DNA from: Brachionus koreanus
Taxonomy: Eukaryota; Rotifera; Eurotatoria; Ploima; Brachionidae
Assembly: GCA_016987375.1 (NCBI GenBank)
Contig: PJRA01000453.1
Span: 116,096 to 180,095, forward strand
Direction: 5' to 3'
Length of the DNA: 64,000 nucleotides
Shown here: one piece after another, positions 1 through 64,000 of the stretch
Layout of the letters: each line of letters opens with the position of its first letter
How positions within the stretch are numbered: position 1 is the stretch's first letter
The notes under the pieces: model-generated
What the model was told of the DNA's origin: nothing
Databases searched by the model: none
The model's input: only the letters and a program-made list of their open reading frames with translations
Program-made: the position numbers and the translations under genes

Positions 1-86
1 GGTACATTTTGCAGAACGATTTTTAGACCATTAGAAAAAAAGCTATTTTAATTTTAAATTTTTGTTTTTGTTTTTTGTTCCAAAAT

Positions 87-370
87 TCACAATGCCTGAT
101 TAAAAAAAGCTAATATTTTGAAGTCATGAGCATACATCTGCATTTTATATGAAACAAAATCACAATTTGAAGGGTCATTTGAATGAACAGTATTGGACCG
201 AGAACAAACCCTTGATGAACTCCACTTAGAACCACAGTTCTGATTTAAAATTTCCAAGAACCAAACAGTGAATTTTTTACATAGAAAATCATTAAACCGA
301 GTTTTAAATTTAGTAAATACAACATGGTGTAATATACAAAGTTGCATCAGCTTCCAAAGTGTTGTCAATA
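87..370 (-). pseudogene. LINE reverse transcriptase relic
   Basis: Reading the minus strand gives a recognisable non-LTR retrotransposon RT core. A W-x-x-F-L-type segment comes first, then a 'VLSGVHQGFVLGPILF' block (canonical GVPQGSVLGPLLF). After a frame change comes 'SNDPSN', then 'KMQMYAHDFKIL', which corresponds to the catalytic (Y/F)ADD box with its first Asp replaced by His. The frame break and the lost catalytic residue mark a dead copy. The rest of 1-1079 shows nothing but AT-rich sequence. Confidence 0.75.
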
Positions 371-1079
371 TTTCAACTATGCATATTGAACTATGTTGTA
401 TTTTTAAAATTTAACTAACAGTTAAAACTCTTGTCTTCAATAAATCAAGAAAAATTAATTAAAATGATCGAAGAACTGTTAGTTTTTACAGATTAAATTT
501 GATTATTAGTAGCTGATACAGTAATAAACTGTCGCAATATATTATTCAACATTGGTCGTTTCTTTGGATTTATGCAAAATTTCTGTTTTCAAAAAAAATA
601 TCAAAAATTATTTTTTGTAAAAATTCTAAAATTTTCAATTAATTTTCTTTTAGATGGGCATATATAGCTTACGAATTTTAACACACTTTAAATACCTTGC
701 AGCAATATTTTTGTTTTATTATTTTATTCGTTCAACTTCTTCATAATTAATTTTTTAACTTTGATTTTACATCTATTTTTAAATCTAGAGCAAAAATTTT
801 TAGATTTTTATTAGATTTTCATGTTACTGAGGTTTTAAGGTAAAAAAAATAGACCATAAACTTGTTTTTCTAATTTCAAGGCTAATCAATAAAAACAAAA
901 AAGTTCACCTGCATTAAAAAGTCGATAAATACTTCATTTATTTTAATTGAATTTTCTTTAGAAAAAAAAAATTCCAAATTGTTTAAAAAAATAAAATATT
1001 TTAATTTTTTTTTCTAAAATTTTTTAAATTCAGATTGAAATTATTTAAAGCTAGAATTCAAAATTCATTTATTTAACAA

Positions 1080-1151
1080 GGTTCTATGGTGTAACGGTTA
1101 GCACTCTGGACTTTGAATCCAGCGATCCGAGTTCAAATCTCGGTAGAACCT
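1080..1151 (+). tRNA. tRNA-Gln (anticodon UUG)
   Basis: The acceptor stem GGTTCTA pairs with TAGAACC. The anticodon stem CTGGA/TCCAG encloses loop CTTTGAA with anticodon TTG, and the T-arm carries GAGTTCAAATCTC. Internal promoter A and B boxes are intact and a TTTT run begins at about 1151, as expected for Pol III termination. It lies about 40 bp upstream of the splice acceptor of the PLAT-gene exon, so it is either intronic to that gene or just 5' of it, on the same strand. It has no intron. Confidence 0.95.
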
Positions 1152-1193
1152 TTTATTTCTTTTTTTTTAAACAATTAATTTTTTTTTCTACAG

Positions 1194-4100
1194 ATAAGCA
1201 CTTTGACAATAACAACTGGCTCTTTCAGTCTAAAAATATTGAAAATTCAAAAACTTCAAATAATGAATTTCAAGTATTGACATCATTTTTTCCCAAGTCA
1301 AAACTAAAGCCTCAAGTCAGCAAAGAAAATTCAACTGAATCAAAATCTTTCAACTGGACCATTTACGTTTACACATCGCGAGTAAAAGGCGCTGGTACAG
1401 ATGCTGCAGTTTACATGCAAATATTCGGTACAAAAGGAAACACGGCCCAGTTTTTTCTAGACGATAATAAAAATTCAAAAAAATTGTTTGAAACAGGAAA
1501 TTGTGATCGATTTGATCGTAACCTGGCCGATATTGGCAAGCCGTTAAGAATCAAAATTGGCCACGACAACAAAGGCATGCTTGCTGGATGGCATCTGGAA
1601 AAAGTTGTTCTACACGATAATATTACTGACAATAAATTTGTCTTTCACTGTAATCGTTGGTTGGCAAAAGACGAACTGGATCATCAAACAGAAGTTGAAC
1701 TTACGATGGATGCTAACAGAAAATCTATTTCAATAAGCTCTTGGAATAGTGATGATGACGATTCGTTGAGTGCCAATTTAAAAGCCTCGCCTTTAAAACA
1801 GGGCATTTTATTGAAGCAAATCGATGAGGAAAAGTTAAACGAGTCTCTTCAGCCCAAACAACAAGTTATTCAAAAACCGCCAGAAATTTCCGATTTTGAG
1901 AGTTCAGATGATGAAAAATTTCAACCAAAACAGCTTAATTCAACAAAAAAATCCGATCAAATTTCTTTGAATTTTACAAATGTGACACCAGTACAAAATG
2001 CAGATAATAACACATCAGCACTTTCGTTTCTTGTCAAAAATAACCTGCCAAAACAAAACTCAATTGTTAGCAATGGCTCACAAAATGAAACAATAGGACA
2101 ACTAGTCGCTGGTCTAACACCTAAAAAACAAACCGAAACTGACAACGATAAAAACGAAGATTTTAATAGTTCTATTAAATTTTTGCTAGATAATAATCTG
2201 GTGCCAGAACCAGTTAAAAAAGCTGACTCATTTGACGATCTAGTCCAAGAATTCGAGCAGGGATTTATACCCAAAGAGCAGCCAAAGGGCATAAGTGAGC
2301 TTATAAGAGAGGAAAAAAATATTCCTAAACCGATGGGAATCAAAGAACTAATTCAACAAGAAAAGAATAAAAATGATTTTTTTGACAGTGATTTTAGTTT
2401 GTCTAAATCAGACGCTAAACCAGAAAATAACGAGCCACCTGGATTAAAAGAATTGATAAGAGCTGAGAGAAAAAGCCAAACTTCTGATGTATTTGACGAA
2501 TTTAGCTCTCCTAGGTTCAAGCCTGAGCCTAAATCGGAAACACTAGATGATTTAGAAAAGCAGTTCAATAATGTTATGGAAGAGAAGAGTAATTCACCAA
2601 TTAAAGCTTTGGTTGAGGCGTCTATACCTCCGCCTGGGTTCAGAAATGAAGAAGCCTTGAAGAAGACAACCTATGATGAAAAAGGAAAAAATTTAAAAGT
2701 CAATTTTGAGGATTCGGATGAAGTTGATGAAGAAATTGAACAACTGGCCAGTCCTAGAAAGCCTGGAGTTATTGATCAGGGATTAGGCGCTTTCATAGGA
2801 AGCTATAGAGACTCTCCGAGTCCGAGAAAGCCGTCATTTTACGATATTGTGCCAGAAATGCTCGATGACAAAGACAAAGAGGACACTTTGGAAAGACTAA
2901 AGAAAAAAAATGATGATTTAGAAGTGGCCAAATCTGAGCTGGAGACGCAGCTTAACGAAAGTGAGGATCAGAAAAAAAAATTCGAAACTGGCTTTAACAA
3001 TTTGAATAGGCTTTTGGCCGAAAAAGAAAAATTAATTGCTCAAATGAACGCTGAAAAGCTTAGAAATTCACTTGGCAATTCATTGGACCTAAATGCTGAA
3101 ATTGAAAAGCTTAAAGAAGAAAAACATTTGCTTGAAAAACAATTGTCTGAAAAGAAATCGTTGCAAAATAGTCAAGATTTTGATGTAGCAGGCCAAAACG
3201 AAAGCTTAGCGGTTAAAGTTAAGGCATTGGAAAATCAAATTGAAGAGTTGAACAAGGATAGAAAAATACTCGCTGATTACAAGGAAGACTTGTGTCAAAA
3301 ATTGGATGAACAAGAAGACGAGATTAAGAATCATCAAGAAGCTTTGCAACTTGCCACATTGCAATTCAATGTTGAAAAAAAAAATCTAAATGACGAAATA
3401 TCCAAATGTAAAAAACAATTGCATGATTTGAACGAATTGAAGCGAAATTTAGAGCTTTTGGTCGAAAATTTAAAAAAAGAACTAGCTGAGAAAAATTTTA
3501 GCTACGAAAAATTACAAATGGAAAAGTCGAACTACGAAGAACAGGCCAAAAAAATAGGTGAAGAGTGTTCAAAAGTGAAAAATTTGTACGACACCGATTT
3601 GGCCAAGCTCAAGGATGAAAAGTATAAATTAATGGAAAGACTGGCCATTGCTGAGGCTAAGCTTATAAACACGGAAAAAGATGCTCAATATACTTCGAGC
3701 CAAATTGACGAAAGACACAAGCAAGTTGAAGACCTAAGAGAACAACTGGTCAAATCCAAGGCTGATTTTACTATACAGCTTAATTTGTTGCAGCGAGAAA
3801 AAGAAGAAAAAGATTCGTTAGTGAAAAAAATTAACGAATTGGAATCAGTGGTACAAAAAAACTTACAAGAAATATCCGATCTAAAATTGAGAAATTTAAC
3901 TCAACAACAAGAGCTTAATGAAAAAAATGAGAATATAAATGTTAAAATAGAGAATGAGAATAAAAAACTTCAGAACGATGTTAAGACACTGAGTGAAAAA
4001 TTGTTCAAAACTGAAACCGAATTGGAAAAGCTTAAAATCACACAGCGTATTGAACAGTCTTATGATGAATTCGACTTTCCCGATGCTAACGAATCCACCG

Positions 4101-7100
4101 TCAAAAACAGTAGAAAAAATAATTTTAATGAAAAAATTCATGTAAGTATTTTTATTTATAAAAAAAAATGAAGCCAATGTTACAAAATCTCTTGTTAAAT
4201 TTTAACACTCAAAAGTCGAATAGGTTTTTTCGACTTATAATTAATAAAATATCCTAGTTGATAATGAGGAGGTGCTCATCTCCTTTTCCAATACTCTTTT
4301 GAGCAACAACTTCGATCTGACACAGGGGCTACTGCATCGAGTTCATCATCTACGCAACAATTATTTAGTATGCACAGACCACTAATTTGATCAAACAATT
4401 CTTCACTGTGAACTTAGTCAAGAAAAAGGAAAAATAGCAGCATTAATGAGAGACAAAACACAGCTTTATCATTTAGGCTTTTACTATAGACTGACTCGAT
4501 CTGTAGAATAAAAAATAAATATGTTGCTTTAAATGAACAAAATAAAAGTCTCTTAAGTGAAAGTAATTCGTGTTAATTATTTTGCTTTTCGACATTTTTA
4601 CAATTTATAGAATAATCTGATAAAAATACATTTAGGTAAATTGTATCTATTACTCTTTTTTACTCCTTTTTTCTTTTGTAAAAATTCAAAATTTTCAAAT
4701 TTGAGGGTTTAAACGAAAGCGAAGGCTATTCGGACAAACCCAGGGGCATTTCCCCACAATTATTTATTAAAAAAAATTAAAAAATGTAAAATTAGCAATT
4801 AAAAATTAATTTATACAAATGAATAATAAATAATTGGATTTTTTTTCGCAGAGAGAGAAACTACCATAATGAAACAAAATTTAGTCTCGTTCAAAAAAAA
4901 AAAATGATTAATTATTTTGTATGAGTAGAAAAAATTGTAATTGTAAAAGATATTTTTTAATATTTTTGAACGAATATTTACATTTAAGTCAATAAAAATA
5001 ATGATGGAAACTTAAATTTAATTTTTTTTCTTGCTTCACATTGAAAATCTTTTCTATAGTTGAGAAGTAATTTTATAACAAAAACATGCGTTAAAATTAA
5101 ATTATTAAGTTTATTCATAAAGAAAAATTATTAAAAATTTAGTTATTAAGATCAAAAAATTTTTATTCTCTAAAAAACTTAAATACCAACTCAAAGAGTT
5201 GTTTAATACAAAGAATATAATTTTCTAAAAAGAAAATCAGTAAATGTCTAGCCTATGTAATAGGTAAATTCTAGCACAAAACACAACAATATCTAAATTA
5301 AGGCACAATTTTTAATACTTTTATTCGTCAATCAATTTTTGTTTATAAAAATTAAAGAAAAATTTAAAAAGAAATTAAACTATAAAAATGATGAAAAGCA
5401 ATTTAAATTTAAAAGATTTATTAAATTTTAACTTACCAATATACCTCATACCTCATTTTTGTTATACTCTGTTTCCAAAAGTTTCATGTCAGTAATATGA
5501 ATATTGAAATTAGAAAATGCCTATCGATGTTAATATAAATTTGAATAGAAAAAAAGCGAAGTTCCAAGACTTAAGAATTGAAAATAATTTTATTTTTCCA
5601 GAAATCTCCATACAATTAAAAAGTTAATTTGAGAGGTTAATTATGGCTCTAAAAATATTTATAAAAAATAGTTTCAACCTTAAAGGCATGTGGCAATTAA
5701 GAAAAAAATCAATACTTTGCCAAATAACTAATAAATTGGTCTACAAAAGCTTTTAAGTTATTGTATTGAGAATAAATTTTGTTCGCAAATGAATATTCAA
5801 CTTTATTAAAAAAAAAGTTAAAATTTAAATAAATAAAAGAAAATTGCATTGCTTGACAATTGCTTGATAAACAAACAAGACCCAGGATATCAAAAAAAAA
5901 TAAAATATTTCAAATATAAGTATATTCTTTAAAGTTTTCAATTTTATTTAAATTAAGCTTTTATTTTATTCGTTTCAAATAAATAATACGCAAATTTAAC
6001 ACTTTATTTTTAATGTTATAATAATTGTTGAAATTTATAAAAATGTATAGTGAAATTCAAATACAAACAAAACAAAAATTCTTCCTTTTTTGAAAAATCA
6101 AAATTTATTAAAATAAAATAATTAGAAAAAATTATTGTAAAAAAGTTCAATATACTTTGTTGCTACTATTTTTACTTAATTTATTTTTTCTTATGCAAAA
6201 AAAGACAACAAAATAAAACATCAATTCGATTTAAATTGACTATTGATTTGATTCCCTAAAAAAATATATAGTAATTTTGTTTTAGATAGAAGCAGCAAAC
6301 TTTGAAGCACATTTTTGCAGTATTTTTTTAAAGTATCTTAGTAAATTTTAATTAATCAAAATAGTAAGAAACTTTGGTTTGTTTTTAGTTGAAATTCATA
6401 ATACCATGAAAATTAGCTATAATACAATTTAAAATTTCTTAAGTAAATATTCAAATATTTTATCATTAAATAAGGTTATGTTTAATAACAATATTGAATC
6501 AAATATTTATATTTAAAAAACAATTAGTAGAACAAATTTTTAAAATAAAACTCAGCTTTAGTAGGAAAAAATATGGAGCGAGGCTAGCACGCTTTGATAG
6601 CTCTTATTTTCTGCAGATGATGCGATGTCAAGTCGGCATTTAAAGCTGTTCTTTGAGAGGCTATTTATCAAATCAGAGGGTAGTTAGTTACAGTTTTTGA
6701 TCTTTCTATTTGTTAGGAAGTTTTCGCGTAACTTGGTCTTTGTGCATTGTATCGATATCCTGTCTTTGTGAACCTCTAATACCATCTGCTGTTTCATTTA
6801 ATGTAAGTGGACAGCATTTCTTCCCAGGCTTTTGCCATTCTGGCATACTAAATTTTTGTTAATTTAAATTTTTATTATTTAAAAAAATTTAATTAGATCT
6901 CCTCATTTTATTCTTTCTTTTTAAGTTAAAAAGTTAAGCTTAAACAATTTTTTCGTAGGTAAGGTGTTTTATCTCAAGAACCGATTTTGTGGCACGCCTC
7001 TGTATTTTTTCTAGTGTTATTATGTCTTTTATAGCCTATTGGTTTTAGGTTACCACAACATACTCCATATGAGGTTTTGCAAAAGTTACATAAAGTTGAA

Positions 7101-7722
7101 TTGTACAGCTCTTAAATGCTTCTTTGAGATGACATAGTGGGTAACATAGCTGACATTATGGCTGCCCATTAGACAATTTAGTCTGTGTCCAATTTTAAGG
7201 CCTTAGCACCGAATTGGCTTTCAATAATCGAAACTAGTTTAGTATCGTCTGCAAATAGCCTTATCAGACTAGAGACTAAATAATTTATTTTATTAATTCA
7301 TAAATTCTTTTCAATTATAAGAATAAAATTAAGCTAATCGTATAAATCACTTTAGGTAAAAACTTCATCTAAAATTAAACTTCTAAGCGAATAATTAATG
7401 ATTTTGCCAAGAGAAAAAGTGTAAATAAAAATATATATTTTTGATTTGGGCTATTGGGCTTCTCTAGAATTGGAATAATTAAAAAATTGTTCAAAAATAG
7501 AAAAAAAGACCTAGTAGGTTCCAATTTTTTATTTATTTTTTTTTTTTCAAGAGTGAATTACAAAAAATTCGACAAGACTTTAGCACAATGATGACCAAAT
7601 ATTCAAATTTAGAGACATCAAATCACGAGCTAAATGAAAGTCTAAACTCACTTAAAAATTTAAATGGTGCCAATAGAAACGAAGTTGTTTTTAGACGCGA
7701 TCCAGTTGACGTTTCGGCGTAA
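1194..7722 (+). CDS. PLAT-domain / long coiled-coil protein, 3' part of gene
   Basis: Two exons are supported: 1194-4141 and 7552-7722. The first follows a poly-T acceptor ending CTACAG at 1193, and the reading frame runs back to it without an ATG, so upstream exons lie before 1194. The donor GTAAGT at 4142 is phase 0, and the acceptor TTTTTTTCAAG at 7551 continues the same coiled coil to TAA at 7720. Together they encode about 1,038 residues. Residues about 54-165 of the exon-coded part form a PLAT/LH2 beta-sandwich ('WTIYVYTSRVKGAGTDA', 'IKIGHDNKGMLAGWHLEKV'), a fold used for lipid or protein contacts. A Ser/Asp/Pro/Lys-rich, probably disordered stretch follows, with repeated 'xGIKELIxxEK'-like segments, then about 400 residues of heptad coiled coil. 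AATAAA occurs at 7740. The architecture suggests a structural or scaffold protein; the orthologue is not identified. Small exons inside the intron cannot be excluded. Confidence 0.8.
4251..4300 (-). repeat. SINE-body fragment, second copy
   Basis: The minus strand reads an A-rich start, then 'GGAAAAGGAGATGAGCACCT' and on to 'AGGAT'. It matches plus-strand 34547-34597 with only scattered substitutions over about 50 bp. The other copy sits between a tRNA-like head and an A-rich tail, so this looks like the body of the same short interspersed element. No tRNA-like head was seen next to this copy. Confidence 0.65.
6575..7290 (-). pseudogene. Decayed LINE reverse transcriptase in intron
   Basis: The minus strand reads, in order, 'RLFADDTKLVSII' (catalytic FADD box), 'YVTFAKPHMEYVVVT', 'ITLEKIQRRATKSVLEIKHLTY', and a C-terminal block 'FLTNRKIKN' followed by 'SLSKNSFKCRLD'. 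These are successive landmarks of Jockey/CR1-type non-LTR polymerases. The copy has in-frame stops, frameshifts, Trp to Cys in the 'IKxWN' motif, and too little sequence between the first two blocks, so it carries an internal deletion. Confidence 0.8.
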
Positions 7723-7776
7723 TTTAAAATATTTTTATAAATAAAGAAAAAGAATTTAAGATTTTAAATTAAAAGA

Positions 7777-8244
7777 ATGATTACTGAAGTTCCATTAAAA
7801 ACATTGACTACTTTAAATAGTTATTTGCTTCAAAATATAATACAATCAAAAGAAGAATTGTCAGACAATGTGTTTAGTTCTAAGTCAGCAACTAATTTTG
7901 GTCTGATGAACAAAAATGAGCAGAGTCAGTTTTTTACCAACTTTTCAAGCAAATCATTTAATTGTCCCAAATGTTGCAAAGTAGCCGAATCTTTTCAGTC
8001 GTTCGGCTCGAATTCATATGCAGACATGCTAAAATATGAGCTATCCAAGCGAATTGAGCTTCAAGTTGCTAAAGAGCTTTCCCACTCTGCTGGATTCAAT
8101 TCAATCAAGTCAAAGACGTTTTCGGAACCAGTCGACTCGCTTTATAGCACCATGAAAACTAATAGTAGATATGGCACAAATTTATATAGTAACAGTAACA
8201 ATTCGGATTTGATGACCAGCTTGCGATCTAAATTTTTGATATGA
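7777..8244 (+). CDS. Unknown small protein, 155 aa, directly downstream of the PLAT gene
   Basis: An ATG-initiated uninterrupted frame starts 54 bp after the stop of the PLAT/coiled-coil gene and ends at TGA. Ser, Asn and Lys are abundant. There is one 'CPKC' pair ('NCPKCCK') that could be half of a metal site, and a short amphipathic 'MLKYELSKRIELQVAKEL' helix. No signal peptide, membrane segment or known domain is recognised. The composition is richer and more balanced than the surrounding intergenic sequence, which argues for coding. The tiny spacer, with TTTAAG before the ATG, would fit a downstream cistron made by trans-splicing. It could also be an alternative terminal exon. Confidence 0.5.
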   Translation: MITEVPLKTLTTLNSYLLQNIIQSKEELSDNVFSSKSATNFGLMNKNEQSQFFTNFSSKSFNCPKCCKVAESFQSFGSNSYADMLKYELSKRIELQVAKELSHSAGFNSIKSKTFSEPVDSLYSTMKTNSRYGTNLYSNSNNSDLMTSLRSKFLI

Positions 8245-8554
8245 TTGATTTTTTTTTTCTCCTAAAAAGAAATTATCTATACATTCTAGTAATTCGAATA
8301 TAATCATCTTTAAATATTAAAAAAAAAAAGCAATTAAATTTTTTTAAAATTTATTTCAAGATAAATTTTTAATTCAACTTTTAAGTATTTTTTTTTTGAA
8401 CATATAACTAAAAATATTATTTTATAAAAAAATAAATTTTAAATAATTAAGTTAATTTTTTATATCTTTTTAAAGTATGAGTTCAATAAAAATACAACCT
8501 ATAAGTGAAAAAATTTATGTTGTTAGCAACAATTATAAGGAAAACAGAAAAAGG

Positions 8555-9312
8555 ATCTGTTTAGGGTTTTGTTCATTTTTTGAATGATTTGCCAGTCTTT
8601 TTAAAAATCTTAATATCAAAATGTTTGCAGATGATAAAACATTAGGCATCGCTGAAAAATATACAAATTGGTCTAAAATTTATTGTATGTTTTTTGCAAA
8701 TAATAAATATTTGGTCCCAGAAAAATCAAAATATTTTGAAGAATTTTGATTCTTAAGATTTATAATTGATCAAGATCTTATTTTTTCAAAACTTGCATGT
8801 AATTAATCGATGAATAGGAAACTTCTGTAAGAGTTCAAATTTTTAAGACTAATATTGTTACTTTAATTGATTATTTCTCTTCTCTTTTATGTTGTTTTTC
8901 AAAGGAAACAATCCTAAAATTAATTTTTTTTCACCTAATGTGAAGCATAGAGCCATTTGATTTCTTTGTAACTAGTTTAATTCTTGGAAGGTCGGGTGGT
9001 TAGCTCTACGCACTTGTCGACTGTTCGAACCACTTCACCACAGAACCGGCAATCTTAAAATTAGCAAAGTGTTCTAATTTATCCATCAAAAAACTCTTGA
9101 ATTTAAAATTTGGATTAAAAAGCTTTAATGACACAAAAAAAATTTTAGAAAAATATGGTCTTTATTTATTTCGGCAAAGAATGTTAGAAAGAATGATTAC
9201 TTTTTTTAAAAGCATCGTTTATGTGATAAAGGAACCGATGACTAAATCGAAAAGTCAAGAAAAAACATTCGAACATTCGAATTTCAATAGCATAAATTTA
9301 ATTTTTTTTTAG
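8555..9312 (+). pseudogene. LINE reverse transcriptase relic
   Basis: The plus strand reads 'FLNDLPVFLK' and, after a one-base shift, 'MFADDKTLGIAEK', which is the catalytic FADD region of a non-LTR polymerase. About 450 bp on, 9097-9312 is an open frame ('LEKYGLYLFRQRMLERMITF') that resembles the C-terminal helices of such polymerases. The two blocks are probably one decayed copy. Frameshifts and stops separate them. The 3' part is assigned less surely than the FADD block. Confidence 0.6.
8988..9050 (-). repeat. Possible tRNA-derived SINE remnant
   Basis: The minus strand contains 'GGTTCTGTGGTGAAGTGG', an A-box-like start; the plus strand contains 'GTGGTTAGCTCTACG' and 'TGTTCGAACCA', also promoter-box-like. 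No cloverleaf closes, so this is at most a tRNA-like remnant of uncertain orientation inside the LINE relic. Confidence 0.3.
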
Positions 9313-9416
9313 ATTTTGTTTCAAAATTTGAATTATTTAACTAGAATATCTTGATGTTTAATTTTTCAAATAACTATGTAAAAAAAAATTATATTTATTC
9401 GTAATCTTTTATTATA

Positions 9417-9576
9417 CAGTACGTTTTAAAACTAACTTCATCGATTTATTTTCCTTTCCTCTTCCTTTCCTCTTCCTTTCTTCTTCCTTTCCTCTTCCTT
9501 TCTTCTTCCTTTCCTCTTCTCCGCTTTTCCTCTTCTTTTCCTCTTCCTCTTCCTCTTCCTTTCCTCTTCCTCACTT
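9417..9576 (+). repeat. Left terminal inverted repeat with polypyrimidine array
   Basis: The terminus runs to about 9447, then about 125 bp of imperfect TTTCCTCTTCC units (11 bp) to about 9572. It is the inverse of 14640-14816. Confidence 0.85.
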
Positions 9577-9802
9577 TGAAAAAGTAAAAATTAAAGAAAA
9601 TAATAAATTATGCTAATTCATAATCTAATTTAAAATAAAAAGCATAAAAAAATTAACTACATTATGTTATGTTCGTTAAATTATGCACTTTGCTAATTTC
9701 CACTGTTTACATGTACTTATTGCTAACTTGAATTAAACACTAAGCTTTGATAAATTTTGATTTAAATTAAAACAAAACCAGTTGATGAAAATTTAAATTA
9801 GG

Positions 9803-12282
9803 ATGTTTGAAATTAACAGTAAGGTACAAGCTCTCGACAACATTTGCTCGAAATGGCGAAACGCTGTGATTGTGGACTTTAAGGATGATAAATATACTAT
9901 TCATTTTGAAAACTTTTATAATAAATATAATACTGTTTTTGAAAAAGGTAACTTTTATCAAGAAAAATCAAATAATAAAGACTATTCACTATTTTGATGA
10001 CAATAAGATTTTTTACGCCTACCTATTGAAGAGAGAATAATTCCCAGGAATGCTTTGAATGTTAAATCCTGTGAATTAAGTAACTTGATTATCAATGACA
10101 AAGTAATTATAAAATTAGACAACGTTGAACACGAGGGTATATTCAATCAATTAAATCTTAATATTAAATTCTAGTTGATTTTCTTAAAAAGCCACTGTAT
10201 TGCTTAACGACCCCTTTCTTTGTACCTTAACGGTAAAAGAATTCAATTGTCGAAAGTTTCCATATGAAGATATTATGATGACAAATAAAAATGAACTAGA
10301 ATTCAAAAAAAAAATAGTTTCAAAAAATTAAAATAATAATGTATTAATAATTTATTAAATAAATTTCTTTTAAGAAAATATAAATGCAATATATCTTTAA
10401 AAAAGGCTTCAAACAGATTAAAAAAACAATCATCTTTTATGGATACAAAAGAACTGGAATTGGCTACAGTTAAAAAAAAGTCTAATATGAAACATTCACA
10501 CTCTGCTCAACTAATTGATGATCATACTCCTGTAAGATTTTGTCACACTTTATGAAAGAATTTGTTTAATCTTAAATCTGTAAAAAAATTATATTTTTTT
10601 AGATTCAAATTCATGCTAATTATATAGGCAAAACAGATAAAAAATCTCTACAGTTTGAAAACAGTCATCAAAAAATCAAAAATAAATTGGACTTGAATAA
10701 GTTTGAGATTGAAAAATTGGACGAGTATAAAAAGCAATTCAATGAGAAATTAAGCAAAGTGACAGAAGTTAATGGGAAAAATCTAGCAGAGATAAATTCT
10801 TCAATTCTTACTGTTAATAAAAGTCTAAACGATTTAACAGAAAATGTAATTAATTTATTTTATTTATTTTATTCATTGGCAATGTGAAAACTTAGTAAAA
10901 AAATTACAGTACAAAAATGAAAAATTGAATTTTTATGCTGTAACAAATTTTAATTTAAAATTTTTCTTTAACAATTTCATGTACGATACTTTAATATTTA
11001 AAAAATATAAAAATAAAAAAAATCTTTTGAAAATCATCAATAAATGAATCAAATTGATTTTCTATCAGAACATTTGTTAAGTTAGATTATTTAAAAAAAT
11101 TTTCAGTTGGTTTACTCAGAATTTATAAAGTTTTAATTTAAAAAAAATAATACAAAAAGTGTATATTGTACCTTATGGCTTCTTAAAGATTACGAACTCG
11201 ATGATTGCAAATGGTCAAAAAATTTTTATTTTTTTATTGATCATATTTAGTGAACTGATCAATAAATATTTTATTCAGATTATAAAGAAATTTTAGATTG
11301 TACTAGATTTGTACATGATTGTACAAGTTTTTTTATTTTCGAGAAATAAAAATTAAGTGTAATTTAACTATTTTTCTATTTAAATTTTTTTATTTTGTAA
11401 TAAATGTACTAAGTTTTCACATTGCCTTATTCATTTCAGTTAACGCCTAGAAGGCGATGTAAAAAAAAAAATTTTAAAAATAAGAAAACTAAAAAAAATA
11501 AAAATAATTTTAATGCTAATTAATGCAAAACAGTGATTTTATAAACTTATTTTTTTGAAATGAGGCTCATAATTTATCTAAAAAATCTTAAATAATAAAT
11601 TTTGAATATCTTAGTCTCTTCTAAAATAGTAACCAGTTAATGCTATCACTGTATCTTACAGATCTTTTTATTTTTTCCTCTTAAGATGAGTAAAATATTT
11701 TCAAATATGGCTCAACTATCGAGTGAATTTTTGAATAAATTTAATAAGAATTTTGAAACTTTAAATGGAAATTTGGAAAAAATAGAAAAAAAAATTTCAA
11801 CAACTGATTTTGTAACATCTAGTAATTGTGTTGAAAAAGAATTGAGATGCGAAGAATCAGACTTGATTCAAAACTTTCCTGATATTTTTGATCAAAATCA
11901 TTTTAACCAAATTTCGACAGAAAGTTTTAACAAGAAATCTAGTCCTTGTTCTGATGAAATTCAACAAAAAGATTATTTGTCTGATCAAGAGATTCAAAAA
12001 GAGATTCTTCCAGCAGGCACATCTGGAATTTCTTTTGCAGCTAATCTTCTAGAAAAATTATTTTGTATCAATGAATTGCAAGGTTGCAATGTATATGGTA
12101 AAGGCAAGAAAGATCTGGCTAAAAAACCACTTGATGCCCAAAAAATTGAATACATTCAAAATTTATCAGAAAGTCTATTTAATCCCAGTAGAAAAAAAGA
12201 TTTTTGGAAAAACTGCACTAATCATATGAATAAAAGGATTCACAAATTACTTAAGACTGAAGAAGACAAAGAGAACTTATGA
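9803..12282 (+). CDS. Transposon passenger: Tudor-like / helical / BEN-domain protein
   Basis: Exons supported by sites and frame: 9803-9947 (ATG start, donor GGTAACT); about 10008 to about 10134 (phase 1 joins as Asp); 10375-10531 (donor after CCT); 10603-10845; 11686-12282 (TGA). The joins 10531/10603 and 10845/11686 are phase 0. The link from the second to the third exon is unresolved: a 38-bp intron ending TTCTAG at 10173 is possible, but a stop follows. Exons 1-2 read 'VQALDNICSKWRNAVIVDF' then 'KYTIHFENFYNKYNTVF', the pattern of a Tudor/Agenet-like reader module (basic 'W.nA.I' strand, then 'iHF'). The middle is Lys/Glu-rich helix. The last about 90 residues match a BEN domain: 'AANLLEKLFCINELQGCNVYG', 'KKPLDAQKIEYIQ', 'FWKNCTNHMNKRIHKLL'. 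BEN domains bind DNA or chromatin proteins. It lies wholly between the transposon termini. Confidence 0.7.
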
Positions 12283-12314
12283 TAGCCAATTAATATAAAG
12301 TAAATTTTTGAGTC

Positions 12315-12524
12315 TAATTTTTTATTTACAATTTTTTTTTATGTTCAATGTCTTAAGTAATTTCAATTTAAAAAAAATTTTTTTGTATTTTTTATTTATC
12401 TAGCTTTTATTTACAAAGTAATATAACTTATAATTTTTTATTTACAATTTTTTTTTATGTTCAATGTCTTAAGTAATTTCAATTTAAAAAAAATTTTTTT
12501 GTATTTTTTATTTATCTAGCTTTT
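12315..12524. repeat. 94-bp direct duplication abutting an assembly gap
   Basis: 12315-12408 and 12431-12524 appear identical, period 116 bp, and the second copy ends exactly at the N run. This pattern is common when a scaffolder leaves overlapping contig ends unjoined, so it may be an artefact. Confidence 0.8.
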
Positions 12525-12628
12525 NNNNNNNNNNNNNNNNNNNNNNNNNNNNNNNNNNNNNNNNNNNNNNNNNNNNNNNNNNNNNNNNNNNNNNNNNNNN
12601 NNNNNNNNNNNNNNNNNNNNNNNNNNNN
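12525..12628. other. Assembly gap (104 N)
   Basis: Run of N between the 3' ends of the BEN gene and the transposase gene. The true length is unknown. Confidence 0.99.
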
Positions 12629-12641
12629 AAAAAAAAAAAAT

Positions 12642-13916
12642 TTAATATCCTGTAGCGTAGCCATTGTTTAAAATCACATGTGGAAGAACACGATTAATGT
12701 GTAAAATATAATTTCTACATTATTCTGGAGTCAATATTTTTTGCCAGAATTCACCAATTACCTTAATCAGTCCTACTTTAGTATTTGGTTTATTCTGCCT
12801 TACAAAAGTTTTTAATTCATGCCAGACCAACTCAATAGGGTTCAGATCCTGAAATAAATTTTTTTCAATTAAATTAGATATGCACTAAATTATGCTTACA
12901 GGACTTTGTGCAGGAGTTGGCCAATGATTTATTTTATTGACAGTTAACCATTCTTTGGTGATTAAGGAAGTGTGCTTTCGATCATTATCCATGATTAGCC
13001 TATGTCCACCAGGAAAATTAGTACTAAATTTGAAAAATCAATAGAAATTTTGGTTTTTGCTAATTAAATCTAAATGATTACTTTATAAAAGGGATAAGAT
13101 TGGTTGATAAAATATTTATAAAATCAGTGCTCTTCATTATACCTGAAAATATACAAATTGGAGTAGGTCCACGACTACTAATACCTGCCCAGAGAAGTAA
13201 CTTTTTTGATTCAAACCATGATTAGTTTAAGTAAAAACAGTAGTTTTAAAATAATTACTTTCAGCGGATGCTTAGCAACAGGGGCTTTATAATAGCGGCT
13301 ATTTTTATGAACCCAACTTAAACAGAAATATTTCAAAAAATTTATTTCAAAAATTAATTTTTACTGTTTTAATGTATGAATATCTAATTCAATCATACTT
13401 TCATCAATAAAAATGCAGTCATCAAAATATTCTTCAGTGAGCAAACATAAATTACAATATAAACTTCTTTTAATTGCATTTTTTGTAGAGACAATTTGAC
13501 AGTATCTTAATGTTTGAATTATTAAATGAAAAGATTATAAAATTTTTATACAACCTGGTCATTTTTCTGGACCATTTGACTTTTTTTGCCGCATTTATAA
13601 TCAAAGTTTTCGATACAGTAATCGAAAATTTTCTTTTTATTAATAAAATTAAAGACTCAATTGTAATTTGCCTGTTGAAAGCAATAGTTTCATCTAAATA
13701 TTCGAGATGCTCCTGGCTTAATTTCGGTTTTCTTCCAGAGCGCTTGTTATCAACAAGGCTTTTACAATTTTTGTATCGTTTACAAATTGCAAAAATTGAT
13801 CTCTTTGAAATAGTTAGACCTTCGTTTTGAATAGCTTGTCTAACTTGTTCAAGCGATAATTTAACTTCAAACCTAAAGTAAACAATTCTTTGACGATAAT
13901 GTAAAGATGCTTTCAT
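12642..13916 (-). CDS. Tc1-like DD34E transposase, six exons, one nonsense codon
   Basis: Exons 13916-13555, 13505-13365, 13316-13259, 13200-13082, 13023-12900 and 12848-12642 join in frame (introns 48-58 bp, all GT-AG) to 336 codons, normal Tc1 size. Exon 1 holds the paired helix-turn-helix DNA-binding region ('RFEVKLSLEQVRQAI', 'SGRKPKLSQEHLEYL'). The catalytic triad is visible: first Asp in 'CIFIDES'; second in 'LIMDNDRKHTS'; then 34 residues to Glu in 'SPDLNPIELVW', a motif split by an intron between Pro and Asp. The C-terminus 'RVLPHVILNNGYATGY' is canonical. In the last exon, TAA replaces the residue after 'KILTPE', where relatives have a sense codon, cutting off the last 21 or so residues. 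That makes full activity doubtful; the rest is intact. Confidence 0.85.
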
Positions 13917-14639
13917 TTTCTTATAATAAAGTTTAATGGATTTTTTAAAAATAACATTCTATTTTGATTTATTCAGTAATTTTATTTTAAATTAAATTAC
14001 ATATTGAGTCAAAAAAGACTTAACGTTTTTCTTAATTTATGCAAAAATAATATTCATACGATCAACTGTCTTTCTGTCAAAGAAATTTGCTCTCATGTTA
14101 TTATCAAGAAATTATAAGATCAAAGTTGATAAATTTTATTTTACAAATGAATTTCCCAGCAACCCAAAATTGATTTATACTTTGTTAAAAAAAATAGTTT
14201 CGAATTTAATCAAAGAGAACTGGTGTGAGCTTTAATTTAAGAATTAATTATCAATTAATATAACTCCTTATATTCACGCATTCACGTTGCATCTGTTTTA
14301 ACTTCAAAGACCATATTGATTATTTTACAAGCAAGGATTCAAATAATCAAACAAAGAGCATTGCTATTCTTTGAACTAAATATCGCTAACAATGTAGAAG
14401 CTAATTATTCGAGGATTGCAGAAAGATCCTTAAATTATCAATTAATCAACTAACTTTTTCTCATGAGCTGAATTTCTCCTTTTACATTAAAATTATCCAA
14501 TTAAATATCAACTGTGATAAACTACAAAATTTTGTTGAATAAATTATAATAAATAAATAAGTGTTCAATCTCTATTTTTACATGCGATCAACTCAATTTG
14601 ATAAATTAACATAATTTATTATTTTATTTAAATTTTTGT

Positions 14640-14816
14640 CTTCCAAGATAGGAAGAGGAAAGGAAGAGGAAGAGGAAAGGAAAAAGAAGAGGAAGAGGAA
14701 AGGAAGAAGAAGAGGAAGAGGAAAGGAAGAAGAAAGGAAGAGGAAAGGAAGAGGAAAGGAAGAAGAAAGGAAGAGGAAAGGAAAGAAATCGATGAAGTTA
14801 GTTTTAAAACGTACTG
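14640..14816 (-). repeat. Right terminal inverted repeat with polypurine array
   Basis: About 140 bp of imperfect GGAAGAGGAAA units is followed by the inverse of the left terminus, ending ...CGTACTG at 14816 with TA after it. The array also creates an artificial Lys/Arg/Glu reading frame that is not a gene. Confidence 0.85.
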
Positions 14817-16535
14817 TATTTTTATTGATTTTTAATATTTTGCATTTTATTCATTATCTATATATATTTTTTATTGAATTTAACAAATTAATTTAAATTA
14901 ATTTCTTTAGGAATGGGAATTAACCTGTTGATTAAACCTGAAATTAAAATTGCAAATTTATTCCTAACACCTGAAAATTTACCAAGGGATTATTTGACAT
15001 AGCCTAGTTTTATTTTAATTGTTTTTTTATTAACTCGCGATTGGGGAATGAAAATATTAAAGTTTAATATTTTTCAAAAAAAAAAAAGCGTTTTTGAAAT
15101 TTGTCGTTGTAACCTTTGATCATGACCAACAGTCATTTTATGGGGTCTAAAAAGATTCACAAAATTTTGTCATAATGAGATGATCATAACTTCTGCCTAA
15201 TAAAAAGATAATCAATAACAATGCACAATTTTTTTAAGAGAAATTTAGCAAGGATACCACAAATTTTATTAGAATAACTACAAAAATGAAAAAAAAAAAC
15301 TTTTTTTTTATTATTTGACACCAATTTGATTAAAATGACAATGAAAATAAAAAAAAATTATTTTTTTACTTGTGACACTAAATTTTTTTATTTTTTGTAC
15401 AAAAAGTAGCGTTTTTTCTTCTTTTGCGCGCCACATTGATCACACAATTTTGCTTGTTTGTTTTAAATTCCTTCTACATTGTTTGCCTCCAATTTTGTTC
15501 TTTCTGAAACTGGTTCCTCTTCTTCAAATCAGACTCACTAGACTCGATGTCTTTTGGAACAGTTTTAAAAGCTTGTGTTTCATTCGGTTGCTTTTTCAGT
15601 GTAATAGCAGTATTTAACGGTCTGCCTATTTTACGGTTCGATTGAATTAGAACGTCCATTCCTATTTTTAGAGCTATTTGATGATGACTGCACTAGACAT
15701 CTTATTTTATTTTCCATTTTTTTTTTTAAGAAAAAATTGCTTTATTTTATACATTATGTATTTTCAAATTATATTACATTTATTAAAAAAATTGTGTTTT
15801 TTTTTTCAATTTAAGTTTTGTGGTACCGGTTTTAATGGCCTTTTTATAAATAGTTACTTTTTAATTTTTGGATAAAAGTATTTCAAAAATTTTTGATTAA
15901 AATAATTTTCCTAGTCAATTTAATTGAGATTAAAAACCAAAACTTAATGAATTACAATTTTCATCATTTTTAGAACATTTTATACCAATTTTTTTTCAAA
16001 ATACAAAGTTTTATTTTAGTTTTGTGTTTTTTTTTTCCAGTTGAGTTTGTAAAAGGTCAATTATTTATAAGTTTATTTTCTAATTTGAATTTAAAAACAC
16101 TTGATTTAGAACAAAAGAATTTATTTTTTTTATTTATATTTTATCAATTAATCATTTTTTTTACTCATTTATTTTATTTTATAATTAATCAAACAATAAA
16201 AAAATAATTTTTTTAAAAATTCTCGTAGAAATGAATCATATTTTCTGTTAATGTGCTGTTTTTTTCGAGATGTTTACAAAAAAAATAAATATATTTCTAT
16301 GCATTTATGCAAATCAATTAATGTCTTATCTAGAAGCAAAACATTTTAAAGGCGCATGATGAAGCAATAAACTAATTTAAATTATTTTCTGATTTATTAT
16401 TTTTCAATAAAAAAAAATCAAATGTAGAAAAAATCAATCAAATTTTAATTTAAAAAATAATTTGATGAAAAAAAAATTAGTTTTTTTTTTGTTTTAAATG
16501 CTGAATAATCACTAAAAAATTTGATTCATAAACGA
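14817..16535. other. AT-rich intergenic stretch
   Basis: No gene is supported. On the minus strand 15474-15680 a short open stretch contains 'NRKIGRPLNT' and nearby 'CDQCGAQKKKKR'. These are too short and frame-broken to name, but could be the end of another decayed element. Confidence 0.5.
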
Positions 16536-18992
16536 CTACATTTCGAAAATATTACACTGTGTCAAATTATAAAAAATATTTTTGTTACATTTAAATACAT
16601 CAGTAAACTCTGGTATTAGGCTTACTTGTAAAGATCTAAATTCATGTATTACATGATATTGTTCAAATTGATGGACATTGTTTAGCTGTCTTTTTCTACA
16701 ATACGATTGTGCGTAGCGTATAAAAAAGAGCTGCTCAGGTGAATATTTAATGCCAGGAAGATTAACTTTGGACATTAAGTTATTTTGTTCGCTTTCCATC
16801 AAGAATGTTTTGAAAGAAACAAGCACACCGAAAGTGTCCGATATTTGCTCTGAAATTGACTCACTAGCCTCAATATCATATCCATAATTCATTTTGACAT
16901 ACTTGACATAATTTTGTCTCAAACACTCTAGTTTTCCAATATAGTAGTTTTGTGTTTCTTTTGTTGCCTTGAAAAGTTCTTCATCTATTAAATGAAATAG
17001 CTCGTGGGCAAGAAACGAGCCTATAGTTGCATAATTTAAATAAACTGGATTGTTAATATTGAATATTGGTTCTATTAGTACACCAGCTGGCATCAAAAGT
17101 GTATTATGCTCTTTGAAATACATCAAATTGGCCTCAAATATATCAATCATATACTGCTTGTTTCTCAATCGTGATGTTTGCTCAACGCCAACCAAATCAA
17201 ATTCTTTCGAATAGGAAAATTCATTCAAAATAAGCTTATTAATAACATAACTTGATGTCAAATTATAATTTACTTCTAGTCTATTTCTATTTATCTTTGT
17301 TTCAAATATTTTATCTGTAAAGACCATTTTGTGTTCCATTTTTCCCAAATTTTGTACAACTTTTTTTTTTGTGCTATCGTCAATCCATTTTTGTTTCCAA
17401 ACAACATCAATTGTGCTATTGATCAACTTTCTAAGCATCAAATAAGTCTCATTTTTTATCATTTTATCAAATTTTTGTGTCAAAAAAAGACTCTGCAATT
17501 CCCGCTGTTCATCAGTGTCCGGTATGGAAAACCCATAAAGCATTGAGAAGGCACAATTTTGCTCTCTGTCTATTTTATATATCAATTCAAAGTTATCCAC
17601 CGGGTTTATTTTGGTCACATGTTTGCCATATTCAAAAAAAGCGTGATAGTATCTAATGGGCAAGAGAAGATTTATGTGAGGAGTGGAGAAAAGCCCTGAC
17701 GGCTTGATCAACGAATAAAGAGTGTGCAAATAGACAAAGTTTGAGAAAGCTCGTTGAAATTTTGCCTTTGAGTAATTTAAGCTTTTGATTGCTTGAAAAA
17801 GATGCTTCAAATAGTCCAAAGCTTGCGAGCTAATAACCACTTGAGTATTTGAGGCCAGTTTGGTCCAAGTTTTCCTGTTCAAAATTTTCACAAAGCTCTC
17901 AAAATCAAACAAACTCTCATTTGAATTCACAAACGAGTCTATTTGACTCACTGTTTTAACCAAAGTAGTCCTTGGACTTCTAACACCACATCTATACAAA
18001 TCGCTTCTAATAAAATAAACTTTGTGAGCCAGTTCGAGCATTTCATCCATTTGTTGATTAAAATCTTCTTCATTCAATCTGGATTCACTTGTGTCATGAA
18101 AGTAATTTATTATGGTTTTGAGAAATTTTTTGAATTGAATTTTAGTATTTGTACTGTTGGGAAAAAATCTTTGCAGTCGACAATAATCTTCGGGAAATAA
18201 TATTTTCATCAAAATTTTAGTATGATTAAAATCATCACTAAGAAAACGAAAAAATGTTGGCACACGCAATAAAGTCAAAGTGGCCAAGCGGTTTTCTACT
18301 GAAAACAAATTGTCCGTTGAATATTCAGACATATTGGCATGATTTTTAGCATTTAGCATAGGCCAACTACCTATTTTAGTCGACATGTAATCAAGAAATT
18401 CTTTATCTGAATGTTCTTCTATTCCAAATTGATTAGCACATGATTGATAATAAATTTTGAGATTTTTCTTTATTTCCGAATCGGTTTGCTCAATTGGTTT
18501 CTTGGCCAAATCGGACAAGTCATTAAGCATTTTTTCATATGCCATTGTAAAATGATCTTTTTCTTCAGGCCTCTCAGCCAACCATGTACCACATGCAAAT
18601 TGATAAAAATTTTCGCATGGCTTGATCGATTGATTGAGATTATTGAGCATAAAATTGGCCGCTTTGTAGCAAGCAGTAGTTTTGCATTCTGTGTTCGATT
18701 CAAATGGTGCTAAAAATCTCGAATTAGGATGCTGATAATTGGCCATACTATGAATGGACAAAGATTTGTCCAATTTAGCTTTTGTCTGAGATAATTTGTA
18801 AAAAGTGTGTATTAAAAGTGAAAGCAAAATAATACAAATAATTGTGCTAATTACTATCAATTTTTGGTACAATTTAGTAAATTTTTTTTCATTCTTATTT
18901 TTTCTATTTGCCATTATTGCCACTTGATGGTCATATTCATTGTTGCTTTGACTGTTATGCAGAATAATGTCCGTTGATGTTTTCTTAGTCAT
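16536..18992 (-). CDS. M13 (neprilysin/ECE-like) zinc metallopeptidase
   Basis: Intronless, 818 aa, ATG start. A short cytoplasmic N-terminus precedes a type II membrane anchor at residues about 44-66 ('LIVISTIICIILLSLLIH'). The ectodomain begins with the Cys-rich M13 N-terminal block ('CKTTACYKAANFMLNNLNQS', 'PCENFYQFACGTW'). The zinc site HELFH is at 663-667 and the third ligand Glu at about 715 in 'EQISD' (family ENIAD). The substrate-backbone motif NAxY reads NLMY (622-625), keeping Asn and Tyr but losing Ala. The C-terminal CxxW reads CNIF. These enzymes cut short extracellular peptides such as neuropeptides at the cell surface. Zinc residues are intact, so activity is plausible; the altered NAxY suggests a divergent specificity. 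Length is slightly above the usual 700-770. Confidence 0.92.
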   Translation of the reverse strand: MTKKTSTDIILHNSQSNNEYDHQVAIMANRKNKNEKKFTKLYQKLIVISTIICIILLSLLIHTFYKLSQTKAKLDKSLSIHSMANYQHPNSRFLAPFESNTECKTTACYKAANFMLNNLNQSIKPCENFYQFACGTWLAERPEEKDHFTMAYEKMLNDLSDLAKKPIEQTDSEIKKNLKIYYQSCANQFGIEEHSDKEFLDYMSTKIGSWPMLNAKNHANMSEYSTDNLFSVENRLATLTLLRVPTFFRFLSDDFNHTKILMKILFPEDYCRLQRFFPNSTNTKIQFKKFLKTIINYFHDTSESRLNEEDFNQQMDEMLELAHKVYFIRSDLYRCGVRSPRTTLVKTVSQIDSFVNSNESLFDFESFVKILNRKTWTKLASNTQVVISSQALDYLKHLFQAIKSLNYSKAKFQRAFSNFVYLHTLYSLIKPSGLFSTPHINLLLPIRYYHAFFEYGKHVTKINPVDNFELIYKIDREQNCAFSMLYGFSIPDTDEQRELQSLFLTQKFDKMIKNETYLMLRKLINSTIDVVWKQKWIDDSTKKKVVQNLGKMEHKMVFTDKIFETKINRNRLEVNYNLTSSYVINKLILNEFSYSKEFDLVGVEQTSRLRNKQYMIDIFEANLMYFKEHNTLLMPAGVLIEPIFNINNPVYLNYATIGSFLAHELFHLIDEELFKATKETQNYYIGKLECLRQNYVKYVKMNYGYDIEASESISEQISDTFGVLVSFKTFLMESEQNNLMSKVNLPGIKYSPEQLFFIRYAQSYCRKRQLNNVHQFEQYHVIHEFRSLQVSLIPEFTDVFKCNKNIFYNLTQCNIFEM

Positions 18993-20335
18993 TTCTCTTT
19001 TTTTTTAAATAAAATTATTTTATCTAATTTTTATTATCTTCAATAAAAAAAAGGCTTCTGCTTATCAATAAGGTAAAGAAGATCAGTTATTATGATATTA
19101 TTCATAGCAATGGTAAATGTTAAAAAAGTAATTAGCATTGTTATCGAGAATCGATTTAATGCTATTTTGTTTATCTTTACTTTATTAAATTTTACAAGAG
19201 TTTAATTCTTTTTTAGTTTTTGGAAGAATAGATAAAATTGTTAATTATTAATGAAAATAAATTTTAAATTTGACGGCATGAACCTTCTTAATCCCTGGAT
19301 TTTTTATTAACATCTTTTAGACAAAACAAAACTTAACTTTATCGGCTTTGCTCACCAGGCCGATTCACGTGAAGCTAAATAGTTTAAAAAAAAGATTTAA
19401 AAAGCAAAAAGTTCATTTAATAAGAAAAAATTAAGCTTTTTATTCGATTTGTTTAAATAACGAAAATGTTTTCAAATTTTTTATTGTTATTTTTAAAGAT
19501 TGCTAAGCGCAAATTTAAATCAATAAAAAAAAAAAGAAAAATTTTATTATTTCTACAATTATTTAATACTGAATATTTTATTTTTAAAAATGCGTATGTT
19601 AATAAATATAAAAAAAGCGCCCAAATGCACATAAAGTGTCTATTAAATTTTTTGAAAAATATCAAAATTAAATATCACAAATAACGTAATTTGGTAATCA
19701 AAAACCTCTTAAATAAAAAGAAATACGCCTTCGTCCCATACTAGATAATTATTTTTTAGCTTATAGAATCAGGGTCATTTATTTATTTTAAATAGAAAAA
19801 AAATTCTGATGATTGATCTTTTAGTAATCTAATTTAATTTATTTTTTTTTAAATTTTAGCTTAATATATTATATGAATGAACTAAAGCATATGCCAAAAA
19901 AAAATGCATCTGCGTTTAATTATAATTAAAACAGCATACATCGCTGGATATATCCTTTATTAACTAAAACCTTCAATTAACTTTTGTCTCAATAATTTTC
20001 AATAAATATTTTAATTAAAATATTTATTTCAAGAGTACTACTTTAGAATAAACAAAATAAAATTAAGAAAACTAAAAAAATCAAGCTAGGATTATTGCCT
20101 TAAATATTTTTTAAATAAAAAAAATTAAAAAACATTTCTTGTTTTCTTGGATTTAAATTATTTTTAAAAACAGAATTTATTTACGATAAAAAACAAAATT
20201 AAAGGAATAATAAAAAAAAAATAGCGAAAAAAATAAACCATTAAATAACATGTTTACTAATGAATTAAAAGCTCTTAATCGAGTTAAATAAATTTGAATA
20301 AACAACATATAACATATAGAATTAAAAAAATTAAA
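18993..20335. other. AT-rich intergenic stretch
   Basis: Between the M13 peptidase start and the kinase gene end. Two overlapping low-complexity open frames (19453-19684) face each other and look like chance. Nothing else is seen. Confidence 0.6.
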
Positions 20336-23300
20336 TCAATTTATCAATGATTTATTTTCTTTATTTAAACTGCTCTCCGGTGTCTCACTGAAAACGTCAC
20401 TAAAGCCTTCGTCAAATTCACTGCAATTAGATCTTTTAATAAAAGATGACATGGAGCACATTTTAAAATTTGAGATATCATTTAAATAAGTTTCATCAAA
20501 AATTGGTATTACATTTTTGCTTTCATTTGAATAATAAAAATTACTATAAATTTTTTCTATATCATTTGAAATCTTTTTAAACGTGGGTCTTTTTTCTGCA
20601 CAGCTATTCCAACATTCAATCATTAAATTATTCCTAAATGAATAAAACAAAAAAATAATTATTTTAAAATTTAAGATAAATTCAAATAATACATTTCACT
20701 GGGGCATTTTTGAGGCACCTGTAGTTTTCCTCCAGATTTTATATATTCTATTACTTTCAGATTTTCCATGCCAAAATAAGGTTGAAAGCCAAGGGTAAGT
20801 ACTTCCCAGACAATCACCCCAAAAGCCCAAACATCGGATTTGGACGAGTAAACACCGTCACAAATCGACTCCGGACTCATCCATCTGATCGGCAGCAATT
20901 TATTTAAATTGTTTATTTGCTTGTAGTAGTCTTTTACCGAAACAGAATAGAGTTCATGGGCCATGCCAAAATCTCCCAGCTTCACTCTTAAACTCTCTGT
21001 TTTGTCTTCTTCTTCTATTTGCACTAAACAATTACGAGCTGCAAGATCTCTTAAAAGACAAAAATAATTTTAAATTTCTTATTAATTCGATGTAAAAAAA
21101 AAACAACCTGTGAATGAATCCTTTGCTTTCTAAATAAGCACAGGCATTTGAAATGTCCAAAAAAACTTTTATTGCTTTTTTATATTCCAAACTCTTCAAA
21201 TGGATTTATTGATTAATTAAGCATTTATTTTAAATGGATTTATACTTGTTTGGTTTTTCGGCATAGTCTCAAATATGAAAGCAAGTCTCCGCTATTCATC
21301 AGCTCAGTTATTATAAATTTAACTTCAATCTCTTCAAATTGATTTTTGTTTACGCATATACCGTAAAATTTCAATAGATTCGGATGATTAAATGAGTTTA
21401 ATGCAAGAGCTTCTTTTATCAAATCAAGTTTTTCATCGAAATAAAAATTTTCTCTTAATTTCTTCAATTAAAATAAAATTTATTAATTTTTTAGTTTTAA
21501 ATTTTTTTTTCTTTTTCAAATAAAATAAATTAATTAAAAATATAAATATTAGTCATAAATGATGAACTTTTTTTCTGTTTAGATAATCGAAAAAATATTA
21601 ATTTTCTAAAAATAGAATTGAAAACAACAATTTAAAATTTTAAGAATAATTGATTAACTCAGAAGGGACTATTTTAGCTATTTTTAATTCGAAGAAAATA
21701 AGCTAAAAATAAATAAACAATTAATTTAATAATTCTAATTATATATTTTATAGTGATTATTCAATATTGAATAGATATACTGCCTAGAGTCTCAAAAATA
21801 AATCAACGACAAAATAGAAAAAAAAAAAATGAATTAATGTTTTCGATTGCTTACTTTGATAGCAACTGATGTTTTCACTTCATTCATTTTTAAACGTCCT
21901 TCATAAACCTGACCGAATGCGCCCTTACCAATAGGTCTAATCAATTCAAGATCTTTTTGGTCGATTTGGGGCAATTTTAAAACTTCTTTTTTAATTTCTC
22001 TAAATAAAATTTTTTATTAATTTTTTTTTTTTAATTAATTTTTCTAATTGTTAATAAATACTTTTTTTTGATTGCAAATGCATAGAGCAAATTTGGATTC
22101 ATATTTTCCAAAAATTTGCCCCTTTCGTGGTCAAACAAATTTTTTGACTTGACATTCATTGTAATAAATTTTTTAGTCTTTTTCAAATAATCTAAAATTA
22201 TAAGAAAAAAAAATTTCAAAGTTTAATAAAATTCGAACAATTGTTTACTGGTTAAAAAAGATAAAGCCAATGCAAAAAGACAAATAGAGCATCCAATTCC
22301 GATGAGTAAAAAGCTATAGTAAGTTTTTGACGATTTTCTTGTTTGAAAACTAGTTGTATTAGAACTTAAAATGTGTAAACTTGACTCGAAACGATTTGAA
22401 TTTGAGTTCATATAATATGTTTCAAGGTCTATTTTCAATGAATAGTTTGTAGACGAACTTAAATTTTTTACTAGAATTTTAAATTTCACAGCAGGTTCTT
22501 TTGAATTTTTGACAAGTTCATCTGAAATTAAAACTTGAATTTTTTCTTGCCAAATCTAAAAATAAACAAGCTTAAAAATTGGACTAATAAATTTGAAAAG
22601 TTTGTTGATTTACATCAGATTCTTGTGGTTTTATTAAAATTCTAAATAAATGACAAGCATTTTCAATTTTTTTTGTGTAATAGTTTAAATTTGTCTCTTC
22701 GATTAGCAATTTGCAATTTAAAAAAATGCTTAGATAAATGTTGTCAGATGAAATGAACAATATTTCAAAATTTGGTCGATTCAATGTATTGAAAGTGATC
22801 ATATTGGACAAACTAGCTATTTGATTAGGCATCGGTTCAGACATTATCTTTATTAAAATAATAATCAATAATCAATAATCAATATTAATAAATTTACTCT
22901 CAATTGATAAATGCTATTTTCATTTAGGTTTGCTATTTTGAACAAAACTTGACTTGATTTTGATTCCAAATAATATAAATCAGTGTTAAAATTAATTATT
23001 TTTAAATTTGTTTCACCACTCTCTAAAAATTAATGTTTTTTTTTTTAAACAATTTTATCAATAAGTAAATAAAGTAAATTGTTATCAAAGAAGTAAAAAA
23101 CAAAATTAAGTTTAAATCTATGTGGTTTAGCGAAAAATGCCAAAATATGATTTCTCAAATAACATTAAAAAAAAACAATAAGAAAATTTATAATTTTAAC
23201 AATTTTGAAATTTTTATCTAAGTGTAATATTTTTTTAAAATTTATTAGTCCAAGTATTAATTGTTGATTTTGCAAGATAAAATTTTTGCTTTGATAAAAT

Positions 23301-25889
23301 GTTTAGTGTGGTTTATTTTTTTCTTGTCTTATTTAAATCCAGAGAATTTTAACTTTTTTTTTTGTGGTAATGTGAAATTTTTTTTATAAAAAAATTTGTC
23401 AACAATTATTTGAATTAACCTTTTAAAGTATTTCAAGGAAAAATGATAGATATTTGCAAGGCTTAGAAATAATTTGCACAAATAGAAAAAAAATTATACT
23501 GTTTTTTCTTTTTGTACTCAAACTTGTGCGCTTTTTTGTAAAAAACATTTAATAAGCACATCAGAATGCAGTAAAATTAGATTTAAAATAGTTAGTTAAA
23601 TGAAGAGTAAACAGACACAGAAACCTAAGAAAAAATTGTTACAAAAAAATATAAAATACAACTTTAATTTTATAATATTTTATTATTGACTCCTCTAAAT
23701 ATGTGTTCACTCTAATAAGAGTGAGAATGCTTCAAAAACTTAAATAAAAATTTAATTTAAAAGATAAAGGCAAAATGAAAATAATTTTACATCTTTAAAT
23801 TTTCATATTTTTCGATTTTTTTGTGCAATTTTTCAGAAAATTTAAAAAAAACTCTCTCAAATTATTTGGTAGACAAAAAAAAATTAAAAAATTTCTTAAA
23901 TATTGCACAAAAAATCTAAAAATATGAAAATGTATAAATGTAAAATTATTTTCATTTTGCCAAAATTAAGCATTGGTAGTAAACATTAGTAGTAAGTTTT
24001 AATAAAAAAGTATACTCAAAGATGTTTCATTTTATATACAAGTTAATTTTAAAAAAAATATTGAATTCTATTTTTGTCAATTCACTAATGAAAAAAACAA
24101 ATACTCTTAGTAGCCAAAAAAAAAATATTTATGATTAAAGAAAATAAACTCGTTAGTGCTGTATTCAAAATAGTGAATAAAAATGGCTTTTATTTTTGAA
24201 CCCAAAGTCTCAAATAAGTCAAAAAGCAATTTTTCTTAAAAATCACTAATTTATAAAATTGAACAATTTTCTTAAAATGAAAATATAAAATAATTAATTT
24301 ATTTTTACTTACCAACATTTGTTAAAATGTATTTTATTTGACTTTTTAATTTAAAACTCTGACTTAATAAACATATAATAACCTCATTAGCAGATACATG
24401 CTGGTACCAGTCTTTTTCAAACAAAACCGGAATCGGATCAACAATCACTTTTAGATAATTTGGAAATGAAAAATCAATTTCATTTTTCATCTCAAATTTT
24501 TCACTAAGAACAAAGGTGCCTAAATTATAAGCTTGGCTATCAAACGGACTTTGAATAAGCACATTGAAAATGTAATAAAAACCAATATCGAAATCAATCT
24601 GAATACTTGACTCTATGGTTCTTTTTTTTTCATTGATATTCACTTCATTTAGATGTCGAAAAGATTCTAATCTGGAATAATAAACACTGTATTTATACAT
24701 AAGTTCATAGCGAGAACATTCACCCAAGAGTTGTTCCATAAACTCTTTGTAATAATTAATCCTTATTTTATACTTTGTTACATTATTATTTGTTTGAATT
24801 AAAGCAATACCAAATTGTTCCAAAGACGTACTTGCTTTCAAATTGTTTACACATTTCATACTTGACGATACATATTCATAATTTATCTCTTTTTTCCATT
24901 TAGGAATAGAACAAATTCGCAAACATTCTCTAAATTGTTTGCTATCATTGCCAAAATGAGATTTTTTATATTCAATTATGAAAGAATTGTTGTCAGTTTT
25001 TCCAGCACAGTGTTCACTTTGATAATAATCAGTAATTTGAATAAATTTATTTTTTACTGATAAATCCTTAAAAGATGTACAAGTACATCGATTTTTATAA
25101 ATCAAACATTTAAAGTATCTGGAATTAGAGCTTATGAAATAAGTTTGAATAGATTGATAGCCAATTATCAAGGATGAAGATAGAACAAGCTCGAATGGTC
25201 CGTACTTCCAATCGGAACAATATGCACTGTCCATAAAAAAACTTTCACTCTTTCCCAAATCGGTAAAGACAGCTTGTTTTTTGTCTAAATTCAACTGATC
25301 AAAAGCAATACTAGGATAGTGTGTGTTTACAGCATATACATAATTATTGATTACATATGTCAAGGTAGCATGAAAAGGATCTGGTACAATAAATACATTG
25401 ACACTATTTGAAGAAGTGAAAAATACTAATTCAATTATGGTTTTAAATATCAGATCAATTTCGTAAACGCGATTTAAATTTTTTTTCCCATTAAAAGTCA
25501 TTATATAAACTCGTCCAAAGTTCCACTTAGGCTCCACTAAAACTATATCATGTTCAAATTCCTTTAGTTAATAATAATTAACATTATATTTTAAAAAATA
25601 AATAAATTGAAAAAAAAACACTCGCCTTTATTAAATTTTCTTTGGCAACATGACATGATTTTTCTAATATTATATTTACAAGTTGGGTTTTGTTCTTGAC
25701 GGCAATTACTCGCTCAAGTAAATTGGGGTTTTCTTCATTGTAATATACTTGGTCAAGAATTGAGTCAAAGCTAAAATTGAACAAGTGGTCACATCTTGAA
25801 TTAGTCATGTCGAAGCTCTTGATAAAATAATTGTATTCCAAAGATGAAGCGAATATGACTGAAAAAGTGATCAGGATTTGGAATAGCAT
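20336..25889 (-). CDS. Receptor tyrosine kinase (insulin-receptor/ALK/ROS-like kinase), 11 exons
   Basis: Exons: 25889-25626, 25561-24313, 23022-22898, 22847-22614, 22555-22249, 22191-22062, 21999-21855, 21461-21246, 21193-21108, 21049-20693, 20633-20336. All join in frame to 1,136 aa. Residues 1-20 are a signal peptide. The ectodomain of about 680 residues starts with a Cys-containing region with weak beta-propeller-like repeats ('VPDPFHATLTYVINNYVYAV'), then FN3-like modules ('ENSIYQLRVIMSEPMPNQ', 'SSTNYSLKIDLE'). The membrane span is at about 703-725. The kinase has glycine loop 'GKGAFGQVYEG', 'VAIK' Lys about 818, alphaC Glu about 835, catalytic 'HRDLAARN' (Asp about 920), 'DFG' about 945, an activation loop with Tyr then a Tyr-Tyr pair ('ELYSVSVKDYYK'), 'PIRWMSPESI', and 'SDVWAFGVIVWEV'. 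The spaced Tyr..TyrTyr loop is the insulin-receptor/ALK/ROS class signature. All catalytic residues are present. The exact subfamily is not settled because the ectodomain is divergent. Confidence 0.9.
23769..23961. repeat. 193-bp palindromic (MITE/fold-back-like) element
   Basis: Arms 23769-23828 and 23903-23961 are inverted copies (start GGCAAAATGAAAATAATTTT, end TTGTGCAA) with about six differences over 60 bp. Similarity continues weakly into the 74-bp centre. It lies in the intron between RTK exons 2 and 3 (23023-24312), which otherwise shows nothing. Confidence 0.8.
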
Positions 25890-28800
25890 TTTGTTTGGCT
25901 CATGTTTTTTGGTTATTCAAGTTGATTCTAATGATGAGGATTCTTGTTTATTTGAATTATTAAGATTTAATTTTTTAAAAAATGAAAACCTTATTAAATT
26001 TAGATGTTTTATAGCTATTGAACTTAATTTCTTAATTTATCTAGAAGTCAATTACATTGAATTAAAAGAATAAATTTTCTTTTTTATGAAAACAGTAAAT
26101 ATTTTTGTTTAGAATTAAGAAGATTGAAAACAATAAAGTAAGTTTTATTTTTTTTAAAAGATAAAATGTTTATTTTTGGAATTAAGTTTTAAACAAATTA
26201 CTAATTATTGGTATGTAAGTAGATACAAAAAAAAATTGGTGGTTGTGTGCTATCAAAAATGTTTTAATTCGAGCGTAAAATAATCAAACAAAGAAAATAC
26301 ATCAATACATCAATTTTTTTAAATAGGTATTTTAATTTATCAATCTGAATTTATTTCTTGATATGCAGAGCCAGTTCTGAGCATTTGATCAATTTAGTTC
26401 TTAAATTTGGAGACTTTGTGGCAAAGATTAAATTACACAAATCAAATACAAAAATTAATGCGTGGTACATAATTTTCTTATGAACATCATAATTACATGG
26501 ATCAGCGAGTTTTTAGAAATTAAATTTGATAAAAATTTACAAGTCACACTTTTGCTTGTTTTTTATCAAAAAAATTATATTATTTTGATAACTATATCAT
26601 ATATTTTCATGATTGCATTGCTAATACAGCTAAAGTACTACTAATTTATTATTCGTGTTACTCTTTTCTGATTAAATAAAATAATTATGTTTTTCAAGTA
26701 TGATTTTAATTTATTTTAAAAAAAAATTTGATATGCTAAATGTTGTAAATGCTGTGTACATTGTGTTATGCTTCATGTGAAATAAGTCCAATAAACGTGT
26801 ATAGATTTGTTTTTTCAAATAGATTTATTATTTTTTAACTAAAATTACTGAAACTTAAAATAAGATTACTTGTAAAAAAAAATAATTGCTAATTTTGCAT
26901 GACTTGTATTATTCATCATAATTTTTCTAATATGTATTAAAATTATAAATTAAACATTATTTTACTCAAAAAAAAACTAAAATTGTATGTGAAAGTGTTT
27001 TACAAGTGTGGTCTTTTAGATTGTTCAGCGGAAATTTTTTTATTTTTTAAAAAAAATCAATTCTAAATTTTTATTTTTGAAAATAATAATAAATAATTAT
27101 GGTAATTAGTATTCTTTATCAATTCAATACTTGGCTTTTTTTTATCTACTAATGCTTCTTTTAAAATATTTTTTTTATTATGCATTTTGAACAAAGCTTG
27201 GTAACATTTTTTACACCAATATGGATGTTTTTTGATATTGACATCAGTTAGCTTTAAATTATGTATTAACCATTCAGCTAAAATTTATATATTTTTTTTC
27301 TTTGAGCCTGTCAAAACGTCTTATTTTTTTTAATTTAGTTTAAATTTAAAAACCTGATTTTTAACATAAATCTGTATTTTAATATCAATTAAGTAATTTT
27401 ATAAAAAAATTGTAAATTTATACAAATTAAATAAAACTGGTGAAAAATAAGTAATTTTAGTTTATAAACAAGCATACACCAAAAATAAACATATTTTAAT
27501 TGTATTCATGTTAACTTTCATTTATTAAAACTAAAACCTTTTTATCTTTGAAACTTTTTTTGCGGTAATTTATCAATTAAACTATTGAAAAGATTCATTG
27601 ACTTTTCATTTTTAATTTTCTTAACGAATTTTAGCTTTGATTGATATTAATTATTTACTTTTAAAATTAAATTTTATAATAGGCAAGATTAAGTTCATGG
27701 TTTTTTTTAAACAATTAATTTCAAAAAAAAGATTGGTCAAAAAAAAAGAAAAAAGTAAATCAAATTTTTATTTTTATTAATAAAGTTAATAGTTTTGATG
27801 TAAGAATTTTCTTAACTCCCTGCATTTCTCATAATGATCACATGATTAATACTCAAAACTAATATATATTTTAACTTGGAATTTTTTCATTCAAAAACTT
27901 TACGTTTTTGAAAAGCTTCACATTTTTGATTTTAGTATCTTTGTAATTTTAAATTTAAGTCATATCATATGTTAAAATAAATAGAAATGGTTTAAAAAAT
28001 TTAATAGTGGTGATAGAACTTACGATTTGGCAGATTTCAGTGTTCAACGACGCATTGAAATTTGTAAAAAAAAAACTATAAAAAAAATAGATGAACGGAT
28101 TTGAAAATATTTATCATACAAAATAAATCTGATATATTGGAATCAAACTATAAGCGACTAATTCGATTTATCTCTTATTAAATTTTTTTTAACTTACCCT
28201 AATAAATAAAATTATATTTTTATATATTTTTATTTGAAAGAAGATTCAATTCTTCTTTCATTTTTGATCATTAATTTTGATAATTAGTAAATTTGGTATA
28301 TTGGCAAAATAGTGTAACAAAATAAAAATTTTAATTAAAAGAAAGATAGATTTTTTTCAAAATTGTTCTATATAGAAAGTTAAAAAATACCCAAGCTGTG
28401 CTTCATTGGATTTATTCAATCTTGCATTCAAATAATTCATTTTATAAATAAAATTAAAATTATTTTATTTAAATTATCTTTTAAATATCAACAAGACATG
28501 AAAAAATTTTTTGATTTTTAAGGATAAAACAATGATTCTGGTTAAATGCGTTTGGCAAAAATTAAATTTTTGCTTAATGTTTTAATATTAGGAGATGGGA
28601 ATTTGTTCATTACTTTTTAGGTATTTTTTTAATCTAGTTAGACGAAAATATTGAATAAATGTTATAAAATTAAAAGTTAAAATTGACAAATAATGAGGGT
28701 ATTGGACATAGTTAATAATGTGGTGTCCCAACTTAATTTTGCTAATTTTATTTTTATTAAGTTGTAACTTCTTTTATTTTACTGTAACATGCGATTCTTA

Positions 28801-29371
28801 TTTCATTTATATACAAATTCTTTGTACATTTTCAATTTCAATTATTTTCTAAAGGCTAAGCTAAGAAAAATTTGTAATTAATTTTTCTTTACATCATTTA
28901 TAACTCTTATCTACAATCTAAATTATAACCAGATGTGCCGCCGCGCAGAAAGGCCGTTTTCTCTCCCCCACTTATTTTAGAATAAACTTTATTAATTAAA
29001 GAAAATAAAATAGTACATTTAAAGTACAAATAACAAGTGTTAGTCTCAATTACAAAAATATATGAAGACGTAATTATTTTTTATTTTTTTGATTTTAATA
29101 TGATAATGTTTTTTTTACATGAAAAATTTTTGGAATAAAGTCAGATGCGCAGAAAAAACACTGCTCTTTGCATAATTTTTTTTTTCTAATTACACCCGTC
29201 TGTTATTTTTTCATAATATTGACCGGTGATTTTATTATCCTTTTTAATAATCATAATAAAAAAATCTCTATTAATAAAAAATATTTTTTTTCAAAACTAT
29301 TTAATATTTAATAACAAAAAAAACTAAAAAAAAACTAAAAATTTTACAAAATTAAAAAAAAAAATTTAAAA
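25890..29371. other. AT-rich intergenic stretch
   Basis: Lies between the divergent-side start of the RTK gene and the 3' end of the DOCK gene. It holds a mariner relic at 28010-28110. A small GC-rich island with CCGCCGCGC around 28935-28975 stands out but has no recognised identity. No gene is supported. Confidence 0.6.
28010..28110 (+). pseudogene. Mariner transposase fragment
   Basis: The plus strand reads 'YDLADFSVQRRIEIC', which matches the mariner 'PHxLTxxxxxRRxxxC' region. It is about 85% identical at DNA level to 61021-61070 in the longer mariner relic of this window. Only about 30 codons are recognisable. Confidence 0.6.
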
Positions 29372-32300
29372 CTAATAAGACTTTAAATTTATTTGAGAAG
29401 ACTTGAATATTTTGTTCTCAATCAATGGATCAATTTTGGCCTTTAGTTCTGTATAATTTCGTTCCATTTCACGCTGATACTCAAATTGATCGGGCCCGAT
29501 CAGAGTTTTGTTTTTCTTAAGTGCATCGGCACATCTTCTCGAAAATTCCTTGAAGCACAACCGAAGCTTGTTATGATGCTCTGTTATTGTCTCAATTGAA
29601 ATGGGTTGAAGAAATGTCACAGCCATTTCAAGAGGCCCCTGATTAACAGTGGTTCCCACACATCCCTGTAGAACCATTTGCAAAATTTTCGGATCAGCCG
29701 GCTCCTGCAGGGTGGCGTTTTTGAGCTCATCAATTTTTTTCTGCAAATCTTCGACAGCCACCTCAACAGGACCGAGAACAAACTGCTGTTTGTCGATGAC
29801 CACAATGCGCGTTTTAACATACGGAAACGCTCTTTCAGTGGTCAGAACTGTTTTTCTCTTGTATTGTTGATTCAAAGGGCCATGAGCTTTGCCGTCCAAA
29901 GTAAACGGCGTCGCATAAATAAATCTCTTAAGAGAATAGTTTTTCTCAAAAAATGTCTCACACTTGGTTAGCTCATAGCGGTCAAAATAGGGCTCCACAT
30001 AGGTTATTTGAATATAAGCCTTGTTAATCAAGTCAAGACTCGACGTGTCGACATTATTCGAGTCTTTCATAATTACGACTACGTCAGCGCCGAACCGAGC
30101 CGTGTAGAACGCCTCCAATCTGTGCGCTATCTCAGCCAGCTTAGTTATGCCAGGCTCTTTGTACACAAACTCGTCGCCGTTTAAGTCGTCGAACTTTTCG
30201 CCATAGAATCCCACACGAAAATAGGTGCCAAACAAACGCTTGTTGCTATTGACCAATATCTTGTTAAAACAATCATGCAGCTTGCTATGCACTTGACTGA
30301 GCTTTTTTATGTCTCTATGCGCTTCGTAAATTGGTATCAAAATTTTGTACAATTGATTAGCTACTTCGTAGTGCTGCGAATGAACGAGAAAAACAGCGGC
30401 CTGCTCGACCAGACCGATCAGGCCCGTCTCACTGAAGTACTTAGCCGTGCACAATGCCTCTTCGAATGGCGTTATGACCACGTCATCGGACACGGCGCTC
30501 TCTTCCAGCACATTGACACTCACGTTCTTAAAACTGGCGCATCCAATCGGCAAATAGGGCCTATTCTCAATTAGAGACAAATACTCGGCGACCAAAGCTG
30601 CCGCGTGTATCAAACACTGTCCGGCTTCGACCAAATTTTCGTGCTGTAAATGCTTGTGCGCCATGTTCTGCAGCCAAATTAGTCGCATGTCGGGCGAATT
30701 TTGATAGCAATTGGCAATCCGATGCATCAAATCGATCAACATGTCCGTGTCGTGTTGATTCTCGCGCATTTTAACAGTATCACTCAAAATAGTGTTCAAA
30801 TTTAGTATTAATTCTTTGACTTGAGAGGGAAAAGTCGACTCGGTCAATTCGGAATCGCACTCGGCATAGAACAGAACGGTCTTAAGAGCGCGCTTCAAAC
30901 AAGACACATTAAAAAAGTCGATCTGAGCCGGCGAACTGGACAAAATGGGCGTCGGACAAACCGGGTCCAAATTGGGCATGCTAATCGGGTTTATTTTGTT
31001 GCCTGCCACCAAACTGCTCAGCGACATGGTCACTTGCATTTTAACGCGTGAAAAATTATTGCCAATGTCAAAATTTTGTCTCATTAAAGAGTAAAGACTG
31101 GCGCTTGATTGAGCGCGAATCGTCTGCAAATTACTTGTGCAATGTTTAAGAAGTCTCATGCACAAATCGGAACAAAATTCGCTATCGTCTTCGAACAACA
31201 ATTCGGGAAATTTGCTGACCAAACAACGCTGATATGTAAACAAATTAGTCAGTGATTTAGTCGATTGTTCCAAATTAAGCGAATTGAGCACTAGTCGCAT
31301 TATGTTCGAGAGTATTAGTTGACACTGCGAATTCGATTCGAATATGAAATTATTTTGATTATTTTGTTGATTTAGTTGAACTAGTTTGACAATTAGATCA
31401 ATGAAATCGATCGAAATGAGTACAAATTCGGTGGCCAAATTTCCCTCTAGAATTAAATTTGTTTCCGTTTTGTTTTGTTCCTTGTTGGTCGCATTCGAGC
31501 GCCATTTAACTTTGTTAGACTCGGCGTGCGCTTCTTCGTCCTCCTTGTTCGCCTTCCTAAAGCCCTGAGCTGCATTCGCCAAAGTCATCAAGTCCTCTAT
31601 TTTTGTCTTAAACTTTGATTTCGCCTTGGGCATTTGATACGAAGTGAGCACAGGCTCGACCAAATGACCGCTGCTTGTCGACCAAATGCCCGATCTGTAC
31701 TCGAACAAATTAACACACAAATCGATTAGAATTAAAATTTTGTTTATTTTAGAATAGCTCCAAGTAGACAATAAATTGAATAGAAATTTTTTATCCAAAT
31801 TTTTTATTATCCACACAAAGCAAACTAGTAGGTCTTGGCTTGTTTTTAAAGTGAGGCCCGACTCGTCCGGATAGAATGCCAAATTGTTGCACAGACAGTG
31901 CTTTTGGGACAAGTATTCGTAAATGTTGAGCTCGTCCGTGTGTTTTTTGCGCCTTGGTTTAGGCAAATCGTCATGGCTCGGCGGACTAAAATTGTCGAAC
32001 AAAGGATACATAAAGTTTGACTGGTCTGTGCATAAATCGTTACGATTGAACACACTAAAGTCAATTAGGTAGTTTAGATCGTCGTTTAGATCGAACGTTA
32101 TGTTCATGTCGGTCAATAGTTCGCTGTTTAGATTATCCTCGCTTAGATTGAATTCGTTTAGAAACGTGTCGAATTCTGGAGCGCAATCGTGGCTCACGTG
32201 ACACGATTTAAATTGATGTGCCGATATGAGAAAGGGCATGAAGTGTAGCACTAAATTTACTAGCGGAAAGTAGAGCTGGGCTAGACGAAACTTGCCTGTT

Positions 32301-35300
32301 TGATATCTAAGATCCAAGTCATTTGACTCGATCAAATTGCGTATCAATTGACTTGACTTGTAGTGCAAATTTTTGAATGGCAAGTGAAGAACACGAAATA
32401 TTTGTCGTACAATCAAACCGATTGTGTAGTGTCGATGAAAGTATTCTTTAGACTCGTACAGCTTCGAGTCGACAAAGCCAATTGGCAAATTTAATTGAAT
32501 AAAATGCTCGTTCGAGCTTAGTATGCGCAAAAAGTCTATTTGTTCCGAGTTAATCACTCTAATTGAATTGAAAAGTAAAAATTTCAATTGATTTTGTTTC
32601 ATATTGTTTGTGTTTTTGTTCAATAGCTTCAATTGTGTGCTCAAATTGGTCAAATATTTGTTAAGCTCTGAGAAATACAAATCGATCAATTTGAATAGAA
32701 AGCCTCGGTCGATTAAGGAAAAAAGTTCGTTGACAAAAAACCCAATCGAATTGCTCAATAGAGAGGACAATTTTTCGCTAGATCTCAACTGGTCTAAATT
32801 TAGATAAACCTGAGTGCAAGAGCGAAACGATTGCTGTATGCGATTAAGACCAACTTGCTGCATGTTTATTATTTCAATTATTAAAAGTTTTATCAATTTT
32901 TCCAAATCGAATAGAAATTTTTTGCTTATTTTGCTAGTTAGACTCAAATTTAGAGTGGTATTGGAATTGATGGGCGGCTTGAATTTGAGCAAAAATGAGC
33001 CCAATGATTTGTGCATCATGTCGAAAAAAAACCACGAATTTTTAAGCAATAAATCTCTCAACAATTGAGTTTCTTGATTTAGTTTTTTACCCATTTGAGT
33101 GAGCCATTCGTTGAGAATGTCCTCATGAAGTAGACAATAGTCCAAATAGGTCGAATATTTGACATACTGGACCAACAAATGATTACGCTTTTGTTCTGCT
33201 CCGGCAAGATTGTTTATTCTGTTGACTATTTTGGCCAAAGTTTCGAAACACAAGCTCGCTATTTGTTTTGTATTAACCATTAAATTGAACAACTTGTCCA
33301 AGACCAAATTTAAAAACTTGCACATTACTTCTGTATCCACAAAGCAAAGATCTACTATTGATTGTTTTAAAAGTTGAAATTCCAACTTAGATAATTCGAT
33401 GCCAAGTTGTTGATTTTGATTATTCAAGTTGGAAAATTTGAGAAAATTTTCCAAATAGACATCTTGTGTGTGAATTGTTGAGACTAGTTTTAAACGAATA
33501 TCAAAATAGGATTTTGAATTAATGGAGCTTGAGAGTCCGCTGTTTGCTTGCGTTTGAGAGTTTAATGATGTAGTTGAACTGGTCGAGTTAGTTATGATTG
33601 TTGAAACATTGCTAATGTTTGTGCAAGCAATTTTTTCCTCTTTGTTTGACCAATTGTCTATAAAGCTATCGATTTGTTCATCAAAAATGCTCGATGATGA
33701 TGTATTGTTCGAACTGTCATACATTGAATAGTTTAATGCCGAATATCCTGCGGGGAGTTTTTCGAAAGTTATTGGCAATGAATAAACTCCACTCTTGACC
33801 ATTTGACATCTCGTTGTCTTGGTAAATGAACTAAGTTTATTCTCAATTTCTTGAACGGCTCCTTAATATAAATATTTTAAATTTATTTAGAATTTATTTT
33901 TTACCAAAAAATACTTAGTTTAATAAAGTTTTATTTTTTTATTCAATTAATATATTTGTGTATAAAAAATTTATTTAAAATTATTAAAATCAAATTTAAA
34001 CTTAAACAATTTAAATATTGAAAAATATCAACTCTTTACTAGTTTGATTATTGCCTCTTTTGAAAAATATCCCAGAAGAGTTGAGAAATAGTTAAAATAG
34101 GGTTAAACAGAAGCTCGTAACAGAAGTTGATAGGTAGAAGAGTCTTTTAATATTAAATAATATTTTATTCAAAACTAGAGAGATGGTACAAGTTTTTTTA
34201 TTAAATGAATATATTTTTTTTCTTAAGTTAATTATTATTTTTATTATTTATTAATTCAAGTGTCATAGGCAAGATTGGAAAAAAACTACTTCGGGTGTAA
34301 ATCACAAAAATTATTTATAAAAAGCCATTTTTTTTAATACTTTTATTTCTGCCTAAAAGCCCGTATAGCCGAGTGGTTTGTGTGTTATTCATGCAAGCAG
34401 AGGATCGAGAGTTCAAAACCCGCTGAGGGTGGAAAAATCTTCAAANNNNNNNNNNNNNNNNNNNNNNNNNNNNNNNNNNNNNNNNNNNNNNNNNNNNNNN
34501 NNNNNNNNNNNNNNNNNNNNNNNNNNNNNNNNNNNNNNNNNNNNNAAAAAAGGTACTTGAAAAGGAGATGAGCGCCTCCCCATTATCCATTAGGATAGAA
34601 TAGGGTCAAAAAAAAATCTGCCTACCTTTATTTTGTTATACAATCAATCGTAAAAAAAATAACCAAATTTTTGTATTCCTGATGGTCGTAAACCTATAAT
34701 AGCAATTTTTTTTTGTGAAAAAAAATCAGATTGTATCGTCTCAGGTCATTAAAAGTTATTTTTTTATAGGAAAACAATATTATTTTATTTGAAAAAATTA
34801 CACTTTCTAATAAATATTTTTATGCCTTTGAAGAAAATATAATAAGCTTTTAGGTCTATCAAAAAAATTACAAGGGTGTTTTTGTATGAATTAAAATGTA
34901 TTATTTTTTATTTTAAAATTTTAATACGACGAAGATCATGTCTTAACAAAAAAAAGATTATATAATAAAATAAAGATAGGCAGAAATAAAAGTATTAAAA
35001 AAATGGCTTTTTTTAAAATAATTTTTGTGATTTAAACCCAGTAGAGTTTTTTTCTAATCTTGATCGGTGTATGTTTTAAAGTATATCTAGACAAAAGAGT
35101 AAAATTTAGAGAAAATTAAAATAATCAAAAAAATTAATTTAAAAAATAGAGTTAAAAATGCGATTAAGATACAAATCAAAATAGGAATTTAAAAAACTAG
35201 ATTAACTCTAAAAAATTATAATTAGGTATAACAGTCTACTTTTAATAAATCGTTTAAAATTGTAAAAAAGAAGTAATAATTTGACTTGTGACAAAGTAAA

Positions 35301-37926
35301 CAAGATGACAAATGATATTTTTAATTAAATACTTATGTGCAGTCATAGTTTTTTAAGAGATCTTCAAATTTTTAACGTCTTTTAAAAGAGTATGTCCAAA
35401 TTTATTTTGCCATTAAAATTAAATTTATTATTATTTTTATTATTTAATATAGCTTAAAGAAAGAAGACACTACACCGTTTCGGAGCTGCTAAGAGGAACT
35501 TTCCCTCTAAATAATATAATATAGAATAAATTAAATGCATTAATATGTCACAGGCATTTTTTATAAATTAAGAAATAAGATAATAAATAGATAAAAAATT
35601 TTTACATAGATTTATTTTTTTTACAATTTAATAAAAATTTTATTCAAATACCTTTTTTTGTGTCCGAGTCCTGATTTAAAGCGGGATTTAATTGCATCGC
35701 TGATCCATTAGGATTGACAAATTGAACAGTTGTTTCATATTGGAATTGTTGCTCCAAAGGCAACCAGCTATAACCGATCACAGTGTCCAATTGATCTTTT
35801 GAATTTTGACAACTTACATGATAAAAAGTAAACAACAAATGGTAGTTTGCGTTTCCGATTAATGCAGGTAGCTTTATTTTTATTTCATCACTGTACTGTG
35901 GGGTCTTGTTATGATAGACAACATTGGCAAATACTTCTTTACAATATTCAGTTGTAGAGGAGGATTTAGCAAATATGACTGGCAGAGCACAGTGTTCGCC
36001 TTCTTCGCCTTTCATTAAATTCACTTTTATGGCTATATTGCGGGCAGATGATGAGTTAAGAAGTGAATTATTGGTCGCATTTTGGCCTGATGCTGCTGAA
36101 TTGGCCGATGCTTTGGAAGAGCCAACGCCACATAAATTAATGTTCAATGGGTATATATACAATAAATTTCTGTACATATAATTTGGTTCATAGACCGGAT
36201 AAGAGTAAAATTCAAGCACATCTTTTATAGGCAATAAATGATTGTGCAATATCAATGGTTGATGATAGTGCGTTTTTTCTTGAGTTACTTGAGAGTTATT
36301 AATTAGAGAATTTGATTTGATCAATTGAAGTTCGGGACTTAGAATAAAATAATTTTGTATACTTTTCGATTCATTTGAGCTAAATGGCGAAAATTCAAGT
36401 TTAAGACAACCAGGCAAGCATTTTAATTTTTTGATTGAATTGGCTGACTTTTTCAAATCGTTTAAGCATCTGTACAAATCTTCGTCCGACAATTTATCAC
36501 TTTCTTGTTTGAAAAACGTATTTATGCTAATTGCAATGGGTTTAAATTTGACCAAATTGATTAAATCTTCATTCTTTAATTCTTTAATTGTGCTGGCACG
36601 TCTGGTAAGCGATTCGTCTCTAGCTCCCTTGCGAAAACTCTCGTATGCATTCTTAACAGACGAAGAGTAAAATTTACTTTGATGAAGCGTTGAACGTCTG
36701 TCTAGACTAGTCGATTTTTCTCCATTTTCTTGACTTGACTGATTGTTATTGTTCAAAATGCTCATAATGTTAATGGCCGTCCATACAAACGGCATTCTGT
36801 ATTTGCCTAGTCTTTCACAAAATTGTTGTGCATTTGAGCACAATTTTTCCACTGAGCTCTGAGACTGCTGTTGAGCTTTGACATAGGGTTCAGCACATTC
36901 GCTAATGTCACCTTGTTGCAAAACCTTATCCACTCTAACCACCAAGTACAAGTCATTTGACGGATGAGTTATATTCAAAATGCATGCTTTGGCTTGTGTG
37001 GACAAGTCTTCATGTGTCTGATGAGAATTAAGCATGTGCTTAAGTGTGTCACTATTCATGTCAAAATAGAAATTTTCTGACACTTTTTTCTTAGTTTTTA
37101 GATCGTAAAGAGCCATCGAGGCCCAAACGGGCTCGATTTCTAAGTCAAATTTCAAATGTGTACATTTAACAAGAACTCGATTTGATTCGTGCTCTTTGGG
37201 TGGATGTAAAATTGGCCGATTTTCAACCACAATGCTTGCATTGGCAAAATCTTGATTTGGATAAAACTGGAATATTGAATTGACCCGTTGGTTTTCTCTT
37301 AATAGTTCGGTTTCTCTGTCAATCAATTCTGCAGGTAAGTGTTCGAAAAGAACTTTCAATATCGGATCAGGCTCTAGTTTTTCCATGTCGGATATAATCC
37401 AGCTTGTTCGCTGATTTGATGGTACATTATTTTGTTCCAAATTTTGTGCACATCCATCTGTGCTTGTTTGATCACATTCATACTCTTGAATTTCACATTT
37501 TTTGCTTAGTCTATTCAAATCTGACTTTTTTGACTTGATCAAGTTAATAGAAGAAAATTTTTCATAGCTTGAATGTCATTTTATTTAAAATTTAATCAAA
37601 TAAAATTTAAAAAAAATTTTTTTTATTTTTACTTTTTTAGAAGTGTTTGATAATTAGAGTTATAGCTTTTGATACACTCGCTGATGTGAATGTCAAGTTC
37701 AGCTCTTAAAAAAATCAATTAGTTTAGTAATATTTTTGATTTAAATTTAAAAAAAAAAAATTATTTACTCGATTTCTGGCTTAGGAAATTCAAGAGTGCT
37801 TATTTTTTTCTGTATCTCAACCAATTCAATGTCATCGTTAGGATAAAGAATCATGTGTCTAAGTGGGTCATTTTCCAGTTCGCTTCGATTGGTAATTATA
37901 AACTTTTCATAATCTATTGGCTCCAT
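29372..37926 (-). CDS. DOCK-C (DOCK6/7/8-type) guanine nucleotide exchange factor
   Basis: Exons 37926-37769, 37704-37633, 37567-35652 and 33861-29372 join in frame to 2,211 aa, close to vertebrate DOCK7. The start is ATG at 37926 ('MEPIDYEKFIITNRSEL'). The N-terminal segments 'NDPLRHMILYPNDDIE', 'PVWASMALYDLKTKKKVSEN' and 'AQQFCERLGKYRMPFVWTA' are diagnostic of the DOCK6/7/8 branch. DHR-1 (C2-like, phosphoinositide binding) spans about 535-700 ('YPLNINLCGVGSS' onward). DHR-2, the Rac/Cdc42 exchange domain, spans about 1760-2190: 'SGLIG-like' lobe A, 'TYFRVGFYGEKFDDL', and the alpha10 nucleotide-sensor loop 'GCVGTTVNQGPLE' with its Val at about 2115. The last part, 'NKLRLCFKEFSRRCADALKK', is typical. 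It acts on the actin cytoskeleton, downstream of membrane receptors. A Ser/Asn-rich linker follows DHR-1. Confidence 0.93.
34355..34616 (+). mobile_element. tRNA-derived SINE with target-site duplication
   Basis: The head resembles a tRNA (Leu/Ser-like A box 'TAGCCGAGTGG', B-box-like 'GAGTTCAAAACCC'). The body carries 'GAAAAGGAGATGAGCGCCTC', shared with 4251-4300, and the tail is A-rich. TCTGCCT flanks both sides (34348-34354, 34617-34623) and, with one copy removed, the fold-back arm is continuous. The middle is lost in a 100-N gap. Confidence 0.8.
34446..34545. other. Assembly gap (100 N)
   Basis: A run of exactly 100 N inside the SINE, probably a placeholder of unknown true length. Confidence 0.99.
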
Positions 37927-39435
37927 TGGCAAAAATTTCTTGTTTATTCATCGATTTGAAAATTTACTAAACGCGATTTATTCGTTATTGTTTTGATTAG
38001 TTTGGCCAAAGGATTAGAATCGAGACTAAAAGATACATCGCTAAAGTTCAATGTATGTTCAACACGAAACAAGAATTATATTCGACCTATTGATTAAATT
38101 AGTTTTAAATCGATTTTTCGACCACAGTGACATTCATTTTGACTTGAATATTAATTCGACAAGATAAAATTATAATTATTCTTTAATACTAAAAACTAAG
38201 CGAAATATATCATAAAAATATAAAATATATAGATCGAAAATAAAAATTTGTTTGAACAAGTGTCAAAAGACAAAAAAAAGAAAAATTTCATGTATCATCA
38301 GAAGTCATCTATCAATTAAAAAAAAAAAATAAAGAGTTAAAATATTGAACACTTTTTGGGTTCATAGAAAAATGCCTCCTTGATTCACGTGTGTCAGAAA
38401 AACTTAAGAAATCAGTCAAATTAAATATTAATTTATTTTTGATTTGGTATAATGAAAAATTGTCTCTACTTTAAAACTTTTGTGCATACCTGATGATTTC
38501 TCTTTAAAGCTTTAACTTTTTTTTTTTAATTTAATTTAAATTACTTGATAAAGCATTAGATATTTATTTAACTAAGATTATGCTAAATATTGAAGATTAT
38601 AAATTTAATAAAAATGTTTAATGGATTCAATATCTGTTTTTCTTATGAAAATATTAATCAATTTTAATAAAAGTATATGAAACAAAAAAATTCGATTGCT
38701 GTAAGAAGAAGGGACTTTCAATGCATTTAAAATTTTTCAAATAGAAATTTACTCATTTATTTTATATTTTGAGTATGAACTTACCATCGGCAATTACACT
38801 CAGCCAGGATTGCTGTTCAAAAAAATATTAATCAAACTTCTTTTTTCTTAAGAAATCTGAAGGAAAAATTCAAAAATTCAAACTAACTTTAAAAATAGTT
38901 AAACATAATTGTGATAAAAATTTCATTTTAGAACTAATGTCAATTTAAATATAAAAGCTTGTTTCGATCTGTAATAATAATTTGCATAACTGCCTTTGTT
39001 TAGAAATGCTTAAACAAGAAAAAGCATTAGTCATAATAGATTTTTAATTTTTTATTAAAAAAATAATTTGAAGCTTTAAAAAAGATGTTGAATATTTAGA
39101 AAAGATTTTTGTATGCAAAGAAATGTACAATATGCTCAAATTGAATAAATTTCAAAAAAATAATAAAAATGCTATCATCTAAAATCTGTTTTAAAAATTA
39201 GACAATATTTGATAATTTCTTTTGCATTAAAAAAAGTTGGATCATTGATTTTTTTCTCAGTTTATTTTATCAAATTTGATTTTTTTTTTCAAAATAAATG
39301 AAATAAAACTTGAATTAAAGCAATGAATGGTAAAATATCTTAAAATATAAATTATTCATCTAAAAATAAATTAGGTTTCACATAAACATAAAAATATACA
39401 ATAATTTTTGCTTGTTAATTTTAAATTTTTTTTTC
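37927..39435. other. AT-rich intergenic stretch
   Basis: Upstream of the DOCK start and downstream of CEP19. It should contain the DOCK promoter, but no individual motif can be defended. Confidence 0.55.
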
Positions 39436-40137
39436 CTAAAATGACCCACTAGATTCATCATCACTTTTTGCTGTTTCCAATTTTTCTTCGTCATCTTTTT
39501 TTGGCTTTCTGGCAAAATTCAAAATTTCATTGTCACTTTCATCTTCATCATTATCTTGATTATTCTCAACTGGCAAATCATCTTCAACTTCGTCTTCAAA
39601 ATCGTAGAAATTAGATTTTACTGATTTCATTTTGTCAGCTAATAAATCAATAGTTTTGCTAGTATTTTTAGTATCATTAAATTTTAAAGTTTCAAAAAGA
39701 CTTTGATTTTTAACGGCCTTGACTTCATCTATAGTTGATACACTAGGTGGATTTTTTTCATCATCGTCAGTGTCATGAAAATCATCATCATAATCAGATT
39801 TTGATTTTAAGTCAGTTTTTAAATCCGAGTCGTTTAACGAAGTATCAAATTTTTTGGCTCTATTCAAACTTTCATTTAAAGTATATCCTTTCATATTATC
39901 TTGAAGTATAAAAAACATTTTCTCCAATTTATTGCTGGATATTTTTTCAAAATATTGCTTATGCTTTGGATTGTTTTTGAACTGTTCGACATAAAGTGTA
40001 ATATTGCTTAATATGTCCAAATTTTTGGCCGGTATAGTTCTATTACGAAGTTTGGACCGATCTCGATAGACTAAAATAATTGAACAAGGGTCGAATTTTA
40101 GACCCAAACGGATAGGTGTAATAGATGTAAAAGCCAT
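39436..40137 (-). CDS. CEP19: CEP19 homologue (centrosomal/ciliary base protein)
   Basis: Intronless, 233 aa, ATG start. The N-terminal about 85 residues match the CEP19 signature: 'LGLKFDPCSIILVYRD', 'RNRTIPAKNL', 'VEQFKNNPKHKQYFEKIS', 'KLEKMFFILQDNMKG'. CEP19 sits at the mother centriole and is needed to recruit IFT machinery for ciliogenesis. The C-terminal about 120 residues are unlike vertebrate CEP19 (about 165 aa): very acidic, with repeated Asp/Glu-Asp clusters and Ser ('DYDDDFHDTDDDE', 'EDEVEDDLPVE', ending 'DDESSGSF'), probably disordered. Identification rests on the N-terminal block. Confidence 0.85.
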   Translation of the reverse strand: MAFTSITPIRLGLKFDPCSIILVYRDRSKLRNRTIPAKNLDILSNITLYVEQFKNNPKHKQYFEKISSNKLEKMFFILQDNMKGYTLNESLNRAKKFDTSLNDSDLKTDLKSKSDYDDDFHDTDDDEKNPPSVSTIDEVKAVKNQSLFETLKFNDTKNTSKTIDLLADKMKSVKSNFYDFEDEVEDDLPVENNQDNDEDESDNEILNFARKPKKDDEEKLETAKSDDESSGSF

Positions 40138-41238
40138 TGCAATAAAATTTGGAAAATGAATTATTTATTTAAATTTACAATAGAGAAAATAATGAATAAT
40201 TTCGGAATGTGAAAATCATAGATTTTTGTTTCCATGGCGAGGTTCAGATGTTGAAAAATAATTTAAAATAAAAGTATTTTATTTATCAAGGTCTAATTTA
40301 ATCAGTCATTTTTATACATGTAGTGTTTTAAATTTAGAATTAATCATAAAATATGACAATTCAGTCATTATATCATTTTTTTTTAATTTTTATTAAAAAA
40401 ATTTTCATCTGTGCCTTATAAAAATTGATAGATTTTATAAAGTGCAAATCAAAACTTTGATTTAATTCAGATTTTACTCATTTACACTTGGTTCACGTTA
40501 AACAGGTTCGTTAAAAAAATAATCTTAAAAGCTTTTTAAGTGTTGTTGGTTTAGATAAGCTTTTAAATTATACATAAACAAATTAGTAAATAACAACAAT
40601 ATTTAAAAACAAAATTTTTCTAATTAAAGAAAATTTAATATCTTGAACTAAATAAAATTAAATCTCGAACAAGCTAAGAGTGCCTTTTTAAGGACAAACT
40701 ATTAGAGGGATTAAAATTTTTTAAATGGAAGGACTCTAACATTTTTCCAATCCAAAAGCTAAATCAAATCATATTTTATGCTAAATTTCAAGAGATTTGA
40801 ATGCTTTACAAAATTATATGTCTAACTTTGTTCTTCTTTTTAAAAATTTTTGACTAAAAATTCGAAAAAGACCAAACAATATTAGCAATAACCTGTGAAA
40901 TTTCTCTGCATCATTTTAATCATTTGACCTGTCCCTTTACCGTTTCTCTACTTGATGGTATAGGAAAAAAAAGAGAAAATAGAAAAGTAGCAATTACACA
41001 ATGGAATTGGATATTCAATATATCTTGTTTCGAAGCTTGTTTTATATTCTTCGAATAGCCTAAGGATCAATGGAAAAAATCTTAGCGCTGCCCGATATAT
41101 CTTTCACACAACTCCCAAAGTCGATTTGAAATTGCTAGTTACTTCTAATCTTTTGATCTAAGTTCCTGAAAGAGAGTTAATGCATAGAAAAGAATGATAT
41201 AAGATAGATTCAAATAAAGATTTTTTTTTCTACCTTAT

Positions 41239-41385
41239 TCACTCCTTGTGGAGCATAGGATCATTACTTTTGATTTCCACTCTAGTCGATCTTTCGCCTT
41301 CACCCTTGCTTCTCCCCATGTCATTCCCATTTCGGTGAGATCTTTCATGATTGTTGACCTCCATGTTATTGCTGATTTGTTTATG
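41239..41385 (-). pseudogene. 5'-truncated LINE, C-terminus only
   Basis: The minus strand reads 'TWRSTIMKDLTEMGMTWGEA', then 'VKAKDRLEWKSKVMILCSTR', ending at TGA followed by an A-rich run. This is the conserved C-terminal block of endonuclease-reverse transcriptases of the RTE-like ('craniofacial development protein 2-like') group. The frame is intact over this stretch but only the last about 45 codons remain, the usual result of aborted target-primed reverse transcription. Confidence 0.75.
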
Positions 41386-42035
41386 TTACCGAAATAAATT
41401 TTAAGTCTCATTTTTTATTTTAAAAGATTTTAATTAAATTCAACCTAGAATTACAACATTCTGTAATATCTTAGATAATTAAAGCAAAAGTAAATTTACC
41501 ATCAAAAATTTAATTTATTACCGAGAAGCTTAATTTCTTTTTGGCTTTCGAATTTATTTCCATATTTTCGTTTAGGTCCAAGACTGATTTTTCTTTAATT
41601 GTTTTTCATTTTAGCACAAGTATGTTAGATATTAATTTTATTTAATAAATTTTAAGAAAAAATTTTATTTTTCTAACTTTTCCTAAACAAATATTTTAAA
41701 ATAACAAGTGCGTCTTTATGTTCAATACTGTACATGTTTTGACCTTAAGCTTGTTAATAAAGTTAACTGATACTTTTGAGTTGCTAAATTTGATTTTACA
41801 CCATTAAGAATTCAACGAGATATGGTAATTGTGATTTTGATTTTTAGCGGTCAATGGCTTACTTGCTCAGAGAAGGGTATTTTACAAATTACAAACAAAA
41901 AAATTTGTCTGAAAATCGGTCTGAGAATCAAGATTTTTCACAGACCAAGATGGTCAATGAGTTGCAATAGCTAGACACAAGTTCATAGATGAACTTACAA
42001 AACTCAAGCCAGTACCAAACCAAAAATAAACAGCT

Positions 42036-42066
42036 GAACTGATGATGATGATGATGATGATGATGA
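42036..42066 (+). repeat. (GAT)n microsatellite
   Basis: About nine perfect GAT units about 100 bp downstream of the cadherin stop (which is on the other strand). Such arrays sometimes form the 3' tail of non-LTR elements, but no element was recognised next to it. Confidence 0.9.
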
Positions 42067-42168
42067 TTTAGAAACAAATAAGTAAATAAATAAAATAAAA
42101 TATTTTAATTATTTTATTTATAATAAAGAAAATGAAATTAACAAAAAAAATTACAGAATTAAGTAAAC

Positions 42169-45100
42169 TTATAAAACAATTTCTTTATTTTGATAGATGG
42201 GATCAAAGCTAAAAAATCTATTAGTATTATTATTTTTTATCCAAACAATGTCATCCGGATTAGTCGAGGCTCTTGAATTGTTCAATACAAATTGATTATA
42301 AAAAGTATTGTTTATTGTTTCTCTATTTAGATATTTATCAGAATCGTTTTTAACTTTTTTATGCATACAACTTGAATTATTGTGCGGAATTATAAAGTCA
42401 TCATCTTCAAAACTACTTGAATCATCTTCAAACTTATTGTTCAAAATTTCAGTTGTCTGATTGCATTTAAACGAAATTTTTTTAGACTTTTTATCCATTT
42501 TTTTTTCTATTTGACTTTTAGCTGTTTGATTATCGAACAAATATTCCAAATTGTATTTTTGTAAATACTTATCTTTGTTTTCGTTATCAAAATTCTCACA
42601 AATTTTGCGCATTAAAATTGGACTATCCAAAAGATAATCTTTTTGATCATTTTTTTGAATAAATTTGCAATTATTGTCTGTTTCCAACGATGTCAGACAA
42701 ATATTTGGACATGAAAGTTTGGCCCTGTTTTCTTTAAGCAACATCTTGGAAATTTTGAACCTAAGCCATCCGTGAGTTTTTTGGTCGCTTTCACCAGATT
42801 TACAAATCAATGTACTTTGACAATCATTGACTTTTATATCATTTTTCAAAGCATTCTTTTCGCAGTCAAAAAATTTACAAAAAGTTAATAAATAAATAAT
42901 AGAAATAATGAACAAAACAATTAGAACAATAAGCAAAAAAATGATTATTATAGTCAAAATAAACAATGGTAAATTAGTGTTGACCAATACATGGCTAATA
43001 GTATTGAATTTTTTTTTCAAAAAATTTCCTTCTATTTGATCGAACAAATTCTTTTTACTTGATTCAACTAAATAGAGACTTTTAAAATAGGCCTCTAGCT
43101 CTAAAGCTTGTGTACTCGTGGTATATTCACGGATCATGCTTAGAATTATGGTAAAATTTGTACTAAGCTGGTTGGTATTGTTTTTTATTTTAATTTCAAT
43201 GAAACAAACAAATGGTGTTGCCAATACTGAGTTTAGATTTTTGAGACTGTTCAAGTCAGCGTTTAGTATACCGTTTGAAGCTGTTAAAACAAACAGTTCA
43301 ATCTTGTCTATTTTAGACGGGAACAAAAATTCTGTTCTATTCTTCAAATTTTCAACTGAATCATAGCATTTAGTGTTTTCAATTTTAAAATTTATACTGT
43401 CAATTTTTCCATATTTTTGTGAAATTTTTTCTTTGACTTTTATTTTCAACAACTTTAAATATGTCTTGCTAGTGGACGATTCTTTGATTCTTAGTTTGTC
43501 TACCAAATGATTGTAATTAGTGCTTACAAAGAAAACTCTTTCATTTAGCATTTTGATTGATGAGTAATTTTCATCACCCAGGTCGCCCAAAATAGACAGT
43601 TCATTGACAGCCGGCCTAAGTTCTTCTTCATTTAAAATCTCAATATCAATCCCAGCAATGTCTGAATTAGCAGTTCCAGTATTGAATTTGCTTGCTTCGA
43701 TTACAATTAAATTAAATGAATATTTATTTTTTTTAAAAAAATTTTCATTTTTTTTTAATGAAATATTGACGTGTTTATAGTTTTCAGCAGGCTTTAATTT
43801 AAAAAAATCCGATATTTTCTCACTATGATCCCTGCTATCTATGCGAAAAATATACTTGGGATTTAAGTCCGGATCTTTGATCGGAATACTAATGCTCTTA
43901 TTCATGCCTCTTATAAATTCAAATTTAAAATGCTTTTTCTCGAACATTGGCGGGTTGTCATTCAAATCTTGAACATTTATTTTAAATGCAATTACTGAGC
44001 TTATTCTTTTGTCATTTTTATTTTCAGCTTTAATAAAATATTTAAATAAATGACATATTTCTCTGTCTAGTGATCTATTTAGCCTAATTATTCCATTTTG
44101 ATCAATGCTTAAATACTTAAATAGACTCACAGAACACTGAAATATGCTCGATTTTTTAAAATAATTTGGTGAATTGTGCTTTAAGTTTAAATTTGTAGGC
44201 AAAAATAAATCATAATTTAGGGCCATTTTGAGATCAAAATTTTCCGGTTTTAATCGGACCAAATCAATTGGAAATAAATTGTTCTCATTTATATCAACTC
44301 TTAGACCTAGTCGACTAAACATGCTCATTTCTTCATCGTAATCATTCAATTCGTTTTCATTGGAAATAAAATTTTCATCCACTTCATCTTCGTCCAAAAA
44401 ATGGCTATTCAAAATGTTTGCATTTAAAACAATCATTTTAAATGATTTAATTCCTGTTTGTCTATTTGTTAAGCCTTGATCGGATGCTTTTAAATCAATG
44501 TTAAATTTTTTGTACATATCAAAATTAAATTTTGTTCGAATTAAAAATTTCTTCTCTCTAAAGCCCCTATTGTAAGGGCTTAGGGCAGCTTCTATTGAAT
44601 TTTTAATTGCATCACTGATATTCTTATTTGAAGAAAACTTTTCTAATTTTGAATCAATATCAAATAAATTTTGCAAAAAAATTGGATTCTCTTGTTCAAA
44701 CTGGGTGCTAATTTCACACTCATCTATTTGACCATTTGGACCTGAGTCTGGATCATGTATGCTCACAATACCAATAGTTGTGTTAGCTTGAATTGATGTT
44801 GGCAAAAATACTACATCTTCTTTTTTAAATATATTCTCATTAAAATTATATATTGTCTCAAATTTGGGCTCTATTAAACCCGGAATAACAAAAAAATTAA
44901 CTCTTATCTCCGGCTTGTGATTGTTAACATCTTTTACTTGTATATTGATTAGACAAAAATTTGATTTTTGATTAGAGCCATGGTCAAATGCTTTTATTTG
45001 CAGTGTCCAATTTTTTTTATCAGATATTAGTTTATTTTTTAAATACAAAACACCACTTGTTTGATTAAGAGAGAAAAAATTTCTCATTTGATCGCTTATA

Positions 45101-46119
45101 GAAGCGATTTCAAAGCTGACTCTACCATTGGGACCCTGGTCCAAGTCAGTTGCTTCGACTCGGATCAGTTCTGTGCCTGGAGATAAGCCTTCGTCAAATT
45201 CCAAGTTGTACATTGGTATTTTGAACACAGGCGAATTGTCATTTATATCTATAACATTAATTATTATTCTCAATAGAGCAGTATTTGCCTCATTTATATT
45301 GATGCGATCATAAGCAATTAGTTCCAAGGTAATACTTTGATAGAGCTCGCGGTCTAGTGCTCTATTCGAGTACAGAAACAATAGATCTTGTTTGATAACT
45401 ACTTGAAAATCAAAATTGAAATTGTCCATTTTAAATTGATTATTGTTTCTAGTGTAGTTTACTTCAATTATTTTTATTCTATAATAAATTTGAGATTTGT
45501 CTGAACAATCGTTATCATTTGGCACTGTACCAATTAATAGCTCAATTGGACTAAATTCTTCATTTACATTAAAAAAAATAGGATTCTTTTGGCTAAATAT
45601 TGGATGAAATTCGTTGATGTCATGTATGACAAGATCAAACGATACATGATAAATCAAATTAACTCTATTTTCGATGAGTTTGTTGGCTCTTATTTTGAAG
45701 TTCAGACTACATCCTTCCTGCAAAGTTTTGTTTAAATAAACCTCATTGTTAATATTCTTATTCTGACACAGATTGTGATAGCAAAAATGCTCTAAATCAA
45801 TTGATTTTGATGTTCGAATTATCCCCGAATATTCATCTAGGATAAAGTACTCTTTGAGTGAGACCAATTTCAATATGCTGGTGCCCATATTTTGATCCTC
45901 TAAAAAACTGAAAAATATTTGAGCATTTTCGTAGTCAATTTCGTTCAGATCAATTATTTTTTCTTTTAAATCAATAATTTTTTGTCCGATTTCTAAATTT
46001 TCATCAATTTGAATAGGTGACAATTTTTTGAATAGTATCCGAGGATTGTTTTCTTTCATTTGAATTGTCGTACACATCAGACTAAATAGAACTGTGTAGA
46101 TCAAAATGATTGAATGCAT
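42169..46119 (-). CDS. Single-exon protocadherin-like adhesion receptor
   Basis: 1,316 aa, ATG start, signal peptide at residues 1-20. About six cadherin repeats fill the ectodomain, with calcium-binding linkers of differing quality: 'DINEFHPIF', 'DINDNSPVF', 'DVNNHKPEI', 'DLNDNPPMF', and weak 'NEEELRP'. Internal 'LDRE' motifs ('SNRALDRE', 'LNRSLDRE') and 'ATDLDQGPNGRVSFEI' are classical. A region of acidic and Asn-rich sequence separates repeats 4 and 5. The membrane span is at about 1050-1082, followed by a 235-residue cytoplasmic tail without an obvious catenin-binding block, so a protocadherin-type rather than classical cadherin. No laminin-G or EGF modules are seen. One uninterrupted exon is typical of protocadherins. 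AATAAA lies about 50 bp after the stop. Confidence 0.92.
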   Translation of the reverse strand: MHSIILIYTVLFSLMCTTIQMKENNPRILFKKLSPIQIDENLEIGQKIIDLKEKIIDLNEIDYENAQIFFSFLEDQNMGTSILKLVSLKEYFILDEYSGIIRTSKSIDLEHFCYHNLCQNKNINNEVYLNKTLQEGCSLNFKIRANKLIENRVNLIYHVSFDLVIHDINEFHPIFSQKNPIFFNVNEEFSPIELLIGTVPNDNDCSDKSQIYYRIKIIEVNYTRNNNQFKMDNFNFDFQVVIKQDLLFLYSNRALDRELYQSITLELIAYDRININEANTALLRIIINVIDINDNSPVFKIPMYNLEFDEGLSPGTELIRVEATDLDQGPNGRVSFEIASISDQMRNFFSLNQTSGVLYLKNKLISDKKNWTLQIKAFDHGSNQKSNFCLINIQVKDVNNHKPEIRVNFFVIPGLIEPKFETIYNFNENIFKKEDVVFLPTSIQANTTIGIVSIHDPDSGPNGQIDECEISTQFEQENPIFLQNLFDIDSKLEKFSSNKNISDAIKNSIEAALSPYNRGFREKKFLIRTKFNFDMYKKFNIDLKASDQGLTNRQTGIKSFKMIVLNANILNSHFLDEDEVDENFISNENELNDYDEEMSMFSRLGLRVDINENNLFPIDLVRLKPENFDLKMALNYDLFLPTNLNLKHNSPNYFKKSSIFQCSVSLFKYLSIDQNGIIRLNRSLDREICHLFKYFIKAENKNDKRISSVIAFKINVQDLNDNPPMFEKKHFKFEFIRGMNKSISIPIKDPDLNPKYIFRIDSRDHSEKISDFFKLKPAENYKHVNISLKKNENFFKKNKYSFNLIVIEASKFNTGTANSDIAGIDIEILNEEELRPAVNELSILGDLGDENYSSIKMLNERVFFVSTNYNHLVDKLRIKESSTSKTYLKLLKIKVKEKISQKYGKIDSINFKIENTKCYDSVENLKNRTEFLFPSKIDKIELFVLTASNGILNADLNSLKNLNSVLATPFVCFIEIKIKNNTNQLSTNFTIILSMIREYTTSTQALELEAYFKSLYLVESSKKNLFDQIEGNFLKKKFNTISHVLVNTNLPLFILTIIIIFLLIVLIVLFIISIIYLLTFCKFFDCEKNALKNDIKVNDCQSTLICKSGESDQKTHGWLRFKISKMLLKENRAKLSCPNICLTSLETDNNCKFIQKNDQKDYLLDSPILMRKICENFDNENKDKYLQKYNLEYLFDNQTAKSQIEKKMDKKSKKISFKCNQTTEILNNKFEDDSSSFEDDDFIIPHNNSSCMHKKVKNDSDKYLNRETINNTFYNQFVLNNSRASTNPDDIVWIKNNNTNRFFSFDPIYQNKEIVL

Positions 46120-49100
46120 TTTTTTTTCTATTTCATTTTAAAACACACTTTTTCTATCTAAATTTAATTCAAAAAAATAAAATAAAATAAAAAAATTTTA
46201 AGCTTAAAATCATCAAAAATTAGAATCGAATCTAAAGTTTAGCCAACAGTTGTTTAATTAATTAAAGTAGTAATTTTAATTAGAATTTTTTATTAGAAAA
46301 CTGCCAAAAAAAATTAAACCAAATCGTTTATTTCAAGTCATATAAATACATCTATAGTTATGTTATGGAAACATTTCAAATGCCTTATCTTAATCATTAT
46401 TTTTTAATTGATTAATTTGAATTATGAAGAGTGATAAGGTTGCACAATTTTTTTTTCAAAATGAATACTGGTGCCTAGAAAATGAAATTTATAATTTAAC
46501 AAAAGCCGCGGAAAAAAAAATTCCATTTTAAATAGCTTTGGGTCTGACTTAAAAATAGCCAATATTTCTTTGGAGACTTGTTTATACATAATTGAGATTA
46601 GAGGAAATTCTGATGACAATAATTAAATTACAAATTGTAAATCGAGCCGTGAAATTACATGAATATAAAAATAAAAATTGGCCCAAATTTATTATTATTT
46701 TCTAAGCTGATCATATTGAAAATTCTATTTCAATTATTCTCTTTTTTTTGCGTTTCTATCATTCAATTAAACAAATCCTAATTAAAAGCTAAAGGGTTAC
46801 TTTTAGCCAAGCATTATTCTTTGGCTTGAAAATCTGCCATAAATCCGCTATCAATATTTGCAACTTAAAAAATAGCTTAGTAAATCAATTTTATCGATTG
46901 TATAAATATCTAAAAAGAAGTCTATTTTCGTATATTTGTTTTTTCATTTACAATTAAATCAAAAAATTATCTAATCCTTGTCACAGGAAATTTCAAATTC
47001 TTTTTTTAGGCTTATAAACTTTATTTATTTTAATTTTTTTTTATTAAATAAAAAAGAAAATAGAACAGAATTTTCATGACATAGCTTGGTAACTCTTTGT
47101 TTAAAACTGAACAAAAATTTAAATATCAAATTATTTAAATTTCCCTAGAAAATGCAAAAAAGGTATTTAATTAAGTGGTTTTGAGAGAGCAAGAGTCGCC
47201 AAGCAGATTCCTTTGGGTAAAAAATTGAATTTTGCACTCATCTCTATGTTCTTAGAAAAAAAATATCCCAATATCTTTACTTTTAGAGTGTTCAACTATT
47301 AATAATTATATCGACTCTAAATTAAATTATTTATTGAAATGCAACGAGCCGGTTGGCTCACTTTATCATTATTTGTGTGCTTCGCTATTTAGCTTACAGT
47401 TTTTTTAGGATGAATGATCTGATCGATTTTTTTCCCTAATCCGAAGCATGCTAATCGCCCAGAATGTTTTAGGCACGTTCGAATAAATATATTCAATTAG
47501 GAAAACATCAAAATTGTTCAATTCAATTTTTTTAAGTAAAAAATTCAAATCTAAATGACATGTATTGAGCTTTTTTTTTTCATTAATCTGTAAAGAAATC
47601 TAATTATTAATTATTGCACATTTATCCTAAATTATTTATAGGCTTTAGAAGAAAAATTAAATTTTAATTTTTTTGATTAACTCTTGTTGAAATTATTTTA
47701 GAAGTACTCTCTTAGTATCTTACCTAGGAAATTATTTTATCGAAAAGTCCTAAACAAAAAAAAAAATTTCAATGATTGACAACTAGTCCATTTTATTTTT
47801 AAATATATTCCCAGGCGATTATTGCTAAACTAAACTAAACCTACATAAATTTTTTGATTGATTTTTTTTATTTTATTTCAAATGCATAAAACAATCAAAA
47901 AAGCTTTTTATTATTATTTTGTAAAACTAAAAGGTATATATTCCGATAAGAAAATTTATTAATTTTCCTTCTACTTTAATTAAACATTCGAGTAATATGA
48001 AACTTTAAATTGGATTAGAAGAAGCTAGTAGACATGTGTCATTTAAATAAAATATATTCATTTAAAAAAAAAAAGATAAAATTTATCAAATTTAATTAAG
48101 AACTTGAATAAATCATTAAGGGAGCTAAATGCCGTACCGATAATACCCTGCGTGTGTGTGTTGTGTGTGTTTACTTAAAAATGGGGATTTGAATTTTAAT
48201 AAAATAAAATATGGGTCTATGGCAAATTAAGTCTAATTTATTTAATTACCTTTTTTTTTCATTAACCGATTCCAAAAAAATTGGACTCGACGTTGTCAAA
48301 TTACTTATGTGTTCATGATTTTTAAATAATATTTATATTTTTTTGTTTTTATTTAGAAAATTGCATAAAATTTCTTTTGTTCATTGAAAAAATAAAATTC
48401 TTTAACTCTAAGCTGTTTAAATTTTATGAATAAACTCTTTAAGCAACTAGCTTGAATGAAATTTTTTATGTTCTTGTTATATCAAAAAAAAAAAAATACC
48501 TAAGATGAAATCAAAGCATCGGATATCATGACTTGATATTGATTCTAAAATTACTCTAATTTAAACAAATGATGAAACAATGATGTAAGTTCCTCAATTA
48601 GAAATTCCTTGAAGAACTAATCAAAATTTTAAACGTACATTACATAGTTAATTTTTTAATGTTTAATTAAAATATATAAAGACAGCTAAAATTTCTAAAA
48701 TTGAATAGAATATATTCCATTAAAAAAAATAGACTATTGTAAAATTTTCCATTAATGCTTTTACAAAAAAGTTTTATAAACTAAAAAGGGCAACTTTTCC
48801 TATTATTTATTTTCGATTGATTTATTAATAGGAATCTGGCTCAGCTATTTCGATTCACCCCATACTTTATCATATAAAATTTGCAAAAATTTAATTAAAA
48901 TTTCATTTATTTTATTGAATAATACAATCTAATTTAGTATAGGAAAACATATAAATCAATAAAAAGCTTAGAACGGAAGAAACATTTTTTTGAGTAATAG
49001 CCTTTTGGGTTATTGTTTGTTTATCGATCTGAAAGTTGCTCTGGCTTTTGTTCAAATTAAAAATCAATCTGAAATAAATTATACTTTGAATTAAATAAAA

Positions 49101-52100
49101 ATCTTTGATTTGACAATTTAGTTTCTTTAACTAGTTTTTGCACTAAACAATCGGGACAAAAAGCTTTAAATTGATTAATGCAAATAAAAAATCAAAATTT
49201 GGTCCGTAATTATTCAATGACAACATATTGCTTCAATTCTTGAAAAAAATATTTTAAGATAGTTATTCGAGAAATGTTTTAGCAACTTAATAAATCAATC
49301 TTTTTTTTTTCAATATTAATCAAACTTTTTTAGACATAAAATTCTAAAAGATATTACATTAGCTGATAATGAAGACTTTATATTTTTGATCATAAAGGTA
49401 TTTTGTAGAAATTTTTGTTTAAGTAAAATCAAATAAATTTAGATTAACAATTTATTTTTAATTAAAAGCGTGATTTAATAAATCAAGTTATCAAAAATTT
49501 TCTTGAAATAAACAAAGTATTGTCGTCTTTGTTGCATAATACTTCCAATTTCATCAGAAATAGTTGGCAAAATAAAGACAATGGCTTCAATGACAAGGGG
49601 TCACACTTAAACAAGCTTGTACTAAATTTAATATATAATTTAATCAATCAAAAGTAAAATCTTTTCTAAAATGCAAAATTTCATTTATAATAAATATTAA
49701 TTGAAAAAATTATTCCATTCTTCAAATTGCTTTTCTATATTCTTTGGAAAAAATTTTGTTTTTTATTTAAGTTGTTCAACAATGCTTTAATTTGCTTCAT
49801 ATTAGTGGCTTATCTAATCAACCAAATGACAAAATTCAACATTTACATGTTCCAAAATTCTCTTTGGCTTTATTTATTTGATAATAATTTTACATACTAA
49901 TTATTTTTAAATGATTAATAAGCTTTATTGGACACATTTTCTTCTACTTATTTGAAATGTTAAATTTGATGAAAAATTAATTCAAATTATACGGTTCCCT
50001 AATGAAATTAAAAAAAAAAACTAAAAAATATTCTAATCGATTTACATATTGAATTTTACATACAAATCGAGTTTTATTGACACACTTTAATTATTCATTA
50101 TCTATCAAATTATTTTTGAATGATATGTTACTTGAATTATTTGGATAGTTTTTTCCTAATTTTTATTGCTGTCTTATTATTTGAAAATACAGATAATACA
50201 GACAACTGCCAAATCAAACACTATTTTATTTATTTAATCTGTTGAAATTTGAATTTTTTTCCTAACAAAATTACTGAGACTTGAAATAAAAAAAAATTAA
50301 TTTTTGAAAATTTGAAAATTTTCAAAAATTAAAGAATAATTGTGACGAGTTTTTGCAGTAGGATTATTTTATTTAAAAATTATTCAATATCTTCTTTAGA
50401 GAAATATCTCGATTGTTGAAATTAGTATTAAGTGAAAGCAATTGAGAATTATTTTTTAGTTAACTTATAATCATAGATTAGAATTAAGAATATTATGTTT
50501 TTTTATTTATCAGAAACATTTGTTTTTTAATTTGCTAACAAAACAAATTAAAAATAAATTATTATTCTTTTTAAGTTTGAGTAATTGTTTTAGTTGTTTT
50601 AAATTTTGCAACTATGATACTAAAAATTTAGACAGTGTTGCATTCTAAAATAATTGTTCGAAAGACTTAAATAATTTAAATAAATGATTAATAAATTTTT
50701 AAGAAAAAATAGTTTAAGATGTCTTGACCATGTCTCATCGGCTTTGAACACGGCAGTAGCTCATTTTTCCAAAGTTAACTTTGCTGTTTGGATCAATTGA
50801 ATTGTTTGTTTGAAAATAAAGCAATTTTCATCAATTAGTGTATCGAATTTCTTAAGATTTTCAATAAAAAAAATGATGAAAAAATAAAAATCATTTTTTG
50901 TTAATCATAAAAGACTCATATCTCGCAATAAGCGATCTTTAAGAGATTTTAGAAGCTTAAAACCTTTTTTTTGTAATTATTTACCAAATTCGAAATAACA
51001 AATAAAACAGTTTTCAAGGTTAAATAAAAATTTTCATATAGTTTATCTTTTATCAATAAAGTAACTTGAAGCTAATTTGCTAAGCCTATGATTGAGCTTT
51101 TCAAATTTAGGCTAAATGCATTTAATTTGTATTAATGTGGTTTACTACTAGCAGTCTAATTTGGAACCATCATTGGCTCAATTAGATAATTTTTTTTTGA
51201 CTTTTGAGGCAAAATTTTGCTTATATTTAACCATAATCAAATAGAATTAAATCAGATTAATTTGATTGATTTTGGTCTTTTTTAAGCGACAAGTAGAGGA
51301 AACAAATATTTTCAAAAATTCATTTTAACATTTGTACAGAAATTGAATCAAGATTGAGAATTATTAAGTGAACAAAAGTTTTATGTCTGAATAAATCGTT
51401 TTTATCATTTTAGATATTTTTTTTTCTATGAATAAAATAATTTATGAAATTACATTTTCTAATTATAAAAGAGACTTAAGGGAATAATTACGTGGTTTCA
51501 AATTGATTTTTAAAATTAAAAAATTTCTTCATTTAGTCATAGAGCTTTATGCATTTCTTTATCCATTATTAATTAATAAATATGGTTTTCCAAAATTTCG
51601 ACTGCAAAGCCTTGAAAATTCAATCTTAATTTTAATTAAAGAAGATAACTTGAAATTGATGATTATTTTTTTTTTTTAAATTTTTTTCTTTAAAATTCTT
51701 GTTTAAAAAAAAAAATTCTAATTTAATTAAAACCAAAATGTTTAGATAAAATAAAAATCTAATTAAATAAATTATTTTTGTTCATGTGGCGTCTATAAGT
51801 CAGTGTAATTAGAAATGACACGGTATTTTGTTCAATTTTTAAGTTGATTAGACTCACTGAACGAGGAATCTTAATAATTTAAAGGAGCATTATGCAGAAG
51901 AGGTAGATTATAATGCATGTTCTCGTTCAACTCCTTGAGGACCATAAATTAGACTTAAACCAAAAGTTTATCAATACTCTTAATATGTTTTATTTTTAGC
52001 ATTTTTTGCATGCAAAATGTATTTTATCTAGGTAATAACCAAAAATCCAGAATATGTTTGAATTATACTCAATGTGATGATACCATATTTACTTATCTTT

Positions 52101-55100
52101 TTTTTGAATCGAAATTAACCAAAAAAAAGAATATTAAATTTCGCACAAAGTGGTGAGGGAGGTTCTAATATAAGAAATTTTCAAGACTAAATTTTACTTA
52201 AATCTTTGCTAATATTTGGTTTTTGTTAAGAAAAATTAGAAATAAACACCTAGAATCTAATAATTTTAGAGAAATGTTGGTTAACAGATGTTAGTTCTTA
52301 AACAAAGAAACAAGTTTAAGACCATTTTTAACATTATTATAGCAAACTGTAAGCAATACATACAAATAAAAACAGCTTAAAATTAGTCTTTACATCTTTA
52401 TAATTAATTGTTCAAGGAACTCAAATTTCAATGCTTTTTTTTTTACATAGTTGTAGGAGTTTTTTTTGTCTATAATTGTTTGTATAAAAACCCGATTATC
52501 TGCCAAAAACAAAAAGATAATCTTTTTTTTTGTATCAACACCTTAAATAGGCTTTTTTCAATTTATATTTTCTAATAAATAATTATATGCATTGACTTCA
52601 TAAATAAAGATTTTTTAAGCTCAAAGATAGGCCTACGATTTACGCTCTATTAAAAATAATTAAAAGAATATTTTCTTTTTATTTACGAACAATCTTTAAG
52701 CTTTTTATGTTCCTGTTTATTTAAGGAAAAGAAAGCACAATCAAAAATTTTCTCTAAAATAAAAATTTAAAAGCAAAAATCAATATTATCTTATTCAAGT
52801 TATGCAATTTTTTTTTTAAATTCATTTAAATAATTTTCATTCACATTTCAAAATATCAGGTGCAGAACAAAGATTAGATTAAGCATGGCATTTATTTGTG
52901 GATAGTTGGTTCGTTTGATTATTGCTCGACTAACCAAAAAATTCAATTCAATATTTTTACACTAAGATGGCCGGAAATTTGCTTTTAAGCTAACTAAATT
53001 TGATAAATTTGCTGACATGTTAAAAAATAAATATATAAATAAACCTGTTCATTATTTTTTTTTGTTAGCACTCGAGCAATTTGTTCAATCAGATAGATAA
53101 TTTTGTTTATCAAACAAGAACAAGTTTGTCTTAATTTTTTAACACTCTAGCACAAAATGGAACAAAAAAAATTGCCTAAGAAAGCTTAAATTGCTTGGCA
53201 TTCATCTAGCTGGGGTCCTAAATTTTTTCTTTCAAATATTTGCCTAGATAATTAAAAATTAGTTTTTTTTTTGTTAAAGATAGCTTTGTTAAACAAACAG
53301 TTTAGTTTTTTTGTTTTTTTCTCAGCAACTTCTATCTAAAGAACAAAGTCTGCCTTTAAAGTTATTAAATTTCAAATCAATTTTCTCTACAGATATTCAT
53401 TTAAATCGACAAAAACAACAACTTAAATGCGTTTAATAATTATTTTTTAATTTCAAATAAGTATTATTTAGTTTATTATCTAATGGACAAAATTCTAAGT
53501 AATCTCAAGTATTATAATTGATAAATTTTGTTTCATATTGCTTAAAAGCAATAAAAGCCTAATTTTGTCAATTAATTCAAAAACGTGCCCATTTTGTTCA
53601 GGCGTCTTGAGTTTTTGAATGAAATGAACACTTCATTTTTAAAGTTTAGGAAAAATCAAATTAAAATAATGATTAATAATCAACATCCGTATTTTAAGAA
53701 GAATTTGGTTATAATTCGATTATTAATAGAAGCACAAAATTTATTGGCTTTTTTCTCTTAATAGAAAATGTTGTATTGCTTTTTTTTTGATGGGATAATT
53801 CATGCAATGCTCTTCTTTCATTCATGGTTTTTGCTTCTCAAATTCTAAAATTAATCTAAAATTTGCTCTTTTCAATAAAATATTTGAAACAATTGATATT
53901 GAAATATGTATCAAAAATATATATTTCATTTCTTATACACCAGTACTATTCGTTATTTTCTTGATATTTTCTCTATAATTTATTTCTATTTTTTTATTCA
54001 TCTTTTCATCATCGTTTTATAATCCATTTTAATGATTTATTTAGATTTAATGATGATTAATTTTTCAAAAAAAAAAATTATTTCATTAGACCTGAAAATT
54101 GGCTTAGTTCTAATACAAGCGAATGAACATCTAAAAATTATTTAATTTACCACCTATTTTAGACTTTTAAGGCCATTAACATTAGCTTTCTTAAACAACA
54201 CGTGACTTCTATGTAATTTCTAGAATTTAGAAAAAATTTTGTTTCTTTTTTTAGAGTAAGTTAAATTCAATATGCTCTAGAATAATATGGATGTGATTTT
54301 TTTCCTAAAATTAAATAATTTTTTTGCTGATTGTCATCCTCTTATATCTATGATAGATATTCTTTTCTTTTTAATAATACAAGTTATTTATTTATTAGAC
54401 ATTTCAGATTTAGCTAGATTTAGCTTATGTCACTAGAATTTTTGTTACTTGATGAAAAAAAATCCAGAGAAAAAATTTTAACTTAAAGTCTCATGATGAG
54501 AATAATAGTTATAGGAAAGCGGAATTAGAAAATAAGATACAGAAAAGAAATAATAAGAAAAAAATAATTGTGTAAAAACATCTTTTATGTAGAAGGTCAT
54601 TAAATATATTTTAAAAATTAAAGTATAAGTACTAGATTCAAATTTCTATTTAATTTGACTTATTTTATTTGTTGCTAATTTTTTTCAAGTGTTTTTAAAG
54701 AAATTTAAAATTTTTGGCATTAGTCTTTTGTGATGCATAGCGTAATGTTTACATTAATACCTTTTGGTCCGTCTGTTCGATCTATTCGTTTTTACTTGAC
54801 ATGGAGCATAAATAAACGCTATAAAACGTCTAACGAATAGATCGAAAAGACGGACCAAAAAGTATTAATGTAAAGATTACACGTAAATTAATTGAATTTT
54901 TAGCCAATTTATTAAAGACACTTTTTTTGGCCATTAGTATCTTGAATAAATTGGTTTCATTTAACAAAAAAGGTGCTTGCTGAAATCGGGCTTTATTCAA
55001 CACCTTTATTATGTGCATTTATTATCAAAAATGTAAGGAAGACCTTTGGAAAATTAGCCTCAACTAGTCGTAGAATGATAAAAATTTTCTTCATTTAATT

Positions 55101-55417
55101 ATTAAAGCAAACCGTTTTCTCAAATGCATTCATAAAAAGTTTAAATTCCTATTTAACCCCTAAGGTATCTATTCTAGATTATTGTGAATAAGCATAATTT
55201 TCAATAACGCAAAATTATTAAGATTTTTGCTAGATATTATGAGGATATTAAGACTAGTGCTCTTTAGATTTTAAACAATTCAACGAGCTTTTTTTTATAT
55301 TAATTTTTTAAATAAATTAGATTTGTTTTTTTTTTTGATTTGAATAGATTTGGACGGAATAAATGGGATATGTGATTAAATTGAGCTTTTTGAGGCAATT
55401 TAAAATTTTTGACTAAA
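46120..55417. other. 9.3-kb gene desert
   Basis: Very AT-rich. No reading frame with domain character, no tRNA, and no recognisable transposon protein were seen. It includes a short GT-rich run at about 48150-48172, a small palindrome at 50296-50332 and the hairpin element at 54751-54871. Its 3' end should contain the K+ channel promoter. Confidence 0.6.
54751..54871. repeat. 121-bp near-perfect hairpin element
   Basis: Arms 54751-54790 and 54832-54871 are inverse copies over 40 bp with two differences (outer ACATTAATAC, inner CGATCTATTCGTT). The loop is 41 bp, and weaker pairing continues outward for about 10 bp. It lies about 550 bp upstream of the Kv start codon. Small fold-back transposon or RNA hairpin are both possible. 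Confidence 0.8.
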
Positions 55418-58400
55418 ATGATAACTCTTGGACACCAAGCCTCTTCGTCAAGCAGCAAATCAGCCAATTTTCAGCTTAGCGAACCGTATGAATTCGAGTC
55501 ATCTAACGTTTCTAACTTATGTGCGGAGTATTGTGGGGAGTATTCGGGTGATGATGAAGTTCAAAATGAAGAAACTCAAACGACCCGTTTGGATCTCAAT
55601 CAAAAACGAGTGGTGATTAATGTAGGTGGCGCGCGACACGAAATGCTTTGGAAATCATTGGAGCGATTGCCCAAGACCAGACTAGGCAAGCTCCGCTTTG
55701 CCAAAGACTTTGAAGAAATCCAACAGCTCTGCGATGACTACGATCCCGATGAGAACGAGTTTTTTTTTGACAGAAGTTCTCGTTCGTTTGCATCTGTGGT
55801 TAATTTCTATCGAACAGGCAAGTTACACCTAGTCGAAGATATTTGTGTGTTGTCGTTTCATGACGACCTCGAGTACTGGGGTATACACGAGTTCTATTTG
55901 GAGCCGTGTTGTCAGCACAAGTATTATCAGCGTAAAGAGCTTGTTATGGAAGAAATTCGCAAAGAAGAGGAACTTTTACGCGAGAGAATTATCGAGGAAA
56001 ATTTCGGCTGTTGCTGTCCACTTATGAGGAAAAAAGTCTGGGATTTAATGGAAAAGCCACAAACCTCTAAAGCAGCTAGGGTAAAAAAAATTTTAAAAAT
56101 TAAACCTTTAAGACTTGAATATCAATTATTTATTGAAATTAAAAACTTATTTGCTATACCCAGGCAGTCATTTACATTAACTAAATATTTTATTTATTTA
56201 TTATTTATTTTGTCATTTATTTTACTAAATAGAATAAATTTAAATGTGATTTTTTTTAATATTTTCAAGATAGGAATATAATCTATCGTATCATCAAGAA
56301 AATATTCGGACTTATAGTTATTTTAAAGCTAAATCTTAACTCTCATAGCTGAAATATTATTGCGTTTATAAATTAGATAATTCAAAAAAAAAAAACTCAA
56401 ATCATTTTACTGATGCGCAGATAAATTATACATATTTATTTTTATTAAGTAAAATTAAAGTTTACTTTTTTTCTAAGATTAGAAACTGATAATTTGATTT
56501 TATAAAAATCATTCATTTATCTAATTAGATTTAGTTGGGTGATTGAGAAGTCCAAATTATTTTAGTTATCTGTAGTTTATTTTTTTCAGAATATACTTAT
56601 ATGGCCCGATGAGTTTTTCTAAAAACATTATTTTTGAATATTCCATTATCCCAATAATTTTCTTGGCTTCTATAAAATAAAAAATAAAAAAAATAAATAT
56701 CATTAAAAATTTAATTAAAAATTTTTTTAAATTATTTCTCTGGACATTAAAGTGTAAAAGATATTTGATTAATATTTTTAAAAATTGAAATGAGTCATTT
56801 CAGATTTATTTTTTCAATTTAAATAAAAATAAAAATTTTAAAATAAAAAAGAATAACTGATATTTTAAAAAAATTAATTAATTTTCTAGAAGAAAATAAA
56901 TTTTAGATTTAGAATAAAACTTTTTTTTAACTTTTAAAAATAAAAAATTAAAAAGATTTAAAAAAAAAAAGGAAAAGAAAAATATGGAATGGTAGAAAAC
57001 TTAGACTTTTGACCAACTCTGCTTTCTAAATCTTTAATTCAAGTGACTCGTTTTTTATTGAATCAAAAAGGATTATTAGAACGTCTTGTCTATGTTTTGT
57101 TATAATTTGTATTTGTTATAAATTTTCTGCTCTTAAAATTTAGTATTCTGAATATTTTTAGAGATAAATTTTTCGACTTTTTATCAGTTGTGAAATAAAG
57201 GTTTATTTCTTTGAAGGAATTTTTAAGTTGTTTTTTTTTTGCTTTATGTTTGACTGTTTTTAAAACTGTTTTTAAAGCTAAAAGATAGTTAACTAATTTT
57301 TTTCACACTAGGATTTTTTTAAATAGTAAGATGTTTCAAAGGAACAGATTAAAATCTTTGAGAAATTTAAAAATTTTTCTAATATCTGCCTATTCAAAAA
57401 TTAAAGCATCCTATAAACGTTATTTTAAATATTTTTGGAGTTAATTTAAAAACATTATCATAAAATTTTGGCCATTGATTTGAGTGTCTTCTTATTAAAG
57501 GTTCCAGGTTAGTTATTAAGGCAAATTTTTGCAATGAATCACATAGCCTTGTTTCACAGTTAGTCTCCTGTAGCGTTTATTATTATTATTTTTAATTCTT
57601 TTGTTATGAGAATTAAATTCTGAGTACATGTTCAAGCCTGTACACTCTTTTGTACTAAATGCATTGACTTAATTGCTTTGACTTTGAAATTTTTCGAAAA
57701 TTTTTCAGGCCAGCGTATTCTTACAATCCTTCGCAGATTTCCAGTCTTACACCTTTTATGTCAGATTTAAAATATATCTGTGCATGCTATCAATGGATTT
57801 CTTCAAGTCAATGAAATTAAAATACATTATTCAAAGTATTCTATGATGTTCTTTAATATCTGGTTTATGCATCCTCTCTCGCATTCAAATCCTGCTTGTT
57901 CTTTTCTAAGTATAACATCCATAGCGTTCCTAATTCTTCCCAGAATTTTGCTTCAGTATGCCTTACTTGCTTTTGGTAGCAGTAAGATGTAATATGTTCG
58001 ATTAAACAATTCTAAAAATATAATTGCTGAATTTAAATTTTTTTTCTTTTGCTTGGTAGCAATAAGATAACTAAAATATAGCAACGTGACAATTTTTAAT
58101 TCTAAATTAATATTCGCAATTATTTAATGTTTGTTTATCTAAAAATTCAAAAAATATACATCATGATTTTCGAGGATTTAAAATAGTTATTTTATTAATA
58201 GTTGATATTGAAGTAAAATTGGGAATTTGAAAAAAAAAAATTTTAAATTTATATTTTTTTATTTGAAAAAAAAAAGATAATTGCAATTTTGTCCATATTC
58301 TTCATTGTTGTTTCATCAATAGCATTAACTTTGAATACAATACCAGAATTACAGACAAAAGTTCCAATACCTACACACGTTCCAAAAGTAGAATTTATTA

Positions 58401-59749
58401 ACTCGACACATAACATCACTAAAATGGTATTAAATCCTAATTTGCACCATGGAAATGTATTGACAATAAATAATGTGAATTATACTTTAGCAGATAATCC
58501 GCATTTGGAGTCGGTAGAAGCTGTATGCATGATTTGGTTTACTTTAGAATTAGTGCTCAGGTTTTGGTCATCGCCTAATAAAATAAAATTCTTGAAAAGT
58601 CCGTTAAATTTTATTGATTTTGTGGCCATATTGCCCTATTATGTGTCTTTGTTTGTACTTAATCAACAATACGAGAATTTTAACAACGCTCGTCGATTAA
58701 TACAAGTATTTAGAGTGTTGAGGATATTGCGTGTGCTAAAACTGGCACGACACTCGACTGGTCTTCAATCTCTAGGCTACACACTCAAACAAAGCTACAA
58801 AGAGCTCGGTTTACTCATGACTTTTATGGCCATTGGGATTTTACTCTTTTCCAGCTTGGCTTATTTCGCCGAAAAAGAAGAATATCAGACAAAATTTACC
58901 TCGATCCCTGCGGCCTTTTGGTGGGCTTCTATTACCATGACAACAGTCGGCTACGGTGACATTTATCCCATTACTTTGCCGGGTAAAATAGTCGGCAGTG
59001 TTTGCTGCATTTGCGGTGTCCTTGTAATAGCATTGCCTATTCCTATTATTGTAAATAATTTTGCTGATTTTTACAAAGAACAAACAAGAAAAGAAAAGGC
59101 TCTTAAGCGTAAAGAGGAGCTTATCAAAGCAAGACTCAGTGGCAGTCTTGTCTCGGTCAGCAATCACATAACAAAGACAAAAACTTTGCCTAATATATCC
59201 ATTAAGTCTGGTCTGCTAGCCAACTCGACTAACAAGACTAGATTACCGATGAATAAGTGCAAACTTGTTATTAATAATGATATTAATGAAAAATTGGAAA
59301 CGCCTCCTCCATCACCCAATGCAAACTTATCACCTATATCGTCTGATCAATCTCTATTATTAAACAAAAATTCTAAAATATTAAACAGTAATGTACCAAT
59401 TGTCAAATTTGCAGACTGTACATGTGAAGTAAAGGAAACACCGCGTATAATCACTTTTAAAGATGAGAAAAATGATTTTTCTAAAAGTTTAACTAGTTTT
59501 GACGCATCTTACTTGGGTAATAATAGTGGACTGGTCAAAAATGAGCTTGAAATTAAAATGGTTAAAAACAAGCTAAAGGAGATAAAAAATGAGCAAAAGA
59601 AACAAAATGGTCTTGATGTCACTAATTTGAGTAAAATGGCTGTGGTTTTAAAAAGAAGTCATGAAGTATTAAACAAAATTATACCTCGTAGTTCATCGGA
59701 ATATGCCAACACCAATCCTCAAAATTCAAATCAAGTAGTATTTGAATAA
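55418..59749 (+). CDS. Shab: Shab-type (Kv2/KCNB) voltage-gated potassium channel
   Basis: Exons 55418-56080 and 58277-59749 join in phase 0 after 'KPQTSKAAR' to 711 aa; the ATG at 55418 is chosen (TTG precedes it in frame). The N-terminal T1 tetramerisation domain spans about 64-165 ('[15 protein letters not shown]', '[20 protein letters not shown]', '[19 protein letters not shown]'). S1 starts exactly at exon 2. The S4 voltage sensor at about 360-380 has Arg/Lys every third residue ('[20 protein letters not shown]'). The selectivity filter TVGYGD is at about 444-449. S6 carries 'PIPIIVNNF', the Kv2 form of the PxP gate. The post-S6 '[19 protein letters not shown]' is Shab-like. The S1-S2 loop is long with glycosylation sequons. 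The C-tail of about 210 residues is Ser/Asn-rich and disordered. It carries delayed-rectifier K+ current in excitable cells. A 'PPPSP' motif occurs in the tail. Confidence 0.95.
56081..58276 (+). other. 2.2-kb Kv2 intron
   Basis: Donor GTAAAA at 56081, acceptor AAAAAG at 58276. The acceptor tract is purine-rich and atypical, but the join restores the conserved Kv2 sequence across the T1-S1 linker. It holds a LINE relic at 57700-57985; the rest is empty AT-rich sequence. Confidence 0.85.
57700..57985 (-). pseudogene. LINE reverse transcriptase relic (RTE-like)
   Basis: The minus strand reads '[20 protein letters not shown]', '[20 protein letters not shown]' and, after a frame shift, '[13 protein letters not shown]'. 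These match the early palm blocks 'KILxRxxxxxxxxLxxxQAGFRxxRxCxDQI' and 'KAFDSVHR' of RTE/CR1-like polymerases. Stops and frameshifts show decay. Confidence 0.75.
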
Positions 59750-60474
59750 AATTTGGATTTGGATTTTATTTTTTCTAATTTAGAATTATTTTGGCACAAA
59801 TCAAATTTAGAATTAGCTCTAAGAGAATAAAAATCTGAAATGAGATTGATTAAAAAACCCGATTGGCACCTACTGATAAGTTTAACTGAGCAAAAAAAAA
59901 TTTTTTTTATTTTTGTAAAAAAAAAAATTATAAATTTTACCGGTATTTCAATACTTAAACGCAAAAACTAGTCTTTATTTTTTTCTAAAATATATGTACA
60001 TTTTTTAAAAATATAAATATGGTTTATTTGTTTTTTGTGTTTTTTTTTTGATTATTTAATCAATTAAATTAATTTTAGTCTTTTAAATTTATTTATTGTT
60101 TTATTTTCAATGGTTTAATAAATTGGCCAGTTCTATTAAAGACAAATTGGTAATTTAAAATATTTATTTATTAAATTAATCAAGCAGATACAATAAAATT
60201 TGACTTGAAATAAATTTTGAATTGTATGCAATTATTTGTAAAAATAAAAATTATTAGTAAACATTAGCTCAATTTTATAACAAAAGCCGTAATATAAAAT
60301 ATTGTTTATAACGGGTGCCCAATAATACTTGTCCGAAACTTTAAATTGAAAAAAAACCATGATCCGATTTAGATAAAATTATGAAAATTTGTAATCTACA
60401 GAATTTTGTCTATTTTTCAAAAATAATAATAGTTTTTTTAGTTTTTCATTTTTTTCCATGTCATACGTCCAGTA

Positions 60475-60516
60475 GGGACCTATATCCTGACCCTAAGTTG
60501 TCAGGATATGCGTCCC
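60475..60516. repeat. 42-nt hairpin
   Basis: GGGAC-ct-ATATCCTGAC pairs with GTCAGGATAT-gc-GTCCC around an 8-nt loop. One two-base mismatch interrupts the 17-bp stem. Function unknown. Confidence 0.7.
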
Positions 60517-60989
60517 AGTGAGCTATAATTTATTTTAATCGGATAATTTTTCCAGAAGTTATGATTAAAAAAAGTCGAAATTTTAAGGTTTTATAAAAAA
60601 AGTCTATTTTCAAAAAATTTATGTTTTTTTTAAATATCTTCTGATCAAAATTAGATATATACTTAAAATTTTATACACTTATAATTTTAAAATAATGCCA
60701 TTAAATGATTACCTAAAATATATAAAAATTTGATTTTAAGAAGTTTTTTACAGGTTTTTTAAATGTAGGATATGGTAACTCTAATAGATGAATATTTCAA
60801 CAATTTTAATACAAAGTAAGTACCGAGTTGGACATGTTCCATTTGGCCCCTTGACAATCGCATATAACATATCTAACTTTCATTTTATTTTTGAGTTCAT
60901 TAGCAAAGCTTTATGTAAATTTTATAAAAACAAAAAATAATTTTTTATTTTATGTGTTTTATCTTTTTATATGCTTTTTCGTCGATTAG

Positions 60990-61452
60990 CAAAGCTAATA
61001 GACGTTGACGAGTTGTTCCTCATGATTTGACAGATTTCGATATTCAACGACGCATTGAAATTTGTTGGAAACTAATTAAAAAATCATTGATTGTGAAGAT
61101 AAGAGGATCTTTTTTCGAAATTAAGATTAAAAATTAAAGATTGAATCCATCTTAGGCAGCTCAACCGGTTGTGAGAAGAGAACTCTCTGATAATAAGGTG
61201 ATGTTGCGTGTTGATAGAACTTCCAAGCGGTAATAAATTTGAGCTGATTCCAGACGGTGATGCTATAATTCCAGAACTTTATTTTGAACAATAAGAACAA
61301 ATATATGCTTCACTTCAAGAAAAATATCCTTTTTTTGTCAACCGAAAGCCAGGTTTGTTTCTTCAAGATAACGCAAGTCTTCATACAGCTAGAAGATTAA
61401 TGGCAAAAATAGAAAAAATGGAATAGATCTAACTTCTTCCTCATTCAGCTAC
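60990..61452 (+). pseudogene. Decayed mariner transposase
   Basis: The plus strand shows successive mariner landmarks in shifting frames: 'RRVVPHDLTDFDIQRRIEIC'; 'QPVVRRELSDNKVMLRV'; 'IPDGDAIIPELYFEQ'; 'NRKPGLFLQDNASLHTARRL' (second catalytic Asp region); and 'LLPHSAT' where the 'LPHPPYSPD' block begins. The first catalytic Asp region is not recognisable and several stops interrupt. No terminal repeats were identified. Confidence 0.75.
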
Positions 61453-62299
61453 TTAAAATAATTAAATCAAAGCAAATATTGCTTTATTAATATTGTTAGG
61501 CTGGTTTATAGTATACTCGAAATAAATTTTAATAAGGCCAAAACACTTCCCTGGAGGACTCATGCATAAGTTTGTCAGGAGAACATACGTCAGAAACCTT
61601 GATATCAAATTAATCTATCGGATTTCTATTTTTATTTTTAATTTTAAAGATTTTTTTGTTTCATCAAGGTAAAAATTCAATCAAATCTCAAAGCATAAAT
61701 ATCAATTAAATTTGATTTCTTCTTTTTTTTGGCTTGATTAATTAAAACTGAACTCTTAGGAGTTTCTTGATCTAAATTATCTCGGATTTAAAATTGTTGT
61801 TCTTTTAAAGTAATTTCTTTAAATAAAAGAATTTTTCAAATAAAAAGTAGATAAAATCAAATAAACTAGACAGCATAAAATTAATTGAGAGTGAATGTTT
61901 GAATATATACAATGAGAATTTGAAAATATTAAATTATATTTATTTCTGCTAAAAAAAAAATTAAAATATTTCTTGAACAAACAAAATTTTTAAAATATTT
62001 ATATAATTTAATTGAATTTTGTTTTCTCGAACAATTCTAATTTTGAATAAAACTAAATAGGAATAAAAATTCAATTATGAGACGGCTTCTATGCAAGGCC
62101 AAATAGAATTTTATTTTTAATTAACTAATTCTTGAAAAAAAAAAAACATGAAGAATCTGTATAAGAAAAATAAATTGAATAAGAAAAAAAACCTGCTAAC
62201 CGAAATTGCCATGGTACTGTAGCCAAAACAGATTTGGTCTTAATTTTCCTGAGAAAAGTTCTCCGAATTTATTTTGATATTTCTCAAATTAAGACGAGA

Positions 62300-64000
62300 A
62301 TGGCAAGTTGTGTTAGAAGACTTAAAGAGATATTTTCTCGTAAAAAAGAAGTAACATGTCTTGAAGAGGATGAAGAAGGCGAAGTTTTCAGGCTTCTTAG
62401 TCCAAAATTGCTTGCTCGTTTTGAGGAAATGCGAGCTGAGAGAAAAAAGCGAATGAAAGAAGCCGAATCTAAGCAAATTGTAATGCAAGAGAAGATAGTT
62501 GATGGAGAGATAATTTACGACACTGATGCAGGAGAAAATGATGAAAACGATTTAGAAGACTTTGACGAGACTGACCCCCAGCTATCCGAAGGAAACCAAG
62601 TGCCATTGAGACTTGGCCTAATTCCTCGAAAATTATTTCAGCGACCTGCCATTGAAATAGATCCTTATATAAACAAAACTAAACAAGTAAAAATTAAAAT
62701 TTATTCTTTAATAAAGTAAATAATAATAAAAAATTTAAGTCATTTGTGGTTATATCAAAACGTTTTACCAAGCCAATTATATCTAGATTTTCATCAACTA
62801 ATTCTCTATTTTTTCTCTCACCATTCAACAAATTTAGAAGATTTTTAATATGGCTTGTCACTTGGCAGTAAAAATAAAAAAATTTAAAAAGAAAATAAAA
62901 AAAATATTGATTTTTTTTGTTTACAGATTTTTTGACTGGTTTATGATTTTGACCATTTTGGTTAATTTAATAATACTGGCTATTCCTTTAGAGACTAGCC
63001 AAGCGAATATTAGCGAGTAAATATTCAAATTTAACAGAGAAATAAAAACAAAAAACTTTATTTTAAAGATATGTATTCAATTCTGTTTATACAATTGAAG
63101 CAATTTTAAAGATACTAGCCAGGGGATTTGTTCTAAATCCATACACTTACATTCGTGATCCATGGAACATTTTAGATTTTGCCATATTGATAATATCCTG
63201 GGTAACTATAATAGTGAATGCAGCTGTTGTTGGATCAACAGTCAATCTATCAGCATTAAGAGCTTTTAGAGTATTGAGAGTTCTTAAAACAGTTAATATA
63301 ATAACAGGCTTAAAGATTGTGGTTAGTTCAATACTACGAGCATTGCCGATGTTTTTACAAACCATTGGTTTAATGGGTTTATTATGCGCCATATTTGCTT
63401 TATTCAGTCTTCAAGCTTATCAAGGAACATTTAGTCAAAAATGTGTCAAATCATTTACGAACAATACAATAGCTTATTCAGACTGGATTCGTAATGAAGC
63501 TAATTGGTACTTTGACCCAAGTGGATCAAACACTTGGCTTCCATGCGCAAACGGATCAGTTTCAAACGAAGGCAGAACTTGTCCTTCTGGTTACATTTGT
63601 TTGAGAGGCATAGGACAAAATCCCAGATATGGAACAAAACACTTTGACAATTTTGGCTTCTCAATGATGCTTACTTTTCAAATTTTTACTCTTGACTATT
63701 GGGATGATGTCTACCAAACTGTTCTAGACACATCTGGTATTTGGAATATGATTTATTTTATTGTTTTGATATTTTCCGGAGCTTTTTATTTAACTAATTT
63801 GACCTTTCCAGTAGTAGCAATTGCCTACTATACTGAAGTTAAAATAGCAGCAATGGTATTTTTTTCAAATTAAATAAGAAAAATATGAAAATTGTCTTTT
63901 TTTATTAGAAACAAGATGAAGCCGAAAAGGAGTTGGTTTTTGATTTTAAGACACTCAAAGCTAAAATGGCCGAACGTCAAAAAGAATTGGAAGAATTTGA
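62300..64000 (+). CDS. Voltage-gated sodium channel alpha subunit, 5' end (domain I), truncated by window
   Basis: Exons 62300-62686, 62740-62867, 62927-63016, 63069-63855 and 63909-64000 (continues) join in frame; ATG at 62300 is the first Met after upstream non-ATG frame. The N-terminus has the Nav pattern: acidic, then 'FRLLSPKLLARFEEMRAER', 'SFVVISKR' and 'RFSSTNSLFFLSPFNKFRR' (family TFxVxNKG...FRFSAT..LYLLSPFNPIRR). Domain I: S1 'FDWFMILTILVNL'; S2 'FNSVYTIEAILKILARGF'; S3 'DPWNILDFAILI'; S4 at about 262-280 'ALRAFRVLRVLKTVNII'; a Cys-rich turret; pore 'FQIFTLDYWDDVYQ' with selectivity Asp at about 411; S6 'SGAFYLTNLTFPVVAIAYY'. The last exon begins the charged I-II linker ('KQDEAEKELVFDF'). 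Asp in domain I fits both DEKA (Nav1) and DEEA (Nav2) filters, so the subtype cannot be decided here. Confidence 0.92.

What the first reader, a model, noticed from the sequence alone, without database searches (positions are those of the whole stretch)
9417..14816. Tc1/mariner transposon carrying its own BEN-domain chromatin-type gene
Seen: matching inverted termini starting CAGT, TA flanks on both sides, a DD34E transposase on one strand, and a spliced multi-exon gene with a C-terminal BEN domain on the other, all inside the termini. Known: most Tc1/mariner elements encode only transposase. Inference: the passenger may help the element choose or open target chromatin, protect or silence it, or regulate transposase. 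I have a vague memory that BEN-type accessory genes have been reported in some DNA transposons, but cannot confirm it; this architecture with Tudor-like exons may be new.
Basis: partly seen in the sequence, partly recalled or inferred. Interest (0 to 1): 0.87.

Follow-up and report, generated by a model that had tools for sequence, protein, structure and literature searches.

The report
Rotifer transposon with second BEN gene
A jumping gene of the Tc1/mariner type, in what is probably a Brachionus-like rotifer, carries besides its transposase a second spliced gene for a likely DNA-binding chromatin-type protein, and traces of that second gene tied to similar elements elsewhere suggest that it is a long-standing part of the transposon.

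Summary
Window 9417-14816 is a 5.4-kb element with 31-bp identical inverted ends, TA on both sides, a spliced DD34E transposase on the minus strand (DDE_3, 68.4 bits) and a six-exon, 454-codon open gene on the plus strand ending in a BEN domain (29.3 bits, cut-off 23.2). The transposase has a late in-frame stop. Three results tie the second gene to the element. (1) Its N-terminal part was found at two places in the 83-Mb genome: here, and at C47 inside a diverged element with CAGTAC ends and TA flanks, again convergent with the transposase. (2) The only database relative found, a Brachionus plicatilis protein, matches exons 5-6 at 65% and ends in 17 residues identical to a translation of this element's right-end array. 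(3) A decayed piece of exon 6 lies on C20. Caveats: the BEN domain itself was seen in the window copy only; 8 of 8 other places bearing the window's ends gave no match to either protein. The literature searches listed no BEN gene in a Tc1/mariner element. Best mechanism (inferred): an element-encoded DNA-binding helper of the transposase, like the Myb-like protein of Harbinger. New variant of a known kind.

The parts
9415..9416 (.). TA target-site duplication, left
   Evidence: sequence
9417..9447 (+). left terminal inverted repeat, 31 bp identical to the right one
9448..9572 (+). left subterminal array of about 11-bp pyrimidine-rich units
   Evidence: families D2, D4; inverted pairs I1-I13
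9803..9947 (+). passenger gene exon 1 (N-terminal, weakly Agenet-like)
   Evidence: open frame with GT-AG sites; homologous relic at C47
10008..10136 (+). passenger gene exon 2
10192..10316 (+). passenger gene exon 3 (3' junction uncertain)
10406..10531 (+). passenger gene exon 4 (5' junction uncertain)
10603..10845 (+). passenger gene exon 5 (coiled-coil look, by eye)
   Evidence: 79% identity to P0001 over 86 residues from its first codon; the exon 5/6 junction is contiguous in P0001
10878..11426 (.). unrelated short element nested in intron 5 (inverted ends GGCAATGTGAAAACTTAGTA, 9-bp duplication TTATTCATT)
   Evidence: (I24); ends of a second copy in L021
11686..12282 (+). passenger gene exon 6: coiled-coil-like part and C-terminal BEN domain (residues 116-187 of the exon)
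   Evidence: PF10523 E 9.9e-7, 29.3 bits over cut-off 23.2
12525..12628 (.). unread stretch (N)
12642..12719 (-). former transposase C-tail beyond the stop
   Evidence: against P0004
12720..12848 (-). transposase exon 6 with the third catalytic residue (DLNPIE) and the early stop TAA at 12722-12720
12900..13023 (-). transposase exon 5 with the second catalytic D (MDND)
13082..13200 (-). transposase exon 4
13259..13316 (-). transposase exon 3
13365..13505 (-). transposase exon 2 with the first catalytic D (FIDES)
13555..13916 (-). transposase exon 1, helix-turn-helix region
   Evidence: HTH_32 below its cut-off; frame
13978..14601 (.). dispersed repeat in the right arm, unassigned
14647..14785 (+). 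right subterminal purine array
   Evidence: D1; encodes the peptide RGRGKEEERKRKGRGKE at 14711-14761
14786..14816 (-). right terminal inverted repeat
14817..14818 (.). TA target-site duplication, right

Best explanation
This is a two-gene Tc1/mariner (DD34E) transposon, probably of a rotifer. Shown: one pair of inverted ends with TA flanks encloses a transposase gene and, converging on it from the other strand, a spliced open gene that ends in a BEN domain; the N-terminal part of that second gene is paired with a transposase in the same way in a diverged element of the same genome. Inferred: the second protein works in trans for the element. Its BEN domain binds DNA, most simply at the element's own ends (the end repeat holds the palindrome GTTTTAAAAC followed by some ten short array units, which short derivatives keep), the coiled-coil-like middle joins copies, and the protein helps the transposase bring the ends together or work on chromatin, as the Myb-like protein does for Harbinger transposons.
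For: Ends and TA flanks. Both genes inside them. The passenger's first 133 residues matched 2 places in the genome at E up to 0.1, both inside such elements: the window and C47:546335-547566, whose 28-nt arms (TA included) are 96% complementary and read TACAGTAC..., with passenger residues 1-78 (37%) on + and transposase residues 3-125 (41%) on -; the passenger match scores 51.6 bits against at most 24.6 for 200 shuffled queries. B. plicatilis P0001: 65% over residues 176-362, then a tail identical in 17 of 17 residues to the right-end array at 14711-14761; in this genome 13 of 14 hits of the array 26-mer lie in the element (9) or beside a matching end (4). Passenger frame open although the transposase has a stop. 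The two short copies read in full, on C38 and C26, keep ends and array. BEN domains as sequence-specific DNA binders (abstract starts of PMC7764960, PMC10206803, PMC11472053); the Harbinger helper (passage of PMC9179366).
Against: The BEN domain itself was seen only in the window copy: C47 keeps the N-terminus, C20 a 140-bp piece of exon 6, and P0001 leaves the passenger before the BEN domain. No second full-length copy was found in this genome, and 8 of 8 other places with the window's ends match neither protein. P0001 is a gene prediction joined to a reverse-transcriptase-named stretch; its DNA could not be seen, and array specificity was tested in this genome, not in B. plicatilis. Nothing tests binding, expression or a need for the protein. 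Tc1/mariner transposases studied so far work without an encoded helper (recalled), and 10 of 10 other transposase loci here with 1.5-kb flanks, and L068, show no passenger.
Confidence: 0.5

Rival explanations
1. The second gene is a true resident of the element but acts as a regulator or shield: the BEN protein coats or silences the element, or represses the transposase promoter, so limiting damage to the host.
For: [quoted passage not shown] The residency evidence is the same as for the best explanation.
Against: No promoter or binding evidence; the genes converge, so they do not share a promoter region.
Confidence: 0.25
2. The gene is a host BEN gene picked up by the element and carried without benefit, slowly decaying.
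For: The host has other BEN genes (C2, C25:915 kb, C8:1,781 kb), the nearest 41% identical in the domain; the BEN domain was found in one element copy only; the gene's intron 5 has taken in a foreign short element.
Against: The 454-codon frame is intact although the transposase beside it has a stop. The N-terminal part matched no host gene, only the window and the C47 element. The pairing is older than the split of two subfamilies at about 40% protein identity, unless it was made twice.
Confidence: 0.15
3. Not one element: a BEN gene and a transposase relic happen to lie between two short elements with the same ends.
For: Places with these ends and no gene match exist (8 of 8).
Against: Each flank of the window has one outward-facing end, not a whole short element with two ends; C47 repeats the arrangement with other ends; P0001 repeats passenger plus array.
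Confidence: 0.04
4. The protein steers target choice through a Tudor/Agenet-like reader at its N-terminus.
For: Sub-threshold Agenet match, residues 12-39, E 0.035; that N-terminus is the part kept in C47.
Against: Below the Pfam cut-off (15.0 against 27 bits); no structure could be had.
Confidence: 0.06

Closest known systems
Tc1/mariner DD34E transposons (Sleeping Beauty, Tcb2-like)
   Same: TA duplication, inverted ends, DDE_3 catalytic domain with DD34E; 4.4e-18 to Sleeping Beauty; the named best hits are a Tc1-like entry of B. calyciflorus and Tcb2-named entries of B. plicatilis and Holothuria leucospilota
   Different: 5.4 kb, second spliced gene on the other strand, five introns in the transposase, polypurine/polypyrimidine arrays inside the ends
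TBE and Tec elements of ciliates
   Same: Tc1/mariner relatives with DD34E and three open frames (passages of PMC7325037)
   Different: Their extra frames include a zinc-finger protein (TBE) or a site-specific recombinase (Tec), not a BEN protein; hosts are ciliates; TBE ends are telomere-like
PIF/Harbinger transposons with a Myb-like helper
   Same: Two-gene layout with an element-encoded DNA-binding protein; proposed here to work alike (passages of PMC9179366)
   Different: Different transposase family; helper is Myb/SANT-like, not BEN; target duplication differs (recalled)
BEN-domain chromatin factors (BEND3, NAC1, BANP, Insensitive)
   Same: PF10523 over its cut-off; best solved-structure match is BEND3 at E 0.22, not significant
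   Different: Those are host genes; virus-carried BEN genes, as in bracoviruses, are recalled (PMC4574769 seen in the listing only) and are not between Tc1/mariner ends

Membership tests
Tc1/mariner superfamily | DDE catalytic domain of the DDE_3 type with DD34E/D spacing | tested here: met
   DDE_3 68.4 bits, cut-off 28.6; 34 residues counted on the spliced translation; Sleeping Beauty 4.4e-18
Tc1/mariner superfamily | TA target-site duplication | tested here: met
   TA at 9415-9416 and 14817-14818; no empty site available
Tc1/mariner superfamily | terminal inverted repeats | tested here: met
   31 of 31 bp
Tc1/mariner superfamily | N-terminal helix-turn-helix DNA-binding region | tested here: inconclusive
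   HTH_32 27.8 bits on exon 1 and 24.7 on the spliced protein, cut-off 33.7; 35-39% identity over 95-100% of the query to five proteins that carry HTH domains (P0005, P0006, P0009, P0011, P0012)
BEN domain (PF10523) | score over the curated cut-off | tested here: met
   29.3 bits, cut-off 23.2
BEN domain (PF10523) | sequence-specific DNA binding | not testable with these tools
   needs protein; single-sequence fold of exon 6 failed, mean pLDDT 37.6
Tudor/Agenet | score over the curated cut-off | tested here: not met
   Agenet 15.0 bits, cut-off 27
PIF/Harbinger | Harbinger-type transposase and Myb/SANT-like second protein | tested here: not met
   transposase is DDE_3/Tc1; no Myb match listed for residues 1-133 at E up to 1 or for exons 1, 5 and 6 at E up to 10; exon 4 was not scanned
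TBE (ciliate) | telomere-like ends and zinc-finger frame | tested here: not met
   ends are CAGTACG...; no zinc-finger match listed for the parts scanned

The most novel reading that the evidence does not exclude
A two-protein Tc1/mariner system in an animal in which a BEN protein is a required partner of the transposase, recognising the end arrays; and the host gene at C2/C27 that joins a Tc1-type helix-turn-helix to two BEN domains is a domesticated fusion of the two components. Both halves of that host gene are among the nearest relatives found in this genome of the element's two proteins, though its helix-turn-helix is only marginally closer to this transposase than to some other Tc1 proteins (47.3 against 45.9 bits).
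Probability: 0.2. Interest if true: 0.82.

Novelty: new variant of a known kind. Interest (0 to 1): 0.62.

Why it matters
Tc1/mariner transposons are taken as the model of a one-gene mobile element and are used as genetic tools for that reason (recalled). An animal lineage in which such an element keeps a chromatin-type DNA-binding gene through subfamily splits would show that the family can evolve helper proteins, and would give a direct assay (with and without the second protein) of whether a BEN protein can aid or curb transposition. It would also offer a route by which BEN and transposase DNA-binding modules meet and become host genes.

Tried and rejected
Host-gene origin of the passenger N-terminus: a genome-wide protein search at E up to 0.1 found only the window and C47. 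A DNA search with 9800-10870 found, besides itself, two short matches of 69-92 bp at 76-79% on C29 and C27, in the A+T-rich part of intron 3; not followed. Other full copies by end sequence: 10 matches of the 29-base end at 8 other places; all 8 were fetched with 1.5-kb flanks and none matches either protein at E up to 0.01; two (C26, C38) have both ends and are 133 and 315 bp. Three weaker end matches (C92, C21, C20:1255 kb) were not fetched. Empty site: the right flank matches only itself over its first 400 or so bases, then dispersed repeats; left flank not searched. BEN structure: single-sequence model of exon 6, mean pLDDT 37.6, not used for a fold search. A protein search with the BEN region alone gave nothing at E up to 0.1 among 42 candidates; the whole-protein search scored only the 8000 candidates sharing most words. 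IMG/VR scan for exon 6: 16 pattern matches, no relative. L025 (C8) as another example of the pairing: transposase N-terminus present, no passenger match, but 3900-4708 of the part read is N. L023 (C20) relic: no paired TACAGT ends in its 10 kb. L068, another Tc1 element: transposase match, no passenger match better than E 0.18. The 10 transposase loci L042-L051 (10 of 61 DDE_3 matches), 1.5-kb flanks: 0 of 10 match the passenger at E up to 0.01; a passenger farther off would be missed. Literature: searches (3 of 3 papers listed; 12 of 12; 2 of 2; 20 of 116 listed) show no paper on a BEN gene in a Tc1/mariner element; titles and abstract starts were seen, and passages of PMC12062965, PMC11075544, PMC5704228 and PMC11954553. 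Searches (extra frames in mariner, 12 of 130 listed; TBE, 8 of 19 listed) were looked at as listings. Subscription papers and Repbase are not covered.
Full report
What is there. The window (G+C 27%) lies on contig C25 of an 83-Mb, 92-contig genome. The best named relatives of both element proteins are from Brachionus plicatilis and B. calyciflorus, so the host is most likely a Brachionus-like rotifer (inference). Positions 9417-14816 are bounded by 31 identical inverted bases beginning CAGTACG, with TA outside on both sides. Inside each end lies an array of about 11-bp pyrimidine/purine units. The longest exact inverted match between the outer 1-kb flanks is 13 nt, so the ends are not chance.

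Transposase. The minus strand carries six exons, 13916 to 12720, with five GT-AG introns of 48-58 bp, giving 310 residues. The spliced protein scores 68.4 bits for DDE_3 (cut-off 28.6) and 4.4e-18 to the Sleeping Beauty catalytic domain; the second D and the E are 34 residues apart. Relatives: 46 proteins at E up to 1e-5 among 524 candidates, among them P0002 of B. calyciflorus (59% over 86%) and P0004 of B. plicatilis (66% over 52%). P0004 goes on for about 25 residues past the place where the window has a stop, and the window's sequence after the stop resembles that tail. So this copy's transposase is cut late; whether it still works is unknown.

Second gene. The plus strand carries six exons, 9803-12282, that read 454 codons without a stop. 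The junction between exons 3 and 4 is one of several that keep the frame. The last exon has a BEN domain at 29.3 bits (cut-off 23.2). Intron 5 holds an unrelated short element with a perfect 9-bp duplication.

Does the gene belong to the element? The protein search scored the 8000 candidates sharing most words and gave one relative, P0001 of B. plicatilis, 516 residues. It matches residues 176-362 at 65%. The match starts exactly at the window's exon 5 and runs on without a break over the exon 5/6 junction, which supports that intron. P0001 leaves the passenger before the BEN domain, and its last 17 residues are identical to the plus-strand translation of the right-end array at 14711-14761. 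In the window's genome the array is close to specific: of 14 hits of its 26-mer, 9 are in the element, 4 lie beside a matching end, and 1 (C6) has none. The simplest reading is a B. plicatilis copy in which the stretch from the BEN domain to the right array is deleted or left out by the gene model.

A second line is in the window's own genome. A search with the first 133 residues of the passenger gave four rows: three are the window's and one is C47:546515-546748. At C47 (locus L024) the match lies inside a 1.2-kb element whose 28-nt arms (TA included) are 96% complementary and read TACAGTAC.... On its other strand stands the transposase's N-terminus, 41% identical, with a weak match to the start of exon 2 after the same intron position. 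The passenger match scores 51.6 bits; the best of 200 shuffled queries scores 24.6. The centre is missing and both frames hold stops. The two subfamilies differ by about 60% in protein and, by eye, in most of the end sequence, so the pairing predates their split, or was made twice. Third, a 140-bp piece of exon 6 at 83% lies on C20, without paired ends.

Against this reading: in none of the three relics was the BEN domain seen. The other 8 places with the window's own ends, fetched with 1.5-kb flanks, match neither protein; two have both ends and are 133 bp (C26) and 315 bp (C38), the rest showed single ends. L068 on C26, another Tc1 element of about 1.6 kb by its inverted arms, has no passenger, and 0 of 10 other transposase loci with 1.5-kb flanks match the passenger. 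So the second gene marks one lineage, not Tc1 elements at large.

How it may work. BEN domains are described as sequence-specific DNA binders in chromatin proteins (abstract starts). The two short derivatives read in full keep the ends and the array and little else (C38 also keeps part of the right arm), which suggests that ends and array are needed in cis. An element-encoded DNA-binding protein that acts with a transposase has a clear precedent in Harbinger, whose Myb-like protein is imported with the transposase and binds the ends (passage of PMC9179366). I therefore hold a helper role most likely, a regulator or silencer next, and a passive passenger less likely because the frame is intact while the transposase is not. 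All of this is inference; no binding or activity was tested.

What is known. Tc1/mariner elements with extra genes are known in ciliates: TBE with a zinc-finger protein and Tec with a recombinase (passages of PMC7325037). A BEN gene between Tc1/mariner ends was not found in the papers listed by four full-text searches (in one search only 20 of 116 were listed). I rate it a new variant of a known kind.

A host gene worth noting. Five BEN matches were found in the genome: two in one gene on C2, one each on C25 (915 kb), C8 and in the element. The C2 gene begins with a Tc1-type helix-turn-helix and ends with two BEN domains; a near-identical locus on C27 shows the helix-turn-helix exon, the rest of that gene's place reading largely N. 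It is the nearest host relative found of the passenger's BEN domain (41%) and, after C47 and C8, the next match to the transposase's N-terminus (33%). A reciprocal comparison puts the window's transposase first but only just (47.3 against 45.9 bits), so descent from such an element is possible, not shown.

Noticed in passing
L019 3993-6638 (C2) and L022 5287 downwards (C27): A host gene joins a Tc1-type helix-turn-helix to two BEN domains (both BEN matches read on C2; on C27 only the helix-turn-helix exon was seen); the surrounding C2 and C27 stretches are near-identical in opposite orientation, as if duplicated or two haplotypes.
   Followed up: partly
window 10878-11426: Short element with ends GGCAATGTGAAAACTTAGTA and a perfect 9-bp duplication TTATTCATT nested in intron 5 of the BEN gene; both ends of a second copy lie in L021 at about 8341-8663.
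   Followed up: partly
window 13978-14601: Dispersed repeat inside the element's right arm with about 30 other places at 68-92% identity; at least six of those copies hold about 150 bp more at one point. The end-bearing C38 copy shares 14475-14682, so the repeat was in the element before that copy arose.
   Followed up: partly
L024 5325-5547: Short element with ends CACTCAAAGGACCGGC and TTAA flanks (piggyBac-like, by recall) nested in the right end of the C47 relic.
   Followed up: no
window 15233-15847: Another dispersed repeat, just right of the element, with dozens of matches in the genome.
   Followed up: no
window 12315-12524: A 94-bp stretch is repeated exactly at 12431-12524, 116 bp on, right before the unread N stretch, between the two convergent genes.
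   Followed up: no
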